Shown here: positions 1-64,000 of the stretch, in pieces | Layout of the letters: each line of letters starts with the position of its first letter | How positions within the stretch are numbered: position 1 is the first letter of the stretch | From: Flavobacteriaceae bacterium | Lineage (GTDB): Bacteria; Bacteroidota; Bacteroidia; Flavobacteriales; Flavobacteriaceae | Length of the DNA: 64,000 bases | Reading direction: 5' to 3' | Assembly: GCA_947446865.1 (NCBI GenBank) | Contig: CANFHX010000001.1 | Coordinates: forward strand, 158,098 to 222,097 | Notes under the pieces: generated by a model | The model's database searches: none | The model's input: only the letters and a program-made list of their open reading frames with translations | Told to the model about the DNA's origin: nothing | Made by a program: the position numbers and the translations under genes

Positions 1-1
1 T

Positions 2-1087
2 ACACCGGATTATTTTATTGATTGTGACATAGATATTATTCCTAAGCTTTTGCCTTTTTTTGAGATTGATTGGATTGTTATATTACCTACAACTGGAGCT
101 CGGTTTAAGAAAGAAAATTTTTTGGATCTTGTAAAGCAGTATGGATTAACTATTGAAATTGTTTATTGTCAATATAGGCAACGTGATGCCAGAAGGGTAG
201 CTTTTTATCTTAAATTATATCAGAAAATAAAATCTGTTTCTCCTGATTTAATATATTTAAATTATGGTGCGACTCCATTTTCAGGCGTGTTGACAAGTTT
301 ATTAAATAAAAACAGTACAATTATCACAGCTCATCAGGGAGAAGTTCATAAAGGTTTTCGCTTTCCATTGGTGGCAAACATAATAAGAAATCTATATTAT
401 TGGAAGGTTAAATATGTAAACATGTTCTCACCTTCACAAACTTTATTGTTTAATAAAAATTATCCTAATTCACATGTTTTTATGATATTATTAGGTTTAA
501 AGGATTTTGGAGAGAGTAAAGCAGTAAAAAAGATAGATGCAGTTCAATTTTTATCCTTTGGTATTATTAATTATGGTAAACATATTGATTTGTTAATTGA
601 TGCAGCATGCAATATTTACGAAAAAGGGATAAGAAATTTTAAAATTAAAATAGCAGGTGCTTGTGATAATTGGGATTTTTATCAAAATAAAATAAAATTT
701 CCCGATATTTTTGAGATTGATATTAGATTGATTGATAATAAAGAAATTCCTGATTTGTTTTCTGAATCCCATTATTTTGTTCAACCTTACAGAATAGTGA
801 CTCAAAGTGGTCCTTTAAAAATTGCTTTTAATTATGCAACTCCAGTAATAGTATCGGATTTACTAGGTTTTACAGATGAAGTTAAAGATGGGGTAAACGG
901 ATTTGTTTTTAAAAAAAATGATGTACATGATTTAGAAAATCTATTACTTAAATTGGTAGAAAACCATGACACTATTTATCCTGCTTTAATTGATGGTATG
1001 AAAACATATACAACTGACCACTATTCTATGGAGGTAATTACAAATAGTTATCTTAACATGTTTAATTTCGTAATTCAAAATAAATAA
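2..1087 (+). CDS. Glycosyltransferase family 4-like, 5'-truncated by the window
   Basis: A retaining GT4-type (GT-B fold) sugar transferase, probably adding a sugar to a lipid-linked surface polysaccharide repeat at the inner membrane. The C-terminal half shows the usual GT4 signature: an acceptor segment PYRIVTQSGPLKIA followed by TPVIVSDLLGFTDEV, then GVNGFVF and a helical tail. The ORF-track start at 50 is a TTG. The frame stays open upstream to base 2 (TPDYFIDCD...), so the true start lies outside the window and the gene is partial. The stop is 2 bp before the next ATG, so the two genes are translationally close. Base composition is very AT-rich, like its two right-hand neighbours. The sugar specificity cannot be told. 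Confidence 0.82.
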   Translation, partial: TPDYFIDCDIDIIPKLLPFFEIDWIVILPTTGARFKKENFLDLVKQYGLTIEIVYCQYRQRDARRVAFYLKLYQKIKSVSPDLIYLNYGATPFSGVLTSLLNKNSTIITAHQGEVHKGFRFPLVANIIRNLYYWKVKYVNMFSPSQTLLFNKNYPNSHVFMILLGLKDFGESKAVKKIDAVQFLSFGIINYGKHIDLLIDAACNIYEKGIRNFKIKIAGACDNWDFYQNKIKFPDIFEIDIRLIDNKEIPDLFSESHYFVQPYRIVTQSGPLKIAFNYATPVIVSDLLGFTDEVKDGVNGFVFKKNDVHDLENLLLKLVENHDTIYPALIDGMKTYTTDHYSMEVITNSYLNMFNFVIQNK

Positions 1088-1089
1088 TT

Positions 1090-2067
1090 ATGAAACATTT
1101 ATTTATTGCCCATTCCCATAGTTTATTTTTATCTGTTTTGGGAGTTATCGACTTTCTTAAGTTGAAAGAAGATGAGGTTATAGTTATTTATACTCGTAAT
1201 TATAGTAATAGTTTAATTAAAATACCGTACCAATCAATCGATCTATCTCTGATACATGAAGATTGTAAAACAATTGTTCGAAATCGGACACAAAGAAATA
1301 TAACGATAAAGGAGTTGGATATAATTATAGACCAATTGGTATCTGATAAATATGTTGCCTATGTACCTCACCTAGTATTTCCCATGTTTCAAATTTTAAT
1401 AACTAACACAAAGTGTTCTAGTTTTCATTATGTTCAGGAAACACCGATTGTTTTTAAAAGTGCTTTTTCCGAGGAGAAATCAATTGAGTATTATTTACAT
1501 CGCTTTTATAATAACACCATTTTACATGATAAAAGAATTTGGAAGTCAATTAAATGGACAATACCAGCTTTTCTAAAAAATGCAGCACTAACTGAAACTT
1601 TTGCAATTTCGGAGGAAATTTTTCAATACTTACCGAGAAAAAATAATTTGATTGAATGGCCAAAATTGCATTGTGACTATGAGTTAAATATAGAATACCC
1701 TTGTTTTATTTTTGAATCAATAATTGAAATGACAGCCATTGAGCCAGAAATATATTTTGATGCCATAGATAAATTAATTAAAGATAATGCTATCGAGTTT
1801 AATTATGTAAAGTTTCATCCGAATCAATCTATTGATAATAGAGAAAAAATAAATAAGCTATTTTTAAAAAACAATGTCCAAATGATAGAACTGCCAATGG
1901 ATATACCATTTGAAATTTTTTTATCAAAATTCAAATCACTTAAAGTTTGTGGTTTTGATAGTTCACTTTTGGTTTTAGCAAAACAACTTAATCATGTCGT
2001 AGTGTCAGGCAGAGAAAATTTGTTAACTAGCTTTATATATCGAAGATGGTATTCTCAACATTATTAA
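1090..2067 (+). CDS. Putative glycosyltransferase with HP motif (polysialyltransferase/GT52-like); possibly frameshifted
   Basis: A 325-residue soluble protein starting MKHLFIAHSHS. Near the C-terminus it has YVKFHPNQ and then VCGFDSSLLVLA. That arrangement, an HP motif followed by a Gly/Ser-Ser segment, is typical of bacterial sialyl- and polysialyl-transferase folds (GT38/GT52 type), in which HP contacts the CMP donor. This is a fold-level guess; no CMP-sugar synthesis genes are in the window. It sits between two GT4 genes and starts 2 bp after the first. After the stop at 2065, the +1 frame stays open for another 32 codons in a plausible coding register and ends at 2161, so the C-terminus may have been lost by a single-base indel. 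Confidence 0.6.
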   Translation: MKHLFIAHSHSLFLSVLGVIDFLKLKEDEVIVIYTRNYSNSLIKIPYQSIDLSLIHEDCKTIVRNRTQRNITIKELDIIIDQLVSDKYVAYVPHLVFPMFQILITNTKCSSFHYVQETPIVFKSAFSEEKSIEYYLHRFYNNTILHDKRIWKSIKWTIPAFLKNAALTETFAISEEIFQYLPRKNNLIEWPKLHCDYELNIEYPCFIFESIIEMTAIEPEIYFDAIDKLIKDNAIEFNYVKFHPNQSIDNREKINKLFLKNNVQMIELPMDIPFEIFLSKFKSLKVCGFDSSLLVLAKQLNHVVVSGRENLLTSFIYRRWYSQHY

Positions 2068-2205
2068 TCAAGAATTAGTGTTACATTCAGTTAATGATAG
2101 GTTGAAAAGAGTAGATTTTGAAAAATACAAGACTACTTATTTTTTAGTAATAAATTAAAAAATATAGCTAGATTAAAAAATAAATAATAATTTACATAGT
2201 ACTTA

Positions 2206-3279
2206 ATGAATATTCTTATTTCATCTCCAAGTTTAGACCCAACTAAAAATGTAAGTGGTATTTCAACCGTTACTATATCTATTATTAAATATAATAAAGA
2301 ACATCGATATTATCATTATTTATTAGGCAGACCTGATAAAAAAACAAATAATTTATTATGGGGTATCATGTTAATAAAACAATTTCTTCTATTTCCATTT
2401 TTCATTAAGAAAAATAAAATAAAAATTGCACATCAAAATCTCCCCTTGAACGCTAAAGGGATATTAAGAGAATTTGTAATAAATTGTTGGTGTTGTTTAC
2501 TGAGAATCCCTATAGTTTTACAGATACATGGAGGTTCATTTATAGCAGATGGGACTAGTAATTTTATATATAAAAAATTAGTACAATTCATATTTCAAAA
2601 TTCCAAGCAAGTTATTGTTTTAAGTGAAGTAGAAAAGACACTATTAGAAGAAAAATTTGGGTACATTAAAGCTATAGTTCTTCCAAATTGCATTGACACA
2701 TCTATCTTTAAATCTGATAAAAAAATTCAAAATTATAATAAACTAAATCTTTTGTTCTTAGGAAGAATCGAAAAAAATAAAGGGATTTATGAATTAATTG
2801 AAGCTCTTAAAAAACTTAAGAATGAATTTGATTTTAGTTTTTTATTGTGCGGGACGGGTCCTTTACTAGAACATTGTATTGAAGCTTTTGATAAAATTCT
2901 TGGAAAAAATTTTGAATATAAAGGAGTAGTTTTTGGGGAATCAAAAAATAATATAATCAAAAAATCAGATTTATTTATTCTACCATCATATTTTGAAGGT
3001 ATGCCATTGGCACTTCTTGAAACGATGGCGGCAGGAGTTGTGCCTATTGTAACAAGTGTGGGATCTATGAGAGATATTATTAAACATGGCGTCAATGGGT
3101 TACAGGTAGAAGCCCAAAATTCAAATGATTTGTATGTAAAATTAAAATACATACTCTTAAACCTAAATGAATATCAAAAGTTATCAATTAATGCTCAAAG
3201 TACAATAAAAGAAAACTATGATATAGAAAACTATATAGAAAAATTAAATAAAATATATAAGAGACTTGAAAATGTTTAA
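2206..3279 (+). CDS. Glycosyltransferase family 4
   Basis: GT-B fold sugar transferase of 357 residues. The N-terminus MNILISSPSLDP with VSGIST fits the GT4 acceptor domain. The donor domain begins at about residue 180 with LNLLFLGRIEKNKGIYELIEAL. It carries the canonical E-x7-E motif FEGMPLALLE and the HGVNGL segment. It is likely to add one sugar of the surface polysaccharide repeat. It is very AT-rich, like the two genes to its left, and clearly different from the wecG-type gene to its right. The start ATG is the first in frame, after a 138-bp gap that contains the possible lost 3' end of the previous gene. Confidence 0.88.
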   Translation: MNILISSPSLDPTKNVSGISTVTISIIKYNKEHRYYHYLLGRPDKKTNNLLWGIMLIKQFLLFPFFIKKNKIKIAHQNLPLNAKGILREFVINCWCCLLRIPIVLQIHGGSFIADGTSNFIYKKLVQFIFQNSKQVIVLSEVEKTLLEEKFGYIKAIVLPNCIDTSIFKSDKKIQNYNKLNLLFLGRIEKNKGIYELIEALKKLKNEFDFSFLLCGTGPLLEHCIEAFDKILGKNFEYKGVVFGESKNNIIKKSDLFILPSYFEGMPLALLETMAAGVVPIVTSVGSMRDIIKHGVNGLQVEAQNSNDLYVKLKYILLNLNEYQKLSINAQSTIKENYDIENYIEKLNKIYKRLENV

Positions 3280-3309
3280 TAAATAAGTTATTTCCAAATA
3301 AAATTAATA

Positions 3310-4059
3310 ATGATCAAATTCATTTCTAAAGTATCCCTTTTTAACTACTCCATTTATAATGGCAATTTAATGGATTGCATTACCTCAGAAAAAATACTAA
3401 TCAATACCATCAACCAATATTCGTTTTGTATTGCACAGGAGGATGAGGCTTTCAAAAAGGCATTGCAAGGTTCAGATGTGTTATTACCGGACGGTATGGC
3501 TATTGTATTGGCTACAAGACTTCTAACCCATACCAAAATAAAGAAGATTGCTGGTGCACAATTGCATGATTTTTTGCTTTCCAAATTGAACGAGACAGGA
3601 GGAAGCTGTTTTTATTTGGGGGCTTCCGAGGCTACCCTAGCTAAGATTACCGCAAAGGTAAATCGAGAGTTTTCAAAAGTTAAAGTATATAGTTATTCGC
3701 CACCGTTTAAAGCAGTTTTTACCGAAAATGATAACCAAAACATGCTAGCAGCAGTCAATGCAGTTACTCCAGAGGTATTATTTATCGGTATGACAGCTCC
3801 AAAACAAGAAAAGTGGGCGTTCCAACATAAAGACCTACTACATGTGAAAACCATTTGTTCTATTGGGGCTGTTTTTGATTTTTATGCGGGTACGGTAAAA
3901 CGACCATCCCCTTTTTGGGTTGCACTAGGATTAGAATGGTTTATTCGTTTGCTAAATGAACCCAAACGCATGTGGAAACGATATTTGTATTATGGACCCT
4001 TTTTTATAAGGTACGTAATTTGGGAGAAATTTAGAATTGTTTTTAAAAAGCAAAAGTAA
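3310..4059 (+). CDS. WecG/TagA/CpsF family glycosyltransferase (GT26)
   Basis: A 249-residue GT26 enzyme. The family includes WecG and TagA, which transfer N-acetylmannosaminuronate or N-acetylmannosamine to a lipid-linked amino sugar. Hallmarks visible are DVLLPDGMAIV in the first third, MTAPKQEKW, GAVFDFYAGTVKRPSP, and the C-terminal LEWFIRLLNEPKRMWKRY. Its length matches the family. It follows the GT4 gene by 30 bp and precedes rfbB by 14 bp, so it is probably in the same transcript as the rml genes. Composition becomes noticeably less AT-rich from this gene onward, suggesting it belongs to the conserved part of the locus. Confidence 0.93.
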   Translation: MIKFISKVSLFNYSIYNGNLMDCITSEKILINTINQYSFCIAQEDEAFKKALQGSDVLLPDGMAIVLATRLLTHTKIKKIAGAQLHDFLLSKLNETGGSCFYLGASEATLAKITAKVNREFSKVKVYSYSPPFKAVFTENDNQNMLAAVNAVTPEVLFIGMTAPKQEKWAFQHKDLLHVKTICSIGAVFDFYAGTVKRPSPFWVALGLEWFIRLLNEPKRMWKRYLYYGPFFIRYVIWEKFRIVFKKQK

Positions 4060-4073
4060 TACTTAATTAAAAG

Positions 4074-5123
4074 ATGAAAAAAATCCTTATCACTGGAGGA
4101 GCAGGTTTTATAGGGTCCCATGTGGTTCGACGTTTTGTAAACAACTACCCAAAGTATCGTATCTACAATCTAGACGCATTAACCTATGCAGGAAATTTAG
4201 AGAACATTGCTGATATAGAAGCATCGTCCAATTATACCTTTATTAAAGGCGATATTGTAGATGCGGCTTTTATAGATCAATTATTTGCAGAGCATCAATT
4301 TGATGGGGTGCTGCATCTAGCTGCCGAGTCGCATGTAGATCGTTCCATTACAGACCCGTTGTCCTTTGTCAAAACGAATGTTATTGGAACCGTTAATTTA
4401 TTAAATGCGGCTAAAAATAGTTGGAAAGACAATTACGAAGGCAAACGTTTTTACCACATCAGCACCGATGAAGTATACGGAAGTTTAGGTGCAGAAGGCT
4501 TATTTACCGAAACCACCGCTTACGACCCTAACTCACCTTACTCGGCCTCTAAAGCCAGTTCCGATCATTTTGTTCGTGCCTATGGCGAAACCTATGGTTT
4601 CCCGTATGTATTGACCAACTGTTCTAATAATTACGGGCCGTTTCATTTTCCTGAAAAATTGATTCCTTTATTTATTAATAATATCCTAACCAATAAACCC
4701 TTACCCGTTTATGGAGACGGAAAATACACCCGCGACTGGCTTTTTGTAGAAGACCATGCCGTGGCAATTGATTTAGTTTTTCACCAAGGTAAAAACCACG
4801 AAACCTATAATATTGGTGGTTTTAACGAATGGCAAAATATTGATTTAGTTAAATTATTGTGTACCATTATGGATGAAAAACTGGGCAGAATCTCGGGAAC
4901 TTCAGAGCAATTAATAACTTATGTAAAAGACCGTCCAGGGCACGATTTGCGCTACGCCATCGATGCCAATAAAATTAATAAAGAATTAGGATGGAAACCA
5001 TCGGTTACTTTTGAGCAAGGTCTAGAAAGAACGGTTACTTGGTATCTAGAAAATCCAACTTGGTTGAACAACATTACTTCGGGGGAATATGCCTCCTACT
5101 ATGAAAAACAATATACAAATTAA
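4074..5123 (+). CDS. rfbB: dTDP-glucose 4,6-dehydratase
   Basis: Converts dTDP-glucose to dTDP-4-keto-6-deoxyglucose, the second step towards dTDP-L-rhamnose and other deoxy sugars. The NAD-binding GGAGFIGSH lies at residues 8-16, the catalytic TDE at 131-133, and the SDR YxxxK pair is Y156/K160 in SPYSASK. The 349-residue length is normal. It starts 14 bp after the wecG-type gene and is followed by rfbA after 37 bp. Confidence is high because the dehydratase-specific TDEVYG and NNYGPFHFPEKLIP segments are present. Confidence 0.97.
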   Translation: MKKILITGGAGFIGSHVVRRFVNNYPKYRIYNLDALTYAGNLENIADIEASSNYTFIKGDIVDAAFIDQLFAEHQFDGVLHLAAESHVDRSITDPLSFVKTNVIGTVNLLNAAKNSWKDNYEGKRFYHISTDEVYGSLGAEGLFTETTAYDPNSPYSASKASSDHFVRAYGETYGFPYVLTNCSNNYGPFHFPEKLIPLFINNILTNKPLPVYGDGKYTRDWLFVEDHAVAIDLVFHQGKNHETYNIGGFNEWQNIDLVKLLCTIMDEKLGRISGTSEQLITYVKDRPGHDLRYAIDANKINKELGWKPSVTFEQGLERTVTWYLENPTWLNNITSGEYASYYEKQYTN

Positions 5124-5160
5124 GGCGAAAGTCGAAAAGCTGAATATAAAATAGAATAAT

Positions 5161-6030
5161 ATGAAAGGAATTATACTAGCCGGTGGATCTGGCACCCGCT
5201 TGCATCCCTTAACGCTTGCCATGAGCAAACAAATGATGCCGGTGTACGACAAACCCATGATTTATTATCCGCTATCCATCTTGATGTTGGCAGGTATTAA
5301 TGAAATTTTGATTATTTCTACCCCTACGGACTTACCAAATTTTAAAAAGCTATTGGGGGATGGTGCTCAAATTGGTTGCCGTTTTGAATATGCCGAACAA
5401 GCCATTCCAAATGGTTTAGCACAAGCCTTCGTAATCGGCGAAGAATTTATAGGAAACGATAAAGTAGCATTAGCACTAGGCGATAATATTTTTTATGGTA
5501 GTGGTTTAAGTAAATTGCTACAAGCCAATAACAATCCAGAAGGAGGAGTAGTTTATGCCTATCAAGTGCACGATCCAGAACGTTATGGGGTAGTAGAATT
5601 TGATCCAGATTTCAACGTGCTTTCTATAGAAGAAAAACCAATAGAACCAAAATCAAATTATGCAGTTCCCGGATTGTATTTTTATGATAATACCGTGGTG
5701 GAAATTGCTAAAAGTATCGCACCATCGGCCCGAGGAGAATACGAAATTACCGATGTAAATAAAGAATATTTAAAGCAAGGGAAATTAAAAGTAGGTGTAC
5801 TAGATCGAGGAACTGCTTGGCTAGATACGGGAACTTTCGAATCGTTAATGCAAGCAGGACAATTTGTGCAAGTTATTGAAGACCGCCAAGGTCTAAAAGT
5901 AGGTTGTATTGAAGAAGTAGCCTATAGAATGGGTTACATTACTGCTGAGCAACTTGAGGCTATTGCTAGTCCTTTAGTGAAAAGTGGCTATGGAAAATAC
6001 CTTTTAGAATTACTTCCTAAATCCAATTAA
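5161..6030 (+). CDS. rfbA: Glucose-1-phosphate thymidylyltransferase
   Basis: Forms dTDP-glucose from dTTP and glucose-1-phosphate, the first step of the rml pathway. The nucleotide-binding [11 protein letters not shown] is at residues 8-18. [14 protein letters not shown] and the C-terminal [14 protein letters not shown] typical of RmlA are all present. 289 residues is the usual length. It lies between rfbB and rfbC with short gaps, in an operon order (B-A-C) common in Bacteroidota. Confidence 0.97.
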
Positions 6031-6033
6031 ATT

Positions 6034-6567
6034 ATGAAAATTTCAAAAGGAGCTTTACAAGATGTAATAATTATAGAACCTAGGGTTTTTGAAGACAGCC
6101 GTGGTTTATTTTTTGAATCGTTTAATAGCGAAACTTGGAAACTCCAAGGTCTTCCCTATGAATTTGTACAAGACAACCAATCGTATTCCTCGAAAGGGGT
6201 GTTGCGCGGTTTGCATTTCCAACAAGGAGCACACGCACAAGGCAAATTAGTGCGCGTTATTAGCGGACGAGTATTGGATATAGCAGTAGACATGCGCCCT
6301 GAATCTCCCACTTTTGGAAAATGGGAGTTTTACGATTTGGATGCCAAAACCAATAAAATGGTGTACATCCCAACCGGTTTTGCGCATGGTTTTCTAGCAT
6401 TAGAGGATAGTATATTTTCGTACAAGTGTACCGCTGGTTATAATAAAGAATCGGAAGGCGGCATTATTTGGAACGATCCAAAACTAAACATAGCTTGGCC
6501 AATTGAAGAACCGAATGTTTCTGAAAAAGATTTGATTTTACCCACTTTTGATTCTTATTTCGAATAA
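6034..6567 (+). CDS. rfbC: dTDP-4-dehydrorhamnose 3,5-epimerase
   Basis: A cupin-fold epimerase acting on dTDP-4-keto-6-deoxyglucose at C3 and C5. It has the motifs FEDSRGLFFES, VLRGLHFQ (catalytic His61) and YIPTGFAHGF. The 177-residue length is typical of RmlC. It begins 3 bp after rfbA. The next reading frame is only a remnant of rfbD, so the last enzyme of the rhamnose pathway is not intact in this window. Either rhamnose is completed by an rfbD elsewhere or the locus has lost the pathway. Confidence 0.97.
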   Translation: MKISKGALQDVIIIEPRVFEDSRGLFFESFNSETWKLQGLPYEFVQDNQSYSSKGVLRGLHFQQGAHAQGKLVRVISGRVLDIAVDMRPESPTFGKWEFYDLDAKTNKMVYIPTGFAHGFLALEDSIFSYKCTAGYNKESEGGIIWNDPKLNIAWPIEEPNVSEKDLILPTFDSYFE

Positions 6568-6575
6568 TTAGGAAC

Positions 6576-6647
6576 TTAAAAATTTTAGTTTTTGGAAGAC
6601 ATGGTCAATTGGGTCAATGTCTTAAAAAAGTTGCGGATAGCGAGTAA
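6576..6647 (+). pseudogene. rfbD: Remnant of rfbD (dTDP-4-dehydrorhamnose reductase N-terminus)
   Basis: Eight bases after rfbC the frame reads LKILVFGRHGQLGQCLKKVADSE and then stops. This matches the extreme N-terminus of RmlD-type SDR reductases (ILVTG-x-x-GQLG nucleotide-binding loop), at exactly the place where rfbD follows rfbC. The start codon position reads TTA instead of ATG, a TAA comes after 23 codons, and the rest of the gene is replaced by repeat-derived sequence. I read it as a degraded gene end. The match is short, so a chance similarity cannot be fully excluded, but position and motif agree. Confidence 0.72.
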
Positions 6648-6768
6648 ATAGTAGGACTACTATATTTGGATGAAGTAAAGGATACTATTTTAGATACTAT
6701 TTATCGAATTTATTTTCAAAACACAATCTAATTAACAACAAAAAGTGTCAAGTAATTTTAGGAAGGGT
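6648..6768. other. Short non-coding stretch after the rfbD remnant
   Basis: About 120 bp of AT-rich sequence without a credible gene. A short open stretch exists in one frame but shows no recognisable rfbD or other family motif. It leads straight into the 21-bp periodic array. Confidence 0.5.
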
Positions 6769-7293
6769 CAGGGAAAGACAATAAGTATAGTCCGTAGCTC
6801 AATAAGAACTTACCGAAGCTTAATCGTGATCTCCCGAAATTATTTCTTGTATTACGGAAGGTTTATCTTTACTTAAGGAAGCTTTATAAATACTTGTAGA
6901 AATTCCATCTTGACCTACCGAAGGGTAATCTTTACTTACGGAAGATCCTAAATGGTATACCTAAATGGAATAAGTACTTACGGAAAACGAACAACGTTAT
7001 GCCAAAAGCAAACAGAGAGGTTCTAAAAGCACAAAGCCTTATGTAGAGAACGAACAGCGTTATATCAAAAGCAAATAAAGAGATTCCAAAAGCATAAAGC
7101 CTTATGTAGAGAACGAACAGCGTTATTTCAAAAGCAAATAGAGAGGGTACTAAAGCAGATAGCCTTATGAAGCGAACGAACAGCGTTAGGTCAAAAGCAA
7201 ATAGAGAGGTTACAAAAGCATATAGCCTTATGTAGAGAACGAACAGCGTTAGGTCAAAAGCAAAGAAGCACATGCTAAAGAGAATTAAAGTTG
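6769..7293. repeat. Tandem array with exact 21-bp period, about 25 units; right part is 63-bp higher-order repeats
   Basis: Cutting the sequence every 21 bases from 6769 places a TACCGAAG/TACGGAAG-like core, or its variant TnnnAAAAGC, at the start of nearly every unit. There is no insertion or deletion over about 525 bp. From 6985 on, units group in threes, so GAACGAACAGCGTTA recurs every 63 bp (7048, 7111, 7174, 7237). Units differ by many substitutions while the register is kept. 21 bp is two turns of B-DNA. No gene is read through it on the plus strand. The minus-strand ORF 6932-7297 is a by-product of the 21-bp period (7-residue hydrophobic repeats, GTG start). Confidence 0.88.
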
Positions 7294-7809
7294 TCACTTA
7301 ACTCGCAACAACTCAGAATTACCTTTAGTACCCCCTCTCCTGTCATTGCGACGTTGGATGCAATCTAGGGGTTGGAGGAGAGGACAAATCGAAAGCTTGC
7401 AGTGACAGGTAACCGGCACTGTAGTTTTTCAAAACCCAAAACCCAGAACCCAGAACCTTTTGATGAGATTCTTCCTTCGTCAGAATGACAAGTCGCCGGG
7501 GGTGAAGTGCACAAAACAATAAAATAGTCAGAACTCATTGTATAACGTAAAAAGTGTATTTGAAAACGATACTCACTCCCCTCTCCTTTTTAGAGGGGCT
7601 GGAGGTGAGGTTAACTTAGAACCTCAGAACCTTAGCGCCTTAGTACCTTAAGAAGAGATTCTTCCTTCGTCAGAAGGACAAGTCGCCGGCACTGTAGTTT
7701 TCCAAAACCTAGAACCTAGAACCTAGAACCTAAAACCCAGAACCCAAAACCCAAAACACCATACAAAAAAATAAAATTATTTTTGTAATTTTGAAAAAAG
7801 ATTAAAAAA
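7294..7809. repeat. Mosaic of degenerate interspersed repeats, copy 1
   Basis: No gene is visible here. The stretch contains runs of a 7-bp motif (CCTAGAA/CCCAGAA, e.g. 7434-7459 and 7702-7760), and two copies of a CTTCCTTCGTCAGAA element (7461-7502 and 7651-7690). It also has a CCCCTCTCC...AGAGGGG hairpin at about 7577-7615 and a CCTTAGCGCCTTAG motif. The order of elements from about 7455 to 7760 is repeated at 9085-9385. TAnnTTTG-like boxes lie just before the next gene. Confidence 0.8.
7786..7793 (+). promoter_or_regulatory. Possible Bacteroidota -7 box for the PIN toxin-antitoxin pair
   Basis: TAATTTTG fits TAnnTTTG, and an overlapping TATTTTTG is at 7778-7785. The distance to the ATG at 7810 is short, giving a leader of about 10 nt or less. 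No clear -33 TTG is seen, so support is modest. Confidence 0.35.
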
Positions 7810-8040
7810 ATGAAAACATTAAGTATATCTATATCCGATTTAGAATTTAACAAATTCGGGATTAAAGAGAGTAAACTGAATTTTACTGATTTTGTAGACA
7901 TTGTAAGTAAAGAATTAACCCGCCAAAATTTAAGTAAGTGTATAAAACTTGCTGAAAAATATGGTCTTTCTAAAATGACAATGGATGAAATTACAGACGA
8001 AGTAAAAGCAGTTAGAAAAGATGCAAAGAATCGTAATTGA
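7810..8040 (+). CDS. Antitoxin of a PIN-type toxin-antitoxin pair
   Basis: A 76-residue protein, MKTLSISISDLEF..., with an N-terminal strand and helices resembling small DNA-binding antitoxins. The tail is basic (EVKAVRKDAKNRN). Its identity rests mainly on context: it overlaps the start of a PIN-domain gene by 20 bp, the usual antitoxin-first, translationally coupled layout. The expected role is to bind and neutralise the PIN ribonuclease and to repress the shared promoter. The pair is inserted within the repeat mosaic of the polysaccharide locus. Confidence 0.72.
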   Translation: MKTLSISISDLEFNKFGIKESKLNFTDFVDIVSKELTRQNLSKCIKLAEKYGLSKMTMDEITDEVKAVRKDAKNRN

Positions 8041-8452
8041 TACCAATGTAATTATTTCATCATTAATTCAGAAAAGTTATCCTTATACAATTATAAACGA
8101 ACTTTTTATTGATGACAAAATAGAGATGTGTGTTTCCGAAGAATTAATGGCGGAATACTATGACGTATTAAGAAGAGAAAAGTTTGCTAAATTTCAAGAT
8201 TTTTTTGCAAGAGCAGAAGTTTTACTTGTAGAAATAGAAACTAAAGCAAAAATGTTTAATCCGAAAATCCGATTACAATTAATTTCCGATTTAGACGATA
8301 ACAAGATATTAGAACTTGCAGACGAATGTTTGGCAAATTTTGTAATAACCGGGAACACCACAGATTTTACATTCCCAACTTATAAAGAAACTAAGATTGT
8401 AACCCCAAGAGAATATTGGGAAATTCATAACCTTAGAGCCTTAGAGCCTTAG
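8021..8452 (+). CDS. PIN-domain toxin (putative ribonuclease)
   Basis: A 143-residue PIN protein of the family often called putative toxin-antitoxin system toxin component. RIVIDTNVIISSL at the N-terminus gives the first acidic residue (D7). Further acidic residues are in EELMAEYYDVL and in SDLDDNKILELADE, with VITGNTTDF near the end, matching the four-acid metal site of PIN nucleases. The last residues (NLRALEP) and the stop codon are encoded by the CCTTAGAGCCTTAG repeat, so the native C-terminus was probably replaced when the repeat joined. Confidence 0.87.
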   Translation: MQRIVIDTNVIISSLIQKSYPYTIINELFIDDKIEMCVSEELMAEYYDVLRREKFAKFQDFFARAEVLLVEIETKAKMFNPKIRLQLISDLDDNKILELADECLANFVITGNTTDFTFPTYKETKIVTPREYWEIHNLRALEP

Positions 8453-8557
8453 TGACTCAGCACCTTTTGAAGAGATTGCTTCGTCCCTCGAAATAACAAG
8501 TAACCGGTACCGCAGTTTACCAAAACCTAGAACCCAGAACCCAGAACCTTTTTGATC
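8453..8557. repeat. Interspersed repeat fragment between toxin and HigA-like gene
   Basis: About 100 bp built from the same elements as the flanking mosaics: CTTAGTGACTCAGCACC, a divergent GATTGCTTCGTCCCTCG segment, and CCTAGAACCCAGAACC. No gene is visible. Confidence 0.7.
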
Positions 8558-8914
8558 ATGAACATAAATCTTATAAAAACAGAAGCCGATTATAATCAAG
8601 CGTTGGAAAGACTTGAAATAATTTTTGACGCAAAAAGAGGAACGGAACAAGGCGACGAATTGGAACTTTTGGGCATGTTAATTGACCAGTACGAAAACGA
8701 ACATTTTGCGATTGCTTTGCCAGATCCAATCGATGCAATAAAATTCAGAATGGAGCAATTAGGTTACAATCAAAATGATTTAGCAAGGATAGTCGGAATT
8801 AAGAGTCGAGCAAGTGAAATTTTGAACCGAAAAAGAAAACTATCATTGGAAATGATTAGACAATTACATAACGAACTTAATATTCCAACCGACGTTCTGA
8901 TTCAAACCTATTAG
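8558..8914 (+). CDS. HigA-like XRE family antitoxin, without adjacent toxin
   Basis: A helix-turn-helix protein of the HigA antitoxin type. The N-terminal half (MNINLIKTEADYNQALERLEIIF) is typical of this group, and the HTH is MEQLGYNQNDLARIVGIKSRASEILNRKRKLS. The ORF track begins at a TTG (8552); the ATG at 8558 gives 118 residues and is preferred. A HigB toxin normally lies directly upstream, but only repeat sequence is found on both sides. This is therefore an orphan, either a remnant of a lost pair or a free-standing regulator. Confidence 0.8.
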   Translation: MNINLIKTEADYNQALERLEIIFDAKRGTEQGDELELLGMLIDQYENEHFAIALPDPIDAIKFRMEQLGYNQNDLARIVGIKSRASEILNRKRKLSLEMIRQLHNELNIPTDVLIQTY

Positions 8915-9439
8915 TAAAAATAAACGGACCATTCCTAACCCACGATCTTAGAAACGAACCTTAATGCCTTAGTTGCTCAGCGCCTTTAAAACAGATTGCT
9001 AAGCCAGTTCGCTATCGCTCGTGTCCCCGTGCATCGGAATGACATTTAACCGGTACTGCAGTTTTCCAAAACCCAGAACCTAGAACCCAGAACCTTAAGA
9101 AGAGATTCTTCCTTCGTCAGAAGGACAAGTCGCCGGGAGTATAGTGCTAATAACAACAAAATAGCAGAGACCTATTATAAAATAAAAAGTGTATTTGAAT
9201 ACGAAACTCACTCCCCTCTCCTTTTAGAGGGGCTGGAGGTGAGGTTAACTTAGAACCTTAGAACCTTAGCGACTCAGCACCTTAAGAAGAGATTCTTCCT
9301 TCGTCAGAATGACAAGTCGCCGGGGGTATAGTTTTCCAAAACCTAGAACCCAGAACCTAGAACCTAGAACCCAAAACCTTAAAAAACATTCCTCCTCCCT
9401 CGGAAAGACAAGCATCCGGAACCACAGTTCCCAAAAAAA
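8915..9439. repeat. Mosaic of degenerate interspersed repeats, copy 2
   Basis: 525 bp without a gene. Elements recur in the same order as at 7455-7760: CCTAGAACCCAGAACC, the CTTCCTTCGTCAGAA element (9098-9138), AAAAAGTGTATTTGAA, and the CCCCTCTCC/AGAGGGG hairpin. These are followed by GGAGGTGAGGTTAACTTAGA, CCTTAGCGACTCAGCACC, the CTTCCTTCGTCAGAA element again (9285-9325), and 7-bp runs to 9382. The two copies are in direct orientation about 1.6 kb apart and bracket the toxin-antitoxin genes. Confidence 0.82.
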
Positions 9440-9841
9440 ATGAAAAAACTCCTTTTTATTCTTACATTAGCACTAATAATTGGCATTTTTTATTTTTCGT
9501 GGTTGCCCGATTCCACATTAACTAGCGAAAGGTATTTGCCGATTTGGTTGCTAAACTGGAGTAATGAATATGTAAATTTGCGCACTGCCGTTCCTTTTGT
9601 AGTAATTGGGGTTGTGCTAGAAGCAAGAAGCGGTTTACAAAAACCTGTAAATAACAAAAGTTGGATCTATAACACACTATTGGCTGCAACAATAGTAATT
9701 AGCGCAGAGGTTGGGCAATATTTTACCGATAAACGCCACACGGATGTGTACGACATTTTGTTTGGTATCGTTGGCACCCTTTCGGGAATCGCCTTTTATC
9801 ACGTAATCCTTCAACTAGTAAAAAAATGTAAAAAATGCTAA
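9440..9841 (+). CDS. VanZ-like family membrane protein
   Basis: A 133-residue protein with about four predicted membrane segments (LLFILTLALIIGIFYFSWL near the N-terminus, then AVPFVVIGVVL, TLLAATIVISA and GIVGTLSGIAFYHVIL). The VanZ signature is seen as EVGQYFTDKRHTDVYDILFGIVGT. VanZ proteins are tied to teicoplanin resistance in enterococci, but most homologues in Bacteroidota are of unknown function and are common in polysaccharide loci. Its end overlaps the next start by 7 bp, so it is co-translated with the phosphosugar transferase. Confidence 0.85.
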   Translation: MKKLLFILTLALIIGIFYFSWLPDSTLTSERYLPIWLLNWSNEYVNLRTAVPFVVIGVVLEARSGLQKPVNNKSWIYNTLLAATIVISAEVGQYFTDKRHTDVYDILFGIVGTLSGIAFYHVILQLVKKCKKC

Positions 9842-11235
9842 ACAGACATAAATTTTCTTTTATTTTTTCCTGCATACTAAGTGATTTTCTAGCTATTATT
9901 GCTAGCGCTTGCATTTTTATTAAATATGTTCAAACGCAAGATCTAGCGGAAAACAGTACTAAATCTGACTATATTATTATTGCTTCGGTAATCACATGGT
10001 TACTTTCGGTACTTTATTTTAGGTTGTACAGTATTTCAACCACCTTTAATTTGGAATTTTTTTACCGCCAAACTTGGCGCGCCTTTTTGCTGCAAGGCAT
10101 TTTATGGCAAATTTTTATTTTTCTATTGCAGGGAGGTTTACAATACAAAAACAATACGGTTTCTAATTTATACCAATTTTCTTTTTGGATACTTTATATT
10201 TTCTTTTCGAGGAGCTTAATAACGTTATTGTTATTTCGTATGAAAAAAAAATTGAACAAACTCTTAAATGTTGCTATTTGGGGTTTTAATAAAACCAGTA
10301 TTGAATTGGCGGCGGTATTGGAGTCCAATGTCACATTTCTTAATTTTAAAGGAATTTTAAATGAAGAAATAGAAGCAGAAATAAATTCTCCGGAGGAGTA
10401 TAAAATAGAATTAAACAAAGCCATTAAACAAGCTCATAAGGAAAAAATAGACGAGTTGTATATTGTTACTGCTCCTAACAATATTGGCGATTTAAACCAC
10501 TATTTTAATTTAGCCGATTCCTATTGCATTCGATTGAAATTTGTACCCGATTTTTCAACTATTTCTTCCGAGTCCTTTGCTACCTCCAATTTTAATAATT
10601 TCCAAGTTATTAAGCCACGCCACGAACCTTTACAAAATGCCTATAACCGTTTATTAAAACGTATTTTTGATCTTGCTTTTAGTTGCTTGGTTATTGTTTT
10701 CATACTTTCCTGGTTGTATCCTCTTATAGGTGGCATTATTAAGTACCAAAGCAAAGGGCCAGTATTGTTCAAACAATTGCGTACCGGCAAGAAAAACAAA
10801 CCATTTTGGTGCTATAAATTCCGCAGCATGGAGGTTAACGAGAGTAGCGATAGTCTACAAGCGCAAAAGGGAGATGCACGAATTACTCCTATTGGCCAAT
10901 TCATCCGACGAACCAGTCTAGACGAATTACCACAATTTTTCAATGTGTTGTTGGGCGACATGAGCATTGTAGGACCGAGACCACACATGCTTAAACATAC
11001 CGAAGACTACAACGATTTGATTTCTAATTTTATGGTACGGCATTTTGTGAAACCCGGAATTACTGGTTTGGCACAAGTATCTGGTTTGCGTGGAGAAACC
11101 AAAAAAGTTTCCGACATGAAACGAAGAGTAAACGCCGACATTCAATACGTTCAAAATTGGAATATTATGAAAGATATAAAAATTTGCTTTTTAACAGTAA
11201 TCGTTACTATAAAAGGCGACAAAAACGCCTATTAA
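9835..11235 (+). CDS. Polyprenyl-phosphate sugar-1-phosphate transferase (WcaJ/WbaP-like initiating enzyme)
   Basis: Starts repeat-unit synthesis by moving a sugar-1-phosphate from a nucleotide sugar to undecaprenyl phosphate. The N-terminal half has four hydrophobic helices and a nucleotide-binding-like middle domain. From about residue 275 the catalytic domain follows: RIFDLAFSCLVIVF membrane segment, GPVLFKQLRTGKKNKPFWCYKFRSM, the DELPQFFNVLLGDMSIVGPRP signature and GITGLAQVSGLRG. The 466-residue length is that of the two-domain family. It overlaps the VanZ-like gene. Which sugar it uses cannot be told from sequence. Confidence 0.93.
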   Translation: MLNRHKFSFIFSCILSDFLAIIASACIFIKYVQTQDLAENSTKSDYIIIASVITWLLSVLYFRLYSISTTFNLEFFYRQTWRAFLLQGILWQIFIFLLQGGLQYKNNTVSNLYQFSFWILYIFFSRSLITLLLFRMKKKLNKLLNVAIWGFNKTSIELAAVLESNVTFLNFKGILNEEIEAEINSPEEYKIELNKAIKQAHKEKIDELYIVTAPNNIGDLNHYFNLADSYCIRLKFVPDFSTISSESFATSNFNNFQVIKPRHEPLQNAYNRLLKRIFDLAFSCLVIVFILSWLYPLIGGIIKYQSKGPVLFKQLRTGKKNKPFWCYKFRSMEVNESSDSLQAQKGDARITPIGQFIRRTSLDELPQFFNVLLGDMSIVGPRPHMLKHTEDYNDLISNFMVRHFVKPGITGLAQVSGLRGETKKVSDMKRRVNADIQYVQNWNIMKDIKICFLTVIVTIKGDKNAY

Positions 11236-11253
11236 CCCCAAATAAAAACCATT

Positions 11254-11427
11254 ATGTTAATAACCTACTTACTTGGATTCCTATCAGGTATTGCAATTGC
11301 TTCCTTTTTTATCGGAAAAGAATTGTATAAGTACTACATCAAAAACAAAGTACAAAGCAAACAGTTGGAACGTTTAATGCGTTTAAAACATAAAAATAAA
11401 AAAGCGGTGTTGGATGCGGGAATCTAG
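11254..11427 (+). CDS. Small membrane protein, 57 residues (not in the ORF track)
   Basis: ATG at 11254 after a 18-bp gap from the sugar transferase. It reads MLITYLLGFLSGIAIASFFI followed by a basic, helical tail (KELYKYYIKNKVQSKQLERLMRLKHKNKK). It looks like a single-pass inner-membrane protein with a Lys/Arg-rich cytoplasmic tail. The last codons run into the repeat mosaic, and the stop (TAG) is part of its CTAGGTT motif. I do not recognise a family. Coding is supported by position and codon pattern only. Confidence 0.55.
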   Translation: MLITYLLGFLSGIAIASFFIGKELYKYYIKNKVQSKQLERLMRLKHKNKKAVLDAGI

Positions 11428-12015
11428 GTTTCGAGTTCCGAGTTTCAGGTTTCGAGTTTCGAGTTTTGAGTTTTGAGTTTCAGGTTTTGTGTTCTAGGTT
11501 TTGGAAAACTATACCCCCGGCGACTTGTCATTCTGACGAAGGAAGAATCTCATCAAAAAGTTCTAGGTTCTAGGTCTTGGAAAACTACAGTACCGGCGGC
11601 TTGTCATTCCGAGGCACGAGGGCACGAGCGATAGCGAACTGGCTTAGCAATCTCATCACATGTTTCTGGGTTCTAGGTACTAGTTCCTCATAACTTAACA
11701 CTGACAACTTAATTCTGCTTTCTGAAAACTGAAAACTGACCACTAGTACCCCCGGCGACTTGTCATTCTGACGAAGGAAGAATCTCATCAAAAAGTTCTA
11801 GGTTCTAGGTTTCGAGTTTCAGGTTTCGAGTTTCAGGTTTTGGGTCCTCATAACTTGTTACTGACTACTAAATTCTGCTTTCTGAAAACTGAAAACTGAA
11901 AACTGAAAACTGACCACTGACCACTGACCACTCAACCTACTCCCTAGAAAAAAACTAATTATATAAAAAAAAAACCTATTTTTGTCGCGCCATACGCTTA
12001 ACCTAAATAATTTCT
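11428..12015. repeat. Mosaic of interspersed repeats in reverse orientation
   Basis: 588 bp without a gene. The elements of the 7.3-9.4 kb mosaics appear here as reverse complements: TTCTAGGTTCTAGG/TTTCGAGTTTC runs and ACTTGTCATTCTGACGAAGG at about 11514-11556 and 11749-11790. A divergent copy at 11594-11655 carries GCACGAGCGATAGCGAAC. There are also short tandem runs CTGAAAACTGAAAACTGACC (11720-11745 and 11880-11935). Together with the direct copies on the left they bracket the antitoxin/VanZ/sugar-transferase block as inverted repeats. Confidence 0.82.
11977..11984 (+). promoter_or_regulatory. Likely -7 box for the export operon
   Basis: TATTTTTG matches TAnnTTTG and lies 31 bp before the ATG at 12016. 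No clear TTG is found 19 bp upstream. It would drive the Wza-like/Wzc-like pair separately from the upstream genes. Confidence 0.45.
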
Positions 12016-12795
12016 ATGCAAACACCTTTTCCAAAAACGCTACTCCTAGTACTTATTGCTATAGTAGTTACCTCTTGTGTGTCAAGTTCTAAAATCACCT
12101 ATATGCAGGATATCTATTCAGCAAAAAAAGAGGGGCAAGCCAAAACCAATTACGAACCAAAATTGCAAGCAGACGATTTGTTAAGCATTATTGTTTCTGC
12201 AGAAAATCCAGAGAATGCGTTACCATTTAACCTTCCTACTATCCAAAGTAATTACAATACCGACGGAACGGTAGCCCAAAGTGCTATTAAAACCTACTTA
12301 ATCAATACCCACGGAGAAATAGATTTTCCGGTTTTGGGAAAAATAAAATTAGCAGGGTTAACGCATACCGAAGCCCACGATAAATTGGTGGCATTGGTAT
12401 CCGACTATATTAAAAACCCTGGAGTAAACTTAATCCTACTTAATTTTAAAGTATCGGTATTAGGAGAAGTAAATCGACCAGGAAGCATTCCGGTTAGAGG
12501 AGAACGGATTACTCTTTTGGAAGCTTTGAGTATAGCTGGGGACTTAACTATTTATGGTAAACGAAATAACATCTTAGTAATTCGCGAGCAAAATGGTGAA
12601 AAAACCTACCAAAGCATAGACATTACCAAATCAAGTTTTATCCATTCGCCTTTTTATTATTTGTCCCAAAACGATGTAGTGGTAGTAAGTCCTAACAAAA
12701 CTAAAATAAATGCCTCTGCCGTAGGGCCGAATACCTCAATAATTATTAGTTCTATTTCATTGTTATTGACCTTATTAATATTACTTAAAAAATAA
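12016..12795 (+). CDS. Polysaccharide export outer-membrane lipoprotein (Wza-like, SLBB domain)
   Basis: A lipoprotein with signal peptide and lipobox ending VVTSC (Cys21). The Poly_export domain is at about residues 40-150 (LQADDLLSIIVSAENPE ... INTHGEIDFPVLGKIKLAGLT) and an SLBB-type domain at about 155-220 (VSVLGEVNRPGSIPV, ISIAGDLTIYG). A hydrophobic stretch closes the protein (IIISSISLLLTLLILL), as in Bacteroidota Wza homologues. It forms the outer-membrane exit for capsule or exopolysaccharide with the kinase encoded 3 bp downstream. Confidence 0.93.
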   Translation: MQTPFPKTLLLVLIAIVVTSCVSSSKITYMQDIYSAKKEGQAKTNYEPKLQADDLLSIIVSAENPENALPFNLPTIQSNYNTDGTVAQSAIKTYLINTHGEIDFPVLGKIKLAGLTHTEAHDKLVALVSDYIKNPGVNLILLNFKVSVLGEVNRPGSIPVRGERITLLEALSIAGDLTIYGKRNNILVIREQNGEKTYQSIDITKSSFIHSPFYYLSQNDVVVVSPNKTKINASAVGPNTSIIISSISLLLTLLILLKK

Positions 12796-12798
12796 AAT

Positions 12799-15243
12799 AT
12801 GCAAGATTCTTTTAATATGCAAGAGGAAGAAGAGAATGAAGTTTCTTCTTTTAAAATTTTAAGCCGGTACATACGATTCTGGAAATGGTTTGTAATAAGC
12901 ATACTAATTTGTACTGCTATTGCCTTCTTAAAATTGCGGTATGCAACTCCCCAATATAAAGCTACTGCTAAGATTTTAGTAAATGATGAAAAAAAGGGTA
13001 ACCTCGCTTCTGAGCTTGGTGCTTTTGCAGATTTAGGGATGTTAGGTGGAGTAAAAAACAATGTAGACAATGAAGTAGAAATCTTGAATTCGACTACTTT
13101 AGTGGAGAAAACAGTAGAAAAACTGCGTTTTAACATTGTTTATTTAAGAAAAGGCAATATTCGGGATGCAGAACAGCATGGCGAAACCCTACCAATTGAA
13201 TTGCAAATTACCAACGCAAGTGATGCTTTCAATAAAAATGGTCAAAGTTTTATTGTAAAAATAATTTCTAATTCTAATTTTGAATTAGAATATGCTTCTG
13301 GAAAAAAACTTGGAACCTTCCATTTTGGCTCCCCTATAGTTGTTAAAGAAGCACGTATTTCAATCCAAAAAACCCCTTTTTTCAATACAATTGCTCCTAT
13401 TGATGATAGTTATATTATTAATAGATACCCTGTAATTGCAAAAGCTTCAGAATACAGTGCTTCGTTATCGGTAGAAGCTTTAAGTAAAACGAGTAGTATT
13501 GTAAACCTAAGTGTAAACAATGCAGTTCCTAAAAAAGCTGCCGATTTTTTAGATGGATTAATTACCATTTATAATGAAGAAGCGATTAAGGATAAAAATC
13601 AAATTTCAGAAAATACCCTGAAATTTATTCAGGAACGTTTAGGGATCATCTCATCCGAATTGGGCGCGGAAGAAAGTAAGGCCAAAGGCTTTAAGGAATC
13701 GAACCAATTGGTAGATATTACTTCCAATGCTAATATCTATTTAAGGAATTTTTCAGATCTTGATAAAATGCTCATCGAAACCGAAACCAAATTGCGGGTA
13801 ACCGAAATAATGGCGGATTTCATGAAGCACAAAAGTAGGTCGGAATTAGTGCCAGCCGAACTTATTCCGAGTGAAAGAATGACTGCTCAGGTAAATCCGT
13901 TAATCCAACAGTACAACAATTTAGTATTACAAAACAACCGTTTGCTTAAAGATGGTAAGAAAAGCAATGCTACTTTAGTAAATATAGACCAGCAATTAAC
14001 CGATTTAGAACGCGATATAACACAGAGTATTTCGCAATACAAATCCAAATTGGTAGTCGAAAAAGGCGATTTGACCAAACAATACAATTTAATGTCGGGT
14101 AAACTAAGCCAAATTCCTACACAAGAACAGGAATTCCGTGTGATAGAGCGCCAACAAAAAATTAAAGAAGGTATTTATTTGTATTTGATACAAAAAAGAG
14201 AGGAAACCGCGATAGCCTTATCTGTAACCGAACCAAATGCCAAAATTGTAGATGCCGGTCGTGCCTTTCCAAATCCTATATCTCCTAACAGAAATATATA
14301 TTATCTGGTTGCCTTGCTATTGGGCTTGGGTATTCCTTTCGGGATTTTATATGTTATTTTCTTATTGGATGATAAAATATATAACGGTAGTGATGTAGAG
14401 GAAAAATCCAAAGGTATTCCGGTACTGGCAGAAATTCCAAACGTGTTAGAAGGAAAAAATGGCGAGGCACAAAAATTGGAGGCCTTTAGAACCTTACTTA
14501 ATAACACGAACTTTATTACACCTTATGATGAAAACGACGAGGGTAAAGTAATATATGTATCCTCCGCCAAAAAAGGAGAAGGTAAAACCTTTGTAGCTTA
14601 CAATCTTGCTAATTCCTATTCTAGTCTGGAGAAAAAGACCATCTTAGTAGGTACCGATTTTAGAAATCCACAGTTACATAAATATTTGAATCAAAGTAAA
14701 TCTGCCAACAAAGGGCTTTCTAATTATTTACACAATAATTCTTTTAAATGGAGAGATTTAGTTATTTCCCCAGCAGAACAAGGCTTTGTATTTGACATGT
14801 TGTTAGCTGGAGATATCCCTCCAAATCCTACTTTACTTTTGTCTAGTAAGCGTTTTGCAGATTTTATGGCAGAATTGAAAAAAGAATACGATATAATTAT
14901 AGTGGATACTGCTCCAACCTTATTGGTTTCCGATACCTTGATTATTTCTAAATATGCAGATACAACTGTGTTTGTAGCACGATCTGGAGTAACCGAGAAA
15001 AAATTAATTCAGTATGCGGTTAAATTGAAGGAAGATGATAAAATTAACAATGTTGGATATGTAATAAACTCAATAGATTATTCAAACACCTACGGATATG
15101 GTTACGGATATGGGTATGGCTACGGATATGGCTACGGATATAACTATGGTTATGGTTATGGCTACGGAGCAGAAGAAGCCGCTAAACCTTGGTACCGAAA
15201 AGGCATTATAGGTCGCTTTTATAAAAAGGTATTTAAAAGATAA
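12799..15243 (+). CDS. Wzc-like polysaccharide co-polymerase with BY-kinase domain
   Basis: An 814-residue inner-membrane protein. The Wzz domain lies between two membrane segments (about residues 30-50 and 500-520). The cytoplasmic bacterial tyrosine kinase has Walker A AKKGEGKT at about 590, an A' motif VGTDFRNP at about 615 and Walker B DIIIVDTAP at about 700. The C-terminus is a Tyr cluster made of about a dozen Gly-Tyr pairs (residues about 765-790), the presumed autophosphorylation site. It controls polymer length and export with the Wza-like lipoprotein. The first Asp of the A' motif is Gly, a variation I believe is common in this phylum. Confidence 0.94.
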   Translation: MQDSFNMQEEEENEVSSFKILSRYIRFWKWFVISILICTAIAFLKLRYATPQYKATAKILVNDEKKGNLASELGAFADLGMLGGVKNNVDNEVEILNSTTLVEKTVEKLRFNIVYLRKGNIRDAEQHGETLPIELQITNASDAFNKNGQSFIVKIISNSNFELEYASGKKLGTFHFGSPIVVKEARISIQKTPFFNTIAPIDDSYIINRYPVIAKASEYSASLSVEALSKTSSIVNLSVNNAVPKKAADFLDGLITIYNEEAIKDKNQISENTLKFIQERLGIISSELGAEESKAKGFKESNQLVDITSNANIYLRNFSDLDKMLIETETKLRVTEIMADFMKHKSRSELVPAELIPSERMTAQVNPLIQQYNNLVLQNNRLLKDGKKSNATLVNIDQQLTDLERDITQSISQYKSKLVVEKGDLTKQYNLMSGKLSQIPTQEQEFRVIERQQKIKEGIYLYLIQKREETAIALSVTEPNAKIVDAGRAFPNPISPNRNIYYLVALLLGLGIPFGILYVIFLLDDKIYNGSDVEEKSKGIPVLAEIPNVLEGKNGEAQKLEAFRTLLNNTNFITPYDENDEGKVIYVSSAKKGEGKTFVAYNLANSYSSLEKKTILVGTDFRNPQLHKYLNQSKSANKGLSNYLHNNSFKWRDLVISPAEQGFVFDMLLAGDIPPNPTLLLSSKRFADFMAELKKEYDIIIVDTAPTLLVSDTLIISKYADTTVFVARSGVTEKKLIQYAVKLKEDDKINNVGYVINSIDYSNTYGYGYGYGYGYGYGYGYNYGYGYGYGAEEAAKPWYRKGIIGRFYKKVFKR

Positions 15244-15321
15244 GAAGTTATAGGATAACTAGAAAAAAAGGAAGTCTTTAATATCCAAAACCAGTACCTC
15301 CTTTTATAATTTCATTGGTAT

Positions 15322-15359
15322 AAAAAAAGCGTCGGAAGATTTTCCCGACGCTTTTTTTA
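15322..15359. terminator. Bidirectional intrinsic terminator
   Basis: AAAAAAGCGTCGG, an 8-nt loop, and CCCGACGCTTTTTTT form a strong GC stem with A and T runs on each side. It lies between the kinase gene (+) and the convergent DoxX-like gene (-) and can serve both. Confidence 0.9.
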
Positions 15360-15361
15360 TT

Positions 15362-15742
15362 TTATAGAAATAAGCTTTTATAAGAGCTCCAATTTTTATA
15401 AATCAATATTCCGTTTAAGACGGCAACAATTAAAGCACCTGCAATCCCGGAAGCATCTAAAAAGAGATGAAACAACACGATGTTAATAGATATTGGTACT
15501 AAGGAAAGCAAAGCAAAGGCCACCCATTTTTTTGCTAATAAAAGCACGCCTATAATTAATTCCAATAAGGCTACCGTTTTCAAAATATACCCTGTTGCTA
15601 CCAAGGAAGACAAAAAAGCAGCGGCCTTTTCTGGTGGCACTGGCAACGGAATAAAAGGTTGCGGCAGCAGTATATTCAATCCGAATAAAACAAGAATACC
15701 ACCCAGTATTCTTCTGACAATTTTAGTAAACATGGAATTCAT
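15362..15742 (-). CDS. DoxX-like small membrane protein
   Basis: The ORF track extends to 15901, but the first 53 residues are low quality. The ATG at 15742 (MNSMFTKIVRRILGGILVLFGLN) gives 126 residues and fits the family better; MFTK at 15733 is also possible. Four hydrophobic helices are visible, with GGILVLFGLNILLPQPF at the start and a Pro-rich loop PFIPLPVPPEKAAAF, typical of DoxX/DoxD-related proteins. The role is uncertain; relatives are linked to redox or sulfur metabolism. It lies alone, with repeat sequence upstream. Confidence 0.75.
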   Translation of the reverse strand: MNSMFTKIVRRILGGILVLFGLNILLPQPFIPLPVPPEKAAAFLSSLVATGYILKTVALLELIIGVLLLAKKWVAFALLSLVPISINIVLFHLFLDASGIAGALIVAVLNGILIYKNWSSYKSLFL

Positions 15743-15904
15743 AATTGGTTGGTTTAAAGGTTCGTATAAAGTAAATTTATAAATAATTTTTAACACTACC
15801 CAATTATTCCTCTCAAAATATAGGAAAACCAAGTGTTTGCTGGAGGTTCCAACGTATTCCAATCCAATTATATAACCTACGCAAGATAGGTACAATTGCA
15901 ATTG

Positions 15905-16488
15905 CTAATCAGTGTTCAGTGCTCGGTGTTCAGTGCTCGGTGTTCACAAATAAAATCCGTTCTAATCCGTGCAATCTGTGGCAAAAACAACTACTTGCTA
16001 TGTATTCTATGCAAAGCGAAGCGCCTTAACTCCATTAAAAACCTATGAATCTCCTATGTGGTTAAAAAACAATTTCAATTGTAAATAAAATCCGTTCCAA
16101 TCCGTGCAATCTGTGGCAAAAACAACTACTTGCTATGTATTCTATGTAAAGCGAAGCGCCTTACTCCATTAAAAACCTATGAATCTCCTATGTGGTTAAA
16201 AAACAATTGCAAAATCAGCGATCAGTGTTCAGTGCTCAATGCTCGGTGATCAGTAATACAAAACACAATACCAATTGCCATCCTAAATTAAACAGTAACA
16301 ATATTCATCTGCGTTATCTGCGTAATAAAATTCAATGGCAACGTCAAAATCAATAACAAATAAAATCCGATCCAATCCGTGCAATCTGTGGCAAAAACAA
16401 CTACTTGCTATGTATTCTATGTAAAGCGAAGCGCCTTAATCCATCTTAAAACCAATCCATCTATGTGGTTAAAAAAACAATAGCAATA
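15905..16488. repeat. Three direct copies of a ~125-bp repeat plus short tandem runs
   Basis: No gene is visible. Near-identical copies start at 15947, 16083 and 16357. Each runs from AAATAAAATCCGTTC, through GTGCAATCTGTGGCAAAAAC and AAAGCGAAGCGCCTTA, to CTATGTGGTTAAAAAACAAT. Between and before them are GTGTTCAGTGCTCGG runs (15910-15946 and about 16210-16255). The high identity of the copies suggests recent duplication compared with the more degraded mosaics elsewhere. Confidence 0.88.
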
Positions 16489-18696
16489 TCAAATCACAAA
16501 ATTAATCCCTAAAACAATATTCCTTCCAATATTAGGAATCCCATCATTTTTAAGTCTAGATAAATGAGAAATATACTTTCTATTTAGTAAATTATTGGCA
16601 TTCAAATTAACATCAAAAGCCATTTTACCTAACGTAACTCTCCCACCAAAACCAAAATTCAATAACGTATAATCGTTGGATTTGGTTTCAAACGGACCTG
16701 GATTATTTTGATTTAAAGTATGTTCCACATTCAAAACCGCAAAACTATCTTTTAAATATTTAGTCGACTTAAATTCGGTTTTAATAGAATTATTCCATTT
16801 ATTAGCCGGAATCAAAGGCAAGTTATCTCCGTTTTGTTTTTTACCCGTTACGCTTTCCAAACTACTCGTAATGTGCAACCAATCTAAAGGATGCGGATGG
16901 AAGTGAATTCCGGCTTCCCCACCATATAAATTGGCATTGGCTTGGGCATAATTGTAAGCATCCAACCCATTAATTTGAGTGCCATTTGGAGCAATAAAAA
17001 TATAATTGTTGATGTGATTGTAAAAACCATTTACAAACAATTCAAAATGCGAATTTCGGTATTCCAAATTCAAATCGGTTTGAAAATTTTGTTCTTTTTG
17101 CAAATTTACATTCCCAATTTCGTAGCGGTTACTTCCTTCGTGAACGCCATTCGAAGTTAATTCTGCCAAGTTGGGAGCCCTAAATCCAGAAGCAAAATTT
17201 AATCGCAAAATGATATTTTCCTTCAAATTCGTTTTAAATCCTAAAGACGAATTAAAACTTTGAAATTTCTTGTCTACCGATTGGAAATATCCTTCTTCGC
17301 CAACAATTCCGTGTTCGGTGGCAGATACATTTCTAGTATCAAATCGGATTCCGGCTTGAACTACATTCTTGTTCCATTCGTAATTGGCAGTTCCAAAAAC
17401 TCCAAAATCATTTGTTGTTGCATTCGGAATTAAATATTCTATCCCAGAATTGGTATTGGTTTGGTGCATTCCTTGCGTGCCTAGTATCGATTCCAATTTT
17501 CCGAATTTTGGCAAATAATACTTCACATTATAATTGTAGGTTTTCAATTTCATGTGCAAATTGGCCACATCGCTATCTACATACTCACTTCTATCGTTGG
17601 AAATATACCCCAAATCGGCATCTAGTTTGGAGTTTTTAAAGAAAAAAGTGTTGTTTAAACTTACAATAGTTGCAAAAACGGCTTGCTTTGGATAGGTAGT
17701 TTTCTTGGAAGACGTTTGTTCCGCAATGCCATTTTCTGGAATTCCTAAATCTAATTTATTGAAATTGTATCGTAACGTAGAAGTGAATTTGGCATTAGAA
17801 TATCCCAAAGCAGTTTTAAAATCCGATTCGTTGTAACGGGTGTTGGTGACTCTAGTTCCGTTTGGAATTTTATAATCGGCATGGGTATTATAACTGCCGC
17901 GTGCTAAAAATTTGAAATTATCCGAAGACGTTTTCACCCCTAAAGTAGTGTTGCTTCCGTTGGTATTAGAGAATAATTTCTGACTAAAATTAGCATCCAT
18001 GGTATTGGGAGAAGCAAATTTTTCGGGGTTAAAATACAAAACACCCCCAATAGCATCGGACCCATACAATAACGAAGCAGGCCCTTTAATCACCTCCACA
18101 CTTTCTATTCCAGCATCGTTCAAACCAAGACCGTGCTCTTCGCCAAATTGTTGGTTTTCCAACCGAACTCCCTGCGAATACACCAAAACTCTATTGCCAC
18201 TCAACCCGCGAATTACGGGTTTGCCAATAGAAGTTCCCGTTGAAACTTGCGAAACGCCTGGTATGGTTGCCAAACCTTCTATTAAAGTAGAAGTGCCTTT
18301 TTGTTGCAACGTCTTCATCGATTGGTGTTCCACTTTCATTACGTTTTGCGATTGCAATTTATTGAAAGCAGTGGAAATAATTACCTCGTCCATTTGGTGT
18401 ATGGTTTCCTCCAAAACAACATCCATTTTAATTTCTTTTTGATTCATTAAAAGCGATTTGGATTGTGTTGCAAATCCTATAAAGGAAAATACAATTTTGA
18501 AATTTCCAGAAGGTAAATTAGTGAAAACATAGGCTCCGGTTGCATCGGAAATAGTTTCCTTATGAATTTCTGGAATAGAAATAGTTACGCCAGGCATTGG
18601 CTTATTTTGAACGTCTTTGATAGTTCCTGTAATTTTGTTTTGCGCGTTAGCAAACAGGGAGAACCCTAAAAATAGGGCGTATAAAAATGATTTCAT
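16489..18696 (-). CDS. TonB-dependent outer-membrane receptor with carboxypeptidase-like regulatory domain
   Basis: The ATG at 18696 gives MKSFLYALFLGFSLFANAQ, a clear signal peptide; the ORF-track start adds 21 unlikely residues. After it come a CarboxypepD_reg-like domain (ITGTIKDVQNKPMPGVTISI, about residues 20-105), a plug domain (STLIEGLATIPGVSQV ... IRGLSGNRVLVYSQGVR ... VEVIKGPASLLYGSDAIGGV), and a 22-strand barrel ending in a hydrophobic last strand. The plug resembles small-ligand or metal receptors rather than SusC. The gene upstream encodes a His/Cys-rich exported protein, which suggests a metal-linked substrate. Likely cotranscribed with it. Confidence 0.93.
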   Translation of the reverse strand: MKSFLYALFLGFSLFANAQNKITGTIKDVQNKPMPGVTISIPEIHKETISDATGAYVFTNLPSGNFKIVFSFIGFATQSKSLLMNQKEIKMDVVLEETIHQMDEVIISTAFNKLQSQNVMKVEHQSMKTLQQKGTSTLIEGLATIPGVSQVSTGTSIGKPVIRGLSGNRVLVYSQGVRLENQQFGEEHGLGLNDAGIESVEVIKGPASLLYGSDAIGGVLYFNPEKFASPNTMDANFSQKLFSNTNGSNTTLGVKTSSDNFKFLARGSYNTHADYKIPNGTRVTNTRYNESDFKTALGYSNAKFTSTLRYNFNKLDLGIPENGIAEQTSSKKTTYPKQAVFATIVSLNNTFFFKNSKLDADLGYISNDRSEYVDSDVANLHMKLKTYNYNVKYYLPKFGKLESILGTQGMHQTNTNSGIEYLIPNATTNDFGVFGTANYEWNKNVVQAGIRFDTRNVSATEHGIVGEEGYFQSVDKKFQSFNSSLGFKTNLKENIILRLNFASGFRAPNLAELTSNGVHEGSNRYEIGNVNLQKEQNFQTDLNLEYRNSHFELFVNGFYNHINNYIFIAPNGTQINGLDAYNYAQANANLYGGEAGIHFHPHPLDWLHITSSLESVTGKKQNGDNLPLIPANKWNNSIKTEFKSTKYLKDSFAVLNVEHTLNQNNPGPFETKSNDYTLLNFGFGGRVTLGKMAFDVNLNANNLLNRKYISHLSRLKNDGIPNIGRNIVLGINFVI

Positions 18697-18789
18697 TTTG
18701 TGAAAATTATAGATTATTTCTATGGGAACCATTAAGAAATTAAGGTTCATAAGAAACAATTTGATTATTGTTTAATTTTAAATAAGGAA

Positions 18790-19137
18790 TTAAGCAATAA
18801 TTGGAGGTGCTCGAAGTGCAAAAAGACTGCCTCGAAACGATTGGGTGATTTCTTTAGAATAGAAATAAGAATACGAAACTGGGATTAGTTCTTTCTTAAA
18901 GGAGAAAGAAAAAATATCCGATTTTAAAGAAGTGCTAAAGGCAAATTCACAAACAAAACAACGGTCTAAATTGTGGTGTGCATGCGTAAATTGGTTTTGG
19001 TTTTTAGCATAATGATGGAGACATTGCTTTTGGGTAAGTTCTTTTTCTAAGTGTACAAAGGAGTGCGTGGACTGCAGTACTATTGCGAACAATACTGCTA
19101 AACCAAATGCAAAACTTACTAAAGAGTTCTTTTTCAT
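18790..19137 (-). CDS. Small exported His/Cys-containing protein upstream of the TonB receptor
   Basis: Starts at the ATG at 19137 (MKKNSLVSFAFGLAVLFAIVLQS), giving 115 residues with one N-terminal hydrophobic segment that could be a signal peptide or anchor. The mature part has HSFVHLEKE, a CLHHYAKNQ segment, THAHHNLDRCFVCEF with a CxxC, and a Phe/Ser-rich tail. Small proteins like this often precede metal-related TonB receptors in flavobacteria. I infer metal binding or sensing but cannot name a family with certainty. The gap to the receptor start is 93 bp. Confidence 0.65.
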   Translation of the reverse strand: MKKNSLVSFAFGLAVLFAIVLQSTHSFVHLEKELTQKQCLHHYAKNQNQFTHAHHNLDRCFVCEFAFSTSLKSDIFSFSFKKELIPVSYSYFYSKEITQSFRGSLFALRAPPIIA

Positions 19138-19159
19138 CCCAACAAAAGTAACGAACCTA

Positions 19160-19207
19160 AAAAGAAAAACCATTGAAATTAACAAACTATATAGTTAATT
19201 TCAATGG
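19160..19207 (-). terminator. Intrinsic terminator after asd
   Basis: A perfect 14-bp inverted repeat, CCATTGAAATTAAC ... GTTAATTTCAATGG (19170-19207), is followed on the minus strand by TTTTTCTTTTT. It lies 23 bp after the asd stop and just before the His/Cys-rich gene, so it separates the two minus-strand units. Confidence 0.8.
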
Positions 19208-19229
19208 TTTGAATTATCAAAAAAATAGT

Positions 19230-20219
19230 TTACACTAGTTTATGCGCTACTAAATATTCGGCAATTTGAATGGTATTGGTTGCGGCGCCTTTTCTTAAAT
19301 TATCAGCAACAATCCACATATTTAAGGAATTGGCTTGGCTTTCGTCACGACGAATTCTTCCAACAAAAACATCGTCTTTTCCTTGTGCGAATAAAGGCAT
19401 AGGGTAGGTATAGGTGTCGTTGTTATCTTGTACCACCACGCCATCGGTATGGTGCAGAATAGAACGGATTTCACTCACGTCAAAATCACTTTCAAATTCT
19501 ATATTCACCGCTTCACTATGTCCGCCTACAATGGGCACACGAACTGCGGTAGCTGTTACTGCAATAGAATTATCGCTTAGTATTTTCTTGGTTTCTTTAA
19601 CCAATTTCATTTCTTCTTTAGTGTAACCGTTTTCTTCAAAACTATCGCATTGCGGAATAGCATTGCGGTGAATTGGGTATTTATAGGCCATTTCGCCTTG
19701 CACTCCTGCGTATTCGTTTTCTAGTTGTTGCACCGCTTTTACTCCTGTTCCAGTTATGGATTGGTAGGTAGAAACGATAACGCGTTTGATTTTATATTTA
19801 GCATGCAAAGGTGCCAAAACTAGCACCATTTGGATGGTAGAACAGTTAGGGTTTGCAATGATTTTATCTTCTTTGGTTAATTGGGAAGCGTTGATTTCGG
19901 GAACGATTAATTTTTTAGTAGGATCCATTCTCCATGCTGAGGAGTTATCGATAACGGTGGTTCCTGCTTCCGCAAATTTAGGAGCCCAAACCAAAGAAGT
20001 TTCGCCACCTGCAGAAAATAACGCAATATCTGGATGCATGTCTACAGCGGTTTGCATGCCAACCACTTTATATTTTTTACCTTTAAATTCGATTTCTTTC
20101 CCAACTGATTTCTCCGATGCCACCGGAATTAACTCGGTAACTGGAAAATTTCTCTCTGCTAAAACTTGAAGCATTACTTCGCCAACCATTCCGGTAGCAC
20201 CAACCACAGCAACTCTCAT
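19230..20219 (-). CDS. asd: Aspartate-semialdehyde dehydrogenase
   Basis: Reduces aspartyl phosphate to aspartate semialdehyde for lysine/diaminopimelate, threonine and methionine synthesis. VAVVGATGMVGEVM is the NADP-binding loop, ANPNCSTIQ holds catalytic Cys126, and VPIVGGHSEAV carries the active-site His near 230. The 329-residue length is normal. It is a monocistronic gene with its own terminator. Confidence 0.97.
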   Translation of the reverse strand: MRVAVVGATGMVGEVMLQVLAERNFPVTELIPVASEKSVGKEIEFKGKKYKVVGMQTAVDMHPDIALFSAGGETSLVWAPKFAEAGTTVIDNSSAWRMDPTKKLIVPEINASQLTKEDKIIANPNCSTIQMVLVLAPLHAKYKIKRVIVSTYQSITGTGVKAVQQLENEYAGVQGEMAYKYPIHRNAIPQCDSFEENGYTKEEMKLVKETKKILSDNSIAVTATAVRVPIVGGHSEAVNIEFESDFDVSEIRSILHHTDGVVVQDNNDTYTYPMPLFAQGKDDVFVGRIRRDESQANSLNMWIVADNLRKGAATNTIQIAEYLVAHKLV

Positions 20220-20256
20220 ATACTACTTATTTAGATTTTAATAAATTCTCGAAAAA

Positions 20257-20264
20257 CAAAAGTA
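20257..20264 (-). promoter_or_regulatory. Likely -7 box for asd
   Basis: CAAAAGTA on the plus strand is TACTTTTG on the minus strand, fitting TAnnTTTG, 37 bp before the ATG. A matching -33 TTG is not evident. Confidence 0.45.
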
Positions 20265-20334
20265 AACAGAATTTTGCTTTTAGGGTAAGTTTTGAAATAA
20301 AAAATGTTGTTTACTTTATTGTGGGCAAAGATTT

Positions 20335-20530
20335 TAATAGGTTTTTATCCGCGTTGCTTTGCATCCGCTTTATCTGCGTCCAATTTGATCTTGAAATCGG
20401 AATGGCACGCGGATTTTACGGATATTCTAACGCGGATTCTAACGGATTTTTATCCGCGTTGCTTGCATCCGTTTTATCCGCGTCCAATTTAATCTTGCAA
20501 TCGAAATGGCACGCGTATTTAACGGATTTG
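20335..20530. repeat. Two copies of a 'TTATCCGCGTTGC' interspersed repeat
   Basis: The gap between asd and dinB is non-coding. Two successive copies of an about 90-bp element read TTTTTATCCGCGTTGC, GCATCCGTTTTATC(T/C)GCGTCC, AATTTGATCTTG, ATGGCACGCGGATTTTACGG. A third copy lies at about 50808-50905. Confidence 0.85.
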
Positions 20531-20547
20531 CACTATCGAAACCATTA

Positions 20548-21630
20548 TCAAAATTCAAACCGCAACTGCACTACCACTGTTTTCTTCACATCGGTATTCA
20601 AGTTGTTTAACGAAATTCCGAGTAAGCGCACCGAGTCTTTCATTCGTTCTTGAAACAATAATTCTTTTGCAGTTTCCAACAGCAACCCTTTATCGGCAAT
20701 GAAATAGGGTAGGGTTTTACTTCGGGTTTGGGTAGTAAAATCGCTGTATTTTATTTTCAGGGTAACCGTCTTCCCCGAAAGGGTATATTTCTTTAATCGT
20801 TTTTCCAGTTCGGCAGCAATTCGTTCTAATTTCTCCAACATAAAAATCTCCGAAGTAAGATTTTCATTAAACGTATGCTCTGCCGCCACCGACTTCGAAA
20901 TTCTATTGGGTTTCACCTCACTGTTGTGAATGCCTCGTACAATATTGTAGTAGAATCCACCACTTTTGCCAAAATGTTGCTCTAGATATTCTCTGGTTTT
21001 AGACTTTAAATCTTTGCCCGTAAAAATACCATGTTGGTACATTTTCTCTTTAGTAACCTTGCCAATTCCGTAGAACTTTTTAATCTCTAAGTTTTCTAAA
21101 AATCGTTCTACTTCTTCCGGATTTACTGTTTTTTGACCGTTAGGTTTGTTGTAATCACTAGCAATTTTGGCAACAAATTTATTTACCGAAATTCCCGCAG
21201 AAGCATTCAAGCCCACTTCATCGTGAATACGTTTCCGAATTTCTTGCGCAATCAAACTTGCACTCGGATTTCCTTTTTTATTTTGTGTAACATCCAAATA
21301 CGCTTCGTCCAACGAAAGCGGCTCCACCAAATCGGTGTAATCCAAAAAAATCTTCCGGATTTTGTTAGAGATTTCTTTATAGCGGTCAAAACGTGGTCGC
21401 ACAAAAATTAATTCGGGGCAATTTCGTTTGGCTTGCACACCACTCATGGCACTTCGCACCCCAAATTTTCTTGCCTCATAACTTGCCGCCGAAACCACAC
21501 CCCGCACTTCACTTCCGCCCACAGCCAAAGGTTTTCCTCGAAGTTCGGGAAAGTCCATTTGCTCCACCGAAGCGTAGAATGCATCCATATCGACATGGAT
21601 TATTTTTCGTAATTGGATTTCTTCTGACAC
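20548..21630 (-). CDS. dinB: DNA polymerase IV (Y-family)
   Basis: An error-prone translesion polymerase. The start is GTG at 21630 (MSEEIQLRKIIHVDMDAFYASVEQ), in agreement with the family N-terminus. The first acidic catalytic residue is in HVDMDAFYASVEQ, and the second pair is in SLDEAYLDVT. ASYEARKFGVRSAM, NKFVAKIASD and the C-terminal little-finger domain are present. The 360-residue length is typical. It is divergent from the CYTH gene across a 62-bp gap containing opposed -7-like boxes. Confidence 0.97.
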   Translation of the reverse strand: MSEEIQLRKIIHVDMDAFYASVEQMDFPELRGKPLAVGGSEVRGVVSAASYEARKFGVRSAMSGVQAKRNCPELIFVRPRFDRYKEISNKIRKIFLDYTDLVEPLSLDEAYLDVTQNKKGNPSASLIAQEIRKRIHDEVGLNASAGISVNKFVAKIASDYNKPNGQKTVNPEEVERFLENLEIKKFYGIGKVTKEKMYQHGIFTGKDLKSKTREYLEQHFGKSGGFYYNIVRGIHNSEVKPNRISKSVAAEHTFNENLTSEIFMLEKLERIAAELEKRLKKYTLSGKTVTLKIKYSDFTTQTRSKTLPYFIADKGLLLETAKELLFQERMKDSVRLLGISLNNLNTDVKKTVVVQLRFEF

Positions 21631-21634
21631 ATTA

Positions 21635-21675
21635 CAAATTTAGTTTTTTTATTGAACCAAGAAATAGTATTTTTG
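21635..21675. promoter_or_regulatory. Divergent -7-like boxes between dinB and the CYTH gene
   Basis: CAAATTTA at 21635-21642 reads TAAATTTG for dinB. TATTTTTG at 21668-21675 fits the CYTH gene 18 bp upstream of its ATG. Both match TAnnTTTG; -33 elements are not clear. Confidence 0.45.
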
Positions 21676-21692
21676 AACAAAACTAGAAGGCT

Positions 21693-22160
21693 ATGATAGA
21701 AATAGAACGAAAATTTTTAGTGACTTCTACGGCATTTATACCCGAATGTTTTGCGCAACACACCATTGCGCAGGGCTATCTTAATTCGAATCCAGAAAGA
21801 ACGGTTCGCATCCGAATAAAAGGAGAAAAAGGGTTTATTACCATTAAAGGAATTGGTAATGCAAGTGGTGCCTCCCGATTGGAATGGGAAAAAGAAATTC
21901 CACTAGAAGAAGCCAAATTATTGGTGCCGTTATGCGAAAAAGGAGTTATTGAAAAAACCCGTTACGAAGTAAAATCGGGCAATCATGTTATAGAAGTAGA
22001 TGTTTTTCACGGAGAAAATGAAGGCTTAATTCTTGCCGAAATAGAACTAAAAAACGAAAACGAAACGATAGAAAAACCTGTTTGGCTTGGCACAGAAGTA
22101 ACCGGAGATAAGCGCTATTATAACTCTTATCTCAGTTTACATCCGTATAAAATTTGGTAA
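21693..22160 (+). CDS. CYTH domain protein (triphosphate tunnel metalloenzyme)
   Basis: The protein begins with the family hallmark MIEIERKFLV (ExExK). It has alternating charged strands, VRIRIKGEKGFITIKG, and LEWEKEIPLEEA, with ELKNENE and a C-terminal GDKRYYNSYLS. CYTH enzymes hydrolyse triphosphates such as inorganic triphosphate or thiamine triphosphate. At 155 residues it is the short bacterial form. The exact substrate is unknown. Confidence 0.92.
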   Translation: MIEIERKFLVTSTAFIPECFAQHTIAQGYLNSNPERTVRIRIKGEKGFITIKGIGNASGASRLEWEKEIPLEEAKLLVPLCEKGVIEKTRYEVKSGNHVIEVDVFHGENEGLILAEIELKNENETIEKPVWLGTEVTGDKRYYNSYLSLHPYKIW

Positions 22161-22161
22161 T

Positions 22162-22653
22162 TTATTTTTGTAAAACCTCCATGGAAACATTGATGTAACC
22201 AGCACCACTGCTTGAGGCAATACTGAAAAATGCTTTTTTAGACAAATCTATTTCACGACCTCGCACAAATGGACCTCTGTCAGTAATTTCTACCACTACC
22301 GATTTCCCGTTAGTAGCATTAGTCACCCGAACTATAGTTCCAAAAGCAAGTGATTTGTGCGCTGCGGTTAATTTGTTCATGTCATAAACTCTTCCACTTG
22401 CAGTGCGCCTTCCGTGAAATTTATTAGCATAATAAGATGCACGAGAACTTTTCTTGTAAGGCTTAAATTTACCTTTATAGGCAACAACAGAATCGGTAAT
22501 TATGGGTTCCTTTTCTGGTAATTTAATTTTTTTAATCGTGTCTTTGCTAGTTACTTTAGTGTCTTTTTTCCCAACTAAAATAGATTGCGCAAAAAAACTC
22601 GTGCCAATTAAAGCAATAATAAGTAGGAGTATTTTTGAAATTCGTTTTTTCAT
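22162..22653 (-). CDS. RlpA-like septal ring lytic transglycosylase family protein
   Basis: A signal-anchored protein ([22 protein letters not shown]) with a double-psi beta-barrel domain at about residues 70-160. It reads [38 protein letters not shown] and [20 protein letters not shown], with the family Asp/His arrangement. RlpA proteins act on peptidoglycan stripped of stem peptides. No SPOR domain is present. It is convergent with the CYTH gene, with stops 1 bp apart. Confidence 0.9.
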
Positions 22654-22686
22654 TAGAACTTGTATTTTAAAAACTAGGAAAAAGGT

Positions 22687-23118
22687 TTACATTTTGTTAA
22701 ACCATAATTGCCAAGGTATTCTAGCTAATATTAATAATAATCCTAATCCGTAAAAAATTGCAATTGTTTTATATTTAGATTCGCTAGTAGCAGCTTTTTT
22801 ATGTTTAGACCATCCAATGGTGATTAGAACAATGGCAATAATATTCATTAAAGGATGTTCTAACGAAGTTAATCGTGCAGTGGCATCACTCATTTGACCT
22901 AAACTTGCTTTTCCTAATGGAGATACAAAATATAAAATTAATCCAACTAGTAATTGAATGTGGGTAAATACCAATCCGAATAGAGCTATTTTTCTGTCTT
23001 TTGCAGTAAATTCTTTTTTAGAAGTTAATCCAATTACAGAATTAAGAACTGTAATTACTAATAGTAAAAGAGCTAAATAAGCCCAGCCAGAGTGAAATTT
23101 TTGAAGAAAATCGTACAT
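22687..23118 (-). CDS. Conserved four-helix membrane protein with histidines
   Basis: 143 residues with four membrane segments: LQKFHSGWAYLALLLLVITVLNS, IALFGLVFTHIQLLVGLILYFV, HPLMNIIAIVLITIGW and AIFYGLGLLLILARIPWQLWF. Histidines sit inside or next to helices (H9, H54, H89), an arrangement reminiscent of small cytochrome-b-like proteins. I cannot assign a function. It lies just upstream of the RlpA-like gene in the same direction, with a 33-bp gap. Confidence 0.8.
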   Translation of the reverse strand: MYDFLQKFHSGWAYLALLLLVITVLNSVIGLTSKKEFTAKDRKIALFGLVFTHIQLLVGLILYFVSPLGKASLGQMSDATARLTSLEHPLMNIIAIVLITIGWSKHKKAATSESKYKTIAIFYGLGLLLILARIPWQLWFNKM

Positions 23119-23138
23119 AAAAAATAATTTTGTTTTAA

Positions 23139-23146
23139 CAAATATA
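23139..23146 (-). promoter_or_regulatory. Likely -7 box for the four-helix membrane protein
   Basis: CAAATATA reads TATATTTG on the minus strand, 20 bp before the ATG. No clear -33 element. Confidence 0.4.
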
Positions 23147-23290
23147 CCAAAAAAATGGAAAATAAAAACCTAAATTAATGCCACTGACAATAAAATAAAT
23201 TATCGCATTTTTATTAAATACTGACAAATAACAACTTATACAGAAAATAATATATAATTAGGAGCATCAATTTTACTAGAAAAAAATGCT

Positions 23291-23863
23291 CTATCGTTCC
23301 TTTTTTAAGTCTTCGGCAACTTTTTCCAATTCCATATACCAGTCCTCTCCAAATCTTCGAATCAAGGCCTCCTTAACAAATTTATAAATGGGAACTTGTA
23401 ACTCTTTTCCTAGAGAACAGGCATCATCACAGATGTCCCAACGGTCGTAATTTACTGCAGCAAATTCGGTGAAGTCTTTCACGCGAATAGGATATAAATG
23501 ACACGAAACCGGTTTTTTCCATGAAATAACACCCTGATTGTAGGCTTGCTCTATTCCGCAAAGTGCTGTTTTACCATCAAAAATAACATACGCACAATCC
23601 TTATTATCTATAAGCGGCGTTTCCAAATCTTGATCGGTGCCTTTAACCCAAGTTCCTAATCGTTCAATGGCTTCGATACCTTCCTTGCGAAGAAATGGCT
23701 TTACTTTTGGGTAAATGGCTTCCATTATTTTTGTTTCTTCTTCGCTCAATGGTGCGCCCGCATCTCCATCTACACAACAAGCGCCATGGCAAGCAGAAAG
23801 GTTGCAAACAAAATCTTTTTCTAATATATCTTCCGAAACGATGGTTTTTCCTAATTGAAACAT
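23291..23863 (-). CDS. DUF3109 family Cys-rich protein
   Basis: The ATG at 23863 (MFQLGKTIVSEDILEKDFVCNLSACHGACC) gives 190 residues; the ORF-track TTG at 23899 overlaps the promoter. Many conserved Cys are visible: VCNLSACHGACCVDGDAG, KDCAYVIF, ALCGIE, VSCHLYPIRV, and DICDDACSLG. This pattern, like that of YkgJ-type zinc/iron cluster proteins, suggests metal binding. DUF3109 is widespread in Bacteroidota and of unknown function. Confidence 0.93.
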   Translation of the reverse strand: MFQLGKTIVSEDILEKDFVCNLSACHGACCVDGDAGAPLSEEETKIMEAIYPKVKPFLRKEGIEAIERLGTWVKGTDQDLETPLIDNKDCAYVIFDGKTALCGIEQAYNQGVISWKKPVSCHLYPIRVKDFTEFAAVNYDRWDICDDACSLGKELQVPIYKFVKEALIRRFGEDWYMELEKVAEDLKKER

Positions 23864-23888
23864 GGCTGCTGCTAATTTTAAATATTGC

Positions 23889-23921
23889 CAAAGGTACAAC
23901 GGATTTTTATTTTTTTGCCAA
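23889..23921 (-). promoter_or_regulatory. Promoter of the DUF3109 gene
   Basis: On the minus strand a TTG (23921-23919) and TACCTTTG (23896-23889) are separated by 22 bp, within the range for Bacteroidota promoters. The -7 box is 25 bp upstream of the chosen ATG, supporting that start. Confidence 0.5.
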
Positions 23922-23955
23922 GAGTTATTTATCCTAAAATTAACAAAGCCATTAG

Positions 23956-23985
23956 TTGGTTAGTATTTGTAAAGGCTTAATTTTG
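23956..23985 (+). promoter_or_regulatory. Promoter of the marC-family gene
   Basis: TTG (23956-23958), 19 bp, then TAATTTTG (23978-23985): an exact match to the Bacteroidota TTG-N19-TAnnTTTG consensus, 20 bp upstream of the ATG. Confidence 0.75.
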
Positions 23986-24005
23986 CAAAATAAATAAACA
24001 TAATT

Positions 24006-24584
24006 ATGTTAGGATTTGATTTTAAAGAAATTGCCACTATCGGAATGGTGCTTTTTGCTGTAATTGATATTGTTGGGACTATTCCAATTGTAGTAGATTT
24101 AAGACAAAAGTACGGCCATATTGAATCGGAAAAAGCATCTATAGCAGCAGGAATAATAATGATAACTTTCCTTTTTGTAGGAGAAGAATTATTGAATTTA
24201 ATTGGTATTGATGTCCATTCATTTGCTGTTGCAGGTTCGTTTGTGTTGTTTTTTCTAGCCTTAGAAATGATTCTTGGTATCCGCCTTTATAAGGAAGAAG
24301 AAGCGAGTTCGGCATCTATTGTGCCTCTTGCTTTCCCTTTAATTGCAGGTGCTGGAACGATGACCACTTTACTTTCGTTACGCTCCCAATTCCAAACTGT
24401 AAATATTGTCATTGCCATCGTATTAAATATCATATTGGTATATATAGTCTTAAAATCATCGGCTAAAATTGAAAAAATGTTGGGCAAAAATGGTTTGGGA
24501 GTTATCCGAAAAACCTTTGGGGTGGTACTCTTGGCGATTGCTGTTAAATTATTTGCAGCTAATGTTAAAGGATTATTTGTTTAA
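24006..24584 (+). CDS. MarC family integral membrane protein
   Basis: 192 residues with six hydrophobic segments. FKEIATIGMVLFAVIDIVGTIPIVVDL at the start and VPLAFPLIAGAGTMTTLLSL in the middle are family hallmarks. Despite the name, a role in antibiotic resistance is not supported for the family and its transport substrate is unknown. It is followed by a small membrane protein after 37 bp, perhaps in one transcript. Confidence 0.93.
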   Translation: MLGFDFKEIATIGMVLFAVIDIVGTIPIVVDLRQKYGHIESEKASIAAGIIMITFLFVGEELLNLIGIDVHSFAVAGSFVLFFLALEMILGIRLYKEEEASSASIVPLAFPLIAGAGTMTTLLSLRSQFQTVNIVIAIVLNIILVYIVLKSSAKIEKMLGKNGLGVIRKTFGVVLLAIAVKLFAANVKGLFV

Positions 24585-24621
24585 TTCCTTTTTCACTATT
24601 TTTACACTTTAAATTCCTACT

Positions 24622-24822
24622 ATGAAAATTTTTACTACTACATTGATTGTTATTGCAATTGGGCTTGTCATTTTTAACTTAACAATGTTGGATTTCAAGA
24701 AACCTTTTGAAGGGAATAGCATGATAGCATTGATTGGTGTTGTGGCTTCTTTTTGCGCAGTTTTCATCCTTCTTATTTTCAAAATGTCTAAAAAAATTGA
24801 AGACAAACTTAAAAATCAATAA
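24622..24822 (+). CDS. Small two-helix membrane protein
   Basis: 66 residues: TTTLIVIAIGLVIFNLTMLDF and SMIALIGVVASFCAVFILLIF are two membrane segments, followed by a charged tail KMSKKIEDKLKNQ. Found between marC and the FAD protein in the same direction with short gaps. No family recognised. Confidence 0.75.
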   Translation: MKIFTTTLIVIAIGLVIFNLTMLDFKKPFEGNSMIALIGVVASFCAVFILLIFKMSKKIEDKLKNQ

Positions 24823-24840
24823 ATTTTTAATTCCTAATTT

Positions 24841-25449
24841 ATGTTGGATGTTTTAATTATTGGCGGAGGAGTTTCTGGAGTTTCTTGTGCATTAGTTTTA
24901 GGCTCTGCTAAAAACAAATCTTTTGTTTCCGACAAGAAAATCGGAATCATCACCCATCAAAAAACATCTGCATTACAAGAAGCTTTATTTAATAATGCTT
25001 ACGGAATTGCTCCAGGAAAATTAGGCTCTGAACTATTATCTGAAAGTTTGGAACAACTAGAAAATGTATACCCTCATATTACTCAAATTGAAGAAGAAAA
25101 AGTAATTGCTGTAACTGGAGAATATCCACATTTTACGGTAGTAACGAATAAAAATACCTATCTTACTAAAAATGTTGTGGTTGCAATTGGCGCTTCGAAT
25201 ACCTTTGCTATTGAAGGTTTAATGAACTACGTAGAGCCACATAAAAAATCGATTGCCGAAAAACAACGCATTCAACTCCATAACGACGACCATTTAGTTG
25301 CAGATGGAATTTATGTAGCCGGAACTCTAGCCGGTCACCGAAGCCAATTGGCAATTGCTGCCGGAAGTGGTGCTGCCGTTGCTACGGATATTCTAACTTT
25401 ATGGAATGATGGAATTTCGAGTCAAAGTCACGATTCTATAAAGAAATAA
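24841..25449 (+). CDS. Short FAD-dependent pyridine-nucleotide-disulfide-like oxidoreductase
   Basis: 202 residues. The N-terminal VLIIGGGVSGVSCALVLG is an FAD-binding GxGxxG. VVVAIGAS and DGIYVAGTLAGHRSQLAIAAGSGAAVATDIL match the second FAD contact and closing helix of thioredoxin-reductase-like proteins. The protein is about 100 residues shorter than thioredoxin reductase because the NADPH domain and CxxC are absent, so FAD is probably bound without the usual disulfide chemistry. The reading frame is intact, suggesting a real compact form. Confidence 0.85.
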   Translation: MLDVLIIGGGVSGVSCALVLGSAKNKSFVSDKKIGIITHQKTSALQEALFNNAYGIAPGKLGSELLSESLEQLENVYPHITQIEEEKVIAVTGEYPHFTVVTNKNTYLTKNVVVAIGASNTFAIEGLMNYVEPHKKSIAEKQRIQLHNDDHLVADGIYVAGTLAGHRSQLAIAAGSGAAVATDILTLWNDGISSQSHDSIKK

Positions 25450-25451
25450 GA

Positions 25452-25597
25452 CTTAATTCTACTATTTACAACTTTTGTCATTCCGACGAAGGAGGAATCA
25501 CATAACGTGAGCAACTAATGTGATTCCTCCTTCGTCGGAATGACAACAAAACTAACAATATTGGTTTTCTACAAATGCTGTAAATAATAGAATTAAG
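25452..25597. repeat. Nested palindromic element between convergent genes
   Basis: Outer arms: a 19-bp inverted repeat (25452-25470 against 25579-25597) with one mismatch. Inner arms: a perfect 29-bp inverted repeat (25475-25503 against 25518-25546), containing GACGAAGGAGGAATCA, with a 14-nt loop. The inner arm is a better preserved version of the CTTCCTTCGTCAGAA element that occurs singly in the 7-12 kb mosaics. RNA from either strand would form a long hairpin, which could also act as a terminator for both convergent genes. Confidence 0.92.
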
Positions 25598-25608
25598 CGA
25601 GAAATAAT

Positions 25609-27183
25609 TTACTTCTTCAAAACCGCCTTAATCATGTTATCTTCTTTCAAGATAATTTGATAGTATTGGTTTTCACCAAATAATTGTCGGGCGAATTCTG
25701 CAGTGATATATCGGTTTACGACCTCCGTATTTTTAGTTAAGTTGAGATCAATCCCTGCTTTAAATAAATACTTTTGAAATTGGTTTAAATAAAAAGCATC
25801 CTTTTGCATTTGAACCTGAAATTGCGCCATGTTTATGCCTTGAAATGCTTTTGGATTTTGATCTAATTGTTCAAAGACAAAGTGCCCTACAACGCCTGTT
25901 TGCAAAACATATTCCAAACTTTCAGTACCTTGCGAAACTTCCAGAGGAACGAACACATCAGGAACAATACCGCCACCACCATAAACAATTCGTCCTTTTT
26001 TGGTTTTGAATTTTAAAGAATCGGCAATTTTTATTTTGCCTTTTTCGTATAATTCACCACTTTCAAATCGGTTTTCCGATTCTTTATAGTAATCTTCGCT
26101 ATCGCCTTTTTTATAGTGTTTTTGGATGGAGCGCCCACTTGGAGTGTAATACCTCGCTATGGTTAACCGAACTGCAGAACCATCGTCAAAGTCCATTTCG
26201 CGTTGCACTAATCCTTTTCCGAAAGATCTTCTTCCGTAAATAGTTCCACGGTCATTATCTTGTATTGCACCTGCTAAAATTTCGCTAGCCGATGCCGAAT
26301 TTTCATCAATTAAAATCGAAACCCTACCCGATTCAAAATCGCCATCTTCTGTGGCAAATGTTTTATCTATAGTGCCTTTTTTATTTTTTGTGAAAACAAT
26401 AAGTTCTTTATCTTTTAGTAATTCATCGGCAATTTGAACTGCCATTTCCATAAATCCGCCACCATTATTTCGCAAATCTATCACCAACGAGTTAATCCCG
26501 CCTTTCTTTAATTGCAAAAGTGCAGTATGAAATTCTTGACCAGTAGTTTCCGCAAAACGATTGATTTTTATATAACCAGTAGTTTTATTCAATAGTAGGG
26601 CAACATCCACACTTTTAATAGCAACCACATCGCGTTTTACCTTAACTTTAAGTCTTTTATTTTCCGATTTTCTGTAAACGGTTAAGGTTACCTCCGAGTC
26701 TTTTTCGCCTTTTAATTTGCTAAATAAAACTTCATTATTAAGTTTTTTGCCAAATAATTGGAAGTTGTCGGCATACAAAATTCGGTCTCCTTCTTTAATT
26801 CCTGCTTTTTCTGCAGGACCGTTTTTAATAGGTTTTATAACCGCAATAGTATCTTTATAGGAATAAAAATTAACGCCAATTCCTACAAAATCTCCTTTCA
26901 TACTTTCTGCAATAGAAGATTGTTCGCTTGGCGGAACATATACCGAATGCGGGTCGAGATTTGCCAAAATAGTAGTAACGGTTAAATCTACAATAGAGTC
27001 GGTTTGTACATCGTCTACATATTCGTTATCGATAAAATCAAGCAGTTTATTGAGTTTGGTCTTGTAATATTTTTTACCTAAAGTGGTTTTGGAAGCTGGA
27101 TAATTTATGAATCCGCCAATTACGATTCCCAATGCAACGCAAGAGAAAAACAAAAGTGGCAAATAGGTTTTTTCAATTTTCAT
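25609..27183 (-). CDS. C-terminal processing peptidase (S41 family)
   Basis: 524 residues. An N-terminal membrane anchor (YLPLLFFSCVALGIVIGGFI), a PDZ domain at about 95-185 (FVGIGVNFYSYKDTIAVIKPIKNGPAEKAGIKEGD), then the S41 core. IDLRNNGGG, IDENSASASEILAGA with catalytic Ser298, and RRSFGKGLVQ with Lys323 are spaced 25 residues apart, as in Prc/CtpA. It would cleave periplasmic or envelope substrates. The gene for dCMP deaminase lies directly upstream in the same direction. Confidence 0.95.
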   Translation of the reverse strand: MKIEKTYLPLLFFSCVALGIVIGGFINYPASKTTLGKKYYKTKLNKLLDFIDNEYVDDVQTDSIVDLTVTTILANLDPHSVYVPPSEQSSIAESMKGDFVGIGVNFYSYKDTIAVIKPIKNGPAEKAGIKEGDRILYADNFQLFGKKLNNEVLFSKLKGEKDSEVTLTVYRKSENKRLKVKVKRDVVAIKSVDVALLLNKTTGYIKINRFAETTGQEFHTALLQLKKGGINSLVIDLRNNGGGFMEMAVQIADELLKDKELIVFTKNKKGTIDKTFATEDGDFESGRVSILIDENSASASEILAGAIQDNDRGTIYGRRSFGKGLVQREMDFDDGSAVRLTIARYYTPSGRSIQKHYKKGDSEDYYKESENRFESGELYEKGKIKIADSLKFKTKKGRIVYGGGGIVPDVFVPLEVSQGTESLEYVLQTGVVGHFVFEQLDQNPKAFQGINMAQFQVQMQKDAFYLNQFQKYLFKAGIDLNLTKNTEVVNRYITAEFARQLFGENQYYQIILKEDNMIKAVLKK

Positions 27184-27224
27184 TATAATATTCTACAAAA
27201 AGTAATATTGCTACTAGTAATTAT

Positions 27225-27653
27225 TTATTCTAAATCTTCAATCTGTGCAACTTCAATTCCGGCTTTAACCAAAAAATCAATTCCAGAAGTATCGCGGTAG
27301 CCATTTTTATAAACTACTCGTTTTATTCCCGATTGGTGAATTAGTTTGCTGCACTCCTTACAAGGCGAAAGGGTGATGTATAAAGTTGCATTGTCGCAGG
27401 TTTGAGTAGAACGAGCAACTTTTAAAATAGCGTTGGCTTCGGCATGAAGAACATACCATTGGGTTAAACCTTCGGTATCTTCACAACAGTTTTCAAAACC
27501 AGATGGAGTTCCGTTATAACCATCCGAAATAATCATTCTATCGCGAACTATTATGGCACCTACTTGTTTGCGTTTGCAGTAAGAAAGCTTGCTCCATTCG
27601 GCAGCAATTCTCAAATAGGCTTTATCGTATTTATGTTGTTTTTTATCTGTCAT
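27225..27653 (-). CDS. dCMP/deoxycytidylate deaminase family protein (ComEB-like)
   Basis: Start at 27653 (MTDKKQHKYDKAYLRIAAEWSKLS), 142 residues; the longer ORF includes repeat-derived codons. Zinc ligands and catalytic Glu are H70-A-E72 in VLHAEANAIL, and C98/C101 in SPCKECSKLI. DGYNGTPSGFENCCED is the substrate region typical of dCMP deaminases, which make dUMP for thymidylate synthesis. It lies 41 bp upstream of the S41 protease gene. Confidence 0.93.
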   Translation of the reverse strand: MTDKKQHKYDKAYLRIAAEWSKLSYCKRKQVGAIIVRDRMIISDGYNGTPSGFENCCEDTEGLTQWYVLHAEANAILKVARSTQTCDNATLYITLSPCKECSKLIHQSGIKRVVYKNGYRDTSGIDFLVKAGIEVAQIEDLE

Positions 27654-27654
27654 G

Positions 27655-27690
27655 TCATTTGCCGCTGAGGCACTAAGGCGCAAAGTTTAA
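27655..27690. repeat. Single copy of the CTTTGCGCCTTAG interspersed motif
   Basis: GCCGCTGAGGCACTAAGGCG, followed by CAAAG, is the reverse complement of the CTTTGCGCCTTAGTGCCTCAGC family, also seen near 7640, 8450, 8960, 9265 and 42790. It lies in the leader of the deaminase gene and accounts for the false N-terminal extension in the ORF track. Confidence 0.6.
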
Positions 27691-27705
27691 ATTGTTTGTG
27701 GTGTA

Positions 27706-27737
27706 CAAATATAGTTAGGGTTTGGCTTACTAAACAA
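27706..27737 (-). promoter_or_regulatory. Promoter of the deaminase-protease unit
   Basis: On the minus strand: TTG (27737-27735), 21 bp, TATATTTG (27713-27706). Good match to the Bacteroidota consensus, with a leader of about 45 nt that contains the interspersed motif. Confidence 0.6.
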
Positions 27738-27738
27738 C

Positions 27739-28332
27739 TTATTTCTTCCAAATTGGATTTTCTATAATCAAAGGCACAACTACACCTATTACAAAACTAG
27801 ACATTATAAGAGTAAAATCGCGCTTATTAAATCGGAGTAAATTCTGTGCTATGAAGGCTAAAATTAAAACAGCAATCACCACAATTATTTGAGCACCCTC
27901 TATACCGAGAGCAAACTCTAATAATGGTAAGAGTTTCTCTGTAGGTTTTCCGGGTAAAATGGTATTGAAATAATTAGAAAATCCCAATCCGTGAATGATT
28001 CCAAAGAAAACAGTTACGATAGCAATAAAACTTATATTTCCGTTTTTGGAAGATTTTCCAACTAAAATAAGATTCGAAAATGCCGTTATAAAAATGGTAA
28101 TCGGTATTAATAACTCTACCCAACTAGACTTCACCATTACAATATTAAAAACTGAAAGGAATAAGGAAACGGTGTGCCCAAGTGTAAAACACGATACCAA
28201 AATCATAATTCGTTTCCAATCTTTGGCAATATAAGGAACCGTTAGGGCGATTAAAAAAAGTAAGTGGTCGTAAGCATGTATATTCAATACATGGGTGAGT
28301 CCTGTTTTTAAAAAAATTATAAATTCGTCCAT
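27739..28332 (-). CDS. HupE/UreJ-like membrane protein
   Basis: 197 residues from the ATG at 28332 (the track's extra residue is a TTG). Six membrane helices are visible. Family features are GLTHVLNIHAYDHLLFLIALTVPY near the start, TLGHTVSLFLS, FFGIIHGLGFSNYF, and GIEGAQIIVVIAVL, with His in the helices. HupE/UreJ proteins are thought to carry nickel or cobalt, but homologues of this shorter type in flavobacteria have no known substrate, and no hydrogenase or urease genes are in the window. Confidence 0.88.
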   Translation of the reverse strand: MDEFIIFLKTGLTHVLNIHAYDHLLFLIALTVPYIAKDWKRIMILVSCFTLGHTVSLFLSVFNIVMVKSSWVELLIPITIFITAFSNLILVGKSSKNGNISFIAIVTVFFGIIHGLGFSNYFNTILPGKPTEKLLPLLEFALGIEGAQIIVVIAVLILAFIAQNLLRFNKRDFTLIMSSFVIGVVVPLIIENPIWKK

Positions 28333-28444
28333 CAATAATTGTTCTTTAACTTTTTGTAATTGTAAACTTACAAATTATTTCCAATTTTTATAAAAAACCA
28401 CCGAAATTTAGTTAGTTTTTCTTTCATATTATTGAAAATTTCTT

Positions 28445-28452
28445 TAAATTTG
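28445..28452 (+). promoter_or_regulatory. Likely -7 box for the TerB-like gene
   Basis: TAAATTTG fits TAnnTTTG, 23 bp before the ATG. No TTG at the expected distance. Confidence 0.4.
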
Positions 28453-28475
28453 GGTATAACTTAATACCATTTATT

Positions 28476-28907
28476 ATGTCATTCTCCGATTTATTTAACA
28501 GCGAATTCAAAGCCCGAAACAAAGGTCATTTTTCAGCAATAGTGCGCGTTGCCACTGCAGATGGAAGTTTAAGCAAAGAAGAAAAAGAATTTTTAGATAA
28601 ACTTGCTTTACGATTAGAAATTACTCCAGAAGAATATGCGGAGATTTTAGAAAATCCATTGAAATACCCAATTAACCCTCCTTATTCTTATGCCCATCGA
28701 TTGGAGCGTTTGTATGATTTATCTCGCATGGTTTATGTAGACCACGTTTTGGGAGAAAAACAAAAACAAATTCTAACCCGATTTGCATTAGCATTGGGCT
28801 TTACGCCTGGAAACGTGCATTACATTGTAGATAAAGCATTGTCTTTATTAGTGCTTGGAGTAGATCTAGATACTTTTACCTACGAGATGCAACACATGAA
28901 TAAATAA
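28476..28907 (+). CDS. TerB-like (tellurite resistance B) domain protein
   Basis: 143 residues, all helical. HFSAIVRVATADGSLSKEEKEFLDKLALRLEI matches the TerB/DjlA N-terminal metal-binding repeat (A-DG-ls-eE). Unlike the ter operon there are no terC/terD neighbours, so a role in tellurite resistance is not implied. It stands alone with its own promoter. Confidence 0.85.
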   Translation: MSFSDLFNSEFKARNKGHFSAIVRVATADGSLSKEEKEFLDKLALRLEITPEEYAEILENPLKYPINPPYSYAHRLERLYDLSRMVYVDHVLGEKQKQILTRFALALGFTPGNVHYIVDKALSLLVLGVDLDTFTYEMQHMNK

Positions 28908-28972
28908 TTTAACACATTTAAGATAACTTATATTAAGGGTTAGAATATCATTTTTTTAATCAATTGAATAAT

Positions 28973-29401
28973 ATGAGAATAAAGAAATTCGAATTTAGTA
29001 TTGAGGGTTATTTTCGAGATAGTTATTCTTTAAAATATAAAAAAGGAATTTTTGAGTACCGAGCAGATGTAGTTAAAAATCAAATTACTACTATTAACCC
29101 TGTATTCAAAAATGAATATCATTTTAAAAATGTAGCAGTTTTTTCAATGGATTCGTTAGATGCGGATTTAATTATTTCAGAAGAACGAAAAAATAATTTT
29201 TATATTTACATTACTCGATACTGCAAATCATGGGACATCGAGTATCAAGACCATGATGTTTGTGATGGTACAGGCTGGGAATGTACTATTTGGATTGATG
29301 ATTTTAAGTTAGTATCTCGAGGTTATGAAGCTTATCCAAGTAATTTTAAAGCATTTATGAATAAACTTAAAGTCTTAACTAGCGGAAAGATTTTTAAGTA
29401 G
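28973..29401 (+). CDS. Hypothetical protein, 142 residues
   Basis: Start at ATG 28973 (MRIKKFEFSIEGYFRDSYSLKYKKG); the track's start at 28964 is a TTG. The sequence is rich in aromatic and charged residues with predicted beta strands, and has VCDGTGWECTIWIDD near residue 105. No signal peptide or known motif. The frame is intact and codon use matches neighbours, so it is likely a real gene. Function unknown. Confidence 0.68.
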   Translation: MRIKKFEFSIEGYFRDSYSLKYKKGIFEYRADVVKNQITTINPVFKNEYHFKNVAVFSMDSLDADLIISEERKNNFYIYITRYCKSWDIEYQDHDVCDGTGWECTIWIDDFKLVSRGYEAYPSNFKAFMNKLKVLTSGKIFK

Positions 29402-29521
29402 TTTTTCAAATTGTTTGATGAAAACTGTTATATATTATTTGTTAATGCAACAGCTTGCATTATAAATTTTGAAAAAGAGTAATTATTTTTTAATCTTTAC
29501 AAAAAATAGTAACATCAAAAA

Positions 29522-32188
29522 ATGAGAAATTTTACACTTGCTTTAATTGGACTTTTAATAAATATCCTAACCTGTTCTGCCCAAACAGAAAAAGAAAGTA
29601 TCAATGAAACTTGGAAACATTTTACTGGTGAAGTTGATGGCGCTGAAAAAGTAGATTTTAATGATAAATCGTGGCAAACAGTGAATCTTCCACACACTTG
29701 GAATGCAGTGGACGCTTACACTGAAAAAAAATATTATAGAGGAATTGGTTGGTATCACAAAAACCTACTTCTTACCCAAAAATATCAAGGTAAGAAACTA
29801 TTCATCCATTTTGAGGGCGTATTTTTAAAAGCATCCGTGTACCTTAACGGAAAGTTTGTAGGGGAACATAAAGGGGGTTATACTGCTTTTTCATTTGATA
29901 TTTCAAACTTCGTTTCTGTTCCAGGCAATAACACCATTGCTGTAAAAGTAGACAGTAGCAAAGACTTAAATTTACCTCCAATTTCCGGCGATTATACTAT
30001 GTTTGGTGGAATTTATAGAGATGTATATCTTATATCTACCAATTCCGTTCATTTTGATACTATGAATCTGGGTAGCAGTGGCGTTTTTATAGAAACACCT
30101 TTAGTGAATGAAAATTCCGCGAATGTTAAAGTTAGAGGGTCAGTTTCGAATCAATCTACTGAAAATAAGAATTTAACGATCATCTCAAAAATTATTGATG
30201 AATCGGGTGTAGTTATTACCGAAATAAAATCCAAACTTAAACTCGCAGCCGGAGCAAATGGAAATTTTGAACAGCTTTCCAATATAATTACCAATCCAAA
30301 CTTATGGTCGCCCGACAATCCCTATTTGTATACTGTTGAAACAGCAATACTTTCTGATGACAAAACAAAAACGGTTCTTGATTTCAAAAACCAACCACTT
30401 GGATTTAGATGGTTTTCATTTAATGCCGATTTGGGGTTTTCTTTAAATGGAAAATACTTAAAACTAATAGGAGCTGCCCGTCATCAAGATCACATAGGGT
30501 TAGGTAATGCATTAGACAATGACCTACAAAGAAGGGACGTGGAATTATTGAAAGCAATGGGAGGAAACTTTATTCGGGTGAGTCATTATCCGCAAGACCC
30601 TACTATTGTTGAAATGTGTGATAAGTTAGGAATATTAGTTTGGGAAGAAACACCGCTTGGCAATACCTTTTACGATGATGAAGATTTGAAGGCAACCTGC
30701 ATTAGCAGTTTAAAAGAGATGATTCGGCAGAATTATAATCACCCAAGCATTATCATTTGGGGATATATGAATGAAGTAGGACTTGCAACATCTAAAATGG
30801 CTGATAATGAAAAGAAAAAAGAGATTTATGAAATTACCGCCAAGTTTGCTAAAGAATTAGAAGGTGTTTTACGAACGGAAGATAAAACGCGGCTTTCTAC
30901 AATGGCTTTAAACTCGGGAGGTACTAGCTATTATAAAGACTATGGGTTTTCAAGTTTGACAAATGTAATCGGATGGAATACCTATTACGGATGGTACAAA
31001 GGAGCGTTTGAAGACTTTGGTGTTTTTATGGATAAAGTACACAAAGAATCTCCTGAAATAAATAGCATAATCAGTGAATATGGAGCTGGTAGCGATCAGC
31101 GATTACATAGTTTAAATCCCGAACAATTTGATTTTAGTATTGAATGGCAGCAGTTGTACCACGAATCCTATTTGAATCAAATATTCAGTCGGAAATTTAT
31201 TGCTGGAGCCACGGTTTGGAATTTTATTGATTTTAATGCCGCAGGTCGTCAAGAAAGTACGCCACGCATTAACAACAAAGGATTGCTTTATAATAACCGC
31301 ACCCCTAAAGATGTTTATTATTTATATCAGGCTTGGTTGGTTAAATCCCCTGTGCTTCATATTGCTAGCCGTGATTGGCAAATTAGAAAAGGTATTCAGG
31401 CAGATCCAAAAGATACAACGGTAACTCAGCCTCTTAAAATTTATTCTAATATTGATAAAGTGGAATTGTTTTTAAATGGAAATTCATTAGGAGTTCAAAC
31501 TAGTAAAAATGGCTTTTCAATTTGGAATGTCCCTTTCATAAATGGTAAAAATTTTCTATTAGCAAAAGGAGAAAGTGCAAATAAAATTTATGAAGATGCC
31601 TTGCAAATTGATTTTGAAATTGTCCCAGCAATCCTAAATCAAGTGACTAATAAAGATTTTGAAATTGCTGTAAATATAGGTAGTAATTGTTTTTTTACGG
31701 ATCCTATAAATAACGTTACTTGGATGCCAGACCAACCTTATAAAGCGGGCGGTTTTGGCTATGTAGGCGGTGAAATGTATAGACCTGAAGAAGGTAAAAT
31801 CGGACATCAATCGGAAGTTTTTCAAACCCGAAATGTTCCATTATACCAAACATTTAGATATGGATTGAGCGACTATAAATTTGATGTGGCCGACGGGGAA
31901 TATGAGGTTGAATTGCATTTTGCTGGATTTGGAACTAAATTATCAAAATCGATATACGATGTAAGTGAATCCGAAGAAAAGGGGAATGAAACCAGCCAAT
32001 TTAATGTGCTTTTAAATGGCACTTTGGCGCTTGAAAATTTTTGTCCCGAATTACAAAATGGCGCATTAAATGCCGTATACAAAACATTTGTAGTTCAAGC
32101 AAAAAATTTAAAAGGACTTACTATTTCATTTGAAAAATTGAAAGGAAAACCTTTTATTAATGCAATTAAAGTTAGAAGATTAAATTAA
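29522..32188 (+). CDS. Secreted glycoside hydrolase family 2 (beta-galactosidase-like) with malectin domain
   Basis: 888 residues with a signal peptide (LALIGLLINILTCSAQ). Domains in order: sugar-binding domain (about 25-170), Ig-like domain (about 175-290), TIM barrel (about 300-595), a DUF4982-like Ig domain (about 615-700), and a malectin-like domain (about 705-885; GGFGYVGGEMYRP). The acid/base Glu is in WGYMNEVGLA near 418 and the nucleophile Glu in SEYGAG near 519. It cleaves terminal beta-linked sugars from polysaccharide in the periplasm or outside. It stands alone, not in a SusCD locus. Confidence 0.93.
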   Translation: MRNFTLALIGLLINILTCSAQTEKESINETWKHFTGEVDGAEKVDFNDKSWQTVNLPHTWNAVDAYTEKKYYRGIGWYHKNLLLTQKYQGKKLFIHFEGVFLKASVYLNGKFVGEHKGGYTAFSFDISNFVSVPGNNTIAVKVDSSKDLNLPPISGDYTMFGGIYRDVYLISTNSVHFDTMNLGSSGVFIETPLVNENSANVKVRGSVSNQSTENKNLTIISKIIDESGVVITEIKSKLKLAAGANGNFEQLSNIITNPNLWSPDNPYLYTVETAILSDDKTKTVLDFKNQPLGFRWFSFNADLGFSLNGKYLKLIGAARHQDHIGLGNALDNDLQRRDVELLKAMGGNFIRVSHYPQDPTIVEMCDKLGILVWEETPLGNTFYDDEDLKATCISSLKEMIRQNYNHPSIIIWGYMNEVGLATSKMADNEKKKEIYEITAKFAKELEGVLRTEDKTRLSTMALNSGGTSYYKDYGFSSLTNVIGWNTYYGWYKGAFEDFGVFMDKVHKESPEINSIISEYGAGSDQRLHSLNPEQFDFSIEWQQLYHESYLNQIFSRKFIAGATVWNFIDFNAAGRQESTPRINNKGLLYNNRTPKDVYYLYQAWLVKSPVLHIASRDWQIRKGIQADPKDTTVTQPLKIYSNIDKVELFLNGNSLGVQTSKNGFSIWNVPFINGKNFLLAKGESANKIYEDALQIDFEIVPAILNQVTNKDFEIAVNIGSNCFFTDPINNVTWMPDQPYKAGGFGYVGGEMYRPEEGKIGHQSEVFQTRNVPLYQTFRYGLSDYKFDVADGEYEVELHFAGFGTKLSKSIYDVSESEEKGNETSQFNVLLNGTLALENFCPELQNGALNAVYKTFVVQAKNLKGLTISFEKLKGKPFINAIKVRRLN

Positions 32189-32447
32189 AGGCAGCATTTA
32201 TTGAAATGAAGGATTTATATAATTTTGATAAATAAATATTTTTTAACGCCTTTTTTTCTATTAAGCAAATAACTATTAAGTCAAATTTGTAAATTTTTCC
32301 AATAGGGGGAGTTTAAAACCCGATACGAAAGTGTCGATTTTTTATACATCATATTTGGCGCACATAATTTTGTTTTGTAATCTATTGAATTGTTGTATAT
32401 TGCAGCCATTATTGTTTTAATTTTGCCCCAACATAAATACTACCCTC
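32189..32447. other. Intergenic region with terminator between GH2 and T9SS genes
   Basis: 259 bp without a gene. It contains a GNRA-loop hairpin (see the terminator feature) and, at 32365-32372, a TAATTTTG box matching TAnnTTTG about 75 bp before the next ATG. Nothing else is evident. Confidence 0.5.
32321..32345 (+). terminator. Probable terminator after the GH2 gene
   Basis: CGATAC-GAAA-GTGTCG forms a 6-bp stem with a GNRA tetraloop, followed by ATTTTTTAT. It lies about 130 bp after the GH2 stop. Confidence 0.5.
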
Positions 32448-35400
32448 ATGAAGAAAATTTTACTTTTTTTATTTTTTATTACTTTACAGTCAGCTTATGC
32501 GCAACCACAAATTAATACGCCAACTAATTATAATTTGTGTGATGTAGACAATAGTGGCTCTGAGATTTTTTATTTACCTTCCAAAAACTCTGAAATTTTG
32601 GGCAACTTATCCCAAAATGTTTATGCAGTAACGTACCATCTTAGTCAAGCTGATGCGGTTGCAAATAGCAATGCATTATCAAGCCAATATTTGTGTGCTT
32701 TTTCTGGCCAAATAGTATTTGTTAGGGTTACACAAATAACTAATCCAACTAATTATTCAATTACCACCTTAGGGTTGTTTTTTAATCCTGTACCAATTGC
32801 CAATACCATATCGACTACTTTTTGTTACAATCAGCAATGTTGGGATTTAACACAACTAATTCCAGTTATTACTAATTCAGATCCTAGCTTGTTTGTTACT
32901 TTTTATACTACACAGGCAGACGCGGAGTCTAATACTAATCCGATAGCGAATCCTAGTTGTGTTTTTAGTACAACAACTACTCCAACTATTAATTTTTATT
33001 ATTCCGTTATTTATACTGTTTCCAGTTGTTCCTCCGTTGGAGTTATTAACGCCCAAATAATAACAAGTTGTCCTCCTGTAGATTGTATTCCTCCAGTTTT
33101 AACCGTAGGAAATGCCACTCAAACTAGTGTTAATGTAACTTACGTACCTTCAGACCCTAATACAATTACAGAAATTGAAATTGCTGTTTATCCTATGGGA
33201 GCTCCAATTCCTACTCAAGGAGTTTTTTATGCTTCTAACAATATGGTTATAACAGGCTTAGATTGCGGTGTCGATTTTCAAATAATTGCTAGAAAAATTT
33301 GTATTATTAATGGCATGACCGCAATGAGTTCTTGGTCTAATCCTATTGTTTTCACTACTCCTTCCTGCATTCCACAATTTGGGCAACCTCAAAGTTTTAC
33401 CACCTGTACCGACACCAATCAGTCTTGTTTTAATTTAACAGATAACAATGACGATATTATTGGAACTATGAATCCAAGTGATTATACCATAACCTATCAT
33501 AATTCAGGTACAGAAGCAGAACTCAATATTAATCCATTAAGTTCTCCTTATTGTGCCAATATTGGAAATACACCAATTTATGGTAGAATATCCTATAATA
33601 ATAACCCGGGGCAATATTTTACCACTGTGTTTTATTTGAACGTAAGTGCTTATAGCTACAATCAAACGCCAATTCAATCACTTGAGCAGTGTGATGATGA
33701 TGCTAATGGAATGATTACTTTTAATTTAACTTCTGTTCAATCACAAATCAACATTAGTAACCAATTACAATATTATACTTCATCACAAGATGCAGAAGCT
33801 TCACAAAACGCTATTTTTAATCCAAGTGTTTATAATGTAAATGTGCAAGGAAATATAATTCCAATTTTTATTAGAGAAACCATTGTTAATAGTTGCGATT
33901 CTATTTATTCTTTTACTTTAAGAACCTTTGCTAATTGCAACAATGCATCGGTATGTAGTCAGGCAAACTCATTGTGTTCTTCCTTAGGGGTTCCGTTTCC
34001 TAATACAACTAATTTGCCTTCAACAGGCACTATGGGTTGTTTAAGCACTACTCCAAATCCTACTTGGTTTGTAATGCCAATTAGCCAAGCTGGAACTATA
34101 AATTTAATGATCCAACAAAGCACAGATATTAATTTTAGCTTGCCTAATTTAGATGTAGACTATGTGGTTTTTGGCCCCTACTCTAATCCAACAACACCAT
34201 GTAATGGTCAGTTAACTTCAAATTACATAGCAAGTTGTAGTTACTCTCCTAATAATGTGGAGTATCCTATAATTCAAAATGTACAACCGGGACAGTTTTA
34301 TCTTATTATGGTTACAAATTATAGTAACTCCCCTGGGTATATTAAAATTACAGATATTGGCGGTACTTCTACAGGCGGAATTAACTGCAGTGGATTGCGA
34401 TTAAATGCCTTTTTAGATAGTAATAGTAATGGAATAAAAGACAATGGAGAACAAAACTTTCCTCTAGGTCAATTCCATTATGAAATGAATAGTAATGGGA
34501 CGGTTCACAATATTTCAAGCCCAACAGGAGTTTATAATTTGTATGATATTAATACCACTAATTCCTACAATCTTAGTTATACTATAAATTCTGATTACTT
34601 GTCTAATTACAATTTAACAACGGCAACTTACAATAATATTCATGTTACCAACGGAGCAGGAATGTTACTTTATAACTTTCCAATTACCGTTTCTCAAAAC
34701 TATAATGACCTATTAACGGCTATTATTCCAATCAATGCTCCAAGACCCGGATTTGTTAATGAAAATAAAATAGTTTACACTAATCTAGGAAGTCAAACAG
34801 TAGCATCAGGAACCCTAACGTTTGTTAAAGATAGCAATGTTAGTATTACAGGAGTTACACCATCAGGAGTTACACTTTTACCAAACGGATTTAGCTATAA
34901 CTTTACCAATCTTGCGCCGTTTGAATCTCGAACTATTTCGGTATTGATGCAGGTGCCAACTATTCCAACAGTTATTGCAGGACAGTTATTAACGAATACG
35001 GCTACTATTACTCCTACAGCTGGGGATATTGTTCCAGCAAACAACAACAGTAGTTTAACACAAATTGTAGTAAATTCGTATGATCCAAACGACAAAATGG
35101 AATCGCATGGTGAGAAAATAATATATAATTCCTTTACTTCTAATGATTATTTAACGTACACTATTAGATTTGAAAATACAGGATCGGCAAGTGCTTTAAA
35201 TGTTAGAATAAATGATATTTTAGATGCAAAACTAGATGAAACCTCTTTGAGAACCATTAGTTCAAGCCACCCTTATGTGTTAGATAGAATTGACAATAAA
35301 TTAAATTGGAGATTGGATGACATTCAACTTCCGGTATCTATTGCTAATACATCTACAGGAAAAGGATATGTTACTTTCCAAGTTAAACCAAAACCAGGAT

Positions 35401-35765
35401 ATTCTGTTGGCGACATTATCCCAAATACCGGTTTTATCTATTTTGATTTTAACCCAGCAATTATCACGAACACATTTAACACAGAGTTCATAGCACTATT
35501 AGCAATGCAAGAATTTGCAAATAATAATTTGATTGTTTATCCAAATCCAGCCAAAGAAAAGATAACAATACAAATGACAACTTCTAATTTTATTAAAGAC
35601 ATTAAATTAATTGATATGCTTGGAAGAACCATTAAAGTGGAGCATTTTACTTCTTCTAATTTATCAGAAACACTGCAATTAAAAGAAGTAACTAATGGAA
35701 CTTATTTTATTGAAGTAACAACCGATTCAAACAAAAAAGAAATTAAGAAAATCATAGTGAATTAG
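32448..35765 (+). CDS. Large T9SS type A sorting-domain protein
   Basis: 1105 residues: signal peptide (MKKILLFLFFITLQSAYAQ), then Cys/Asn/Thr-rich repeats with segments such as QPQSFTTCTDTN, each starting a module about 150 residues long. One fibronectin-like module (TVGNATQTSVNVTYVPSDPNTITEIE) is near 215. A DUF11-like conserved segment (SYDPNDKMESHGEK ... GFIYFDFNPAI) precedes the C-terminal sorting domain, which reads VYPNPAKEKITIQMT, IDMLGRTIK, NGTYFIEV. The protein is secreted by type IX and attached to, or shed from, the surface. Likely an adhesin or structural protein; no catalytic domain is seen. Confidence 0.92.
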   Translation: MKKILLFLFFITLQSAYAQPQINTPTNYNLCDVDNSGSEIFYLPSKNSEILGNLSQNVYAVTYHLSQADAVANSNALSSQYLCAFSGQIVFVRVTQITNPTNYSITTLGLFFNPVPIANTISTTFCYNQQCWDLTQLIPVITNSDPSLFVTFYTTQADAESNTNPIANPSCVFSTTTTPTINFYYSVIYTVSSCSSVGVINAQIITSCPPVDCIPPVLTVGNATQTSVNVTYVPSDPNTITEIEIAVYPMGAPIPTQGVFYASNNMVITGLDCGVDFQIIARKICIINGMTAMSSWSNPIVFTTPSCIPQFGQPQSFTTCTDTNQSCFNLTDNNDDIIGTMNPSDYTITYHNSGTEAELNINPLSSPYCANIGNTPIYGRISYNNNPGQYFTTVFYLNVSAYSYNQTPIQSLEQCDDDANGMITFNLTSVQSQINISNQLQYYTSSQDAEASQNAIFNPSVYNVNVQGNIIPIFIRETIVNSCDSIYSFTLRTFANCNNASVCSQANSLCSSLGVPFPNTTNLPSTGTMGCLSTTPNPTWFVMPISQAGTINLMIQQSTDINFSLPNLDVDYVVFGPYSNPTTPCNGQLTSNYIASCSYSPNNVEYPIIQNVQPGQFYLIMVTNYSNSPGYIKITDIGGTSTGGINCSGLRLNAFLDSNSNGIKDNGEQNFPLGQFHYEMNSNGTVHNISSPTGVYNLYDINTTNSYNLSYTINSDYLSNYNLTTATYNNIHVTNGAGMLLYNFPITVSQNYNDLLTAIIPINAPRPGFVNENKIVYTNLGSQTVASGTLTFVKDSNVSITGVTPSGVTLLPNGFSYNFTNLAPFESRTISVLMQVPTIPTVIAGQLLTNTATITPTAGDIVPANNNSSLTQIVVNSYDPNDKMESHGEKIIYNSFTSNDYLTYTIRFENTGSASALNVRINDILDAKLDETSLRTISSSHPYVLDRIDNKLNWRLDDIQLPVSIANTSTGKGYVTFQVKPKPGYSVGDIIPNTGFIYFDFNPAIITNTFNTEFIALLAMQEFANNNLIVYPNPAKEKITIQMTTSNFIKDIKLIDMLGRTIKVEHFTSSNLSETLQLKEVTNGTYFIEVTTDSNKKEIKKIIVN

Positions 35766-35792
35766 AACTATTTCAATTAATGGACACACTTT

Positions 35793-35828
35793 AAGAGCCT
35801 TTACAGAAATGTAAGGGCTCTTTTTTTT
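35793..35828 (+). terminator. Intrinsic terminator after the T9SS gene
   Basis: AAGAGCCTTTACA, loop GAAA, TGTAAGGGCTCTT with a T run. The stem has one G-U pair. It separates the T9SS gene from the Crp/Fnr regulator. Confidence 0.88.
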
Positions 35829-35924
35829 AAAAAATGTCTTCCTTTGCATACCCATTTCCTAAAGTAAATAGGAAACAATTATTTTTTTGGCTTACCTTTA
35901 TAAATTGCAAATCAAAAGATACCC

Positions 35925-36554
35925 ATGAAAGACTTACTCCACCAAATTTACGGAACCATATTAGAAGAAGCGCTTCTTAACGAAATTGAAGAAGTTGCAA
36001 TACTTAAAGAATTCAAAGAAGGGGATGTGATTATTGACTTTGGGGATTATATAAAAAAGATGCCACTCCTACTTTCAGGAGCGATAAAAATTTTACGGGA
36101 AGATTTTGACGAAGGAGAACTACTTCTTTATTTTATTGAAAAAGGAGATACATGTTCCATGTCGATGGCATGCTGTCTTGGCGACACTAAAAGTGAAATA
36201 AGAGCCGTGGCAGAAACCGATGGTCAAGTAGTAATGATTCCGGTAATGTACATGGAATTATGGCTAGGAAAATACAAATCTTGGCGCAACTATGTCTTTG
36301 CTAGTTATAATAATCGTTTAAAGGAAATGCTGACTGCTATTGATAATTTAGCATTTAGGAACATGGATAAACGTTTGCTGAATTACCTTTTAGAAAAGGC
36401 TAAAATCAACACCACTAAAGAAATTAACACCACCCATCAAGAGATTGCTTACGATTTAAATACGTCTCGGGTAGTTATTTCTAGATTATTGAAAGCCCTA
36501 GAAAAAGAGGGGAGAATCAAACTACACCGCGCTCATATTGAACTTATAAGTTAA
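35925..36554 (+). CDS. Crp/Fnr family transcriptional regulator
   Basis: 209 residues. The cyclic-nucleotide-binding-like beta-roll is at about residues 20-120 (FKEGDVIIDFGDYIKKMPLLLSGAIKIL, YFIEKGDTCSMSMACCLG). The dimer helix is RLKEMLTAIDNLAFRNMDKRLLNYL, and the winged HTH is TTHQEIAYDLNTSRVVISRLLKALEKEGRIKL. Cys at 76 and in ACCLG are not in an Fnr iron-sulfur pattern, so the ligand is unknown. It stands 102 bp upstream of a TolC-adaptor-RND operon, and a GTAAC-N4-GTTAC palindrome lies in that gap, so it is likely to control the operon. Confidence 0.93.
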   Translation: MKDLLHQIYGTILEEALLNEIEEVAILKEFKEGDVIIDFGDYIKKMPLLLSGAIKILREDFDEGELLLYFIEKGDTCSMSMACCLGDTKSEIRAVAETDGQVVMIPVMYMELWLGKYKSWRNYVFASYNNRLKEMLTAIDNLAFRNMDKRLLNYLLEKAKINTTKEINTTHQEIAYDLNTSRVVISRLLKALEKEGRIKLHRAHIELIS

Positions 36555-36588
36555 ATTCCATTTCTATTTTTAATTGATTTTCTTCTCT

Positions 36589-36602
36589 GTAACACTTGTT
36601 AC
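36589..36602. promoter_or_regulatory. Putative Crp/Fnr operator of the efflux operon
   Basis: GTAACACTTGTTAC has perfect 5-bp half-sites GTAAC and GTTAC with a 4-bp spacer; the arms extend to 6 bp, GTAACA/TGTTAC. It lies in the gap downstream of the Crp/Fnr gene. Its centre (36595.5) is about 40 bp upstream of the start predicted from the TACTTTTG box, a classic class II activator position. The spacing and symmetry suit a Crp/Fnr dimer. Confidence 0.62.
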
Positions 36603-36624
36603 TGTAAAAGGAATTTTGCCAACT

Positions 36625-36632
36625 TACTTTTG
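36625..36632 (+). promoter_or_regulatory. -7 box of the efflux operon
   Basis: TACTTTTG fits TAnnTTTG, 24 bp upstream of the tolC-like ATG. No TTG is present at -33; the operator at about -40 could supply activation in its place. Confidence 0.6.
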
Positions 36633-36655
36633 CTTCATAATTTAGAAACTATCTT

Positions 36656-37969
36656 ATGAAGAAGAAACAACTCATTTATATTACAGGAACACTTTTGGTT
36701 TCCTTTTTTGGTTATAGTCAAGATACCTTGTCTATTTCTAAAAAAGAATTGCTGGAAAAGGTATCCGAGAAGAATTTGCAAATAAAAATTGCTGAGAAAA
36801 CCTACCTCTCTGCCAAAGCAGATTACCAACAATCTAATGCACTTTTTTTACCCAACATCAATGTTTCCCATACGGGAATTTTAACTACCAATCCGTTAAT
36901 GGCGTTTGGATCTAAATTAAATCAGGAAGTTTTAACCGCATCCGATTTTAATCCAGCATTACTAAATGACCCAGCTCGGACTCAAAATTTTGCAACCAAA
37001 TTTGAAATCCAACAACCATTAATTAATGTGGACGGAATCTATGCGCGCCAGGCTGCCAAAACCAAAATGGAAGCCTTTCAATTGCAAACCGAACGCACCA
37101 AAGAATATCTGGAATTAGAAGTTTTTAAATCCTACATGCAATTGCAATTGGCCTACAAAGCAGTGAAAGTTTTAGAAAAAGCGAACACCACTGGGAACGC
37201 CAATTTGAAATTAGTTCAAAATTATTTCCAACAAGGATTATTGCAAAAAACCGACTTATTAAACGTTCAAGTTCGAGTGAATGAAATTGCGAATCAATTG
37301 CAATATGCTAAAAGTAATGTTCAAAATGCTTCCGATTATTTAGCATTTTTATTGAATGAAGATATCAAAGATAAAATATACAAACCTTCCGAAGCTTTAG
37401 AGAATACCATTGCAATAGAAACCATCAATATTTCCTTGTCAGAAAATAGAAAAGACATTCAAGCCATGAATAAATCGACTACTGCATACCAAAAAATGTA
37501 TATGTCTAGCAAAATGAACTTTCTACCAAGATTAAACGCTTTTGGAAGTTATGAATTGTACGATAAGAATTTCTTAGGCACTTCTGCCAAAGGCTATTTA
37601 GTTGGAGCACAATTGTCCTGGAATGTTTTTGATGGATATAAAACCATTGGTAAAATGGAAAAAGCCAAAGCCGATTTTCAAAAAGCCGAAGTGGAAACCG
37701 AGCAGTACAAAAAACAAAGCCAATTGGAATTAAACAAAACCAATCGCCAGTTGCAAGATGCTGAAAACAAAGTAAATCTTTCCCAATTAGCTTTTGAACA
37801 ATCGCAAGAAGCTTATAGAATTCGCCAAAATCGTTTTTCACAAGGTTTAGAAAAAACCACCGATTTATTACAATCCGAAACCCAAATGATCCAAAAAGAA
37901 TTAGAGCATTTGCAAGCCATTTTCGAATATAATTTCACCAAACAGTATTTACAGTTTTTAACCAAATAA
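36656..37969 (+). CDS. TolC-family outer-membrane efflux protein
   Basis: 437 residues with signal peptide (LIYITGTLLVSFFGYSQ). Two long helical OEP repeats are visible: LSISKKELLEKVSEKNLQIKIAEKTYLSAKADYQQSNA opens the first, and VGAQLSWNVFDGYKTIGKMEKAKADFQKAE begins the second. RIRQNRFSQGLEKTTDLLQSET is the usual TolC end motif. It forms the outer-membrane duct for the adaptor and RND pump encoded downstream. Confidence 0.94.
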   Translation: MKKKQLIYITGTLLVSFFGYSQDTLSISKKELLEKVSEKNLQIKIAEKTYLSAKADYQQSNALFLPNINVSHTGILTTNPLMAFGSKLNQEVLTASDFNPALLNDPARTQNFATKFEIQQPLINVDGIYARQAAKTKMEAFQLQTERTKEYLELEVFKSYMQLQLAYKAVKVLEKANTTGNANLKLVQNYFQQGLLQKTDLLNVQVRVNEIANQLQYAKSNVQNASDYLAFLLNEDIKDKIYKPSEALENTIAIETINISLSENRKDIQAMNKSTTAYQKMYMSSKMNFLPRLNAFGSYELYDKNFLGTSAKGYLVGAQLSWNVFDGYKTIGKMEKAKADFQKAEVETEQYKKQSQLELNKTNRQLQDAENKVNLSQLAFEQSQEAYRIRQNRFSQGLEKTTDLLQSETQMIQKELEHLQAIFEYNFTKQYLQFLTK

Positions 37970-38014
37970 AAGAGTATTAAGATTTTAGTATTAAGAATTA
38001 AGACATATCAAATC

Positions 38015-39100
38015 ATGAGAAAAGCAATAACCATTCTAACCCTTTCAACATTCTTATTTCTATCCTGCGGAAAAGAAACGAAAGAAACAACTAATAATGA
38101 ACCAGCAATTGCTGTAAAAGTAAGCGGAATTTCTGCGGATACTAATGGCGAATTCGTAACTGCAAGCGGAAAAATTGAAGCCGAAAATAGCGCCAACGTT
38201 TCCACTAGAATGATGGGCTACGTAACCAAAGTCAATGTAAAAGTGGGACAAAAAGTAAGCGCTGGGCAACTTTTGGTAAGCATTAACAACACCGATTTGC
38301 AAGCCAAAAAAGCACAAGTAGATGCCTCTATTTTACAAGCAACCGCTGGTTACAATAATGCCAAAAAAGACTACGAAAGATTTACCGCATTATTCAATCA
38401 GCAAAGTGCTTCCCAAAAAGAATTAGACGACATGACTTCACGTTATGAAATGGCAAAAGCTGGTTTGGAAGGTGCTAAACAAATGCGAAATGAAGTAATG
38501 GCGCAGTTTTCTTATTCTAATATTACGGCACCATTTTCGGGAGAAGTGACCAATACTTTTGTAAAAGAAGGCGATATGGCCAATCCGGGAATGCCTTTGG
38601 TAAGTATAGAAGGCGCGTCGCATTTGCAGGTAACTGCAATGGTTTCAGAAAGTGATATTACTTCCATAAAAAACGGTATGAACGTAAAAGTTTTGGTAAA
38701 ATCTACAAACCAAGAGTTAGCAGGTAAAGTATCCGAAGTAAGTGGTTCGGCTAAAAATACTGGCGGACAATTTTTAGTAAAAATCAATTTGATAAACGCT
38801 GGAAGTAAAGTCCTTTCAGGAATGTTTGCCAATGTTCAATTTCCTATTGCAAATAAACCGCAAGCCGCAACAGTTGTTTCTGATAAGGTTTTAGTTCCCG
38901 AAAGTGCTTTGGTACACCAAGGACAACTTACCGGAATTTACACCATCGGAAACGGAAACACCGCAATATTAAGATGGTTGCGCATCGGTATATCCTTCGG
39001 AAATCAAGTAGAAGTTTTATCGGGTTTGTCTGCCAATGAGCAATACATCGTTTCAGCAGATGGGAAATTATATAATGGAGCGAAAATTAGTGTTCAATAA
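38015..39100 (+). CDS. RND efflux periplasmic adaptor lipoprotein
   Basis: 361 residues with lipobox LFLSC (Cys18). A membrane-fusion (biotinyl-lipoyl/barrel-sandwich) half is seen at VSTRMMGYVTKVNVKVGQKVSAGQLLVSIN; a coiled-coil hairpin follows at about 90-150; the second half is FSYSNITAPFSGEVTNTFVKEGDMANPGMPLVSIE. A beta-barrel and MP domain follow. It links the inner-membrane pump to TolC. The gap to the pump gene is 138 bp and full of hairpin repeats. Confidence 0.95.
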   Translation: MRKAITILTLSTFLFLSCGKETKETTNNEPAIAVKVSGISADTNGEFVTASGKIEAENSANVSTRMMGYVTKVNVKVGQKVSAGQLLVSINNTDLQAKKAQVDASILQATAGYNNAKKDYERFTALFNQQSASQKELDDMTSRYEMAKAGLEGAKQMRNEVMAQFSYSNITAPFSGEVTNTFVKEGDMANPGMPLVSIEGASHLQVTAMVSESDITSIKNGMNVKVLVKSTNQELAGKVSEVSGSAKNTGGQFLVKINLINAGSKVLSGMFANVQFPIANKPQAATVVSDKVLVPESALVHQGQLTGIYTIGNGNTAILRWLRIGISFGNQVEVLSGLSANEQYIVSADGKLYNGAKISVQ

Positions 39101-39238
39101 GCCCCACCCGGCCTCCCCAAAGGGGAGGAGACTAGACGTTATGAAAATCATATAATATCTCGAATAAAAAAATAAAAATTGTTTAACCATTAAATCCACC
39201 CCAACAATTCCCCCTTCGGGGGTAAGGGGGCTAATATC
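39101..39238. repeat. Hairpin repeats between adaptor and pump genes
   Basis: Two interspersed hairpin elements lie within the operon: CCTCCCC-AAA-GGGGAGG (about 39111-39129) and CCCCC-TTC-GGGGG (about 39210-39224) with a second G-rich tract. Both are GC-rich stems in an AT-rich genome and would form in the mRNA. No gene is visible. They may lower read-through or protect the 3' end of the adaptor message. Confidence 0.75.
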
Positions 39239-42200
39239 ATGCAAGAAGGTATATCCGGTAAAATAGCACACTTTTTCATCAACTCTAAATTGACCATTCT
39301 GTTAATGGTTGGTTTGATGATTATTGGTGTATACAGTTCGTTTTTAATCCCAAGGGAAGAAGAACCACAAATTAATGTTCCAATGGCCGACGTAATGGTG
39401 GGTTATCCTGGCGCAAGTCCGAGTGAAGTAGAAAGTCGCGTGGTAAAACCATTAGAAAAAATCCTTTCCAACATCAAAGGAGTAGAACACGTGCACAGTA
39501 TGGCCATGAACGGCCAAGCAATGTTGATTGTTCAATTTTATGTGGGTCAAGATGTAGAGCGTTCGTATGTAAAATTGTACGACGAGTTGGCGAAACACGA
39601 AAATATGTTTCCACAAGGCGTTTACAAACCCATGGTAAAAACCCGTTCTATTGACGATGTTCCTATGTTGGGATTGACCCTTTGGAGTGAGAAATTGAAT
39701 GATTATGAAATCCGTCAAATTGCCGAAGAAGTTACATCGGAAGTAGAAAAAGTAAAAGACGTTGCTATTACCCGTGAAATTGGTGGAAGAAACCGCCAAG
39801 TAAAAGTGGTTTTAGACAAAGATAAAATGGCCGAAAATGGAGTAGATGCTCTTGGAATTATGCAAATGATTCAAGCCAATAACGGCAGTTCACAATCGGG
39901 AAGTTTTGTCAATAACGATCAAGAATATTTGGTTACAACCGGACAATTTTTAAAATCTTCGGAAGATATTGAGAATTTAGTGGTAGGTGTCAATGCTAAT
40001 TTGCCAGTGTATTTAAAACAAGTGGCTAAAGTAGAAGACGGACCTTCCACACCAAGCAGTTATGTTTCTTTTGGATATGGTAAAGCCAACGAAAAATTCA
40101 AAACTGCAAAATCAGAATATCCTGCCGTAACTATTTCTATCGGAAAAGTAAAAGGTGCCGATGCCATGAAAATATCCGAGAAGATATTGGAACGCGTAGA
40201 GCAATTGAAGAAAACAATAATTACCAACGATGTTCACGTAGAAGTTACCCGTAATTATGGAGAAACGGCTTCGGATAAAGTTGGCGAATTGTTACTTCAC
40301 CTAGGAATAGCCATTATTGCCGTTACCTTTTTAGTAATCTTAGCCATGGGATGGCGTGGTGGATTGGTAGTGTTTTTCTCCGTTCCGTTAACCTTTGCTT
40401 TGACCTTGTTTGCCTATTATTTATTAGGATATACCTTAAATAGAATCACCCTTTTTGCCTTAGTTTTCGTGGTCGGAATTGTGGTAGACGATAGTATCAT
40501 CATTGCCGAAAACATGCACCGCCATTTCAAAATGAAGCGATTGCCGTTCAAACAAGCAGCAATTTACGCCATAAACGAAGTAGGAAATCCAACCATTTTG
40601 GCAACCTTCACGGTTATTGCAGCAATACTTCCGATGGCATTTGTATCTGGAATGATGGGGCCTTACATGAGTCCGATGCCAATTGGTGCGTCTATTGCCA
40701 TGTTACTTTCGTTATTCGTAGCATTGACCGTTACGCCTTACTTAGGATACCATTTGTTACAAGAAAAAGAAGAACAAAAACACAAAGTAGAACAAGGTTT
40801 AGAAGCCAATTGGGTTTATAAAATCTATAACAAACTGGAACGTCCGTTATTGGAAAGCAGTAAAAAACGACGTATTTTAGTTGGACTAACCGTAGTGTTA
40901 TTAATAGGTTCTGTACTGATGTTTTTTACCAAATCGGTAATTGTAAAAATGTTGCCTTTTGATAATAAAAACGAATTTCAAGTGGTGGTTGACATGCCCG
41001 AAGGAACTACTTTAGAACGCACTGCAGCAGTAACTCAAGAAATTGCGCAATACCTTTCTACCGTTCCAGAAGTGGTGAATTATCAAAATTATATTGGAAC
41101 TTCTGCACCAATTACCTTTAACGGATTGGTTCGTCATTACGACTTGCGTGGTGGTAGCAATATGGCCGATATTCAAGTGAATTTGTTGCATAAAGAAGAA
41201 CGCGATATGCAAAGTCACGGAATTGCAAAAGAAGTGCGTCCTGAAATTCAGAAGATTGCTAAAAAATATGGTGCTAATGTAAAAATCATCGAAGTGCCAC
41301 CAGGACCACCTGTTTTATCAACTTTGGTAGCCGAAATTTATGGGCCAAATTATAAAGACCAAATCAAAGTGGCCAATCAGGTGAAAACAATTTTGGAAAC
41401 TACTTCGGATATTGTGGATGTCGATTGGATGACGGAAGACAATCAAACGGAATACAAACTGGAAGTGGACAAAGAAAAAGCGATGCTTAACGGAATTGCT
41501 CCACAGCAAGTGGTTGGAAATTTGACTTATTTGTTAAAGGAATATCCAATTTCTAATTTGTACGATGAAAATTCTAATGACAACGTTGGAATTGTTCTTT
41601 CGCTTGATGATAAAGATAAAACGAGTTTGCAAGATATTGAAAACCTGAAAATCAAGGGAAGTCGTGGCAACGTAGTTCCGGTTAGTGATTTGGTTAAAGT
41701 GGTTAAAGATACTTTGCAGAAGACCATTTACAGAAAAGATCAAAAACGTGTGGTTTATGTAACGGCAGACATGGCTGGAGCATTAGAAAGTCCGGTGTAT
41801 GCAATTCTGGGGATGAATGAAAAACTTCAAAAAATGCACTTGCCAAAAGGCTATAAAGTGAACGAATTGTATATGGACCAACCCACAGATGAAAGTGATT
41901 TTACTGTAAAATGGGATGGTGAATGGCAAATAACGTTGGAAGTTTTCCGAGATTTGGGAGTAGCATTTATGGTTGTAATTGTAATTATTTACATGCTGAT
42001 TGTAGGTTGGTTTCAAAACTTCAAAACGCCAATGGTAATGATGATGGCAATTCCACTTTCGTTAATCGGAATTGTTTTCGGACACTGGTTATTAGGAGCA
42101 TTTTTTACTGCAACTTCCTTTATCGGAATGATTGCCTTAGCCGGTGTAATGGTCCGGAACTCGGTCTTGCTCATCGACTTTATTGAAATCCGATTGAACG

Positions 42201-42472
42201 ATGGCATTCCATTAAAACAAGCCATTATTGAAGCAGGAGCCGTTCGAACAACCCCAATTTTATTAACCACAGGAGCCGTAGTTATTGGAGCATCCATCAT
42301 ATTATTTGATCCAATATTTCAAGGATTGGCCATCTCTTTAGTATTTGGAGCCATTGTTTCCACCGTACTTACTTTATTGGTTGTGCCGATAATTTATTAT
42401 GTTACCGAAAGAAAAAAATGGGAAACTCCCCAAGATTCAGAGGAAACCCAAGACCATGAACCTAATATTTAA
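39239..42472 (+). CDS. RND efflux inner-membrane pump
   Basis: 1077 residues, 12 membrane helices in two halves. N-terminal helix KLTILLMVGLMIIGVYSSFLIPREEEPQI; VGYPGASPSEVESRVVKPLE is the RND porter start. Proton-relay acids lie in VVGIVVDDSIIIAENMHRHF near residue 417, and the second half has FTATSFIGMIALAGVMVRNSVLLIDFIE. The AcrB-like hydrophobe/amphiphile or heavy-metal class cannot be told. It runs into a PII-like gene 4 bp after its stop. Confidence 0.95.
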   Translation: MQEGISGKIAHFFINSKLTILLMVGLMIIGVYSSFLIPREEEPQINVPMADVMVGYPGASPSEVESRVVKPLEKILSNIKGVEHVHSMAMNGQAMLIVQFYVGQDVERSYVKLYDELAKHENMFPQGVYKPMVKTRSIDDVPMLGLTLWSEKLNDYEIRQIAEEVTSEVEKVKDVAITREIGGRNRQVKVVLDKDKMAENGVDALGIMQMIQANNGSSQSGSFVNNDQEYLVTTGQFLKSSEDIENLVVGVNANLPVYLKQVAKVEDGPSTPSSYVSFGYGKANEKFKTAKSEYPAVTISIGKVKGADAMKISEKILERVEQLKKTIITNDVHVEVTRNYGETASDKVGELLLHLGIAIIAVTFLVILAMGWRGGLVVFFSVPLTFALTLFAYYLLGYTLNRITLFALVFVVGIVVDDSIIIAENMHRHFKMKRLPFKQAAIYAINEVGNPTILATFTVIAAILPMAFVSGMMGPYMSPMPIGASIAMLLSLFVALTVTPYLGYHLLQEKEEQKHKVEQGLEANWVYKIYNKLERPLLESSKKRRILVGLTVVLLIGSVLMFFTKSVIVKMLPFDNKNEFQVVVDMPEGTTLERTAAVTQEIAQYLSTVPEVVNYQNYIGTSAPITFNGLVRHYDLRGGSNMADIQVNLLHKEERDMQSHGIAKEVRPEIQKIAKKYGANVKIIEVPPGPPVLSTLVAEIYGPNYKDQIKVANQVKTILETTSDIVDVDWMTEDNQTEYKLEVDKEKAMLNGIAPQQVVGNLTYLLKEYPISNLYDENSNDNVGIVLSLDDKDKTSLQDIENLKIKGSRGNVVPVSDLVKVVKDTLQKTIYRKDQKRVVYVTADMAGALESPVYAILGMNEKLQKMHLPKGYKVNELYMDQPTDESDFTVKWDGEWQITLEVFRDLGVAFMVVIVIIYMLIVGWFQNFKTPMVMMMAIPLSLIGIVFGHWLLGAFFTATSFIGMIALAGVMVRNSVLLIDFIEIRLNDGIPLKQAIIEAGAVRTTPILLTTGAVVIGASIILFDPIFQGLAISLVFGAIVSTVLTLLVVPIIYYVTERKKWETPQDSEETQDHEPNI

Positions 42473-42476
42473 TATC

Positions 42477-42782
42477 ATGAAATTACTAATAATAACCGCG
42501 ATTGAATCCTTTGAAAAGGAAATCAAAATAATGCTTAAAAAAGCAAACGTTACAACCTTTAGTTATAAAAAAGTAACTGGTTTTAGAGATATTTCGGGAG
42601 AAGCAATTGAAAATAATTGGTTTGCTACAGAAATTAATGAAACCGAATCTATTTTATTTTATGCCTTCGTGCCCAAAGAAAATGTGGATTTATGTTTTGA
42701 TTTTGTAACCGATTTTAACGCCAAACAGGAAACGTTATCACACATTCATGTGGCAGTTTTAAACATTGAAAAATCTAATTAA
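42477..42782 (+). CDS. Small PII-like (GlnB-fold) protein linked to the RND pump
   Basis: The ATG at 42477 (MKLLIITAIESFEKEIKIMLKKANVTTFSYKKVTGFRD) gives 101 residues; the longer ORF overlaps the pump gene out of frame. The strand-helix-strand order and the ferredoxin-like swapping pattern suit PII-like proteins that follow transporters. No T-loop tyrosine or ATP motif can be placed, so the ligand is unknown. It starts 4 bp after the pump stop, so it is translationally coupled to it and could tune the pump. Confidence 0.6.
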   Translation: MKLLIITAIESFEKEIKIMLKKANVTTFSYKKVTGFRDISGEAIENNWFATEINETESILFYAFVPKENVDLCFDFVTDFNAKQETLSHIHVAVLNIEKSN

Positions 42783-42783
42783 T

Positions 42784-42830
42784 AATTAATGCTTTGCGCC
42801 TTTGCGTCTTAGCGAGAAATAAAAAAACAT
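42784..42830. repeat. CTTTGCGCCTTTGCGTCTTAG interspersed motif
   Basis: The gap between the PII-like and DUF2892 genes is made mostly of GCTTTGCGCCTTTGCGTC and TTAGCGAGAA, a member of the CTTTGCGCCTTAG family seen elsewhere in the window. Confidence 0.6.
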
Positions 42831-42831
42831 T

Positions 42832-43017
42832 ATGAAAAACAGAATCGTAAGAGCAATAGCAGGAACTTTTATCCTAATAAGTGTAATTTTATCTATTTAT
42901 GTAAATCAAAATTGGCTATGGTTCACCGCATTTGTGGGGGCTAATTTATTACAATCCTCTATAACCAAATGGTGTTTGATGGACGATATTTTGACTAAAC
43001 TTGGGGTGAAAGACTAA
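42832..43017 (+). CDS. DUF2892 / YgaP-like membrane protein
   Basis: 61 residues with two membrane helices (IVRAIAGTFILISVILSIYV and LWFTAFVGANLLQSSIT), followed by WCLMDDILTKLGVKD. The pattern, including the Cys in KWCLMDDILTKLG, is that of the YgaP-type transmembrane domain. It ends the efflux operon, before a terminator. Confidence 0.88.
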   Translation: MKNRIVRAIAGTFILISVILSIYVNQNWLWFTAFVGANLLQSSITKWCLMDDILTKLGVKD

Positions 43018-43040
43018 ATAGAATTTAGAATACTATTTTC

Positions 43041-43077
43041 AAAACAGCAGTAAGCAAAAGTTTACTGCTGTTTTTTT
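43041..43077. terminator. Bidirectional terminator between efflux operon and HxlR gene
   Basis: AACAGCAGTAA, loop GCAAAAG, TTTACTGCTG then TTTTTTT. It lies between the DUF2892 gene (+) and the convergent HxlR gene (-). Confidence 0.87.
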
Positions 43078-43555
43078 ATGCTTTAATAGTTTTCTTTATT
43101 TTGAGATTTTCAACAACGGGCTCTTGAATTACATTCAAAAATTCAATATATTTTTCTCGTCTAGAATTAATAAATGCTTCTCGATCTTGAAATATTTCAG
43201 CCTTTATGGCCATTTGAGATTCATTTAAAATAGCTTCTGATAGCGATTCGATAGAAAACAAATACAATTCTACAAGAACTGGCAGCACACAAATTCCTTT
43301 GCGAGTAGCAATAAATGTGGCACTTTTTTTAGTGCCTTTGGGATTGAATTTAGAAATGAATCCTGCTTCCTCTAAATAAACCAATCGGTTGGTAAGAATG
43401 TTACTTGCGATTTTTTCTTTAGAATTTGAAAATTCTTTAAAAGTAGATTTTCGATGCAACAACATATCACGCAAAATCAACAACGACCATTTGTCGCCAA
43501 ATAAATCAACAGAAACGGCAATTGCGCAGGTAGATCTAAAATTATTGTTCGTCAT
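43076..43555 (-). CDS. HxlR family winged-helix regulator
   Basis: 159 residues. DLFGDKWSLLILRDMLLHRKSTFKEFSNSKEKIASNILTNRLVYLEEAGFISKF is the HxlR wHTH, including the characteristic GDKWSLLILR. HxlR-type regulators respond to reactive electrophiles, redox or small molecules; CAIAV holds one conserved-position Cys (Cys10). The C-terminal extension of about 60 residues is longer than in the minimal family. It is divergent from three NTF2-fold lipoprotein genes and probably controls them. Confidence 0.92.
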   Translation of the reverse strand: MTNNNFRSTCAIAVSVDLFGDKWSLLILRDMLLHRKSTFKEFSNSKEKIASNILTNRLVYLEEAGFISKFNPKGTKKSATFIATRKGICVLPVLVELYLFSIESLSEAILNESQMAIKAEIFQDREAFINSRREKYIEFLNVIQEPVVENLKIKKTIKA

Positions 43556-43602
43556 GAGTTTATTTAAGAAATCGAATGTTTTTTAAGAAGAAAATTATAG
43601 TA

Positions 43603-43610
43603 CAAAATTA
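43603..43610 (-). promoter_or_regulatory. Likely -7 box for the HxlR gene
   Basis: CAAAATTA reads TAATTTTG on the minus strand, 47 bp before the ATG. No -33 TTG at the expected place. Confidence 0.45.
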
Positions 43611-43661
43611 CTTATTAAAATTTTTAAAAAAAGTAAAATTAACAATTTATTAGTTTGTTAG

Positions 43662-43691
43662 TTGCGATTTGAAAGTAATTTTATATGTTTG
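43662..43691 (+). promoter_or_regulatory. Promoter of the NTF2-fold lipoprotein operon
   Basis: TTG (43662-43664), 19 bp, TATGTTTG (43684-43691): an exact TTG-N19-TAnnTTTG match. It overlaps the ORF track's false start at 43685 and so supports ATG 43724 as the true start. It is about 70 bp from the HxlR gene's own -7 box, so a single HxlR site could act on both. Confidence 0.75.
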
Positions 43692-43723
43692 CAATCCTAT
43701 TAATCCTATTAACCAAATCTATT

Positions 43724-44194
43724 ATGAAAAAAATTATCCTAACTGCACTAGTTGCAACTACTCTATTTGCTTGCAAAGAAACTGCAACGCCAAAACCAGA
43801 ATTTGATTTAGCAAATGCTAAAAAAGAAATTGAAGCAGCCAATGAAACCTTAACTAATGCTTTAGCAAAAGGAGATTCTGCAACTGTTGGAAATTCCTAT
43901 ACAATGGATGCAAAATTTTTAGAGTCTAACATTCCAGCCGTTGTAGGACGTGCTAAAATCCAAAACCTTTGGGCTGGATATATCAATATGGGAGCCACCA
44001 AATTAAAATTAACCACTTTAGATGTTTGGGGAAATGAAAATTTAATTACCGAAGAAGGTACTTATGATTTCAAATCCAAAGAAGACAAGCCTGTAGGCAT
44101 TGGAAAATATATGGCAGTTTGGAAAAAAGAAGATGGAAAATGGAAACTTTATAGAGACATGGCAAATTCTGACTTACCAATATCAAAAGAATAA
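43724..44194 (+). CDS. NTF2-fold (SnoaL/DUF4440-like) lipoprotein, first of three
   Basis: 156 residues from the ATG at 43724. Lipobox LFAC (Cys17), then EFDLANAKKEIEAANETLTNALAKGDSATVGNSYTMDAKF and VWKKEDGKWKLYRDMANS, typical of the DUF4440/SnoaL-like cone fold. Such folds bind small hydrophobic ligands or act as small enzymes; no function is known here. The lipid anchor places it in the periplasm or on the outer membrane. First gene downstream of the divergent HxlR promoter. Confidence 0.85.
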   Translation: MKKIILTALVATTLFACKETATPKPEFDLANAKKEIEAANETLTNALAKGDSATVGNSYTMDAKFLESNIPAVVGRAKIQNLWAGYINMGATKLKLTTLDVWGNENLITEEGTYDFKSKEDKPVGIGKYMAVWKKEDGKWKLYRDMANSDLPISKE

Positions 44195-44237
44195 TTCAAT
44201 TATTAATTCAAATTCAATTAACCTAAATCAAACTAAA

Positions 44238-44765
44238 ATGAAAAAAACAATTGCCCTTATCGCCTTAACAGGCCTATTATTTATCTCTTGCAAGAAAGAG
44301 GAAACCGCTGCGCCAGTAGCAGCAACGAGTGAAATTCCTGCAACTGCAGATGGTTACACAACTCATGAATCTGAAAACATTGATTTAATAAAAAAATGTA
44401 ATTCTTGTTGGGAAAATGGTAATGTTGTAGAATATAAAGCGTATTATGCTGACGATGCAATTTTCCATGATAATGGAAAGCAAACAACCCTTGCGGAAAA
44501 TATTTCAAATAACGGGAATTTTCAAAAAATGGGAATTAAACCAACCATGAAATATGATGAAATTTGGGAAAGCATAGACAATAAAGCAAATAAAAAAGGT
44601 GTAAAAAATTACGTACTTGCTTATTGCACGAATACTTGGACCAAAGGAACTAAAACTTTAGAAGCCGTTGTGTTTCAAATAGACGCCATTAAAGATGGTA
44701 AAATTGTAGAAGAATGGAACGTTTATGACTCTGCAAAACTTATGGAATTAGTTAACTCAAAATAA
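44238..44765 (+). CDS. NTF2-fold (SnoaL-like) lipoprotein, second of three
   Basis: 175 residues from the ATG at 44238; the ORF track starts 138 bp earlier, inside the previous gene. Lipobox LFISC (Cys18) followed by a short Ala/Pro linker. The NTF2-like core is ENIDLIKKCNSCWENGNVVEYKAYYADDAIFHDNG ... EAVVFQIDAIKDGKIVEEWNVYD. Its signal peptide is nearly identical, at DNA level too, to that of the next gene (MKKTIALIALT), while the mature parts differ. Confidence 0.82.
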   Translation: MKKTIALIALTGLLFISCKKEETAAPVAATSEIPATADGYTTHESENIDLIKKCNSCWENGNVVEYKAYYADDAIFHDNGKQTTLAENISNNGNFQKMGIKPTMKYDEIWESIDNKANKKGVKNYVLAYCTNTWTKGTKTLEAVVFQIDAIKDGKIVEEWNVYDSAKLMELVNSK

Positions 44766-44771
44766 AAAAAC

Positions 44772-45257
44772 ATGAAAAAAACAATTGCCCTTATCGCATT
44801 AACCTGCTCTCTTTTTGTTGGATGCAAAAATGAAAGTGCCGATAAAGAAAAAATTGCTCAAGACAACATTAAATCCTATTCCAAAACTTGGGATTTAGTT
44901 ATTAATGAAGGAAAAGTAGATGTTTTAGACACTGCTTATGCTGCCGATATCGTATTACATACTGTCCCTGAAATTAAAGGTATAGCAAAATCTAAAGCCT
45001 ATTATGCAAATTTTGTTACTGGATTTTCTAACAGACAATTTATCGTAAAAGATATATTTGCTCAAGGAGATAAACTAACCAAATACTGGGAGTTCAAAGG
45101 AACACATACTGGAGATTTCATGGGAATTCCTGCAACAGGAAAAACCATTGATGTAGAAGGATGTACCATTGCCCGAATGGTAAACGGAAAAATTGTGGAA
45201 GAAAGAGATTTCATGGATAACATGGATTTCTTAAAACAATTAGGCTTAATGAAATAA
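44772..45257 (+). CDS. NTF2-fold (SnoaL, ester-cyclase-like) lipoprotein, third of three
   Basis: 161 residues, lipobox LFVGC (Cys18). The mature part matches the SnoaL polyketide-cyclase-like group: SYSKTWDLVINEGKVDVLDTAYAADIVLH, KGTHTGDFMGIPATGKTIDVEGCTIARMVNGKIVEERDFMD. The His/Asp pair used by cyclases is not certain. It begins 6 bp after the second lipoprotein and is followed by a terminator. Confidence 0.87.
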   Translation: MKKTIALIALTCSLFVGCKNESADKEKIAQDNIKSYSKTWDLVINEGKVDVLDTAYAADIVLHTVPEIKGIAKSKAYYANFVTGFSNRQFIVKDIFAQGDKLTKYWEFKGTHTGDFMGIPATGKTIDVEGCTIARMVNGKIVEERDFMDNMDFLKQLGLMK

Positions 45258-45282
45258 TAGATTAAACTAGCCAAAAACCATT

Positions 45283-45312
45283 AAAGACTGTCCCATAAGA
45301 CAGTCTTTTTTT
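45283..45312 (+). terminator. Intrinsic terminator after the lipoprotein operon
   Basis: AAAGACTGTC, loop CCATAA, GACAGTCTTTTTTT. Strong stem and T run, 26 bp after the third lipoprotein gene. Confidence 0.92.
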
Positions 45313-45433
45313 GCTTTAAATTGAACATAGAATTACTAATAATCCGATTTCTACCAATTTTAAAATCACCTGAAAAACCCTGGTTAAATTATAAAAATTA
45401 TATAAATTGAGTTTTACCTAACGAGTAATAAAT

Positions 45434-45441
45434 TATATTTG
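45434..45441 (+). promoter_or_regulatory. Likely -7 box for the first SGNH gene
   Basis: TATATTTG matches TAnnTTTG, 57 bp before the ATG. A TTG at 45407-45409 is 24 bp away, slightly longer than usual. Confidence 0.5.
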
Positions 45442-45498
45442 CTAACCTATAGTGCTTTCGGGTAGTCTATTTGGTTTCGAATTAGAAAATCTCTTTAC

Positions 45499-46731
45499 AT
45501 GTTCTCGATAAAATCTCTTTTTACTTTTGTTTTGGTAGCGTTTTTGGCGGTAACCTTGCGAGCGCAAAAAATTGACGACTGGGTAGTTAAAAAGATAGAT
45601 TCCACTGCTTTAAATGGTATTGATTATTCTAAAAACAACCTCGAGAATACGAATTCGATGTTTCCGTTGTTGGCTAAATTGTATAAGATTAAACATTTTA
45701 GCAAAGAAAATGCGGTCTTTGTTCATATTGGAGATTCGCATATTCAAGCCGATGTAGCAACTTCGGTTATCCGAAATGAATTGCAAAGTTATTTTGGTAA
45801 TGCCGGCCGTGGATTGGTTTTTCCGTACCAAGTCGGAAAATCGAATGCGCCTTACGATATTGTTTCGAGTTCTAAAAGCAGCTGGAAAAGCAACCGCTTG
45901 GCGCGAATAGACACGCTTATTACTTGTGGTGTTTCGGCATTTGGTTTGCAATCGCAAAGTGTTAATCCGGAATTTAATTTGGAACTACGATCTATTAACG
46001 GCGTTCGAGATAATTTTGATAAAGTAAATTTATTTATGGGTGGTCCGATATCGGAATTGTATATGGAATACAACGATACCCAAGCCGAAAATGGTTGTTA
46101 TCCGTTGGCTCCCGATTATACCGTTTTTAATTTAAAATCGCCTACCTCTGGCTTCCGATTGACGTTCCCCACTACCGATTCCATTCGTTTTTATGGTGCC
46201 TCGCTTGAAAAAAAGGATGCTTGCGGAATTATCTACCACAGCATTGGTGCAAATGGTGCTAAATATTCGGATTATAATAAAACCAAACAGTTTTGGAAGC
46301 AACTAAACAAGTTGCGTGCCGATTGCTACATTGTTTCACTAGGAACCAATGAAGCACAAGATCCAAATTTAACTGCCGAGGGGTTTCTAATAGAAGTGAA
46401 AATTATGGTTGCTAAATTGCAATTGGTTTCTCCCAAAGCTTGTATTATTCTTACCACGCCACCAGTTTCTTATTATAAAAAAAGGAACCCCAATTTCTCT
46501 TTAGAAGTTATTACGAGTGCCTTGATAGAGTATTGCAATGCCAATAATTTGGTCTATTGGGATTTATTTAATGTCTCCCAAGGTTTGGAAGGTGCTAAAA
46601 TTTGGAGGAAGAAACAACTCCTCCGACAAGATTTAGTGCATTTCTCTAGAGAAGGTTATGTCTTGCAAGGAAACTTATTTGTAGATGCTTTCGCAAAAGT
46701 GTGGAACGAGTTTTTGTGTAAGAATTATTAA
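45499..46731 (+). CDS. Exported SGNH/GDSL-type hydrolase or acyl transferase
   Basis: 410 residues with signal peptide (LFTFVLVAFLAVTLRAQ). SGNH blocks: FVHIGDSHIQAD (Ser80), GANGA, SLGTNEA and the C-terminal DLVHFSREGY with Asp378/His381. The block spacing and length are like those of the periplasmic partners of MBOAT O-acetylation systems. The gene is on the plus strand, convergent with a toxin-antitoxin pair that separates it from the MBOAT gene. Confidence 0.85.
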   Translation: MFSIKSLFTFVLVAFLAVTLRAQKIDDWVVKKIDSTALNGIDYSKNNLENTNSMFPLLAKLYKIKHFSKENAVFVHIGDSHIQADVATSVIRNELQSYFGNAGRGLVFPYQVGKSNAPYDIVSSSKSSWKSNRLARIDTLITCGVSAFGLQSQSVNPEFNLELRSINGVRDNFDKVNLFMGGPISELYMEYNDTQAENGCYPLAPDYTVFNLKSPTSGFRLTFPTTDSIRFYGASLEKKDACGIIYHSIGANGAKYSDYNKTKQFWKQLNKLRADCYIVSLGTNEAQDPNLTAEGFLIEVKIMVAKLQLVSPKACIILTTPPVSYYKKRNPNFSLEVITSALIEYCNANNLVYWDLFNVSQGLEGAKIWRKKQLLRQDLVHFSREGYVLQGNLFVDAFAKVWNEFLCKNY

Positions 46732-46735
46732 GTTT

Positions 46736-47071
46736 TTACCCTGCAATTTTCACAACACTGTCTAAAAGTTCTACATTAAAATTTACTTTCGCATTTAATG
46801 CTTTAAAGACTTTAAGGATGGTTTCGAGAGTAACATTAGTAGTATTGTTTTCTAGTTTTGAGATTTGCGCTCTTTGAACTCCAATTAGTTTTCCTAAATC
46901 TTCTTGCGTCATATTCTTTCCTAAACGCACTTTTTTTATTAGATTGCCTAGTAGTTCCATTTGAAGTTCTTGTTCGTAAAAGGCTCTTTTTACAGTGCCA
47001 ATTTCTCCAATAAATTCGTCTTTGATTTCATCAAAAGAGAATATTTCCAAGTCTGTATCTTTATTTTTCAT
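46736..47071 (-). CDS. XRE-family antitoxin of a HigBA-like pair
   Basis: 111 residues from the ATG at 47071; the track's longer start is inside the toxin gene. The HTH is LGKNMTQEDLGKLIGVQRAQISKLENNTTNVTLETILKVFKALNAKV. The N-terminus, MKNKDTDLEIFSFDEIKDEFIGEIGT, is helical and acidic. It overlaps the end of the toxin gene by 11 bp and lies downstream of it, the reversed (toxin-first) order of HigBA systems. Stops 4 bp from the convergent SGNH gene. Confidence 0.9.
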   Translation of the reverse strand: MKNKDTDLEIFSFDEIKDEFIGEIGTVKRAFYEQELQMELLGNLIKKVRLGKNMTQEDLGKLIGVQRAQISKLENNTTNVTLETILKVFKALNAKVNFNVELLDSVVKIAG

Positions 47072-47411
47072 TTCTCTTATCTTTAAGTTCAAAGTATCTC
47101 AATCTAATATTTTCGGCTTTTTCTATTTCTTTTTCAGGAGTTTTTCCGGTTTTCTTAATTATTCCGTGGGTTGCTAGAACTAACGTATTAATTTTCTCTG
47201 TTTTGTCCCAAAAGGCAAAAATTCGGAAGTAAGTTTTATTGTACAAAGTTCGAAACTCCCATATTTCCCCTTTCAATTTTTTGAACAACTCAGTATCATT
47301 TTTAATTTTCGATTTGTCAATATTAAAAATGATCTTGTCCCGACTTTTTTCTTCTAATCCAAGAAGAAATTCCCTAGCCTCCGTTAAAAAAAGTACTTTA
47401 AATTTATCCAT
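47061..47411 (-). CDS. RelE/HigB-like toxin (Gp49 family)
   Basis: 116 residues. FLLGLEEKSRDKIIFNIDKSKI, LKGEIWEFRTLYNKTYFRIFAFWDK and TLVLATHGIIKKTGKTPEKEIEKAENIRLRYFE match the Gp49-like RelE-fold mRNA interferases; the basic and aromatic residues needed for ribosome-dependent cleavage are in place. Operon partner is the XRE antitoxin downstream. The pair is inserted between two O-acylation genes. Confidence 0.9.
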   Translation of the reverse strand: MDKFKVLFLTEAREFLLGLEEKSRDKIIFNIDKSKIKNDTELFKKLKGEIWEFRTLYNKTYFRIFAFWDKTEKINTLVLATHGIIKKTGKTPEKEIEKAENIRLRYFELKDKRNEK

Positions 47412-47495
47412 TCAAATACGATTGTTTCCATACAAAGATACAAACAAAATAAAAAGAGGTGAATATTTTTTTAAAATATTTTAAGAAACGAAACT

Positions 47496-48974
47496 CTAAA
47501 ACTGCAAATAAATTGGCATTACTGGTTGTGCGCTTTTAAAGAAGGAATACAAAGCAATAAATAAAAACATTCCCACAACGTAGTACACCATAGGAAAACG
47601 CTTTTGTTTTTCTATGATTTTTTCCGGGAAACTGTCTGGAATTAGGTGAATTAAATAGCCAATTACAATTAGTATAATAACGTATTTATAATTTTCTACA
47701 TATTCATAAGCACCGTCAAAAGTGAATTGGTATACTATCTGATGGATGAATTGCAAAGCGTTATCCAAATTACTCGCTTTGAAGAAAATCCAACAGAAAC
47801 ATACAAAATGAAAGGTAATAATAGCAAAGAAAAAGTTGCTAACTGCCGATGGAAAAATTTTAATTCTTCCGAAAAGGAATGTCCATAGTTTGTTAATCAT
47901 CAAACCCGTTCCGTGCATTGCTCCCCAAATAATAAAATTCCAACTAGCACCATGCCAAAAACCGCCAATTAACATCGTTAAGAATAAATTCAAATTGGTT
48001 CTGAATTTACCTTTTCGATTACCACCCATAGAAATGTACAAGTAATCGCGCAACCAACTAGATAACGATATGTGCCATCTGCGCCAGAATTCACTCACCG
48101 ATTTACTTTGATAAGGCGACAAAAAGTTAGTCGGGATAGTAATCCCCATCCATTTAGAAATTCCGATAGCAACATCGCTATAACCACTAAAGTCACAGTA
48201 AATAACAATAGCATAGCCGTACAACGCCACTAAACATTCCAATCCATTATGCAGGTGTGGCCCATCAAAAACATAGTTTACTAAATTCACCGAAATATAA
48301 TCGGAGATGATTAATTTCTTGGTCAATCCAGTAATTATCAAATAAAATCCTTTCGAGAAATCGGTGTCGCTTACAAAATAATCTTTCTTTAACTGAGGAA
48401 TAAAATCTTTAGCACGAACTATTGGACCCATTACCAATTTCGGGAAGAACGAAAGAAACAACATATAATTCACGATTCCTTTTTCAGGTTCTATTTCCCC
48501 GCGGTATACATCTATAGTGTAACTTAGATTTTCGAAAGTAAAAAACGAAATCCCTATTGGCAATAAAATATGTAAAGCATCAAATTTTAACGTAGAAAAA
48601 TTATTCAAAACCTCTAAAAAGAAATTGGTATATTTGAAATAAAACAACAATCCGAGATTGAAAATTACACTTAAAAACAGTAAGAATTGTTTGCCGCCTT
48701 TCTTCTTCACCTTGAAAATCCAATTGGAAATACCGTAGTTGAAAAATGCCGAAAGAATCACAATTAACACAAAACCACCACTTGCTTTATAGAAAAAATA
48801 CAACGAAAACAAGGTAAGAACCATCGCTCTATGCTTGTAGTTTTTTCTAAAAAGGTAATAGAACACGATAAACGCCGATAAAAAATACACGAAAAACCCA
48901 TTGTTAAACAACAACGGACTATGAGCATCATACAACAACTGCTCTTTTACGCTATTCCAATCTATTTGTATCAT
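47496..48974 (-). CDS. MBOAT family membrane O-acyltransferase (AlgI/DltB-like)
   Basis: 492 residues with about 11 hydrophobic helices. Key family features are DFSGYSDVAIGISKWMG, SEFWRRWHISLSSWLRDYLYI, and GGFWHGASWNFIIWGAMHG with the conserved catalytic His. It moves acyl groups across the membrane for O-acetylation of a surface polymer. Its ATG overlaps the TGA of the SGNH gene upstream by 4 bp (ATGA), showing tight coupling with that partner. Confidence 0.95.
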   Translation of the reverse strand: MIQIDWNSVKEQLLYDAHSPLLFNNGFFVYFLSAFIVFYYLFRKNYKHRAMVLTLFSLYFFYKASGGFVLIVILSAFFNYGISNWIFKVKKKGGKQFLLFLSVIFNLGLLFYFKYTNFFLEVLNNFSTLKFDALHILLPIGISFFTFENLSYTIDVYRGEIEPEKGIVNYMLFLSFFPKLVMGPIVRAKDFIPQLKKDYFVSDTDFSKGFYLIITGLTKKLIISDYISVNLVNYVFDGPHLHNGLECLVALYGYAIVIYCDFSGYSDVAIGISKWMGITIPTNFLSPYQSKSVSEFWRRWHISLSSWLRDYLYISMGGNRKGKFRTNLNLFLTMLIGGFWHGASWNFIIWGAMHGTGLMINKLWTFLFGRIKIFPSAVSNFFFAIITFHFVCFCWIFFKASNLDNALQFIHQIVYQFTFDGAYEYVENYKYVIILIVIGYLIHLIPDSFPEKIIEKQKRFPMVYYVVGMFLFIALYSFFKSAQPVMPIYLQF

Positions 48975-50512
48975 ATAGAATCGCCTTTTTTAACAGGAGG
49001 TTTCGGAACTATTTCTTTAGGAATCACTTCTTTTATCACTTTGGGTTTTAGTACCTCCACTTTCGGGGCTGCCGGTTTTGGGGTATCTTTTTTGACTTGA
49101 ATCGTTTCTTTTATAATCGTTTTAGGAACTACCACAGCAGGAACAACAATTGGTTTGCCACCTTTTTTGAGCAGTACCCCTTTTTGGTAATCGTGCAATA
49201 GTGCCTTAAAAATGATTTTACTTACCGCTTTAGCACCTCTAAAATTAAAATGGATATAATCCTTATTAGCATATTGAACGGTGCTGTCTGCCCATTTTAC
49301 AATGGTTCCGCTTCCGCCAATAGATTTATAGAAATTATAAAACGGAATATCGGTATCATAAGCCAATCGTGCTTGCGTATGAATCAACGAATCAATACCC
49401 ACGGCAGTTTTCCATTCGCCATCATAATTAAACGCTCTATCCGAACAACTAAACAATAAAAACTCGGTATTGGGTAGGTTGTTTTGAAACTTTTTAAGCA
49501 CCGGTCGCATGCCGCGATAGTAATAATCGTAGTTGGTGTCGTTGGGTTGGAACATCAAGTTCACCCCATATTGAAAAACAATCAAATCATAATAGCCCGA
49601 TCGGCTAATTTCTGCCAATAAATCACTGTTTATTTTCTTCAATTCTACACCGGTAATTCCTCTAAACGAATAATTATCCAATACAATTCCCGATTGTGGT
49701 TCCGAACTTACTCCAAAAATCGGAGTTCGCTTTGCCGAAACCGTAAACTTCGCTTTATTAGAAACCCCACTTCCTACCAATACCCGGTTGAACTCCGAAT
49801 TGGCAGGGTATTTCCGAACCGAATCGTTTATCTTAACCGAAATAGAATCGCCTTTGCCATAAAGCAACCATTTTTGGGTAATTTGAGTGCTACTTTTCTT
49901 CACATTATCTCTAAAATCCACCTCTAAATTGTTACTATAAAAAGAATATCCCGATAAAAACAAGCCACCATTATGTTCTTGTTTCTTAAAATTATCCACG
50001 TTCACATCGCCGGTAGTAAAAACTTTGGCAGTCCTTCTAAAGTCCGATGAAACACAAGAAATAGGAACATAACCAACCCCTTTTTGTTGTCCAAAATAAT
50101 TCTGAAGTTGCTCCCTAACATCCTGCGTAATAAAATCGCCTTCAATCTGGCTATCACCAAACCAGGCAATTCGTATTTTAACATTTTTACCTTCCGATAA
50201 AGCAATTAATTTTTGTGTAAGTTTAGGCAAGGCAGGCGCCACGGTATCGGCATTAAAACGAATAAGAGCATCTTTCTTTTCGTAAGCCTCAAATTCATTT
50301 TTAGGCAAACTATCTTCCGAAACCGAATTCCCAATCCCTTTAGTTGTAACAGCCCCTTTTTTAGTTTTTTCCTTCACCAAAATATCCGAAAGCAAATTCA
50401 CATTTTTAAAATACGGATACTGCCCAATAAACTCTTTCGAGAATACCGACAACAGCAACTGAATGCTAGTGACTACTAAAATTAAGGTAATAACTTTTTT
50501 GCTCTGGTTCAT
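48971..50512 (-). CDS. Periplasmic SGNH-fold acyltransferase partner with Pro/Lys-rich tail
   Basis: 513 residues from the ATG at 50512 (the track's first codon is a TTG). N-terminal signal anchor (KVITLILVVTSIQLLLSVFS). SGNH blocks: IRIAWFGDSQIEGD (Ser122), FQYGVNLMFQ, and YIHFNFRGAK with the catalytic His near 430. The last 70 residues are Pro/Lys/Val repeats such as APKVEVLKPKVIKEVIPKE, a likely extended linker. It couples to the MBOAT gene by a 4-bp overlap. Confidence 0.87.
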   Translation of the reverse strand: MNQSKKVITLILVVTSIQLLLSVFSKEFIGQYPYFKNVNLLSDILVKEKTKKGAVTTKGIGNSVSEDSLPKNEFEAYEKKDALIRFNADTVAPALPKLTQKLIALSEGKNVKIRIAWFGDSQIEGDFITQDVREQLQNYFGQQKGVGYVPISCVSSDFRRTAKVFTTGDVNVDNFKKQEHNGGLFLSGYSFYSNNLEVDFRDNVKKSSTQITQKWLLYGKGDSISVKINDSVRKYPANSEFNRVLVGSGVSNKAKFTVSAKRTPIFGVSSEPQSGIVLDNYSFRGITGVELKKINSDLLAEISRSGYYDLIVFQYGVNLMFQPNDTNYDYYYRGMRPVLKKFQNNLPNTEFLLFSCSDRAFNYDGEWKTAVGIDSLIHTQARLAYDTDIPFYNFYKSIGGSGTIVKWADSTVQYANKDYIHFNFRGAKAVSKIIFKALLHDYQKGVLLKKGGKPIVVPAVVVPKTIIKETIQVKKDTPKPAAPKVEVLKPKVIKEVIPKEIVPKPPVKKGDSI

Positions 50513-50640
50513 CAACCTTCGTTTGGGTATAAAGTCCGCGAAATCCTTTTTAGAGTGTTAAGCGATTGTAAAATTCACGGCAAAAGTAAAAAAAAGGAAG
50601 CGTGTTTTACACTTTAAACAAAAATAATTTTTTAGCACAA

Positions 50641-50780
50641 TTAGAAGCGAAACTTTGGGGCATTTTAGTAAGCGTCTTTCCCGCTTTTCGCACCGCACGG
50701 CGGATTGCTTCAATCGGGGCTAGACAGGTTATGTCTTTTGTGAAAATAAAATTTCAAAAGAAACCTTTGCGTAAAGTTGA
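50641..50780 (+). repeat. Left arm of a ~140-bp inverted repeat
   Basis: Reverse-complement match to 51351-51494. The core 50678-50747 is 70 nt with one mismatch to 51387-51456, including CCGCACGGCGGATTGCTTCA. Outside the core, similarity stays high (AGAAGCGAA at one end, ACAAAGTTG/GTAAAGTTG at the other). Confidence 0.92.
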
Positions 50781-50807
50781 CCTTCTGACCAAAGGAAGAA
50801 TCCCAAT

Positions 50808-50905
50808 TTTTATCCGCGTTGCTTGCATCCGTTTTATCCGCGTCCAATTTGATCTTGCAATCGTGATGGCACGCGGATTTTACGGATGCAAGCAACGCGG
50901 ATTAT
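50808..50905 (+). repeat. Third copy of the 'TTATCCGCGTTGC' repeat
   Basis: TTTTTATCCGCGTTGCTTGC, CCGTTTTATCCGCGTCCAAT, ATGGCACGCGGATTTTACGG: the same element as in the asd-dinB gap at 20.3-20.5 kb, 30 kb away, placed next to the left arm of the inverted repeat. Confidence 0.85.
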
Positions 50906-50909
50906 TACG

Positions 50910-51300
50910 GATTGTTGTAGATGCCATCGACATACATAATTATGCCGAAATTTTATAATTTTTCCTCTAGAATTATAAAATTATGCCATCGGCAATGTTG
51001 TAGATGCCATCGTCATACATAATTATGCCGAAATTTTATAATTTTTCCTCTAGAATTATAAAATTATGCCATCGTCATACATAATTATGCCGAAATTTTA
51101 TAATTTTTCCTCTAGAATTATAAAATTATGCCATGGTCATACATAATTATGGCATCGGCAACATTGTAGATGGCATCTACAAGTAATTTTATGGCAAAAT
51201 CATATAATAAGATCCTTTATAATTGTATAATTATGCTGTTTGCAACATTGTTTACGGCAGTTACAACTATGTTTTTGGCGTATACAACCACGACGGGAGT
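50910..51300. repeat. Second periodic array with 21-bp register, including three long AT-rich hairpins
   Basis: An ATGCC/ATGGC-like pentamer recurs at 50921, 50942, 50983, 51004, 51025, 51066, 51087, 51128, 51149, 51170, 51191, and (weaker) 51212, 51233, 51254, 51275. Steps are 21 or 41 bp (41 being two units minus one base). Three of the 41-bp steps carry an identical inverted repeat, ATTTTATAATT ... AATTATAAAAT (starting 50950, 51033, 51095). The array lies between the two inverted-repeat arms. No gene is visible. Confidence 0.88.
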
Positions 51301-51350
51301 TTCTATTGAGTGGACAGAATTTTGTGTAAACTCTAAAAATGCTTAATAAA

Positions 51351-51494
51351 TACAACTTTGTGCAGAGGGGTTTCTTTTGGAATAGTATTTTCACAAAAGA
51401 CATAACCTATCTAGCCCCGATTGAAGCAATCCGCCGTGCGGTGCGAAAAGCGGGAATGACGTTTACTACAATGCGCAAGTCCTTCGCTTCTAAA
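51351..51494 (-). repeat. Right arm of the ~140-bp inverted repeat
   Basis: Reverse complement of 50641-50780; see the left arm. The arms enclose about 570 bp. No target-site duplication is clear. Confidence 0.92.
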
Positions 51495-51585
51495 AGAAAA
51501 ATATTTTAATACCTAACAGGTTGAAAAAACCTGTTAGGATAGGTAGTAAATTGTGGCGATAATATTGAGATTGCTTCGTGCCTCG

Positions 51586-51618
51586 CAAAAAAAAACCGCC
51601 TCCAAAAGGAAGCGGTTT
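51586..51618 (-). terminator. Intrinsic terminator after mscL
   Basis: AACCGCCTCC, loop AAAA, GGAAGCGGTT; on the minus strand the stem is followed by a run of nine T. About 30 bp beyond the mscL stop. Confidence 0.88.
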
Positions 51619-51645
51619 CTAGTAGGTTATAGGGTAGAAGATTTA

Positions 51646-52044
51646 TTATTTTTTTAATAAATCTCTGATTTGAGTTAGTAATTCTTCTTGAGATGGACCA
51701 GAAGGAGCTGGGGCAGCAACTGGTTTTCTCAATTTGTTGTACGATTTTACGATGACGAACATCACAAATCCAACCACTAGTAAACTAATAATAGTGTTAA
51801 TCCATTTACCAATAGCGATAACATTTGCTGGAACTTCAGTGCCATCGGCTTTTTTGGTGGCTTCGTCTAGCGTGATTGCAATGGAAGAAAAATCCATTCC
51901 GCCAGAGAAATGCCCAACAATTGGCATAATAATGTCGCCAACAAAACCAGTAACTACTGCTCCAATTGCGCCTGCCATGATTACCGCAACTGCAAATTCC
52001 ACAACATTACCTGTCATGATAAAATTCTTGAATTCTTTCAACAT
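51646..52044 (-). CDS. mscL: Large-conductance mechanosensitive channel
   Basis: 132 residues. MLKEFKNFIMTGNVVEFAVAVIMAGAIGAVVTGFVGDIIMPIVG is the N-terminal helix and first membrane segment, with the small-residue pore lining. The second membrane segment is WINTIISLLVVGFVMFVIVKSYNKLR, followed by a Pro/Ala linker and the C-terminal helix EELLTQIRDLLKK. It opens under membrane tension to release solutes in hypo-osmotic shock. It has its own terminator. Confidence 0.97.
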   Translation of the reverse strand: MLKEFKNFIMTGNVVEFAVAVIMAGAIGAVVTGFVGDIIMPIVGHFSGGMDFSSIAITLDEATKKADGTEVPANVIAIGKWINTIISLLVVGFVMFVIVKSYNKLRKPVAAPAPSGPSQEELLTQIRDLLKK

Positions 52045-52128
52045 AATACTTTTGTTTTTTAAGATTAATACTATTTGAATATCAAAGTTAAAAAAATATT
52101 TATTAAAATAATAATAATAGGAAAATTA

Positions 52129-54573
52129 TTACTCTCTGTAGAAAACTCGTTTCACTCTTTGGGAGATGCTCGTCATGATTTCATACGGAATGGTATCCAG
52201 TCGTTTAGCTATATAAGAAACGCTTGGAGATTCTCCGAAAATAATAACTTCGGCGCCTTCTTTACATTCTATATCGGTAATGTCTACCATTAGCATGTCC
52301 ATGCAGATGCTTCCCACTATGGGTGCTTTTTTGTTTTTTATGACGACATAACCGGTTCCATTGCCCCAATGGCGTGAAATTCCATCGGCATAACCTATTG
52401 GGATGGTGGCAATTTTGGTAGGTTTATCGGCTAGAAATCTTCTTCCGTAACCTACACTTTCGCCAGCATCGATAGTTCGTATTTGGGAAATGATGGATTT
52501 TAGGGTTCCTACATTTTCTAATAACTTTTGTTCGTCTTCGTCGTTGGAAACTCCGTAAAGCCCTATTCCTAAACGAACCATATCGTATTGCGCTTGTTGG
52601 AAATTAGAAATTCCAGAGGTGTTTAGTAAATGTCGAATTGGGTTTATTTGTAATTCTTCCATTAGGGTAGAAGACATTTTTTCAAATAATTTTATTTGCG
52701 AAAGCGTGAAATCTATAAATTTCATATCATCACTCGTTGCCAAGTGGGATAGAATACTTTTTACAACTACTCTTTTATTATCTTTTAATTTTGCGATTAG
52801 TTCGGGTAGGTTTTCTTCTTCAAATCCCAAGCGGTGCATGCCGGTATCCAGTTTTATATGGATTGGAAAGTTTTTTAATTTCTTTTGTTCGGCAAGTTTC
52901 AAGAAAGCATTTAAGCCTTTTGTAGAATAAATTTCGGGTTCCAATTGGTGCTGAATAATGGCTGTGAAACTTGTACTTTCTGGATTCAAGACCATAATTG
53001 GCAAATCGATTCCTGCCAAACGAAGGGAGATTCCTTCATCGGCGAAAGCCACACCAAGATAATCTACTTTATGGTGCGAAAGTAATTTGGCTACCTCAAA
53101 ACCGCCGTTGCCATAACTAAACGCTTTTACCATTACCATTAATTTGGTGTCTGGGTTCAACTTGGATTTGAAGAAATTCAAGTTATGACTGATGGCATTC
53201 AGATTGATTTCTAAAACCGTTTCGTGTGTTTTTTCTTCTAAAAGAGAAACGATTTCTTCAAAATGAAAATGTCGTGCTCCTTTTACTAATATGGTTTCGT
53301 TTTCAAATGGAATTGTATCGAAACCTTCTAGAAATTTTTCGGTGGTTTCAAATGCTAAGCAATTTGGAAACTTCTTTTTGAATCCAGCAATAGTTTTTCC
53401 GATGGCAATCACTCGGTTGATTTTGTTGGAAACAATTAAATGGGAAACTTTAGAATACAGCTCTTCGGTAACTAAACCCGATTGAACAATGTCCGAAAGA
53501 ATTAAGGTTTTCTTTTTGAATTGCTTTTGATTTTCTAAAAAATCTAATGCTATTTTTAACGATTGAAAATCGGAACTATAACTGTCGTCAATGATGGTGG
53601 TGTTGTTGCTTCCGTTTTTAACTTTTAGGCGCATTTCAACTGGATACAACAGCAACATGCGTTGGCGAATAATATCTTGATCGTATCTAAAATACAACAT
53701 CACCATCAAGCATTGCAAGGCGTTTTCTATAGATGCTTGGTCGGAAAACGGAATGGTAACTGTAAAACAAAGTTTTTGGTAGGTGATTTTAAGTTCGGTT
53801 TTGTCGGGGCTTTCTTTTGCAATTACAAAAACATCGGCTTTCCCATCGTCGGAACTCCAAGTGAAGGTTTTTATTTTCGGATTTAAAAAAGCTTCAACGG
53901 TTCGGTTTTTATTCATAATTAAAACTTCAGCCGAACTGAAAAGTTTTAATTTTTCTTTAATTTTTTCTCCAGCATCGTGAAACCCTTCGTCGTGAGCCGA
54001 TCCTATATTGGATAAAATTCCGATAGTTGGCTGGATGATTCTTTGAAGATTGGCCATTTCATTAACCGTTGAAATTCCGGCTTCAAAAATTCCGAGGTTG
54101 TGTTTTTCGTTGATTCCTAAAACAGAAAGCGGCACACCCACTTGGGAGTTATAACTTTTAGGGGATCGAATAATATTATAATCGGGGCTTAACAAGAAAT
54201 TCAACCATTCTTTGATGATGGTTTTTCCGTTGCTGCCGGTAATTCCGATAACAGGAAAATCAAAATCATTTCGGTAGGCTGCTGCAAAGGTTTGAAGGGC
54301 TTGCAAAGTATTTTCGACCACTAAAAAATTGGCTTTGCCTTGTAAATTGGAGGGGATATAACTGACTACAAAATTTAGTACGCCTTGTTCTAATAATTCG
54401 GCAACATAGTGGTGTCCGTCATGATTGGGGCCAAGAAGCGCAAAATACAACGTACTGCTGGTATTTTGCAACGAACGGCTATCAATAGAGATAGAATCAA
54501 TAATGGCTATGTCGTTTTTGCCAACAAATTTGGCTTTTAGAATTGGGATTATATTTCGGATGGAGAGTGTCAA
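52129..54573 (-). CDS. Bifunctional MurF ligase / alanine racemase
   Basis: 814 residues, a fusion seen across Bacteroidota. N-terminal half: MurF, adding D-Ala-D-Ala to UDP-MurNAc-tripeptide, with ATP loop GITGSNGKTIIKEW near residue 109 and YNSQVGVPLSVLGI. C-terminal half: PLP-dependent alanine racemase with MVMVKAFSYGNG (PLP Lys483), MHRLGFEEENL, and IGYADGISRHWGNG with the second-base region. No in-frame ATG precedes the TTG at 54573, so the start is TTG (MTLSIRNIIPIL), unusual for an essential gene. A 51-codon gene lies 10 bp upstream. Confidence 0.95.
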   Translation of the reverse strand: MTLSIRNIIPILKAKFVGKNDIAIIDSISIDSRSLQNTSSTLYFALLGPNHDGHHYVAELLEQGVLNFVVSYIPSNLQGKANFLVVENTLQALQTFAAAYRNDFDFPVIGITGSNGKTIIKEWLNFLLSPDYNIIRSPKSYNSQVGVPLSVLGINEKHNLGIFEAGISTVNEMANLQRIIQPTIGILSNIGSAHDEGFHDAGEKIKEKLKLFSSAEVLIMNKNRTVEAFLNPKIKTFTWSSDDGKADVFVIAKESPDKTELKITYQKLCFTVTIPFSDQASIENALQCLMVMLYFRYDQDIIRQRMLLLYPVEMRLKVKNGSNNTTIIDDSYSSDFQSLKIALDFLENQKQFKKKTLILSDIVQSGLVTEELYSKVSHLIVSNKINRVIAIGKTIAGFKKKFPNCLAFETTEKFLEGFDTIPFENETILVKGARHFHFEEIVSLLEEKTHETVLEINLNAISHNLNFFKSKLNPDTKLMVMVKAFSYGNGGFEVAKLLSHHKVDYLGVAFADEGISLRLAGIDLPIMVLNPESTSFTAIIQHQLEPEIYSTKGLNAFLKLAEQKKLKNFPIHIKLDTGMHRLGFEEENLPELIAKLKDNKRVVVKSILSHLATSDDMKFIDFTLSQIKLFEKMSSTLMEELQINPIRHLLNTSGISNFQQAQYDMVRLGIGLYGVSNDEDEQKLLENVGTLKSIISQIRTIDAGESVGYGRRFLADKPTKIATIPIGYADGISRHWGNGTGYVVIKNKKAPIVGSICMDMLMVDITDIECKEGAEVIIFGESPSVSYIAKRLDTIPYEIMTSISQRVKRVFYRE

Positions 54574-54583
54574 GTTTGAATAA

Positions 54584-54739
54584 TTATTTTTTATAAATTA
54601 TTAGATCTTCTTTTCCATCTACTAAATCTCTTAAGTAAGACTCGACCATTTTGGATAAACTAATTTTTTTACTAGCAGCTAATTTTTTAGCATCAATAAT
54701 GATTTTTTTATCAGTTTTAATAACAATTCTTACATCCAT
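54584..54739 (-). CDS. Small RHH-like (DUF6364-type) protein, 51 residues
   Basis: Too short for the ORF track. ATG at 54739 reads MDVRIVIKTDKKIIIDAKKLAASKKISLSKMVESYL, then RDLVDGKEDL. The pattern is an N-terminal strand and two helices like an Arc/MetJ ribbon-helix-helix protein, usually the antitoxin of a PIN-toxin pair. No toxin gene lies next to it; the next gene downstream is murF-alr (10-bp gap). It could be an orphan antitoxin or regulator riding in front of an essential gene. Confidence 0.68.
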   Translation of the reverse strand: MDVRIVIKTDKKIIIDAKKLAASKKISLSKMVESYLRDLVDGKEDLIIYKK

Positions 54740-54835
54740 AACAATACTTATTTATTTTTTATTGTAAACCTCAATATCATAATTATCGCCATTTACGGTA
54801 TACTAAAAATACTAAAAATAGCTTTTTTATAAAAA

Positions 54836-55462
54836 CTATTTTTTAACATCGCCTTTTATATGCTCGGCATCTTTAACTTCCAAATTTTCTCGCATTGCTC
54901 TATAATAAGCGGCACGACTTAACGGCTCGTATTCTTCGGTTTCTCCTAATAAAACCAAATTAGTACTATCGGCTTTTCTAAAACTGTAATTGGCTAAATT
55001 CCCAGTGCGGGTGCAAACGGCATGAACTTTAGTAACATATTCAGCAGTTGCCATTAGTGCCGGCATGGGTCCAAAGGGATTCCCTTTAAAGTCCATATCC
55101 AATCCTGCAACGATTACTCGAATTCCAGAATTGGCCAAATCGTTACAAATTTTCACTATTTCATCGTCAAAAAACTGGGCTTCATCAATACCAACCACGT
55201 CACAGCCTTGCGCCAAAATTGCAATATTGGCAGCAGCAGGAACTGGCGTAGAACGGATTTCGTTTTTATTGTGAGAAACCACCATTTCTTCGTCGTAACG
55301 AGTATCAATGGCGGGTTTAAAAATCTCCACTTTTTGCTTAGCAAATTGTGCTCTGCGCAACCTACGGATGAGTTCTTCGGTCTTTCCCGAAAACATCGAG
55401 CCGCAGATTACTTCAATCCAACCAAATTGTTCTTTATGATTTACAGTATTTTCGAGAAACAT
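54836..55462 (-). CDS. tdk: Thymidine kinase
   Basis: 208 residues. [23 protein letters not shown] is the P-loop (residues about 20-30), [12 protein letters not shown] the Walker B and catalytic Glu, and the lasso region follows [18 protein letters not shown]. Phosphorylates thymidine in salvage. Only one Cys is left at the zinc site region, as in several Bacteroidota homologues. Confidence 0.96.
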
Positions 55463-55515
55463 TTTGTATTTTTAGACCTTAAAAAAGGATTTGTTTTTAT
55501 TACTTTGTATCGAAA

Positions 55516-55523
55516 CAAATTTA
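55516..55523 (-). promoter_or_regulatory. Likely -7 box for tdk
   Basis: CAAATTTA reads TAAATTTG on the minus strand, 53 bp before the ATG. No clear -33 element. Confidence 0.4.
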
Positions 55524-55563
55524 TTATAAAATAAGATAAGTTAGTCACTATAATTTTAAAGTT

Positions 55564-56472
55564 ATGAAAAAAAGATTGGAAGCCGAATTAATAAGCCTTG
55601 CGCACCGGGTTTTAAAACTAAAAAATAAATCGGAAATAGATCAATTGTATCTAGAATCTAGAAAATTATACGAAACTTTAGCTGTTTTAAAATTCTATGG
55701 CGATAATTACGAGCAAGTTAAATCGGAAATTACCCAAGAGGATTTAGAGGAAAAATTAACTGCTGTCGCAGAAGATATAACTTTAATAGAAGTGAAACCA
55801 AAAGAAGTTGTTCCTGTTATAGAAGAACTTGTTGCAGAAGCAACGCCTGAAATTGAAGTTATTGACCAAACCGATTCGGAAACGGAAGACAATGAAATTG
55901 AGGAAGTGGAAGAAGTTATCGAAGAAGACAATGAAATTGAAGAGGAGGAAGAGGAATATTCAGGTGAAATTGCAAATGAAGAAGAGGAAGGGCTTCCTAA
56001 ACCAGAACTAGAAGAAATGAATTTTGAACCAATATTTGAATTGGCTGAAGAAGAACCTATAGAAGAGGTTAAAGTCGAAAAAACCGAAAACAAAAAGGCG
56101 GAAGCTAAACAAATTTCTTTTGAAGATTTACTTGGAGAAAACTATAATGATACCATTTTTGTAAAACCAAACGATGTGGTTATCCCTCCATCTTTAAAAA
56201 GTGTTTTGGATGAAAAACCGATGTCGCTTAACGACCAACATTCTAAAGCAATTAATATTGGAATGAACGATAGGATTGCTTTTGTAAAGCATTTGTTTGC
56301 CGATAGTGACGAAGATTACAATCGCGTTTTATCGCAATTAAATACCTTTGGCACCCAAGAAGAAGCACTCGATTTTATTGAAGAAATCATCAAGCCAGAC
56401 TATAACAATTGGAAAGGAAGCGAAGAATATGCAGAGCGATTTATGGAAATTGTAGAGAACAAATTTAACTAA
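55564..56472 (+). CDS. Acidic conserved protein of unknown function
   Basis: 302 residues. Conserved helical N-terminus (MKKRLEAELISLAHRVLKLKNKSEIDQL, about 1-75). The middle, about 85-185, is extremely Glu-rich and probably disordered (IEEVEEVIEEDNEIEEEEEE). A conserved C-terminal domain, about 190-302, begins with ISFEDLLGENYNDTIFV and has LNDQHSKAINIGMNDRIAFVKHLF, then EEALDFIEEIIKPDYNNWKG. This three-part architecture is found in many Bacteroidota next to rsmI. No function is known. It ends directly before rsmI (TAA-ATG), so the two are cotranscribed. Confidence 0.8.
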   Translation: MKKRLEAELISLAHRVLKLKNKSEIDQLYLESRKLYETLAVLKFYGDNYEQVKSEITQEDLEEKLTAVAEDITLIEVKPKEVVPVIEELVAEATPEIEVIDQTDSETEDNEIEEVEEVIEEDNEIEEEEEEYSGEIANEEEEGLPKPELEEMNFEPIFELAEEEPIEEVKVEKTENKKAEAKQISFEDLLGENYNDTIFVKPNDVVIPPSLKSVLDEKPMSLNDQHSKAINIGMNDRIAFVKHLFADSDEDYNRVLSQLNTFGTQEEALDFIEEIIKPDYNNWKGSEEYAERFMEIVENKFN

Positions 56473-57174
56473 ATGTCGAAACTATATATTGTTCCTACGC
56501 CAATTGGAAACCTAGAAGACATGACTTTTAGAGCCATTAGAGTTCTAAAAGAAGCCGATTTAATCTTGGCAGAAGACACGCGCACTAGTGGGAAATTGTT
56601 AAAACATTACGAGATTTCAACCCACATGCACAGCCACCACATGCATAACGAACACAAAACGGTAGAAAATTTAATCACCCGATTGAAAGGTGGCGAAACC
56701 ATTGCTTTAATAAGCGATGCAGGAACACCAGCCATTTCTGATCCTGGGTTTTTACTCACCCGTGCTTGTGTAGAAAATAATATTGAAGTAGATTGTTTGC
56801 CAGGAGCAACGGCCTTTGTACCCGCCCTTGTAAACAGCGGTTTACCCAACGACCGATTTATATTTGAAGGCTTCTTGCCCGAGAAAAAAGGAAGACAAAC
56901 CCGTTATTTGTTTCTAGCCGAAGAAACACGCACTATGATTTTTTATGTTTCCCCACATAAATTAGTAAAAACCTTAGCCGAATTTGTACAGTATTTTGGT
57001 GCCGATAGACCCGTTTCTATCTCCAGAGAATTATCCAAACTGCACGAAGAAACCATCCGTGGTACTGCAGAAGAAGTCCTTAAACACTATGAAGCAAAAC
57101 CTCCAAAAGGAGAAATTGTTGCAGTTGTTGGCGGGAAAATCATTAGTAAAGAATTGAGAAAAGAGCAAGAATAA
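56473..57174 (+). CDS. rsmI: 16S rRNA (cytidine(1402)-2'-O)-methyltransferase
   Basis: 233 residues, tetrapyrrole-methylase fold. LYIVPTPIGNLEDMTFRAIRVLKEADLILAEDTRTSGKLL and LISDAGTPAISDPGFLLTRACVENNIEVDCLPGATAFVPALVNSGLP are RsmI hallmarks. It adds the 2'-O-methyl group to C1402 in the 16S decoding centre. It lacks the small C-terminal domain of E. coli RsmI, as in other Bacteroidota. Start abuts the acidic protein's stop. Confidence 0.96.
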   Translation: MSKLYIVPTPIGNLEDMTFRAIRVLKEADLILAEDTRTSGKLLKHYEISTHMHSHHMHNEHKTVENLITRLKGGETIALISDAGTPAISDPGFLLTRACVENNIEVDCLPGATAFVPALVNSGLPNDRFIFEGFLPEKKGRQTRYLFLAEETRTMIFYVSPHKLVKTLAEFVQYFGADRPVSISRELSKLHEETIRGTAEEVLKHYEAKPPKGEIVAVVGGKIISKELRKEQE

Positions 57175-57252
57175 CATTTAAATTATATTTTAAATGTTTG
57201 CAAAAATGTAAGCCAAAAAAACATAATTCGTAATTTTTAATTCCTAATTAAA

Positions 57253-58944
57253 ATGCGTTGGACTATAAAATCAAAGCCAGAAAAAGAGAAAGTTCAAAAA
57301 CTGCAAAATGAACTTCAAATTGACGAACTTATTGCTACCCTATTGGTACAACGTGGGGTAGATAATTACGACCAAGCCAAAACATTTTTCCGACCATCGT
57401 TAAATGATTTACACAATCCGTATCGGATGAAAGATATGGACAAAGCCGTTGCTCGTATTGAAACTGCAATTGCCAACGAAGAAAATATCTTGGTTTTTGG
57501 CGATTATGATGTAGATGGAACCACTGCTGTTTCGTTAGTTTCGAGTTATTTAAGAAGTTATTATCCCAATGTTGCCACCTACATTCCCGATAGATACGAC
57601 GAAGGTTATGGAATTTCTTATAAAGGAATTGACTTTGCCGAAGACAATGAATTTTCCTTAATTATTGCGTTAGATTGTGGAATAAAATCCATCGATCATG
57701 TCGCTTATGCTAAAGCAAAAAATATAGATTTTATCATTTGCGATCACCACCGTCCAGGGGATGCATTGCCCAATGCTGTTGCCGTTTTAGATCCAAAACG
57801 AGAAGATTGTTCTTATCCTTATGATGAACTTTGCGGTTGTGGTATAGGTTTTAAATTAATTCAAGCCCTTGCCGAACATCGAGGGCAAACTATAGAAGAT
57901 TTAGTGCTTTATTTGGATTTAGTTGCTACTGCAATTGCTGCCGATATTGTTCCTATAACTGGGGAAAATAGGGTTTTAGCCAAATTTGGTTTGGAAGTTA
58001 TCAATGCTAATCCTCGACCTGGAATTAAGGCTTTAATTCAGAATGTAAAAAAACAAGTATTAACAATAACCGATGTGGTTTTTATTATTGCTCCGCGAAT
58101 AAACGCTGCCGGAAGAATAAAACATGGCAATGAAGCGGTTGCTCTATTAACGGAATACAATTTAGATCAAGCCGAACAATTTGCTTCTGAAATTGAACAA
58201 CACAATACCGACCGAAAAGGTTTAGACAAACAAATTACTGTGGAAGCCTTAGCCCAAATAGAAGCCAACAACGAAAAAGAAAATTTCACTACGGTTTTAT
58301 ATCAAGAAAATTGGCACAAAGGCGTCATCGGAATTGTGGCTTCGCGATTAACCGAAACTTATTACCGCCCCACGATTGTATTTACTAAAAGTGGCGACAA
58401 ACTTGCAGCTTCGGCACGGTCGGTAAAAGATTTTGATGTGTACAATGCTTTGGAGGCTTGTGCCGAACATTTAGAGCAATTTGGAGGACATAAGTATGCC
58501 GCAGGAATGACTTTGAAAGAAGAAAATTACTTGGCGTTCAAAGAGGCATTTGAAAAAGAAGTCCGAAATACCATTCCACCTGAATTATTAATTCCAGAAA
58601 TAGCGGTAGATGCCGAGATTAACTTAAGTGCTATTAACCCTAGATTTATACGATTATTGAGTCAGTTTGAACCTTTTGGGCCGGAGAATATGACCCCAGT
58701 ATTTCTAACCAAAAACATAAAAGATACCGGCTACGCCAAACCACTTGGTAAGGACGACGAACATTTAAAATTATTTGTAAAACAAAATAACTCCGAAGGT
58801 TTTGGAGCCATTGCTTTTAATTTTGGAAACAAACTAGAAATGGTTACGAACCAAAAACCTTTTGAAGCCGTTTACTGTATTGATGAAAATGAATATAATG
58901 GAGCGGTAACCTTACAATTAAGAATTAAAGATTTGAAGAAGTAA
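57253..58944 (+). CDS. recJ: Single-stranded-DNA-specific exonuclease RecJ
   Basis: 563 residues. DHH phosphoesterase motifs: FGDYDVDGTTAVSL, LIIALDCGIKS, and CDHHRPGDALPNAVAVLDP; the DHHA1 region has ARSVKDFDVYNALEACAEHLEQFGGHKYAAGM. 5'-3' ssDNA exonuclease in recombination and mismatch repair. Followed by a repeat-containing gap. Confidence 0.96.
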   Translation: MRWTIKSKPEKEKVQKLQNELQIDELIATLLVQRGVDNYDQAKTFFRPSLNDLHNPYRMKDMDKAVARIETAIANEENILVFGDYDVDGTTAVSLVSSYLRSYYPNVATYIPDRYDEGYGISYKGIDFAEDNEFSLIIALDCGIKSIDHVAYAKAKNIDFIICDHHRPGDALPNAVAVLDPKREDCSYPYDELCGCGIGFKLIQALAEHRGQTIEDLVLYLDLVATAIAADIVPITGENRVLAKFGLEVINANPRPGIKALIQNVKKQVLTITDVVFIIAPRINAAGRIKHGNEAVALLTEYNLDQAEQFASEIEQHNTDRKGLDKQITVEALAQIEANNEKENFTTVLYQENWHKGVIGIVASRLTETYYRPTIVFTKSGDKLAASARSVKDFDVYNALEACAEHLEQFGGHKYAAGMTLKEENYLAFKEAFEKEVRNTIPPELLIPEIAVDAEINLSAINPRFIRLLSQFEPFGPENMTPVFLTKNIKDTGYAKPLGKDDEHLKLFVKQNNSEGFGAIAFNFGNKLEMVTNQKPFEAVYCIDENEYNGAVTLQLRIKDLKK

Positions 58945-59420
58945 TCAAATAAAATAACACCAACTATTTTTTTATTAGCAGCGAATGGCTTGCGCATTTT
59001 AGCAAACGTCTTTCCCGCTTTTCGTTACAATCTGCCATTGCGAGGAACGAAGCAATCTTACAACACTATTCATTGATCGCAATGCCAGGATTTCCACTTC
59101 ACTCGGGGCTAGCAAATAATGGTATTGAATAGATATAAAATTTCTAAGAAACCTTTGCCAAATTGTCATTCTGACGCTGGAAGAAATCCAAACCAACCAA
59201 AACAAAAACCCACCAAAATCACTTTTGTTGGGTTCTATTATTTTAATAAGTAAAAACTTCCAAAACGTTTGTGCCTTTTGTGGTAAAAAATCCGAACTAA
59301 TCCGCGTTGCAAAGCATCCGTAGGATCTGCGTTCCATCCCAAGCGTTCGTCTTTAATTCACCGAAGCGAATTAGTAACCCAAGGAAGCTAAACAGTGATC
59401 GACCGAACCCCAATAAAATA
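58945..59420. repeat. Decayed copy of the ~140-bp inverted-repeat arm and other repeat fragments
   Basis: No gene is visible. About 58979-59160 follows the arm at 50641: GCATTTTAGCAAACGTCTTT, CCCGCTTTTCG, ACTCGGGGCTAGCAAATAAT, AAATTTCTAAGAAACCTTTG, with an insertion carrying GCGAGGAACGAAGCAATC. Then TTGTCATTCTGACGCTGGAA (a member of the 7-12 kb element) and AATCCGCGTTGCAAAGCATC (the 20.3-kb element). So several families are mixed here. Confidence 0.72.
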
Positions 59421-59465
59421 AGAAAAAAACAAAAAACCTCGTTCCAATTAAGAAACGAGGTTTTG
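59421..59465 (-). terminator. Intrinsic terminator after pyk
   Basis: AAACCTCGTT, 9-nt loop, AAACGAGGTTTT; on the minus strand the stem is followed by TTTTTTGTTTTTTT. About 25 bp after the pyk stop. Confidence 0.88.
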
Positions 59466-59487
59466 TATATAAAAACGAGTAGTTAAA

Positions 59488-60918
59488 CTATTCTATCTCC
59501 GAAATTCTTAAGGTATTTACCATCCCTTTATCTATTACAGGCATTGCAGCAAGATTGATAAGGATATCTCCTTTTTTTACATAACCATTCTTTTTAGCCA
59601 TTTGGTTGATGTCTTCTACAGTGTCATCGGTACTAACAAATTTATCATAGAAAAAAGCATTTACTCCCCAAAGTAAATTCAATTGGGTTAAGATTCTTCT
59701 ATTAGAAGTATAAACCAAAATATGAGCCGAAGGTCTCCATGCCGAAATTTGAAAAGCAGTATATCCACTATTAGTTAAGGTAGAAATTGCTTTCGCTTTA
59801 ATGTCGTTAGCCATAGTAGCCGCGTGGTAACAAATAGATTTGGTAATAAATCGTTTGGTTCTAACGTGAGGTGGGTTTTGAGGAACTGTAATTAACGGTG
59901 AATCTTCAACAGCTTCAATAATTTGCGTCATTTTTTCAATAACTTGAACCGGATAATTCCCTACAGAAGTTTCTCCAGAAAGCATCACAGCATCAGCACC
60001 ATCCATTACCGAGTTGGCAACGTCGTTAACTTCAGCACGTGTAGGTGTTAAACTAGTAATCATCGTTTCCATCATTTGTGTTGCCACAATTACTGGAATA
60101 CGAGCCGTTTTAGCTCGGTGTATTAATTTCTTTTGAATTAACGGTACTTCGTGAGCTGGAATTTCAACTCCAAGATCGCCACGAGCAACCATCAAACCAT
60201 CGCAAAAAGCAACAATTTTATCAATGTTTTCTACCGCTTCTGGCTTTTCAATTTTAGCTATAATCGGAATTTTATGATCCGAATGTTTTGCAATTAAATC
60301 TTGCAATTCTTCTAAATCGGCTGGCGTTCTTACAAAAGAAAGCGCAATCCAATCTACATTTTGTCCAATTGCAAAAATGGCATCTTTAATGTCTTTTTCA
60401 GTTAAAGCAGGAAGGGAAACTTTAGTATTAGGTAAGTTGACTCCTTTTTTAGATTTCAATGGACCACCTTGAATTACTTTACAAACTACTTCAGTTGTAC
60501 CATTAGTTTCTAGAGCTTCAAACATTAGTTTTCCGTCGTCCAAAAGTATTTTTTCTCCCGGTTTTACATCTCTAGGAAACTCTTTATAGTTCATGTACAC
60601 TCTTTCAGCAGTACCAGGAACATCTTCGGCAGTTTGAAAAGTAATAATATCACCAGGGTTTACTACTACATCTTCTTTCATAACTCCTACACGAAGTTTT
60701 GGGCCTTGTAAATCTCCTAAAATAGCAGTAGTGTAACCGTATTCTTCGTTCAATTCTCTTATGATATGGATACGTTCTTTTACATCAGCATAATCGGCAT
60801 GCGAAAAATTAATACGGAATACATTTACTCCAGCATCAATCATGTCTTTAATTACTTCTTTTGAACTACAAGCAGGACCTAGCGTGGCTACAATTTTAGT
60901 CTTTTTTCTTGTTGACAT
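59488..60918 (-). CDS. pyk: Pyruvate kinase
   Basis: 476 residues. RKKTKIVATLGPACSSKEVI is the N-terminus, AKIEKPEAVENIDKIV holds the catalytic Lys, and MVARGDLGVEIPAHEVPLIQKKLI with TQMMETMITSLTPTRAEVNDVANSVMDGADAVMLSGETSVG forms the active site and metal site. Converts PEP and ADP to pyruvate and ATP. Follows the IPExxxVDY gene after 5 bp, in one transcript. Confidence 0.97.
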   Translation of the reverse strand: MSTRKKTKIVATLGPACSSKEVIKDMIDAGVNVFRINFSHADYADVKERIHIIRELNEEYGYTTAILGDLQGPKLRVGVMKEDVVVNPGDIITFQTAEDVPGTAERVYMNYKEFPRDVKPGEKILLDDGKLMFEALETNGTTEVVCKVIQGGPLKSKKGVNLPNTKVSLPALTEKDIKDAIFAIGQNVDWIALSFVRTPADLEELQDLIAKHSDHKIPIIAKIEKPEAVENIDKIVAFCDGLMVARGDLGVEIPAHEVPLIQKKLIHRAKTARIPVIVATQMMETMITSLTPTRAEVNDVANSVMDGADAVMLSGETSVGNYPVQVIEKMTQIIEAVEDSPLITVPQNPPHVRTKRFITKSICYHAATMANDIKAKAISTLTNSGYTAFQISAWRPSAHILVYTSNRRILTQLNLLWGVNAFFYDKFVSTDDTVEDINQMAKKNGYVKKGDILINLAAMPVIDKGMVNTLRISEIE

Positions 60919-60923
60919 TTTTA

Positions 60924-61412
60924 TTAAAAAATTAAATTATTTTTAGATTTTATCTTATTTTTAGTAACACTATAAACTAGGTTAACAGCGTCTATTTTGC
61001 TAATCTGAACCATTACTTCATCAAGGTCAATTTCATTGTCGGCATTTTCAATTTTAACAAAGAAATCTACTTTTTTATATTCGGGCAACAGATAAACAGA
61101 AGAAGAAAATGAATTTTTAGTATTCGAAAATAAATCGGTAGTCGTTATATTTTCTATATTTTCTATTTCATTTTTGTTTTGTACTAAATCCCATTGGATT
61201 AGCTTTTTTTCATCTTCAAAAGTGAATCGGATAAAGGAGGTCTTCATCCCTTTTACTTGCAACGGAATATCGGATTTACTTTTGGATAATCCAATACCAA
61301 GTTCTCGATTCAAAAAATAAGCTAATCGATAATCTTCTAATGAAGTATGAAGAGCGATTAGATGGTAATCTTCCTCTACAAAATCTTCAATATATATTTT
61401 ATGAATAGCCAT
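60924..61412 (-). CDS. IPExxxVDY family protein
   Basis: 162 residues. LLPEYKKVDFFVKIE near residue 110 is the name-giving motif (here LPExxxVDF). The N-terminus, MAIHKIYIEDFVEEDYHLIALHTSLEDYRLAYFLNRELGI, and the family length agree. This family is specific to Bacteroidota, almost always next to pyk, and of unknown function. It is 5 bp upstream of pyk. Confidence 0.93.
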   Translation of the reverse strand: MAIHKIYIEDFVEEDYHLIALHTSLEDYRLAYFLNRELGIGLSKSKSDIPLQVKGMKTSFIRFTFEDEKKLIQWDLVQNKNEIENIENITTTDLFSNTKNSFSSSVYLLPEYKKVDFFVKIENADNEIDLDEVMVQISKIDAVNLVYSVTKNKIKSKNNLIF

Positions 61413-61526
61413 TTATTGCCAAAATAAGTTGTAAATATAGTGTTAATCGAAACTCAAAATACCTCTACTAGGTTAGATTAACGTTATTTTATGAACGATA
61501 ACGTTATAGTTTTTTAAGAAATTAAT

Positions 61527-62273
61527 TTAAATAGTGTTAATTTTTTCTTGAAATGCAAAATAAGCTCTTTTGGAAGCAATTTCTTCTGCCTTCTTTTTAG
61601 AAGTAGCTCTCGATTTGGCAATCACTTTATCGTCAATACTTAATTTGACTCCAAAATAGCGTTGTCCATCGATGCCATTATCGTCATAAACATCATAGAA
61701 AAATTGTTTTTTCTCTTTTTGACACCATTCGATAACCAAACTTTTATAACTAATGACTTTGCCTTCTAGTCGGGCAATATCTACATACGGAAGAATAACC
61801 CGTTGTTGAATAAATAATTCGCAACCTACATAACCTTTGTCTAAAAAAATTGCGCCTACTAATGCTTCAAAAAGATTGCCGTGAATGTTTTCGCCAAAAT
61901 GTTGTGAAGGCACTTTGCTTTCTACAAATGCAATAAGATTCATGTCTCTCCCCAATTCGTTCAAATGCTCTCTACTTACAATTTTAGACCGCATTTTGGT
62001 TAAGTAACCTTCATCTCCGGTTGGGACTGCTTTATGTAAATGGGCAGCAATGACGGCACTTAACATAGCGTCTCCAAGAAATTCCAATCGTTCGTAGTTT
62101 AATGGAAGTCCATCTTCATCTAAAATATTAGAAGACCTATGGGTAAAGGCTTTTTTATAATATTTTAGGTTTATTGGCTTAAAGCCAACGATATTTTGAA
62201 TGGTAATAAAAAAATTCCCGCCCTCTTTAGGACGGGAATTTTTAGAAAATATTTTTTTAAGAATTTGTTTCAA
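61527..62273 (-). CDS. rnc: Ribonuclease III
   Basis: 248 residues. The catalytic signature NYERLEFLGDAMLSAVIAAHLH is at about 59-78, the second acidic site in NLFEALVGAIFLDKGYVGCE, and the dsRNA-binding domain is C-terminal (GQRYFGVKLSIDDKVIAKSRATSKKKAEEIASKRAYFAF). Cuts double-stranded RNA in rRNA and mRNA processing. The only usable start is TTG at 62273, 3 bp after the fabF stop, so translation is coupled to fabF. A terminator-like hairpin lies within codons 13-23. Confidence 0.95.
   Translation of the reverse strand: MKQILKKIFSKNSRPKEGGNFFITIQNIVGFKPINLKYYKKAFTHRSSNILDEDGLPLNYERLEFLGDAMLSAVIAAHLHKAVPTGDEGYLTKMRSKIVSREHLNELGRDMNLIAFVESKVPSQHFGENIHGNLFEALVGAIFLDKGYVGCELFIQQRVILPYVDIARLEGKVISYKSLVIEWCQKEKKQFFYDVYDDNGIDGQRYFGVKLSIDDKVIAKSRATSKKKAEEIASKRAYFAFQEKINTI
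62206..62236 (-). promoter_or_regulatory. Terminator-like hairpin inside the start of rnc
   Basis: On the minus strand: AATTCCCGTCC, loop TAAAGA, GGGCGGGAATT followed by TTTTT. It looks like an intrinsic terminator but lies in frame within rnc codons 13-23 (NSRPKEGGNFF). It could attenuate the transcript or be an RNase III target. Confidence 0.6.
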
Positions 62274-62276
62274 AAC

Positions 62277-63530
62277 TTAATCAACTAGTTTTTTGAATAA
62301 AACACAAGCGTTATGCCCTCCAAATCCAAATGTGTTACTCATGGCAACATTTATTTCTCTTTTTTGAGGAACATTTAAAGTTAAGTTTAAAGAAGGGTCG
62401 ATGTTTTCATCCACAACCTTATGGTTAATGGTTGGAGGAACAATACTGTTTTGCATTGCCAAAATAACCGCAATCGATTCAATAGCACCTGCAGCACCCA
62501 ATAGGTGACCAGTCATGGATTTAGTAGAATTAATATTGATGTTTTTAGCATGCGCACCAAATACATGGCTTATTGCTTTTAATTCGGCTACATCTCCAAG
62601 CGGAGTTGAAGTTCCGTGAGTATTGATATGATCTACCATGTCTGGCGTCATTCCAGCATCACGCAAAGTATTTTCCATAACAGCAATTACGCCAATTCCT
62701 TCAGGGTGTGGAGCAGTTAAGTGGTAAGCATCGGATGACATTCCGCCACCGCCAACTTCACAATAAATTTTAGCACCACGGGCTTTAGCATGTTCGTATT
62801 CTTCTAAAACAATAGCGCCCGATCCTTCACCAAGTACAAATCCGTCGCGAGTTGCATCGAATGGTCTTGAAGCCGTTTCTGGACTGTCGTTTCTTGTAGA
62901 TAAGGCGTGCATGGAATTAAATCCACCCATACCTGCAATGGTTACTGCTGCTTCCGATCCACCGGTAACAATAACGTCACACATGCCTAATCGAATATAA
63001 TTAAAGGCATCAATCATGGCGTTAGCCGAAGATGCACAAGCAGAAACTGTAGTATAATTAGGACCCATATAACCATTACGCATCGAAATGTGTGCTGGAG
63101 CAATATCGGCAATCATTTTAGGAATAAAGAAAGGATTGAATTTTGGAGTTCCGTCACCTTTAGCATAATACATCACTTCGTCTTGAAAAGTTTCTAGACC
63201 GCCAATTCCTGCGCCCCAAATAACTCCAACTCGGTGTTTGTTTACATTGTCGTGTGTAATTCCGGCATCTTTTATAGCTTCGTCACTAGATGCAATAGCA
63301 TACTGAGAGAATTTATCCAATCTACGAGATTCCTTACGGTCCATATAATCTTCAATATTGAAGTTTTTCACTTCACAAGCAAATTTTGTTTTATGCTTTT
63401 CAGTATTATAATAGGTTATAGGGGCAGCACCACTTCTACCATTAATTAAACTATCCCAATATTCTTGGATAGAGTTTCCTATAGGAGTTAATGCTCCAAG
63501 ACCAGTTACAACAACACGCTTTAATTGCAT
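62277..63530 (-). CDS. fabF: 3-oxoacyl-ACP synthase II
   Basis: 417 residues. RVVVTGLGALTPIGNS is the N-terminus, TTVSACASSANAMIDAF has nucleophile Cys165, HINTHGTSTPLGDVAE and NINSTKSMTGHLLGAAGAIE carry the two active-site His. Elongates acyl-ACP in fatty acid synthesis. It follows acpP, with a hairpin between, and precedes rnc by 3 bp (acpP-fabF-rnc is a common Bacteroidota order). Confidence 0.98.
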   Translation of the reverse strand: MQLKRVVVTGLGALTPIGNSIQEYWDSLINGRSGAAPITYYNTEKHKTKFACEVKNFNIEDYMDRKESRRLDKFSQYAIASSDEAIKDAGITHDNVNKHRVGVIWGAGIGGLETFQDEVMYYAKGDGTPKFNPFFIPKMIADIAPAHISMRNGYMGPNYTTVSACASSANAMIDAFNYIRLGMCDVIVTGGSEAAVTIAGMGGFNSMHALSTRNDSPETASRPFDATRDGFVLGEGSGAIVLEEYEHAKARGAKIYCEVGGGGMSSDAYHLTAPHPEGIGVIAVMENTLRDAGMTPDMVDHINTHGTSTPLGDVAELKAISHVFGAHAKNININSTKSMTGHLLGAAGAIESIAVILAMQNSIVPPTINHKVVDENIDPSLNLTLNVPQKREINVAMSNTFGFGGHNACVLFKKLVD

Positions 63531-63661
63531 ATAATTTTTTTTAAATAGTATTTAAATAAATAATACCCTGTTTTCTTTATGTAAAAGCTTAAAGAGACAA
63601 GGTATTTCAATATTCGGTGATTGAAATTCAATCAAAAATAGTTTAATTTTTTTAATAATAA

Positions 63662-63698
63662 TAAAAACCCGTATACAAATAATGCATACGGGTTTTTT
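63662..63698 (-). terminator. Terminator/attenuator between acpP and fabF
   Basis: AAAACCCGTAT, loop, ATACGGGTTTTTT; on the minus strand the stem is followed by TTTTTAT. As it lies between two cotranscribed genes, it probably lets more acpP than fabF transcript accumulate. Confidence 0.85.
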
Positions 63699-63703
63699 AT
63701 TTA

Positions 63704-63940
63704 TTATTTTTTTGCTTCTTCAATATACGAAATAGCTTGACCTACTGTAGCAATGTTTTCTGCTTGGTCGTCTGGAATTTGGATATCAAATTCTTTTTCG
63801 AACTCCATAATAAGCTCAACAGTGTCTAATGAATCCGCTCCTAAATCGTTAGTGAAGCTTGCTTCTGTTACAACTTCATTCTCGTCAACGCCTAATTTGT
63901 CTACGATAATCGCTTTAACTCTTGATGCAATGTCTGACAT
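63704..63940 (-). CDS. acpP: Acyl carrier protein
   Basis: 78 residues, very acidic. [20 protein letters not shown] has Ser37, the 4'-phosphopantetheine site. Length and flanking helices are standard. It carries growing acyl chains for FabF and other synthases. First gene of the acpP-fabF-rnc unit. Confidence 0.98.
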
Positions 63941-63970
63941 AATCTTTAATTTTAAAATTTAAATTGTTGG

Positions 63971-63978
63971 CAAAAATA
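63971..63978 (-). promoter_or_regulatory. Likely -7 box of acpP
   Basis: CAAAAATA reads TATTTTTG on the minus strand, 30 bp before the ATG. The -33 element would fall at the right edge of the window (about 63998), so it cannot be judged. Confidence 0.5.
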
Positions 63979-64000
63979 AAAAACTTTATCTTAATACCAC

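Follow-up and report, generated by a model that had tools for sequence, protein, structure and literature searches.

What keeps a tandem array in one exact register when its units have diverged almost beyond recognition? The question is raised by a 21-bp array at 6769-7293 of the window, the whole stretch of 64,000 nucleotides analysed here. When the array was fitted to a 21-column profile by dynamic programming, 25 units, 211 substitutions and no insertions or deletions were obtained, and the indel-free register described in the initial annotation was therefore upheld. The units share 60 % identity with their consensus (40 % of positions deviating), a depth of divergence at odds with the "very recent growth" also proposed there. 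The periodicity check, set beforehand, gave an identity of 0.502 at lag 21 (z 11 against first-order Markov shuffles), compared with 0.309 at lag 20 and 0.284 at lag 22. Identity was 0.516 at lag 42 and 0.654 at lag 63 (z 17). The latter value, together with a TRF call of 63 bp × 4.4 copies at 6986-7264, bears out the grouping into 63-bp units from 6985; successive 63-mers share 84-89 % identity. This second part has a separate set of units, and its register is unchanged from the first part. The core said to recur in every unit was found in about the first dozen units (TACCGAAG-type) and not in the 63-bp part. The claimed interval holds for the array except for its first two bases, which are part of a terminal repeat at 6745-6770, so that the true start lies at about 6771. 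The features of the locus are as follows.

6034..6567, + strand: rfbC, dTDP-4-dehydrorhamnose 3,5-epimerase, flanking gene.
6579..6645, + strand: rfbD (dTDP-4-dehydrorhamnose reductase), probably a 5' remnant of it, adjoining the insertion sequence (IS) remnant on the left; recognised by eye, its length being below what Pfam can match.
6729..6744, + strand: IS subterminal remnant, common to other copies in the genome (genome search).
6745..6770, + strand: right terminal inverted repeat (IRR) of the IS3-family type, GTGTCAAGTAATTTTAGGAAGGGTCA; the IS body was on the left and is now lost.
6771..6984, no strand: 21-bp array, first part, diverged units with the TACCGAAG-type core, indel-free (autocorrelation, profile fit).
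6985..7293, no strand: 21-bp array, second part, 63-bp higher-order units in 4.4 copies (TRF, autocorrelation).

The same array was sought in 60 relatives and was absent from them, and no plasmid homologues of the region were found. The array is also no CRISPR, as it consists of plain tandem units with no constant repeat between variable spacers.

The array itself was correctly recognised at first reading, and what was overlooked is the IS3-family terminal repeat against which it directly begins, as well as the wider association of such ends with arrays. When the window's own genome (G000) was searched with the array plus flank as query, the 42-44-bp piece just upstream of the array (6729-6772) was found at six other places with 90-95 % identity. 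All but one of these copies are followed by DNA of 21-bp period (41-bp period in one case), mostly unlike the window array in sequence. Complete elements explain the piece. In a Flavobacterium metagenome-assembled genome (L034) the order is IRL, HTH orfA, DDE orfB, a long 3' noncoding part and IRR, and the transposase matches Pfam HTH_Tnp_1 and rve. In a copy from Chitinophagales (L190) both orfA and orfB are full-length, and the NCBIfam model NF033516 identifies the OrfB as an IS3 transposase (238.5 bits; cut-off 160). The ends (IRL TGTCATCTCCTAAAAAAACTTGACAC, IRR GTGTCAAGTAATTTTAGGAGGGGTCA) begin with TG and end with CA as in the IS3 family, and target duplications of 3 bp (ATC and AGT) at two rejoined sites lie in the IS3-family range of 3-5 bp. 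Judged by these sequence features, the 42-44-bp piece is the right terminal repeat of an IS3-family insertion sequence. Two other assignments, as part of a new repeat and as the end of another IS (of the DUF772-type fusion in F. psychrotolerans), were dropped, since L034 and L190 show the IS3 end. The window copy retains only 6729-6770, between the probable rfbD remnant and the array, and has no transposase.

The 3' end of the IS consists of degenerate 31-32-bp copies of the terminal repeat, roughly AGGAATAAC-N10-TGTAA-N5-TTT (lag-32 identity 0.50), which may be transposase sites. As 31-32 bp is about three turns, the IS too would seem to work in nearly whole turns.

Several minor observations concern the IS. 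Up to about eight of the terminal-repeat-like 31-32-bp units are present (L190 6210-6520, - strand; L040 150-480, - strand; L041; L206), and such a subterminal array is unusual for an IS3-family element. In L021 (contig C59 of G000, 6576-6619), L044 and L045, an IRR remnant of 35-45 bp stands alone exactly between genes and supplies stop codons of the genes beside it; in C59, a tyrosine recombinase gene begins right after the remnant. The IRL is tandemly duplicated with a spacing of 49 bp in L034 (6414-6488). In F. psychrotolerans, two different loci (L036 and L043, the same as L028 and L030) carry identical copies of a fusion between an IRR with its 21-bp array and a truncated transposase of the DUF772 type.

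To what extent are these ends tied to arrays? Among 37 IRR junctions from 11 Bacteroidota genomes, the strongest period in the 260 bp outside the IS was 21, 41, 42 or 63 bp in 28, whereas random intergenic positions of G000 and G152 were periodic likewise in 18 of 245 cases (about 7 %). The binomial p of about 1e-24 is to be read as an order of magnitude only, because copies in the same genome are not fully independent. One IS3-family group thus adjoins 21-bp arrays far above chance, and the arrays mostly have their own unit sequence each. G676 has eight IS copies, identical across the 120 bp or more that can be seen; seven of them each border a different 21-bp array, and the remaining one borders a 7-bp array. 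IRL junctions are periodic less often (3/9), with three more carrying one to two and a half units. Both flanks of one IS copy are known only for L034, L190 and two contig-joined sites of G000, since draft assemblies break inside the IS; several of the source genomes are metagenome-assembled.

The search for further arrays of this period, as proposed in the initial annotation, yielded about 15 non-coding ones with period 21 or a multiple in 0.81 Mb of the same genome. In a survey of small sample size, for which the contigs of G000 were partly picked because they bear the IS, 16 of 20 non-coding arrays with a period above 15 bp in G000 (0.81 Mb) and 9 of 11 in G152 (Chitinophagaceae, 0.40 Mb) have a period of 21, 41, 42 or 63 bp. 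From 21 Flavobacteriales genomes that lack the IS, about 0.53 Mb yielded no array of these periods, and G089, with two truncated IS ends only, has a single 21-bp array in 0.40 Mb, which is IS-adjacent. Unit similarity exceeded the 99.5 % null in 16 of 169 pairs within a genome (0.8 expected) and in 5 of 651 pairs between genomes (3.3 expected). By this comparison the units are shown to cluster into families within a genome and to be essentially unrelated between genomes, despite the common period. The window array is one member of a class of non-coding satellites that is spread through the genome, with a period of exactly 21 bp and units peculiar to each locus.

Across the arrays, whose limits were set by eye, the profile fit gave 15 indel events against 1877 substitutions, and 12 of the 15 fall in two arrays, one of 41-bp units and one of mixed 20/21-bp units. 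The register is therefore not absolute, and indels are in part undercounted by ascertainment because lag 21 served to detect the arrays.

The information content of the 21 columns of each array was then taken as a Fourier spectrum and compared with a column-permutation null. In 29 arrays the second harmonic, at 10.5 bp, was significant (p=1.4e-5), and no other harmonic stood out. With the test fixed first, 12 arrays found later, all of them IS-adjacent, gave p=2e-5, again with 10.5 bp as the sole harmonic, and all 41 arrays together gave p=2.4e-9. The signal persisted under block permutation (5.9e-6 with two columns, 7.9e-5 with three), with one value per sequence family in two-column blocks (2.4e-4) and with inner distinct units only (1.3e-7). 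Thus, conserved unit positions recur every 10.5 bp throughout the class. The selection for phasing proposed at first reading, by a protein on one helix face, finds the 10.5-bp conservation that it would be expected to leave in the class as a whole, and not in the window array alone (p about 0.1-0.5), in which the strongest harmonic is 7 bp (p=0.01, one of seven tested). The alternative offered with it, DNA curvature, failed, as neither AA/TT (p=0.94) nor AAA/TTT (p=0.78) was phased at 10.5 bp over the 41 arrays. A 10/11-bp sub-repeat inside the unit was also rejected: the two conserved patches do not resemble each other in sequence (lag 10, p=0.99), and in the window array neither lag 10 nor lag 11 ranks with the strongest.

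From the fixed pitch, the free sequence, the conservation on one face and the few indels taken together, we infer that a one-face contact would be the best single account. We therefore put forward, as a reading that we would neither favour nor disfavour against its negation, that the arrays are satellites held in helical phase by a putative contact on one face and used as landing sites by the IS3-family element. A period of 21 bp would be favoured since no smaller integer number of base pairs completes whole helical turns (2 × 10.5), and only periods of 21, 42 and 63 would keep a long array in phase. A putative factor on one face of the duplex would restrain change on that face and remove most indels; a DNA-binding protein arranged in a phased array is the simplest candidate. 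Slippage or unequal exchange, to which the 63-bp units and decayed edges point, would generate new units, and the IS3 transpososome might be drawn to the array geometry or to the putative bound protein. In the window, an IS copy would have inserted at the left edge of the array and afterwards been reduced to about 42 bp at its right end.

The common step, the differing sequences and the repeated IS3 insertion suggest that the cell may read helical spacing and not letters. A more specific version, in which a host factor, or direct duplex-duplex pairing such as has been proposed for Neurospora RIP, contacts the arrays about once per turn over tens of 21-bp units and the IS3 element homes to that architecture, is unlikely as it stands. 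If true, it would mean satellites of free sequence but fixed pitch.

The serious rival is neutral satellite turnover, to which we assign a lesser but substantial likelihood. Replication or recombination would yield tandem duplications of about 21 bp, unequal exchange would turn them over, and the IS would accumulate there because the site is harmless or because replication stalls at repeats. The 42- and 63-bp higher-order units, homogeneous centres and decayed edges are typical of such turnover, the 41-bp and 20/21-bp arrays are evidence that an indel can be tolerated and then amplified, and varied 7-bp arrays are common in the same genomes. However, neither the 10.5-bp conservation nor so few indels are predicted by it, and harmlessness alone does not account for 28 of 37 IS ends lying at arrays when these occupy so little of the intergenic DNA.

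Far less probable is that each unit is an inverted repeat, acting as an RNA hairpin, a single-stranded DNA structure or an operator-like site for a dimeric protein. Of the 41 arrays, 11 indeed have a dyad-symmetric consensus at p<0.05 (combined p=1.5e-5 under a dinucleotide-preserving null), but paired columns do not covary in a compensatory manner (p=0.56) and the 10.5-bp signal does not depend on dyad symmetry, being strong in the non-palindromic arrays (p=1e-7). In addition, no motif is common across genomes, and Rfam gave a single sub-threshold match in the window, which lies outside the array. Hairpins were rejected on the first two grounds.

Could the IS itself make the arrays, by amplification of the DNA flanking its IRR in 21-bp steps after insertion? 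Many arrays do begin immediately at the IRR, and it is the IRR junctions (28/37) more than the IRL junctions (3/9) that are periodic. Against this, when contigs C62 and C66 were rejoined across the IS with the target duplication ATC, the exact uninterrupted flank present in contig C31 was obtained, and C31 carries the array family of C62/C66 uninterrupted by the IS. Contigs C21 and C32, rejoined with AGT, have array units on both sides of the insertion. IS ends within a genome are near-identical (identical over the visible stretch), whereas the adjoining array units differ by up to half. In the sampled part of G000 roughly every second 21-bp array lacks a nearby IS end, and in G152 most of them do. 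Because of the two empty sites, the near-identical IS copies beside diverged arrays and the arrays without IS, sequence comparison shows the arrays to be older than the examined insertions, and they appear as the target and not the product. IS-made arrays were rejected on the empty sites and the age difference; they are largely refuted and very improbable.

Coding heptapeptide repeats (21 bp being seven codons, with selection on the frame removing indels) deserve hardly any credence for the class: the period is divisible by three, such satellites are common in prokaryotes according to a survey (PMC6749651) and a 97-aa frame runs over the L190 array, but open frames occur in 18 of 29 arrays against 17.9 expected from column permutation, variability has no codon-position bias (Fisher p=0.49), every frame of the window array has at least four stops, and 41-bp arrays exist.

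In the open-access papers searched, neither a class of 21-bp arrays nor an IS directed to such arrays is described. Bacterial repeat classes are usually defined by sequence (REP, CRISPR, iterons). The common property here is a two-turn pitch with a 10.5-bp conservation rhythm and free sequence, in several Bacteroidota families. If our reading of a phased, one-face contact is true, there would be machinery that reads helical phase, and a mobile element that targets geometry and not a motif. Plasmid iterons are tandem sites of about 20 bp, with a sequence in common, read by one Rep protein at the origin. They resemble the arrays in that tandem sites of about this length can keep one helix face, but the arrays are scattered over the chromosome and have no common sequence.

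The IS3-family elements IS1397, ISKpn1 and ISPsy8 insert into REP or palindromic units (PMC1525189), and the likeness lies in the family, the strong preference for intergenic repeats and the many copies per kind of site. However, REP targets share a palindromic sequence, whereas the arrays share a 21-bp pitch and no sequence across genomes. They are thus not REP or BIME elements, for which a shared palindromic sequence of 20-40 bp is required; units are unrelated between genomes and most are not dyad-symmetric. Prokaryotic satellites and minisatellites have been surveyed, and they are likewise tandem arrays with higher-order units, diverged edges and dispersed within-genome families (PMC6749651). 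The parts of the survey that were searched make no mention of such a 21-bp class, and the arrays described here differ from the surveyed satellites by a dominant non-coding 21-bp period, unrelated units, helix-phased conservation and a visiting IS. A proposal for Neurospora RIP is that interspersed homology is recognised through roughly one contact per turn, at spacings of 11-12 bp in one assay and 10 bp in another (PMC4858203). There too, matches about one helical turn apart over hundreds of bp carry the signal, but it is an analogy only: RIP is fungal, experimentally measured and concerned with long gene repeats, and here there is a conservation pattern alone. Heptamer direct repeats of Beggiatoaceae, Cyanobacteria and some Bacteroidetes (PMC4679880) are also short-period intergenic repeats in overlapping lineages. 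They have one heptamer sequence and a 7-bp period and are unrelated to the 21-bp arrays, though both occur in G000.

Other repeats were observed alongside. Imperfect 7-bp-period arrays with units AACCTAG, GTTTCGA and CTGAAAA lie at 7702-7757, 9336-9379, 11428-11501 and 11807-11932 of the window. Non-coding arrays of period 7 number 23 in 0.81 Mb of G000 and also occur in relatives without the IS; they form a class separate from the 21-bp arrays, though IS copy L208 adjoins one. A dispersed repeat of about 55 bp is present in at least five copies with 80-88 % identity (window about 7405-7460, 7677-7731, 8496-8551, 9040-9096 and 9310-9365) and has relatives in other Flavobacterium genomes. An intergenic sequence containing CAATCTGTGGCAAAAA is likewise dispersed and was found at 15948-16212 of the window, at 4590-4700 of L027 and in contigs C62/C66 of G000. 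It forms tandem duplications, of 135 bp in the window and of 62 bp in L027, and flanks one 21-bp array family. Finally, a tandem repeat at 50913-51151 of the window has reported periods of 62 and 83 bp, with apparently one common core.

Follow-up and report, generated by a model that had tools for sequence, protein, structure and literature searches.

The window (the whole 64,000-nucleotide stretch that was analysed) carries, between the gene of a Crp/Fnr-family regulator and a tolC-like gene, a palindrome, GTAACActTGTTAC, which on comparison with related genomes is a real, genus-wide predicted binding site for an activator. Our main reading, to which we give a probability of about 0.7, is that a cysteine-containing Crp/Fnr protein, acting as a Class II activator and responding to sulfane sulfur, would turn on the tolC-mfp-rnd-PII-like operon that follows.

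In the proposed mechanism, the palindrome would be the operator of this activator, which may be the regulator encoded in the window, its 65% paralog on contig C4, or both. The dimer would sit centred at -41.5, just 5' of a weak CTG -33 element, and would recruit sigma-A RNA polymerase to the -7 box TACTTTTG, thereby switching on the operon. The same operator, at the same spacing, would also drive genes for persulfide dioxygenase (PDO)-rhodanese, rhodanese, SQR-like, TauE/SafE and thioredoxin proteins, and the likely switch would be that Cys77/Cys83, in what was once the cyclic-nucleotide pocket, become modified by persulfide or polysulfide. The site, its spacing, its conservation at the RND operon, the co-occurrence and covariation with the regulator and the content of the regulon are well supported by the comparison of sequences; that the protein activates and does not repress, that sulfur is its signal, how its cysteines react and what the pump carries we infer. 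Positions of the features are given in the table.

Table. Features of the regulator-RND locus, in coordinates of the window
Feature	Position	Strand	Remarks
Crp/Fnr-family regulator, 209 aa	35925..36554	+	Pfam HTH_Crp_2 and cNMP_binding above cut-off
Regulator codons 77-84, Cys77-x5-Cys83-Cys84, proposed sensor thiols	36153..36176	+	cNMP-binding-like loop; putative sensing role
Regulator codon 183 (Val), recognition helix TSRVVISRLLK	36471..36473	+	Equivalent to CRP E181; position rule from PMC1274295
Palindrome GTAACActTGTTAC	36589..36602	+	Centred at -41.5, putative operator for the regulator family; present in 90/90 orthologous promoters
CTG, reduced -33 element directly joined to the palindrome	36602..36604	+	Spacer N20 to the -7 box
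TACTTTTG, sigma-A -7 box (TAnnTTTG)	36625..36632	+	Exactly 22 nt past the palindrome, as in relatives
Predicted transcription start	36637	+	From box at -12 to -5 (PMC9723704)
tolC-like outer membrane efflux protein, 437 aa	36656..37969	+	Pfam OEP
Periplasmic adaptor (membrane fusion protein), 361 aa	38015..39100	+	TIGR01730 RND_mfp above cut-off
RND permease, 1077 aa	39239..42472	+	Pfam ACR_tran; among solved structures, closest to the 6vej RND transporter
Small PII-like protein, probable fourth operon gene	42477..42782	+	Weak P-II match (E 0.12)

Genes behind the operator and the candidate signal

Further sites were sought as composites of the palindrome and the -7 box. The source genome (3.07 Mb, 95.1% complete) belongs to a large genus with promoters of the F. 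psychrophilum type. A pattern search of this genome with 3 mismatches gave 54/39 matches, versus 69/51 for the control, that is no enrichment, so that only near-perfect composites were trusted and used. A search of the window with 2 mismatches gave 46 matches versus 24 expected, mostly noise.

In the source genome, each composite that departs from the pattern by one base or none lies 5' of the RND operon or of a sulfur or thiol gene, or adjoins a YedE/YeeE pair. What follows them is the RND operon and the genes for PDO-rhodanese, rhodanese, an SQR-like protein and a thioredoxin-fold protein; one also lies 5' of an HMA-domain gene directly behind the YedE/YeeE sulfur-transport pair. In relatives, the next gene encoded PDO-rhodanese or rhodanese for 38 of 74 composites, a chosen and not a random set. 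Other genes in this position were those for cytochrome bd (CydA), TauE/SafE, SQR-like protein, peroxiredoxin, thioredoxin, cytochrome c, DUF983 and TolC, some of the names coming from reading of the sequences, not from a family search. The neighbourhoods of the regulator genes hold the same sulfur genes, and the V clade, to which the window regulator belongs, also contains regulators flanking sulfur genes. The second paralog of the source genome (65%; contig C4, L047:8213-8848), located beside TauE and PDO-rhodanese genes, has a Thr in place of Cys83 and keeps Cys84. Given that the same operator and spacing are found at sulfur genes, the RND pump would fall within a sulfide/sulfane-sulfur stress regulon, and its place is probably in the cellular response to sulfide and persulfide.

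The regulator is a CRP/FNR superfamily protein by its two domains, one cNMP-binding-like and the other a Crp-type HTH at the C-terminus (PF00027 and PF13545 above cut-off), and its AlphaFold model matches CRP/FNR structures. FNR, an oxygen sensor of the Fe-S type, has a Cys cluster at the N-terminus and a central Cys; the cluster is absent from this regulator, whose cysteines are only at 77, 83 and 84, and a sequence-only reading of the window, which had reported no iron-sulfur Cys pattern, was right on this point. Cys77 is invariant in 32 of 32 family members and Cys83 is present in 30 of 32, so that the protein has two or more conserved cysteines, as persulfide sensors do; outlying homologs keep only Cys77. 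The cAMP pocket of CRP is made by Glu72/Arg82/Ser83. As judged by eye, the Cys77/Cys83 loop is homologous to the cAMP-binding loop of CRP, with E72 opposite Met79 of the regulator and R82 opposite Lys88. In the AlphaFold model, confidence is lowest in this loop, which has blocks at pLDDT 61-70.

Given the sulfur regulon, Cys77/Cys83 and the lack of an FNR-type cluster, the most economical signal would be sulfane sulfur, sensed through cysteines, and we favour it with some reserve. The signal had at first been called unknown; the regulon now offers a candidate, since the other sites precede sulfide/persulfide genes, and it is one that we still infer. Alternatively, and with a lower but appreciable probability, site and regulator would be as described and the signal would be redox state, oxygen limitation or NO, the sulfur genes forming one part of a broader redox regulon. 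The composites found 5' of cytochrome bd oxidase, cytochrome c, peroxiredoxin and DUF983 genes agree with this, as does the fact that sensing of redox or of gases is common among Crp/Fnr proteins and that Cys pairs can form plain disulfides. However, PDO-rhodanese, rhodanese, TauE, YedE/YeeE and SQR-like genes dominate among the targets and neighbours and are the most widely shared, cytochrome bd and peroxiredoxin fit sulfide stress as well, and the regulator lacks the Cys cluster of FNR. A bolder form of the sulfane-sulfur reading, somewhat short of even odds, makes this CRP/FNR-fold persulfide sensor, its Cys pair lying in the old cyclic-nucleotide pocket, the main sulfane-sulfur activator of flavobacteria, driving a dedicated RND pump and its PII-like partner to remove reactive sulfur species or persulfidated metabolites.

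The tolC promoter and its operon

At Class II promoters of E. coli, the CRP operator is centred at -41.5, beside a poor -33/-35 element. In the window, GTAACACTTGTTAC (36589-36602) lies in the 101-bp gap between the regulator and tolC genes, and the GTAACActTGTTAC palindrome is exact there, which bears out the earlier description of a Crp/Fnr-type palindrome in this gap. In Flavobacterium psychrophilum, mapped transcription starts put the sigma-A box TAnnTTTG between -12 and -5 (PMC9723704), hence a predicted +1 at 36637 and a palindrome centre at -41.5. Counted from this predicted start, the centre coincides with the position of Class II operators (about -41.5). The centre near -40 proposed from the sequence only fits a Class II position, and its value is slightly refined, to -41.5, by the published box position (PMC9723704). 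The same reading had seen no TTG at -33, which is literally true, but a partial CTG element is left: TG directly follows the palindrome (36603-36604) at -34/-33, and among 90 tolC promoters it does so in 70 (G 93%, T 78%), this conservation indicating that a reduced -33 element (CTG-N20) remains.

The spacing between palindrome and box is fixed. For the 44 palindromes located 5' of genes in loci around relatives of the regulator, a box with at most one mismatch was found at offset 22 in 34 cases, and at any other offset in at most three. Orthologs of tolC were present in 108 of 300 sampled congeneric genomes, and all of the 90 tolC promoters sampled had a palindrome matching in 7 or more of the 8 core bases and a box matching in 5 or more of 6, separated by exactly N22.

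The regulator gene adjoins the RND operon, or is near it, in several genomes (the source genome, G161, G190, G078, G270 and G082). In the best 30 tolC loci, the 5' gene was usually unrelated to the regulator, with palindrome and box still in place. As the tolC promoters mostly keep the site without an adjacent regulator, the site belongs to the promoter of the RND operon; it was rightly located in the regulator-tolC gap but is not tied to that gap, being kept in relatives with other 5' genes. Tandem palindromes, 17 or 22 bp apart, are found 5' of tolC in many relatives (e.g. L149, L151, L159, L161), which suggests that two dimers may be bound.

These data bear on the sign of the regulation. 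A repressor bound from -48 to -35, blocking the -33 region until the signal releases it, is an improbable alternative: the palindrome does abut the -33 element, and several persulfide sensors (CstR, SqrR) are repressors (PMC9774590), but a fixed N22 over dozens of unrelated promoters, together with a degenerate -33 element, fits Class II activation, whereas repression tolerates variable operator positions. We consider it very probable that the regulator activates the RND operon.

Outer membrane protein, adaptor and RND permease are encoded in one operon, as expected for a tripartite RND efflux system, and in 8 of 10 relatives checked the PII-like gene is directly 3' of rnd. Whether sulfur species are what this pump exports is doubtful, although they may be. 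An HxlR-type regulator gene (43076-43555), then SnoaL-like/DUF4440-domain genes (43685-45257), are found 3' of the RND operon.

Probable binding of the palindrome by the regulator family

The exact composite, GTRACnnnnGTYAC-N22-TAnnTTTG, was found in 245 of the 300 congeneric genomes, the reversed-pattern control being almost always zero, and the regulator family (E at most 1e-20) in 254. Where the family was present, 239 genomes had the composite and 15 did not; where no member was detected, 6 of 46 genomes carried the composite and 40 missed it (Fisher 8e-31 over 300 genomes, kinship ignored).

Residue 183 of the regulator, in the recognition helix and equivalent to E181 of CRP, is either Val or Glu. 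It was read directly in part of the genomes, the others being classed by similarity to two clades, and with these classes the tolC promoters had GTAAC half-sites in 57 of 58 Val-class genomes and one GTGAC half in 31 of 32 Glu-class genomes. The same trend was seen for all listed composites (65/7 versus 12/62, p 7e-21). In CRP/FNR proteins, loss of Glu181 goes with GTAAC motifs, having A instead of G in the half-site (PMC1274295), and the pairing of Val183 with GTAAC and of Glu183 with GTGAC agrees with this published correlation. Three Val/Glu changes suffice on the regulator tree, so that the independent weight of the covariation is below that of the raw counts.

Two genomes depart from the rule. 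G262 has a diverged Glu regulator and a GTAAC site. In G115, the single Val-class exception, the V-clade regulator carries Glu183 and a Glu-clade paralog is also present. This genome holds two near-identical composites (contig C52, 52324 and 71219), one with GTAAC and one with GTGAC, the second located 5' of tolC; they are possibly duplicated promoters read by the two types of regulator. In Glu-clade genomes, GTGAC is the upstream half at tolC, PDO genes mostly having it downstream, as GTCAC, and this difference of orientation is conserved (tolC promoters of L218-L270 versus PDO promoters).

From this co-occurrence and covariation, we consider it highly probable that this regulator family binds the palindrome, through one of the two paralogs or both. 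Another protein of the Crp/Fnr type that shares the consensus, for instance HcpR2, is a very improbable binder. The consensus GTAACnnnnGTTAC of HcpR2 in Bacteroides, clostridia and Thermotogales is identical (PMC1274295), but no hcp gene (PF03063) was found in the source genome, 95.1% complete, HcpR2 has Pro at position 181 where the window regulator has Val183, the recognition helices of the two remaining Crp/Fnr proteins that pass the Pfam cut-off are unrelated (ATESCIRLL and RVETVIRAF), and the composite is mostly lost where the regulator family is absent. The identification of the window regulator itself as HcpR was rejected, for its Val183 instead of Pro and for the lack of hcp in the genome. 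The initial proposal, a Class II Crp/Fnr site controlling an RND operon, is thus strongly supported, by N22 in 90/90 promoters, by the co-occurrence with the regulator and by the covariation of residue and half-site.

A scan of the window found GTAACnnnnGTTAC in its exact form only once, for 0.07 copies expected from base composition; with a TAnnTTTG box at N22, about 8e-5 are expected per window, and about 6e-8 in the regulator-tolC gap. The genome-wide search that had been advised gave three exact copies of GTAACAnnTGTTAC: the window site (36589-36602), one directly 5' of a PDO-rhodanese gene, about 1 kb from the 65% regulator paralog, and one on contig C39, which was set aside as an operator since it is located within a coding region. 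Copies of GTAACTGGAGTTAC and GTAACnGGAGTTAC in the source genome (C17:736-1934 and C30:33717-34204) are spaced by multiples of 237 bp, and are therefore probably repeat units and not operators. Short palindromes do arise randomly, and the C39 copy is intragenic, but that the window site is a chance feature or a terminator remnant of the intergenic gap is hardly credible against an expectation of about 6e-8 for palindrome and box in the gap and conservation in 90/90 orthologous promoters. The palindrome is almost certainly a functional site.

Comparison with known systems

The operator, the spacing and the core regulon of a flavobacterial regulator are predicted here across a genus, and this widespread regulator gains a candidate signal that can be tested. 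A multidrug-type RND pump is tentatively placed within the defence against sulfide and persulfide. If true, a CRP/FNR protein would join the known persulfide sensors, and these bacteria would be expected to change their efflux, and perhaps their tolerance to drugs, on exposure to sulfide or polysulfide.

The closest likeness in the operator is to the HcpR2 branch of the CRP/FNR superfamily (Rodionov 2005, PMC1274295), which has the consensus GTAACnnnnGTTAC. Both regulators are without Glu at CRP position 181 and have A for G in the half-site; HcpR2 has Pro there and controls hcp (PMC1274295), whereas the window regulator has Val, sulfur and RND targets, and Cys77/Cys83. With E. coli CRP at Class II promoters, the likeness is in the fold, the HTH and an operator at -41.5 beside a poor -33/-35 element. 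Here, in contrast, the box is the Bacteroidota sigma-A TAnnTTTG, and the cAMP contacts are probably replaced, with Cys in the loop (alignment by eye).

Known persulfide sensors are of the CsoR, ArsR and sigma-54 activator types (PMC9774590), and no published CRP/FNR persulfide sensor or flavobacterial report was found in the open-access literature searched. CstR, SqrR/BigR and FisR, of the CsoR, ArsR and sigma-54 families, resemble the present regulator in their control of PDO, SQR, rhodanese and TauE genes, which is predicted here, and in relying on two or more cysteines; the difference is the CRP/FNR fold in a predicted Class II position. For MexR/MarR, the likeness is that RND or multidrug genes respond to sulfane sulfur, there by MarR-family derepression, whereas a CRP/FNR activator is predicted here. 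TriC-like pumps and further tripartite RND systems (6vej) have the closest solved permease by sequence and the same tolC-mfp-rnd order, to which the window operon adds a PII-like fourth gene and the palindrome operator.
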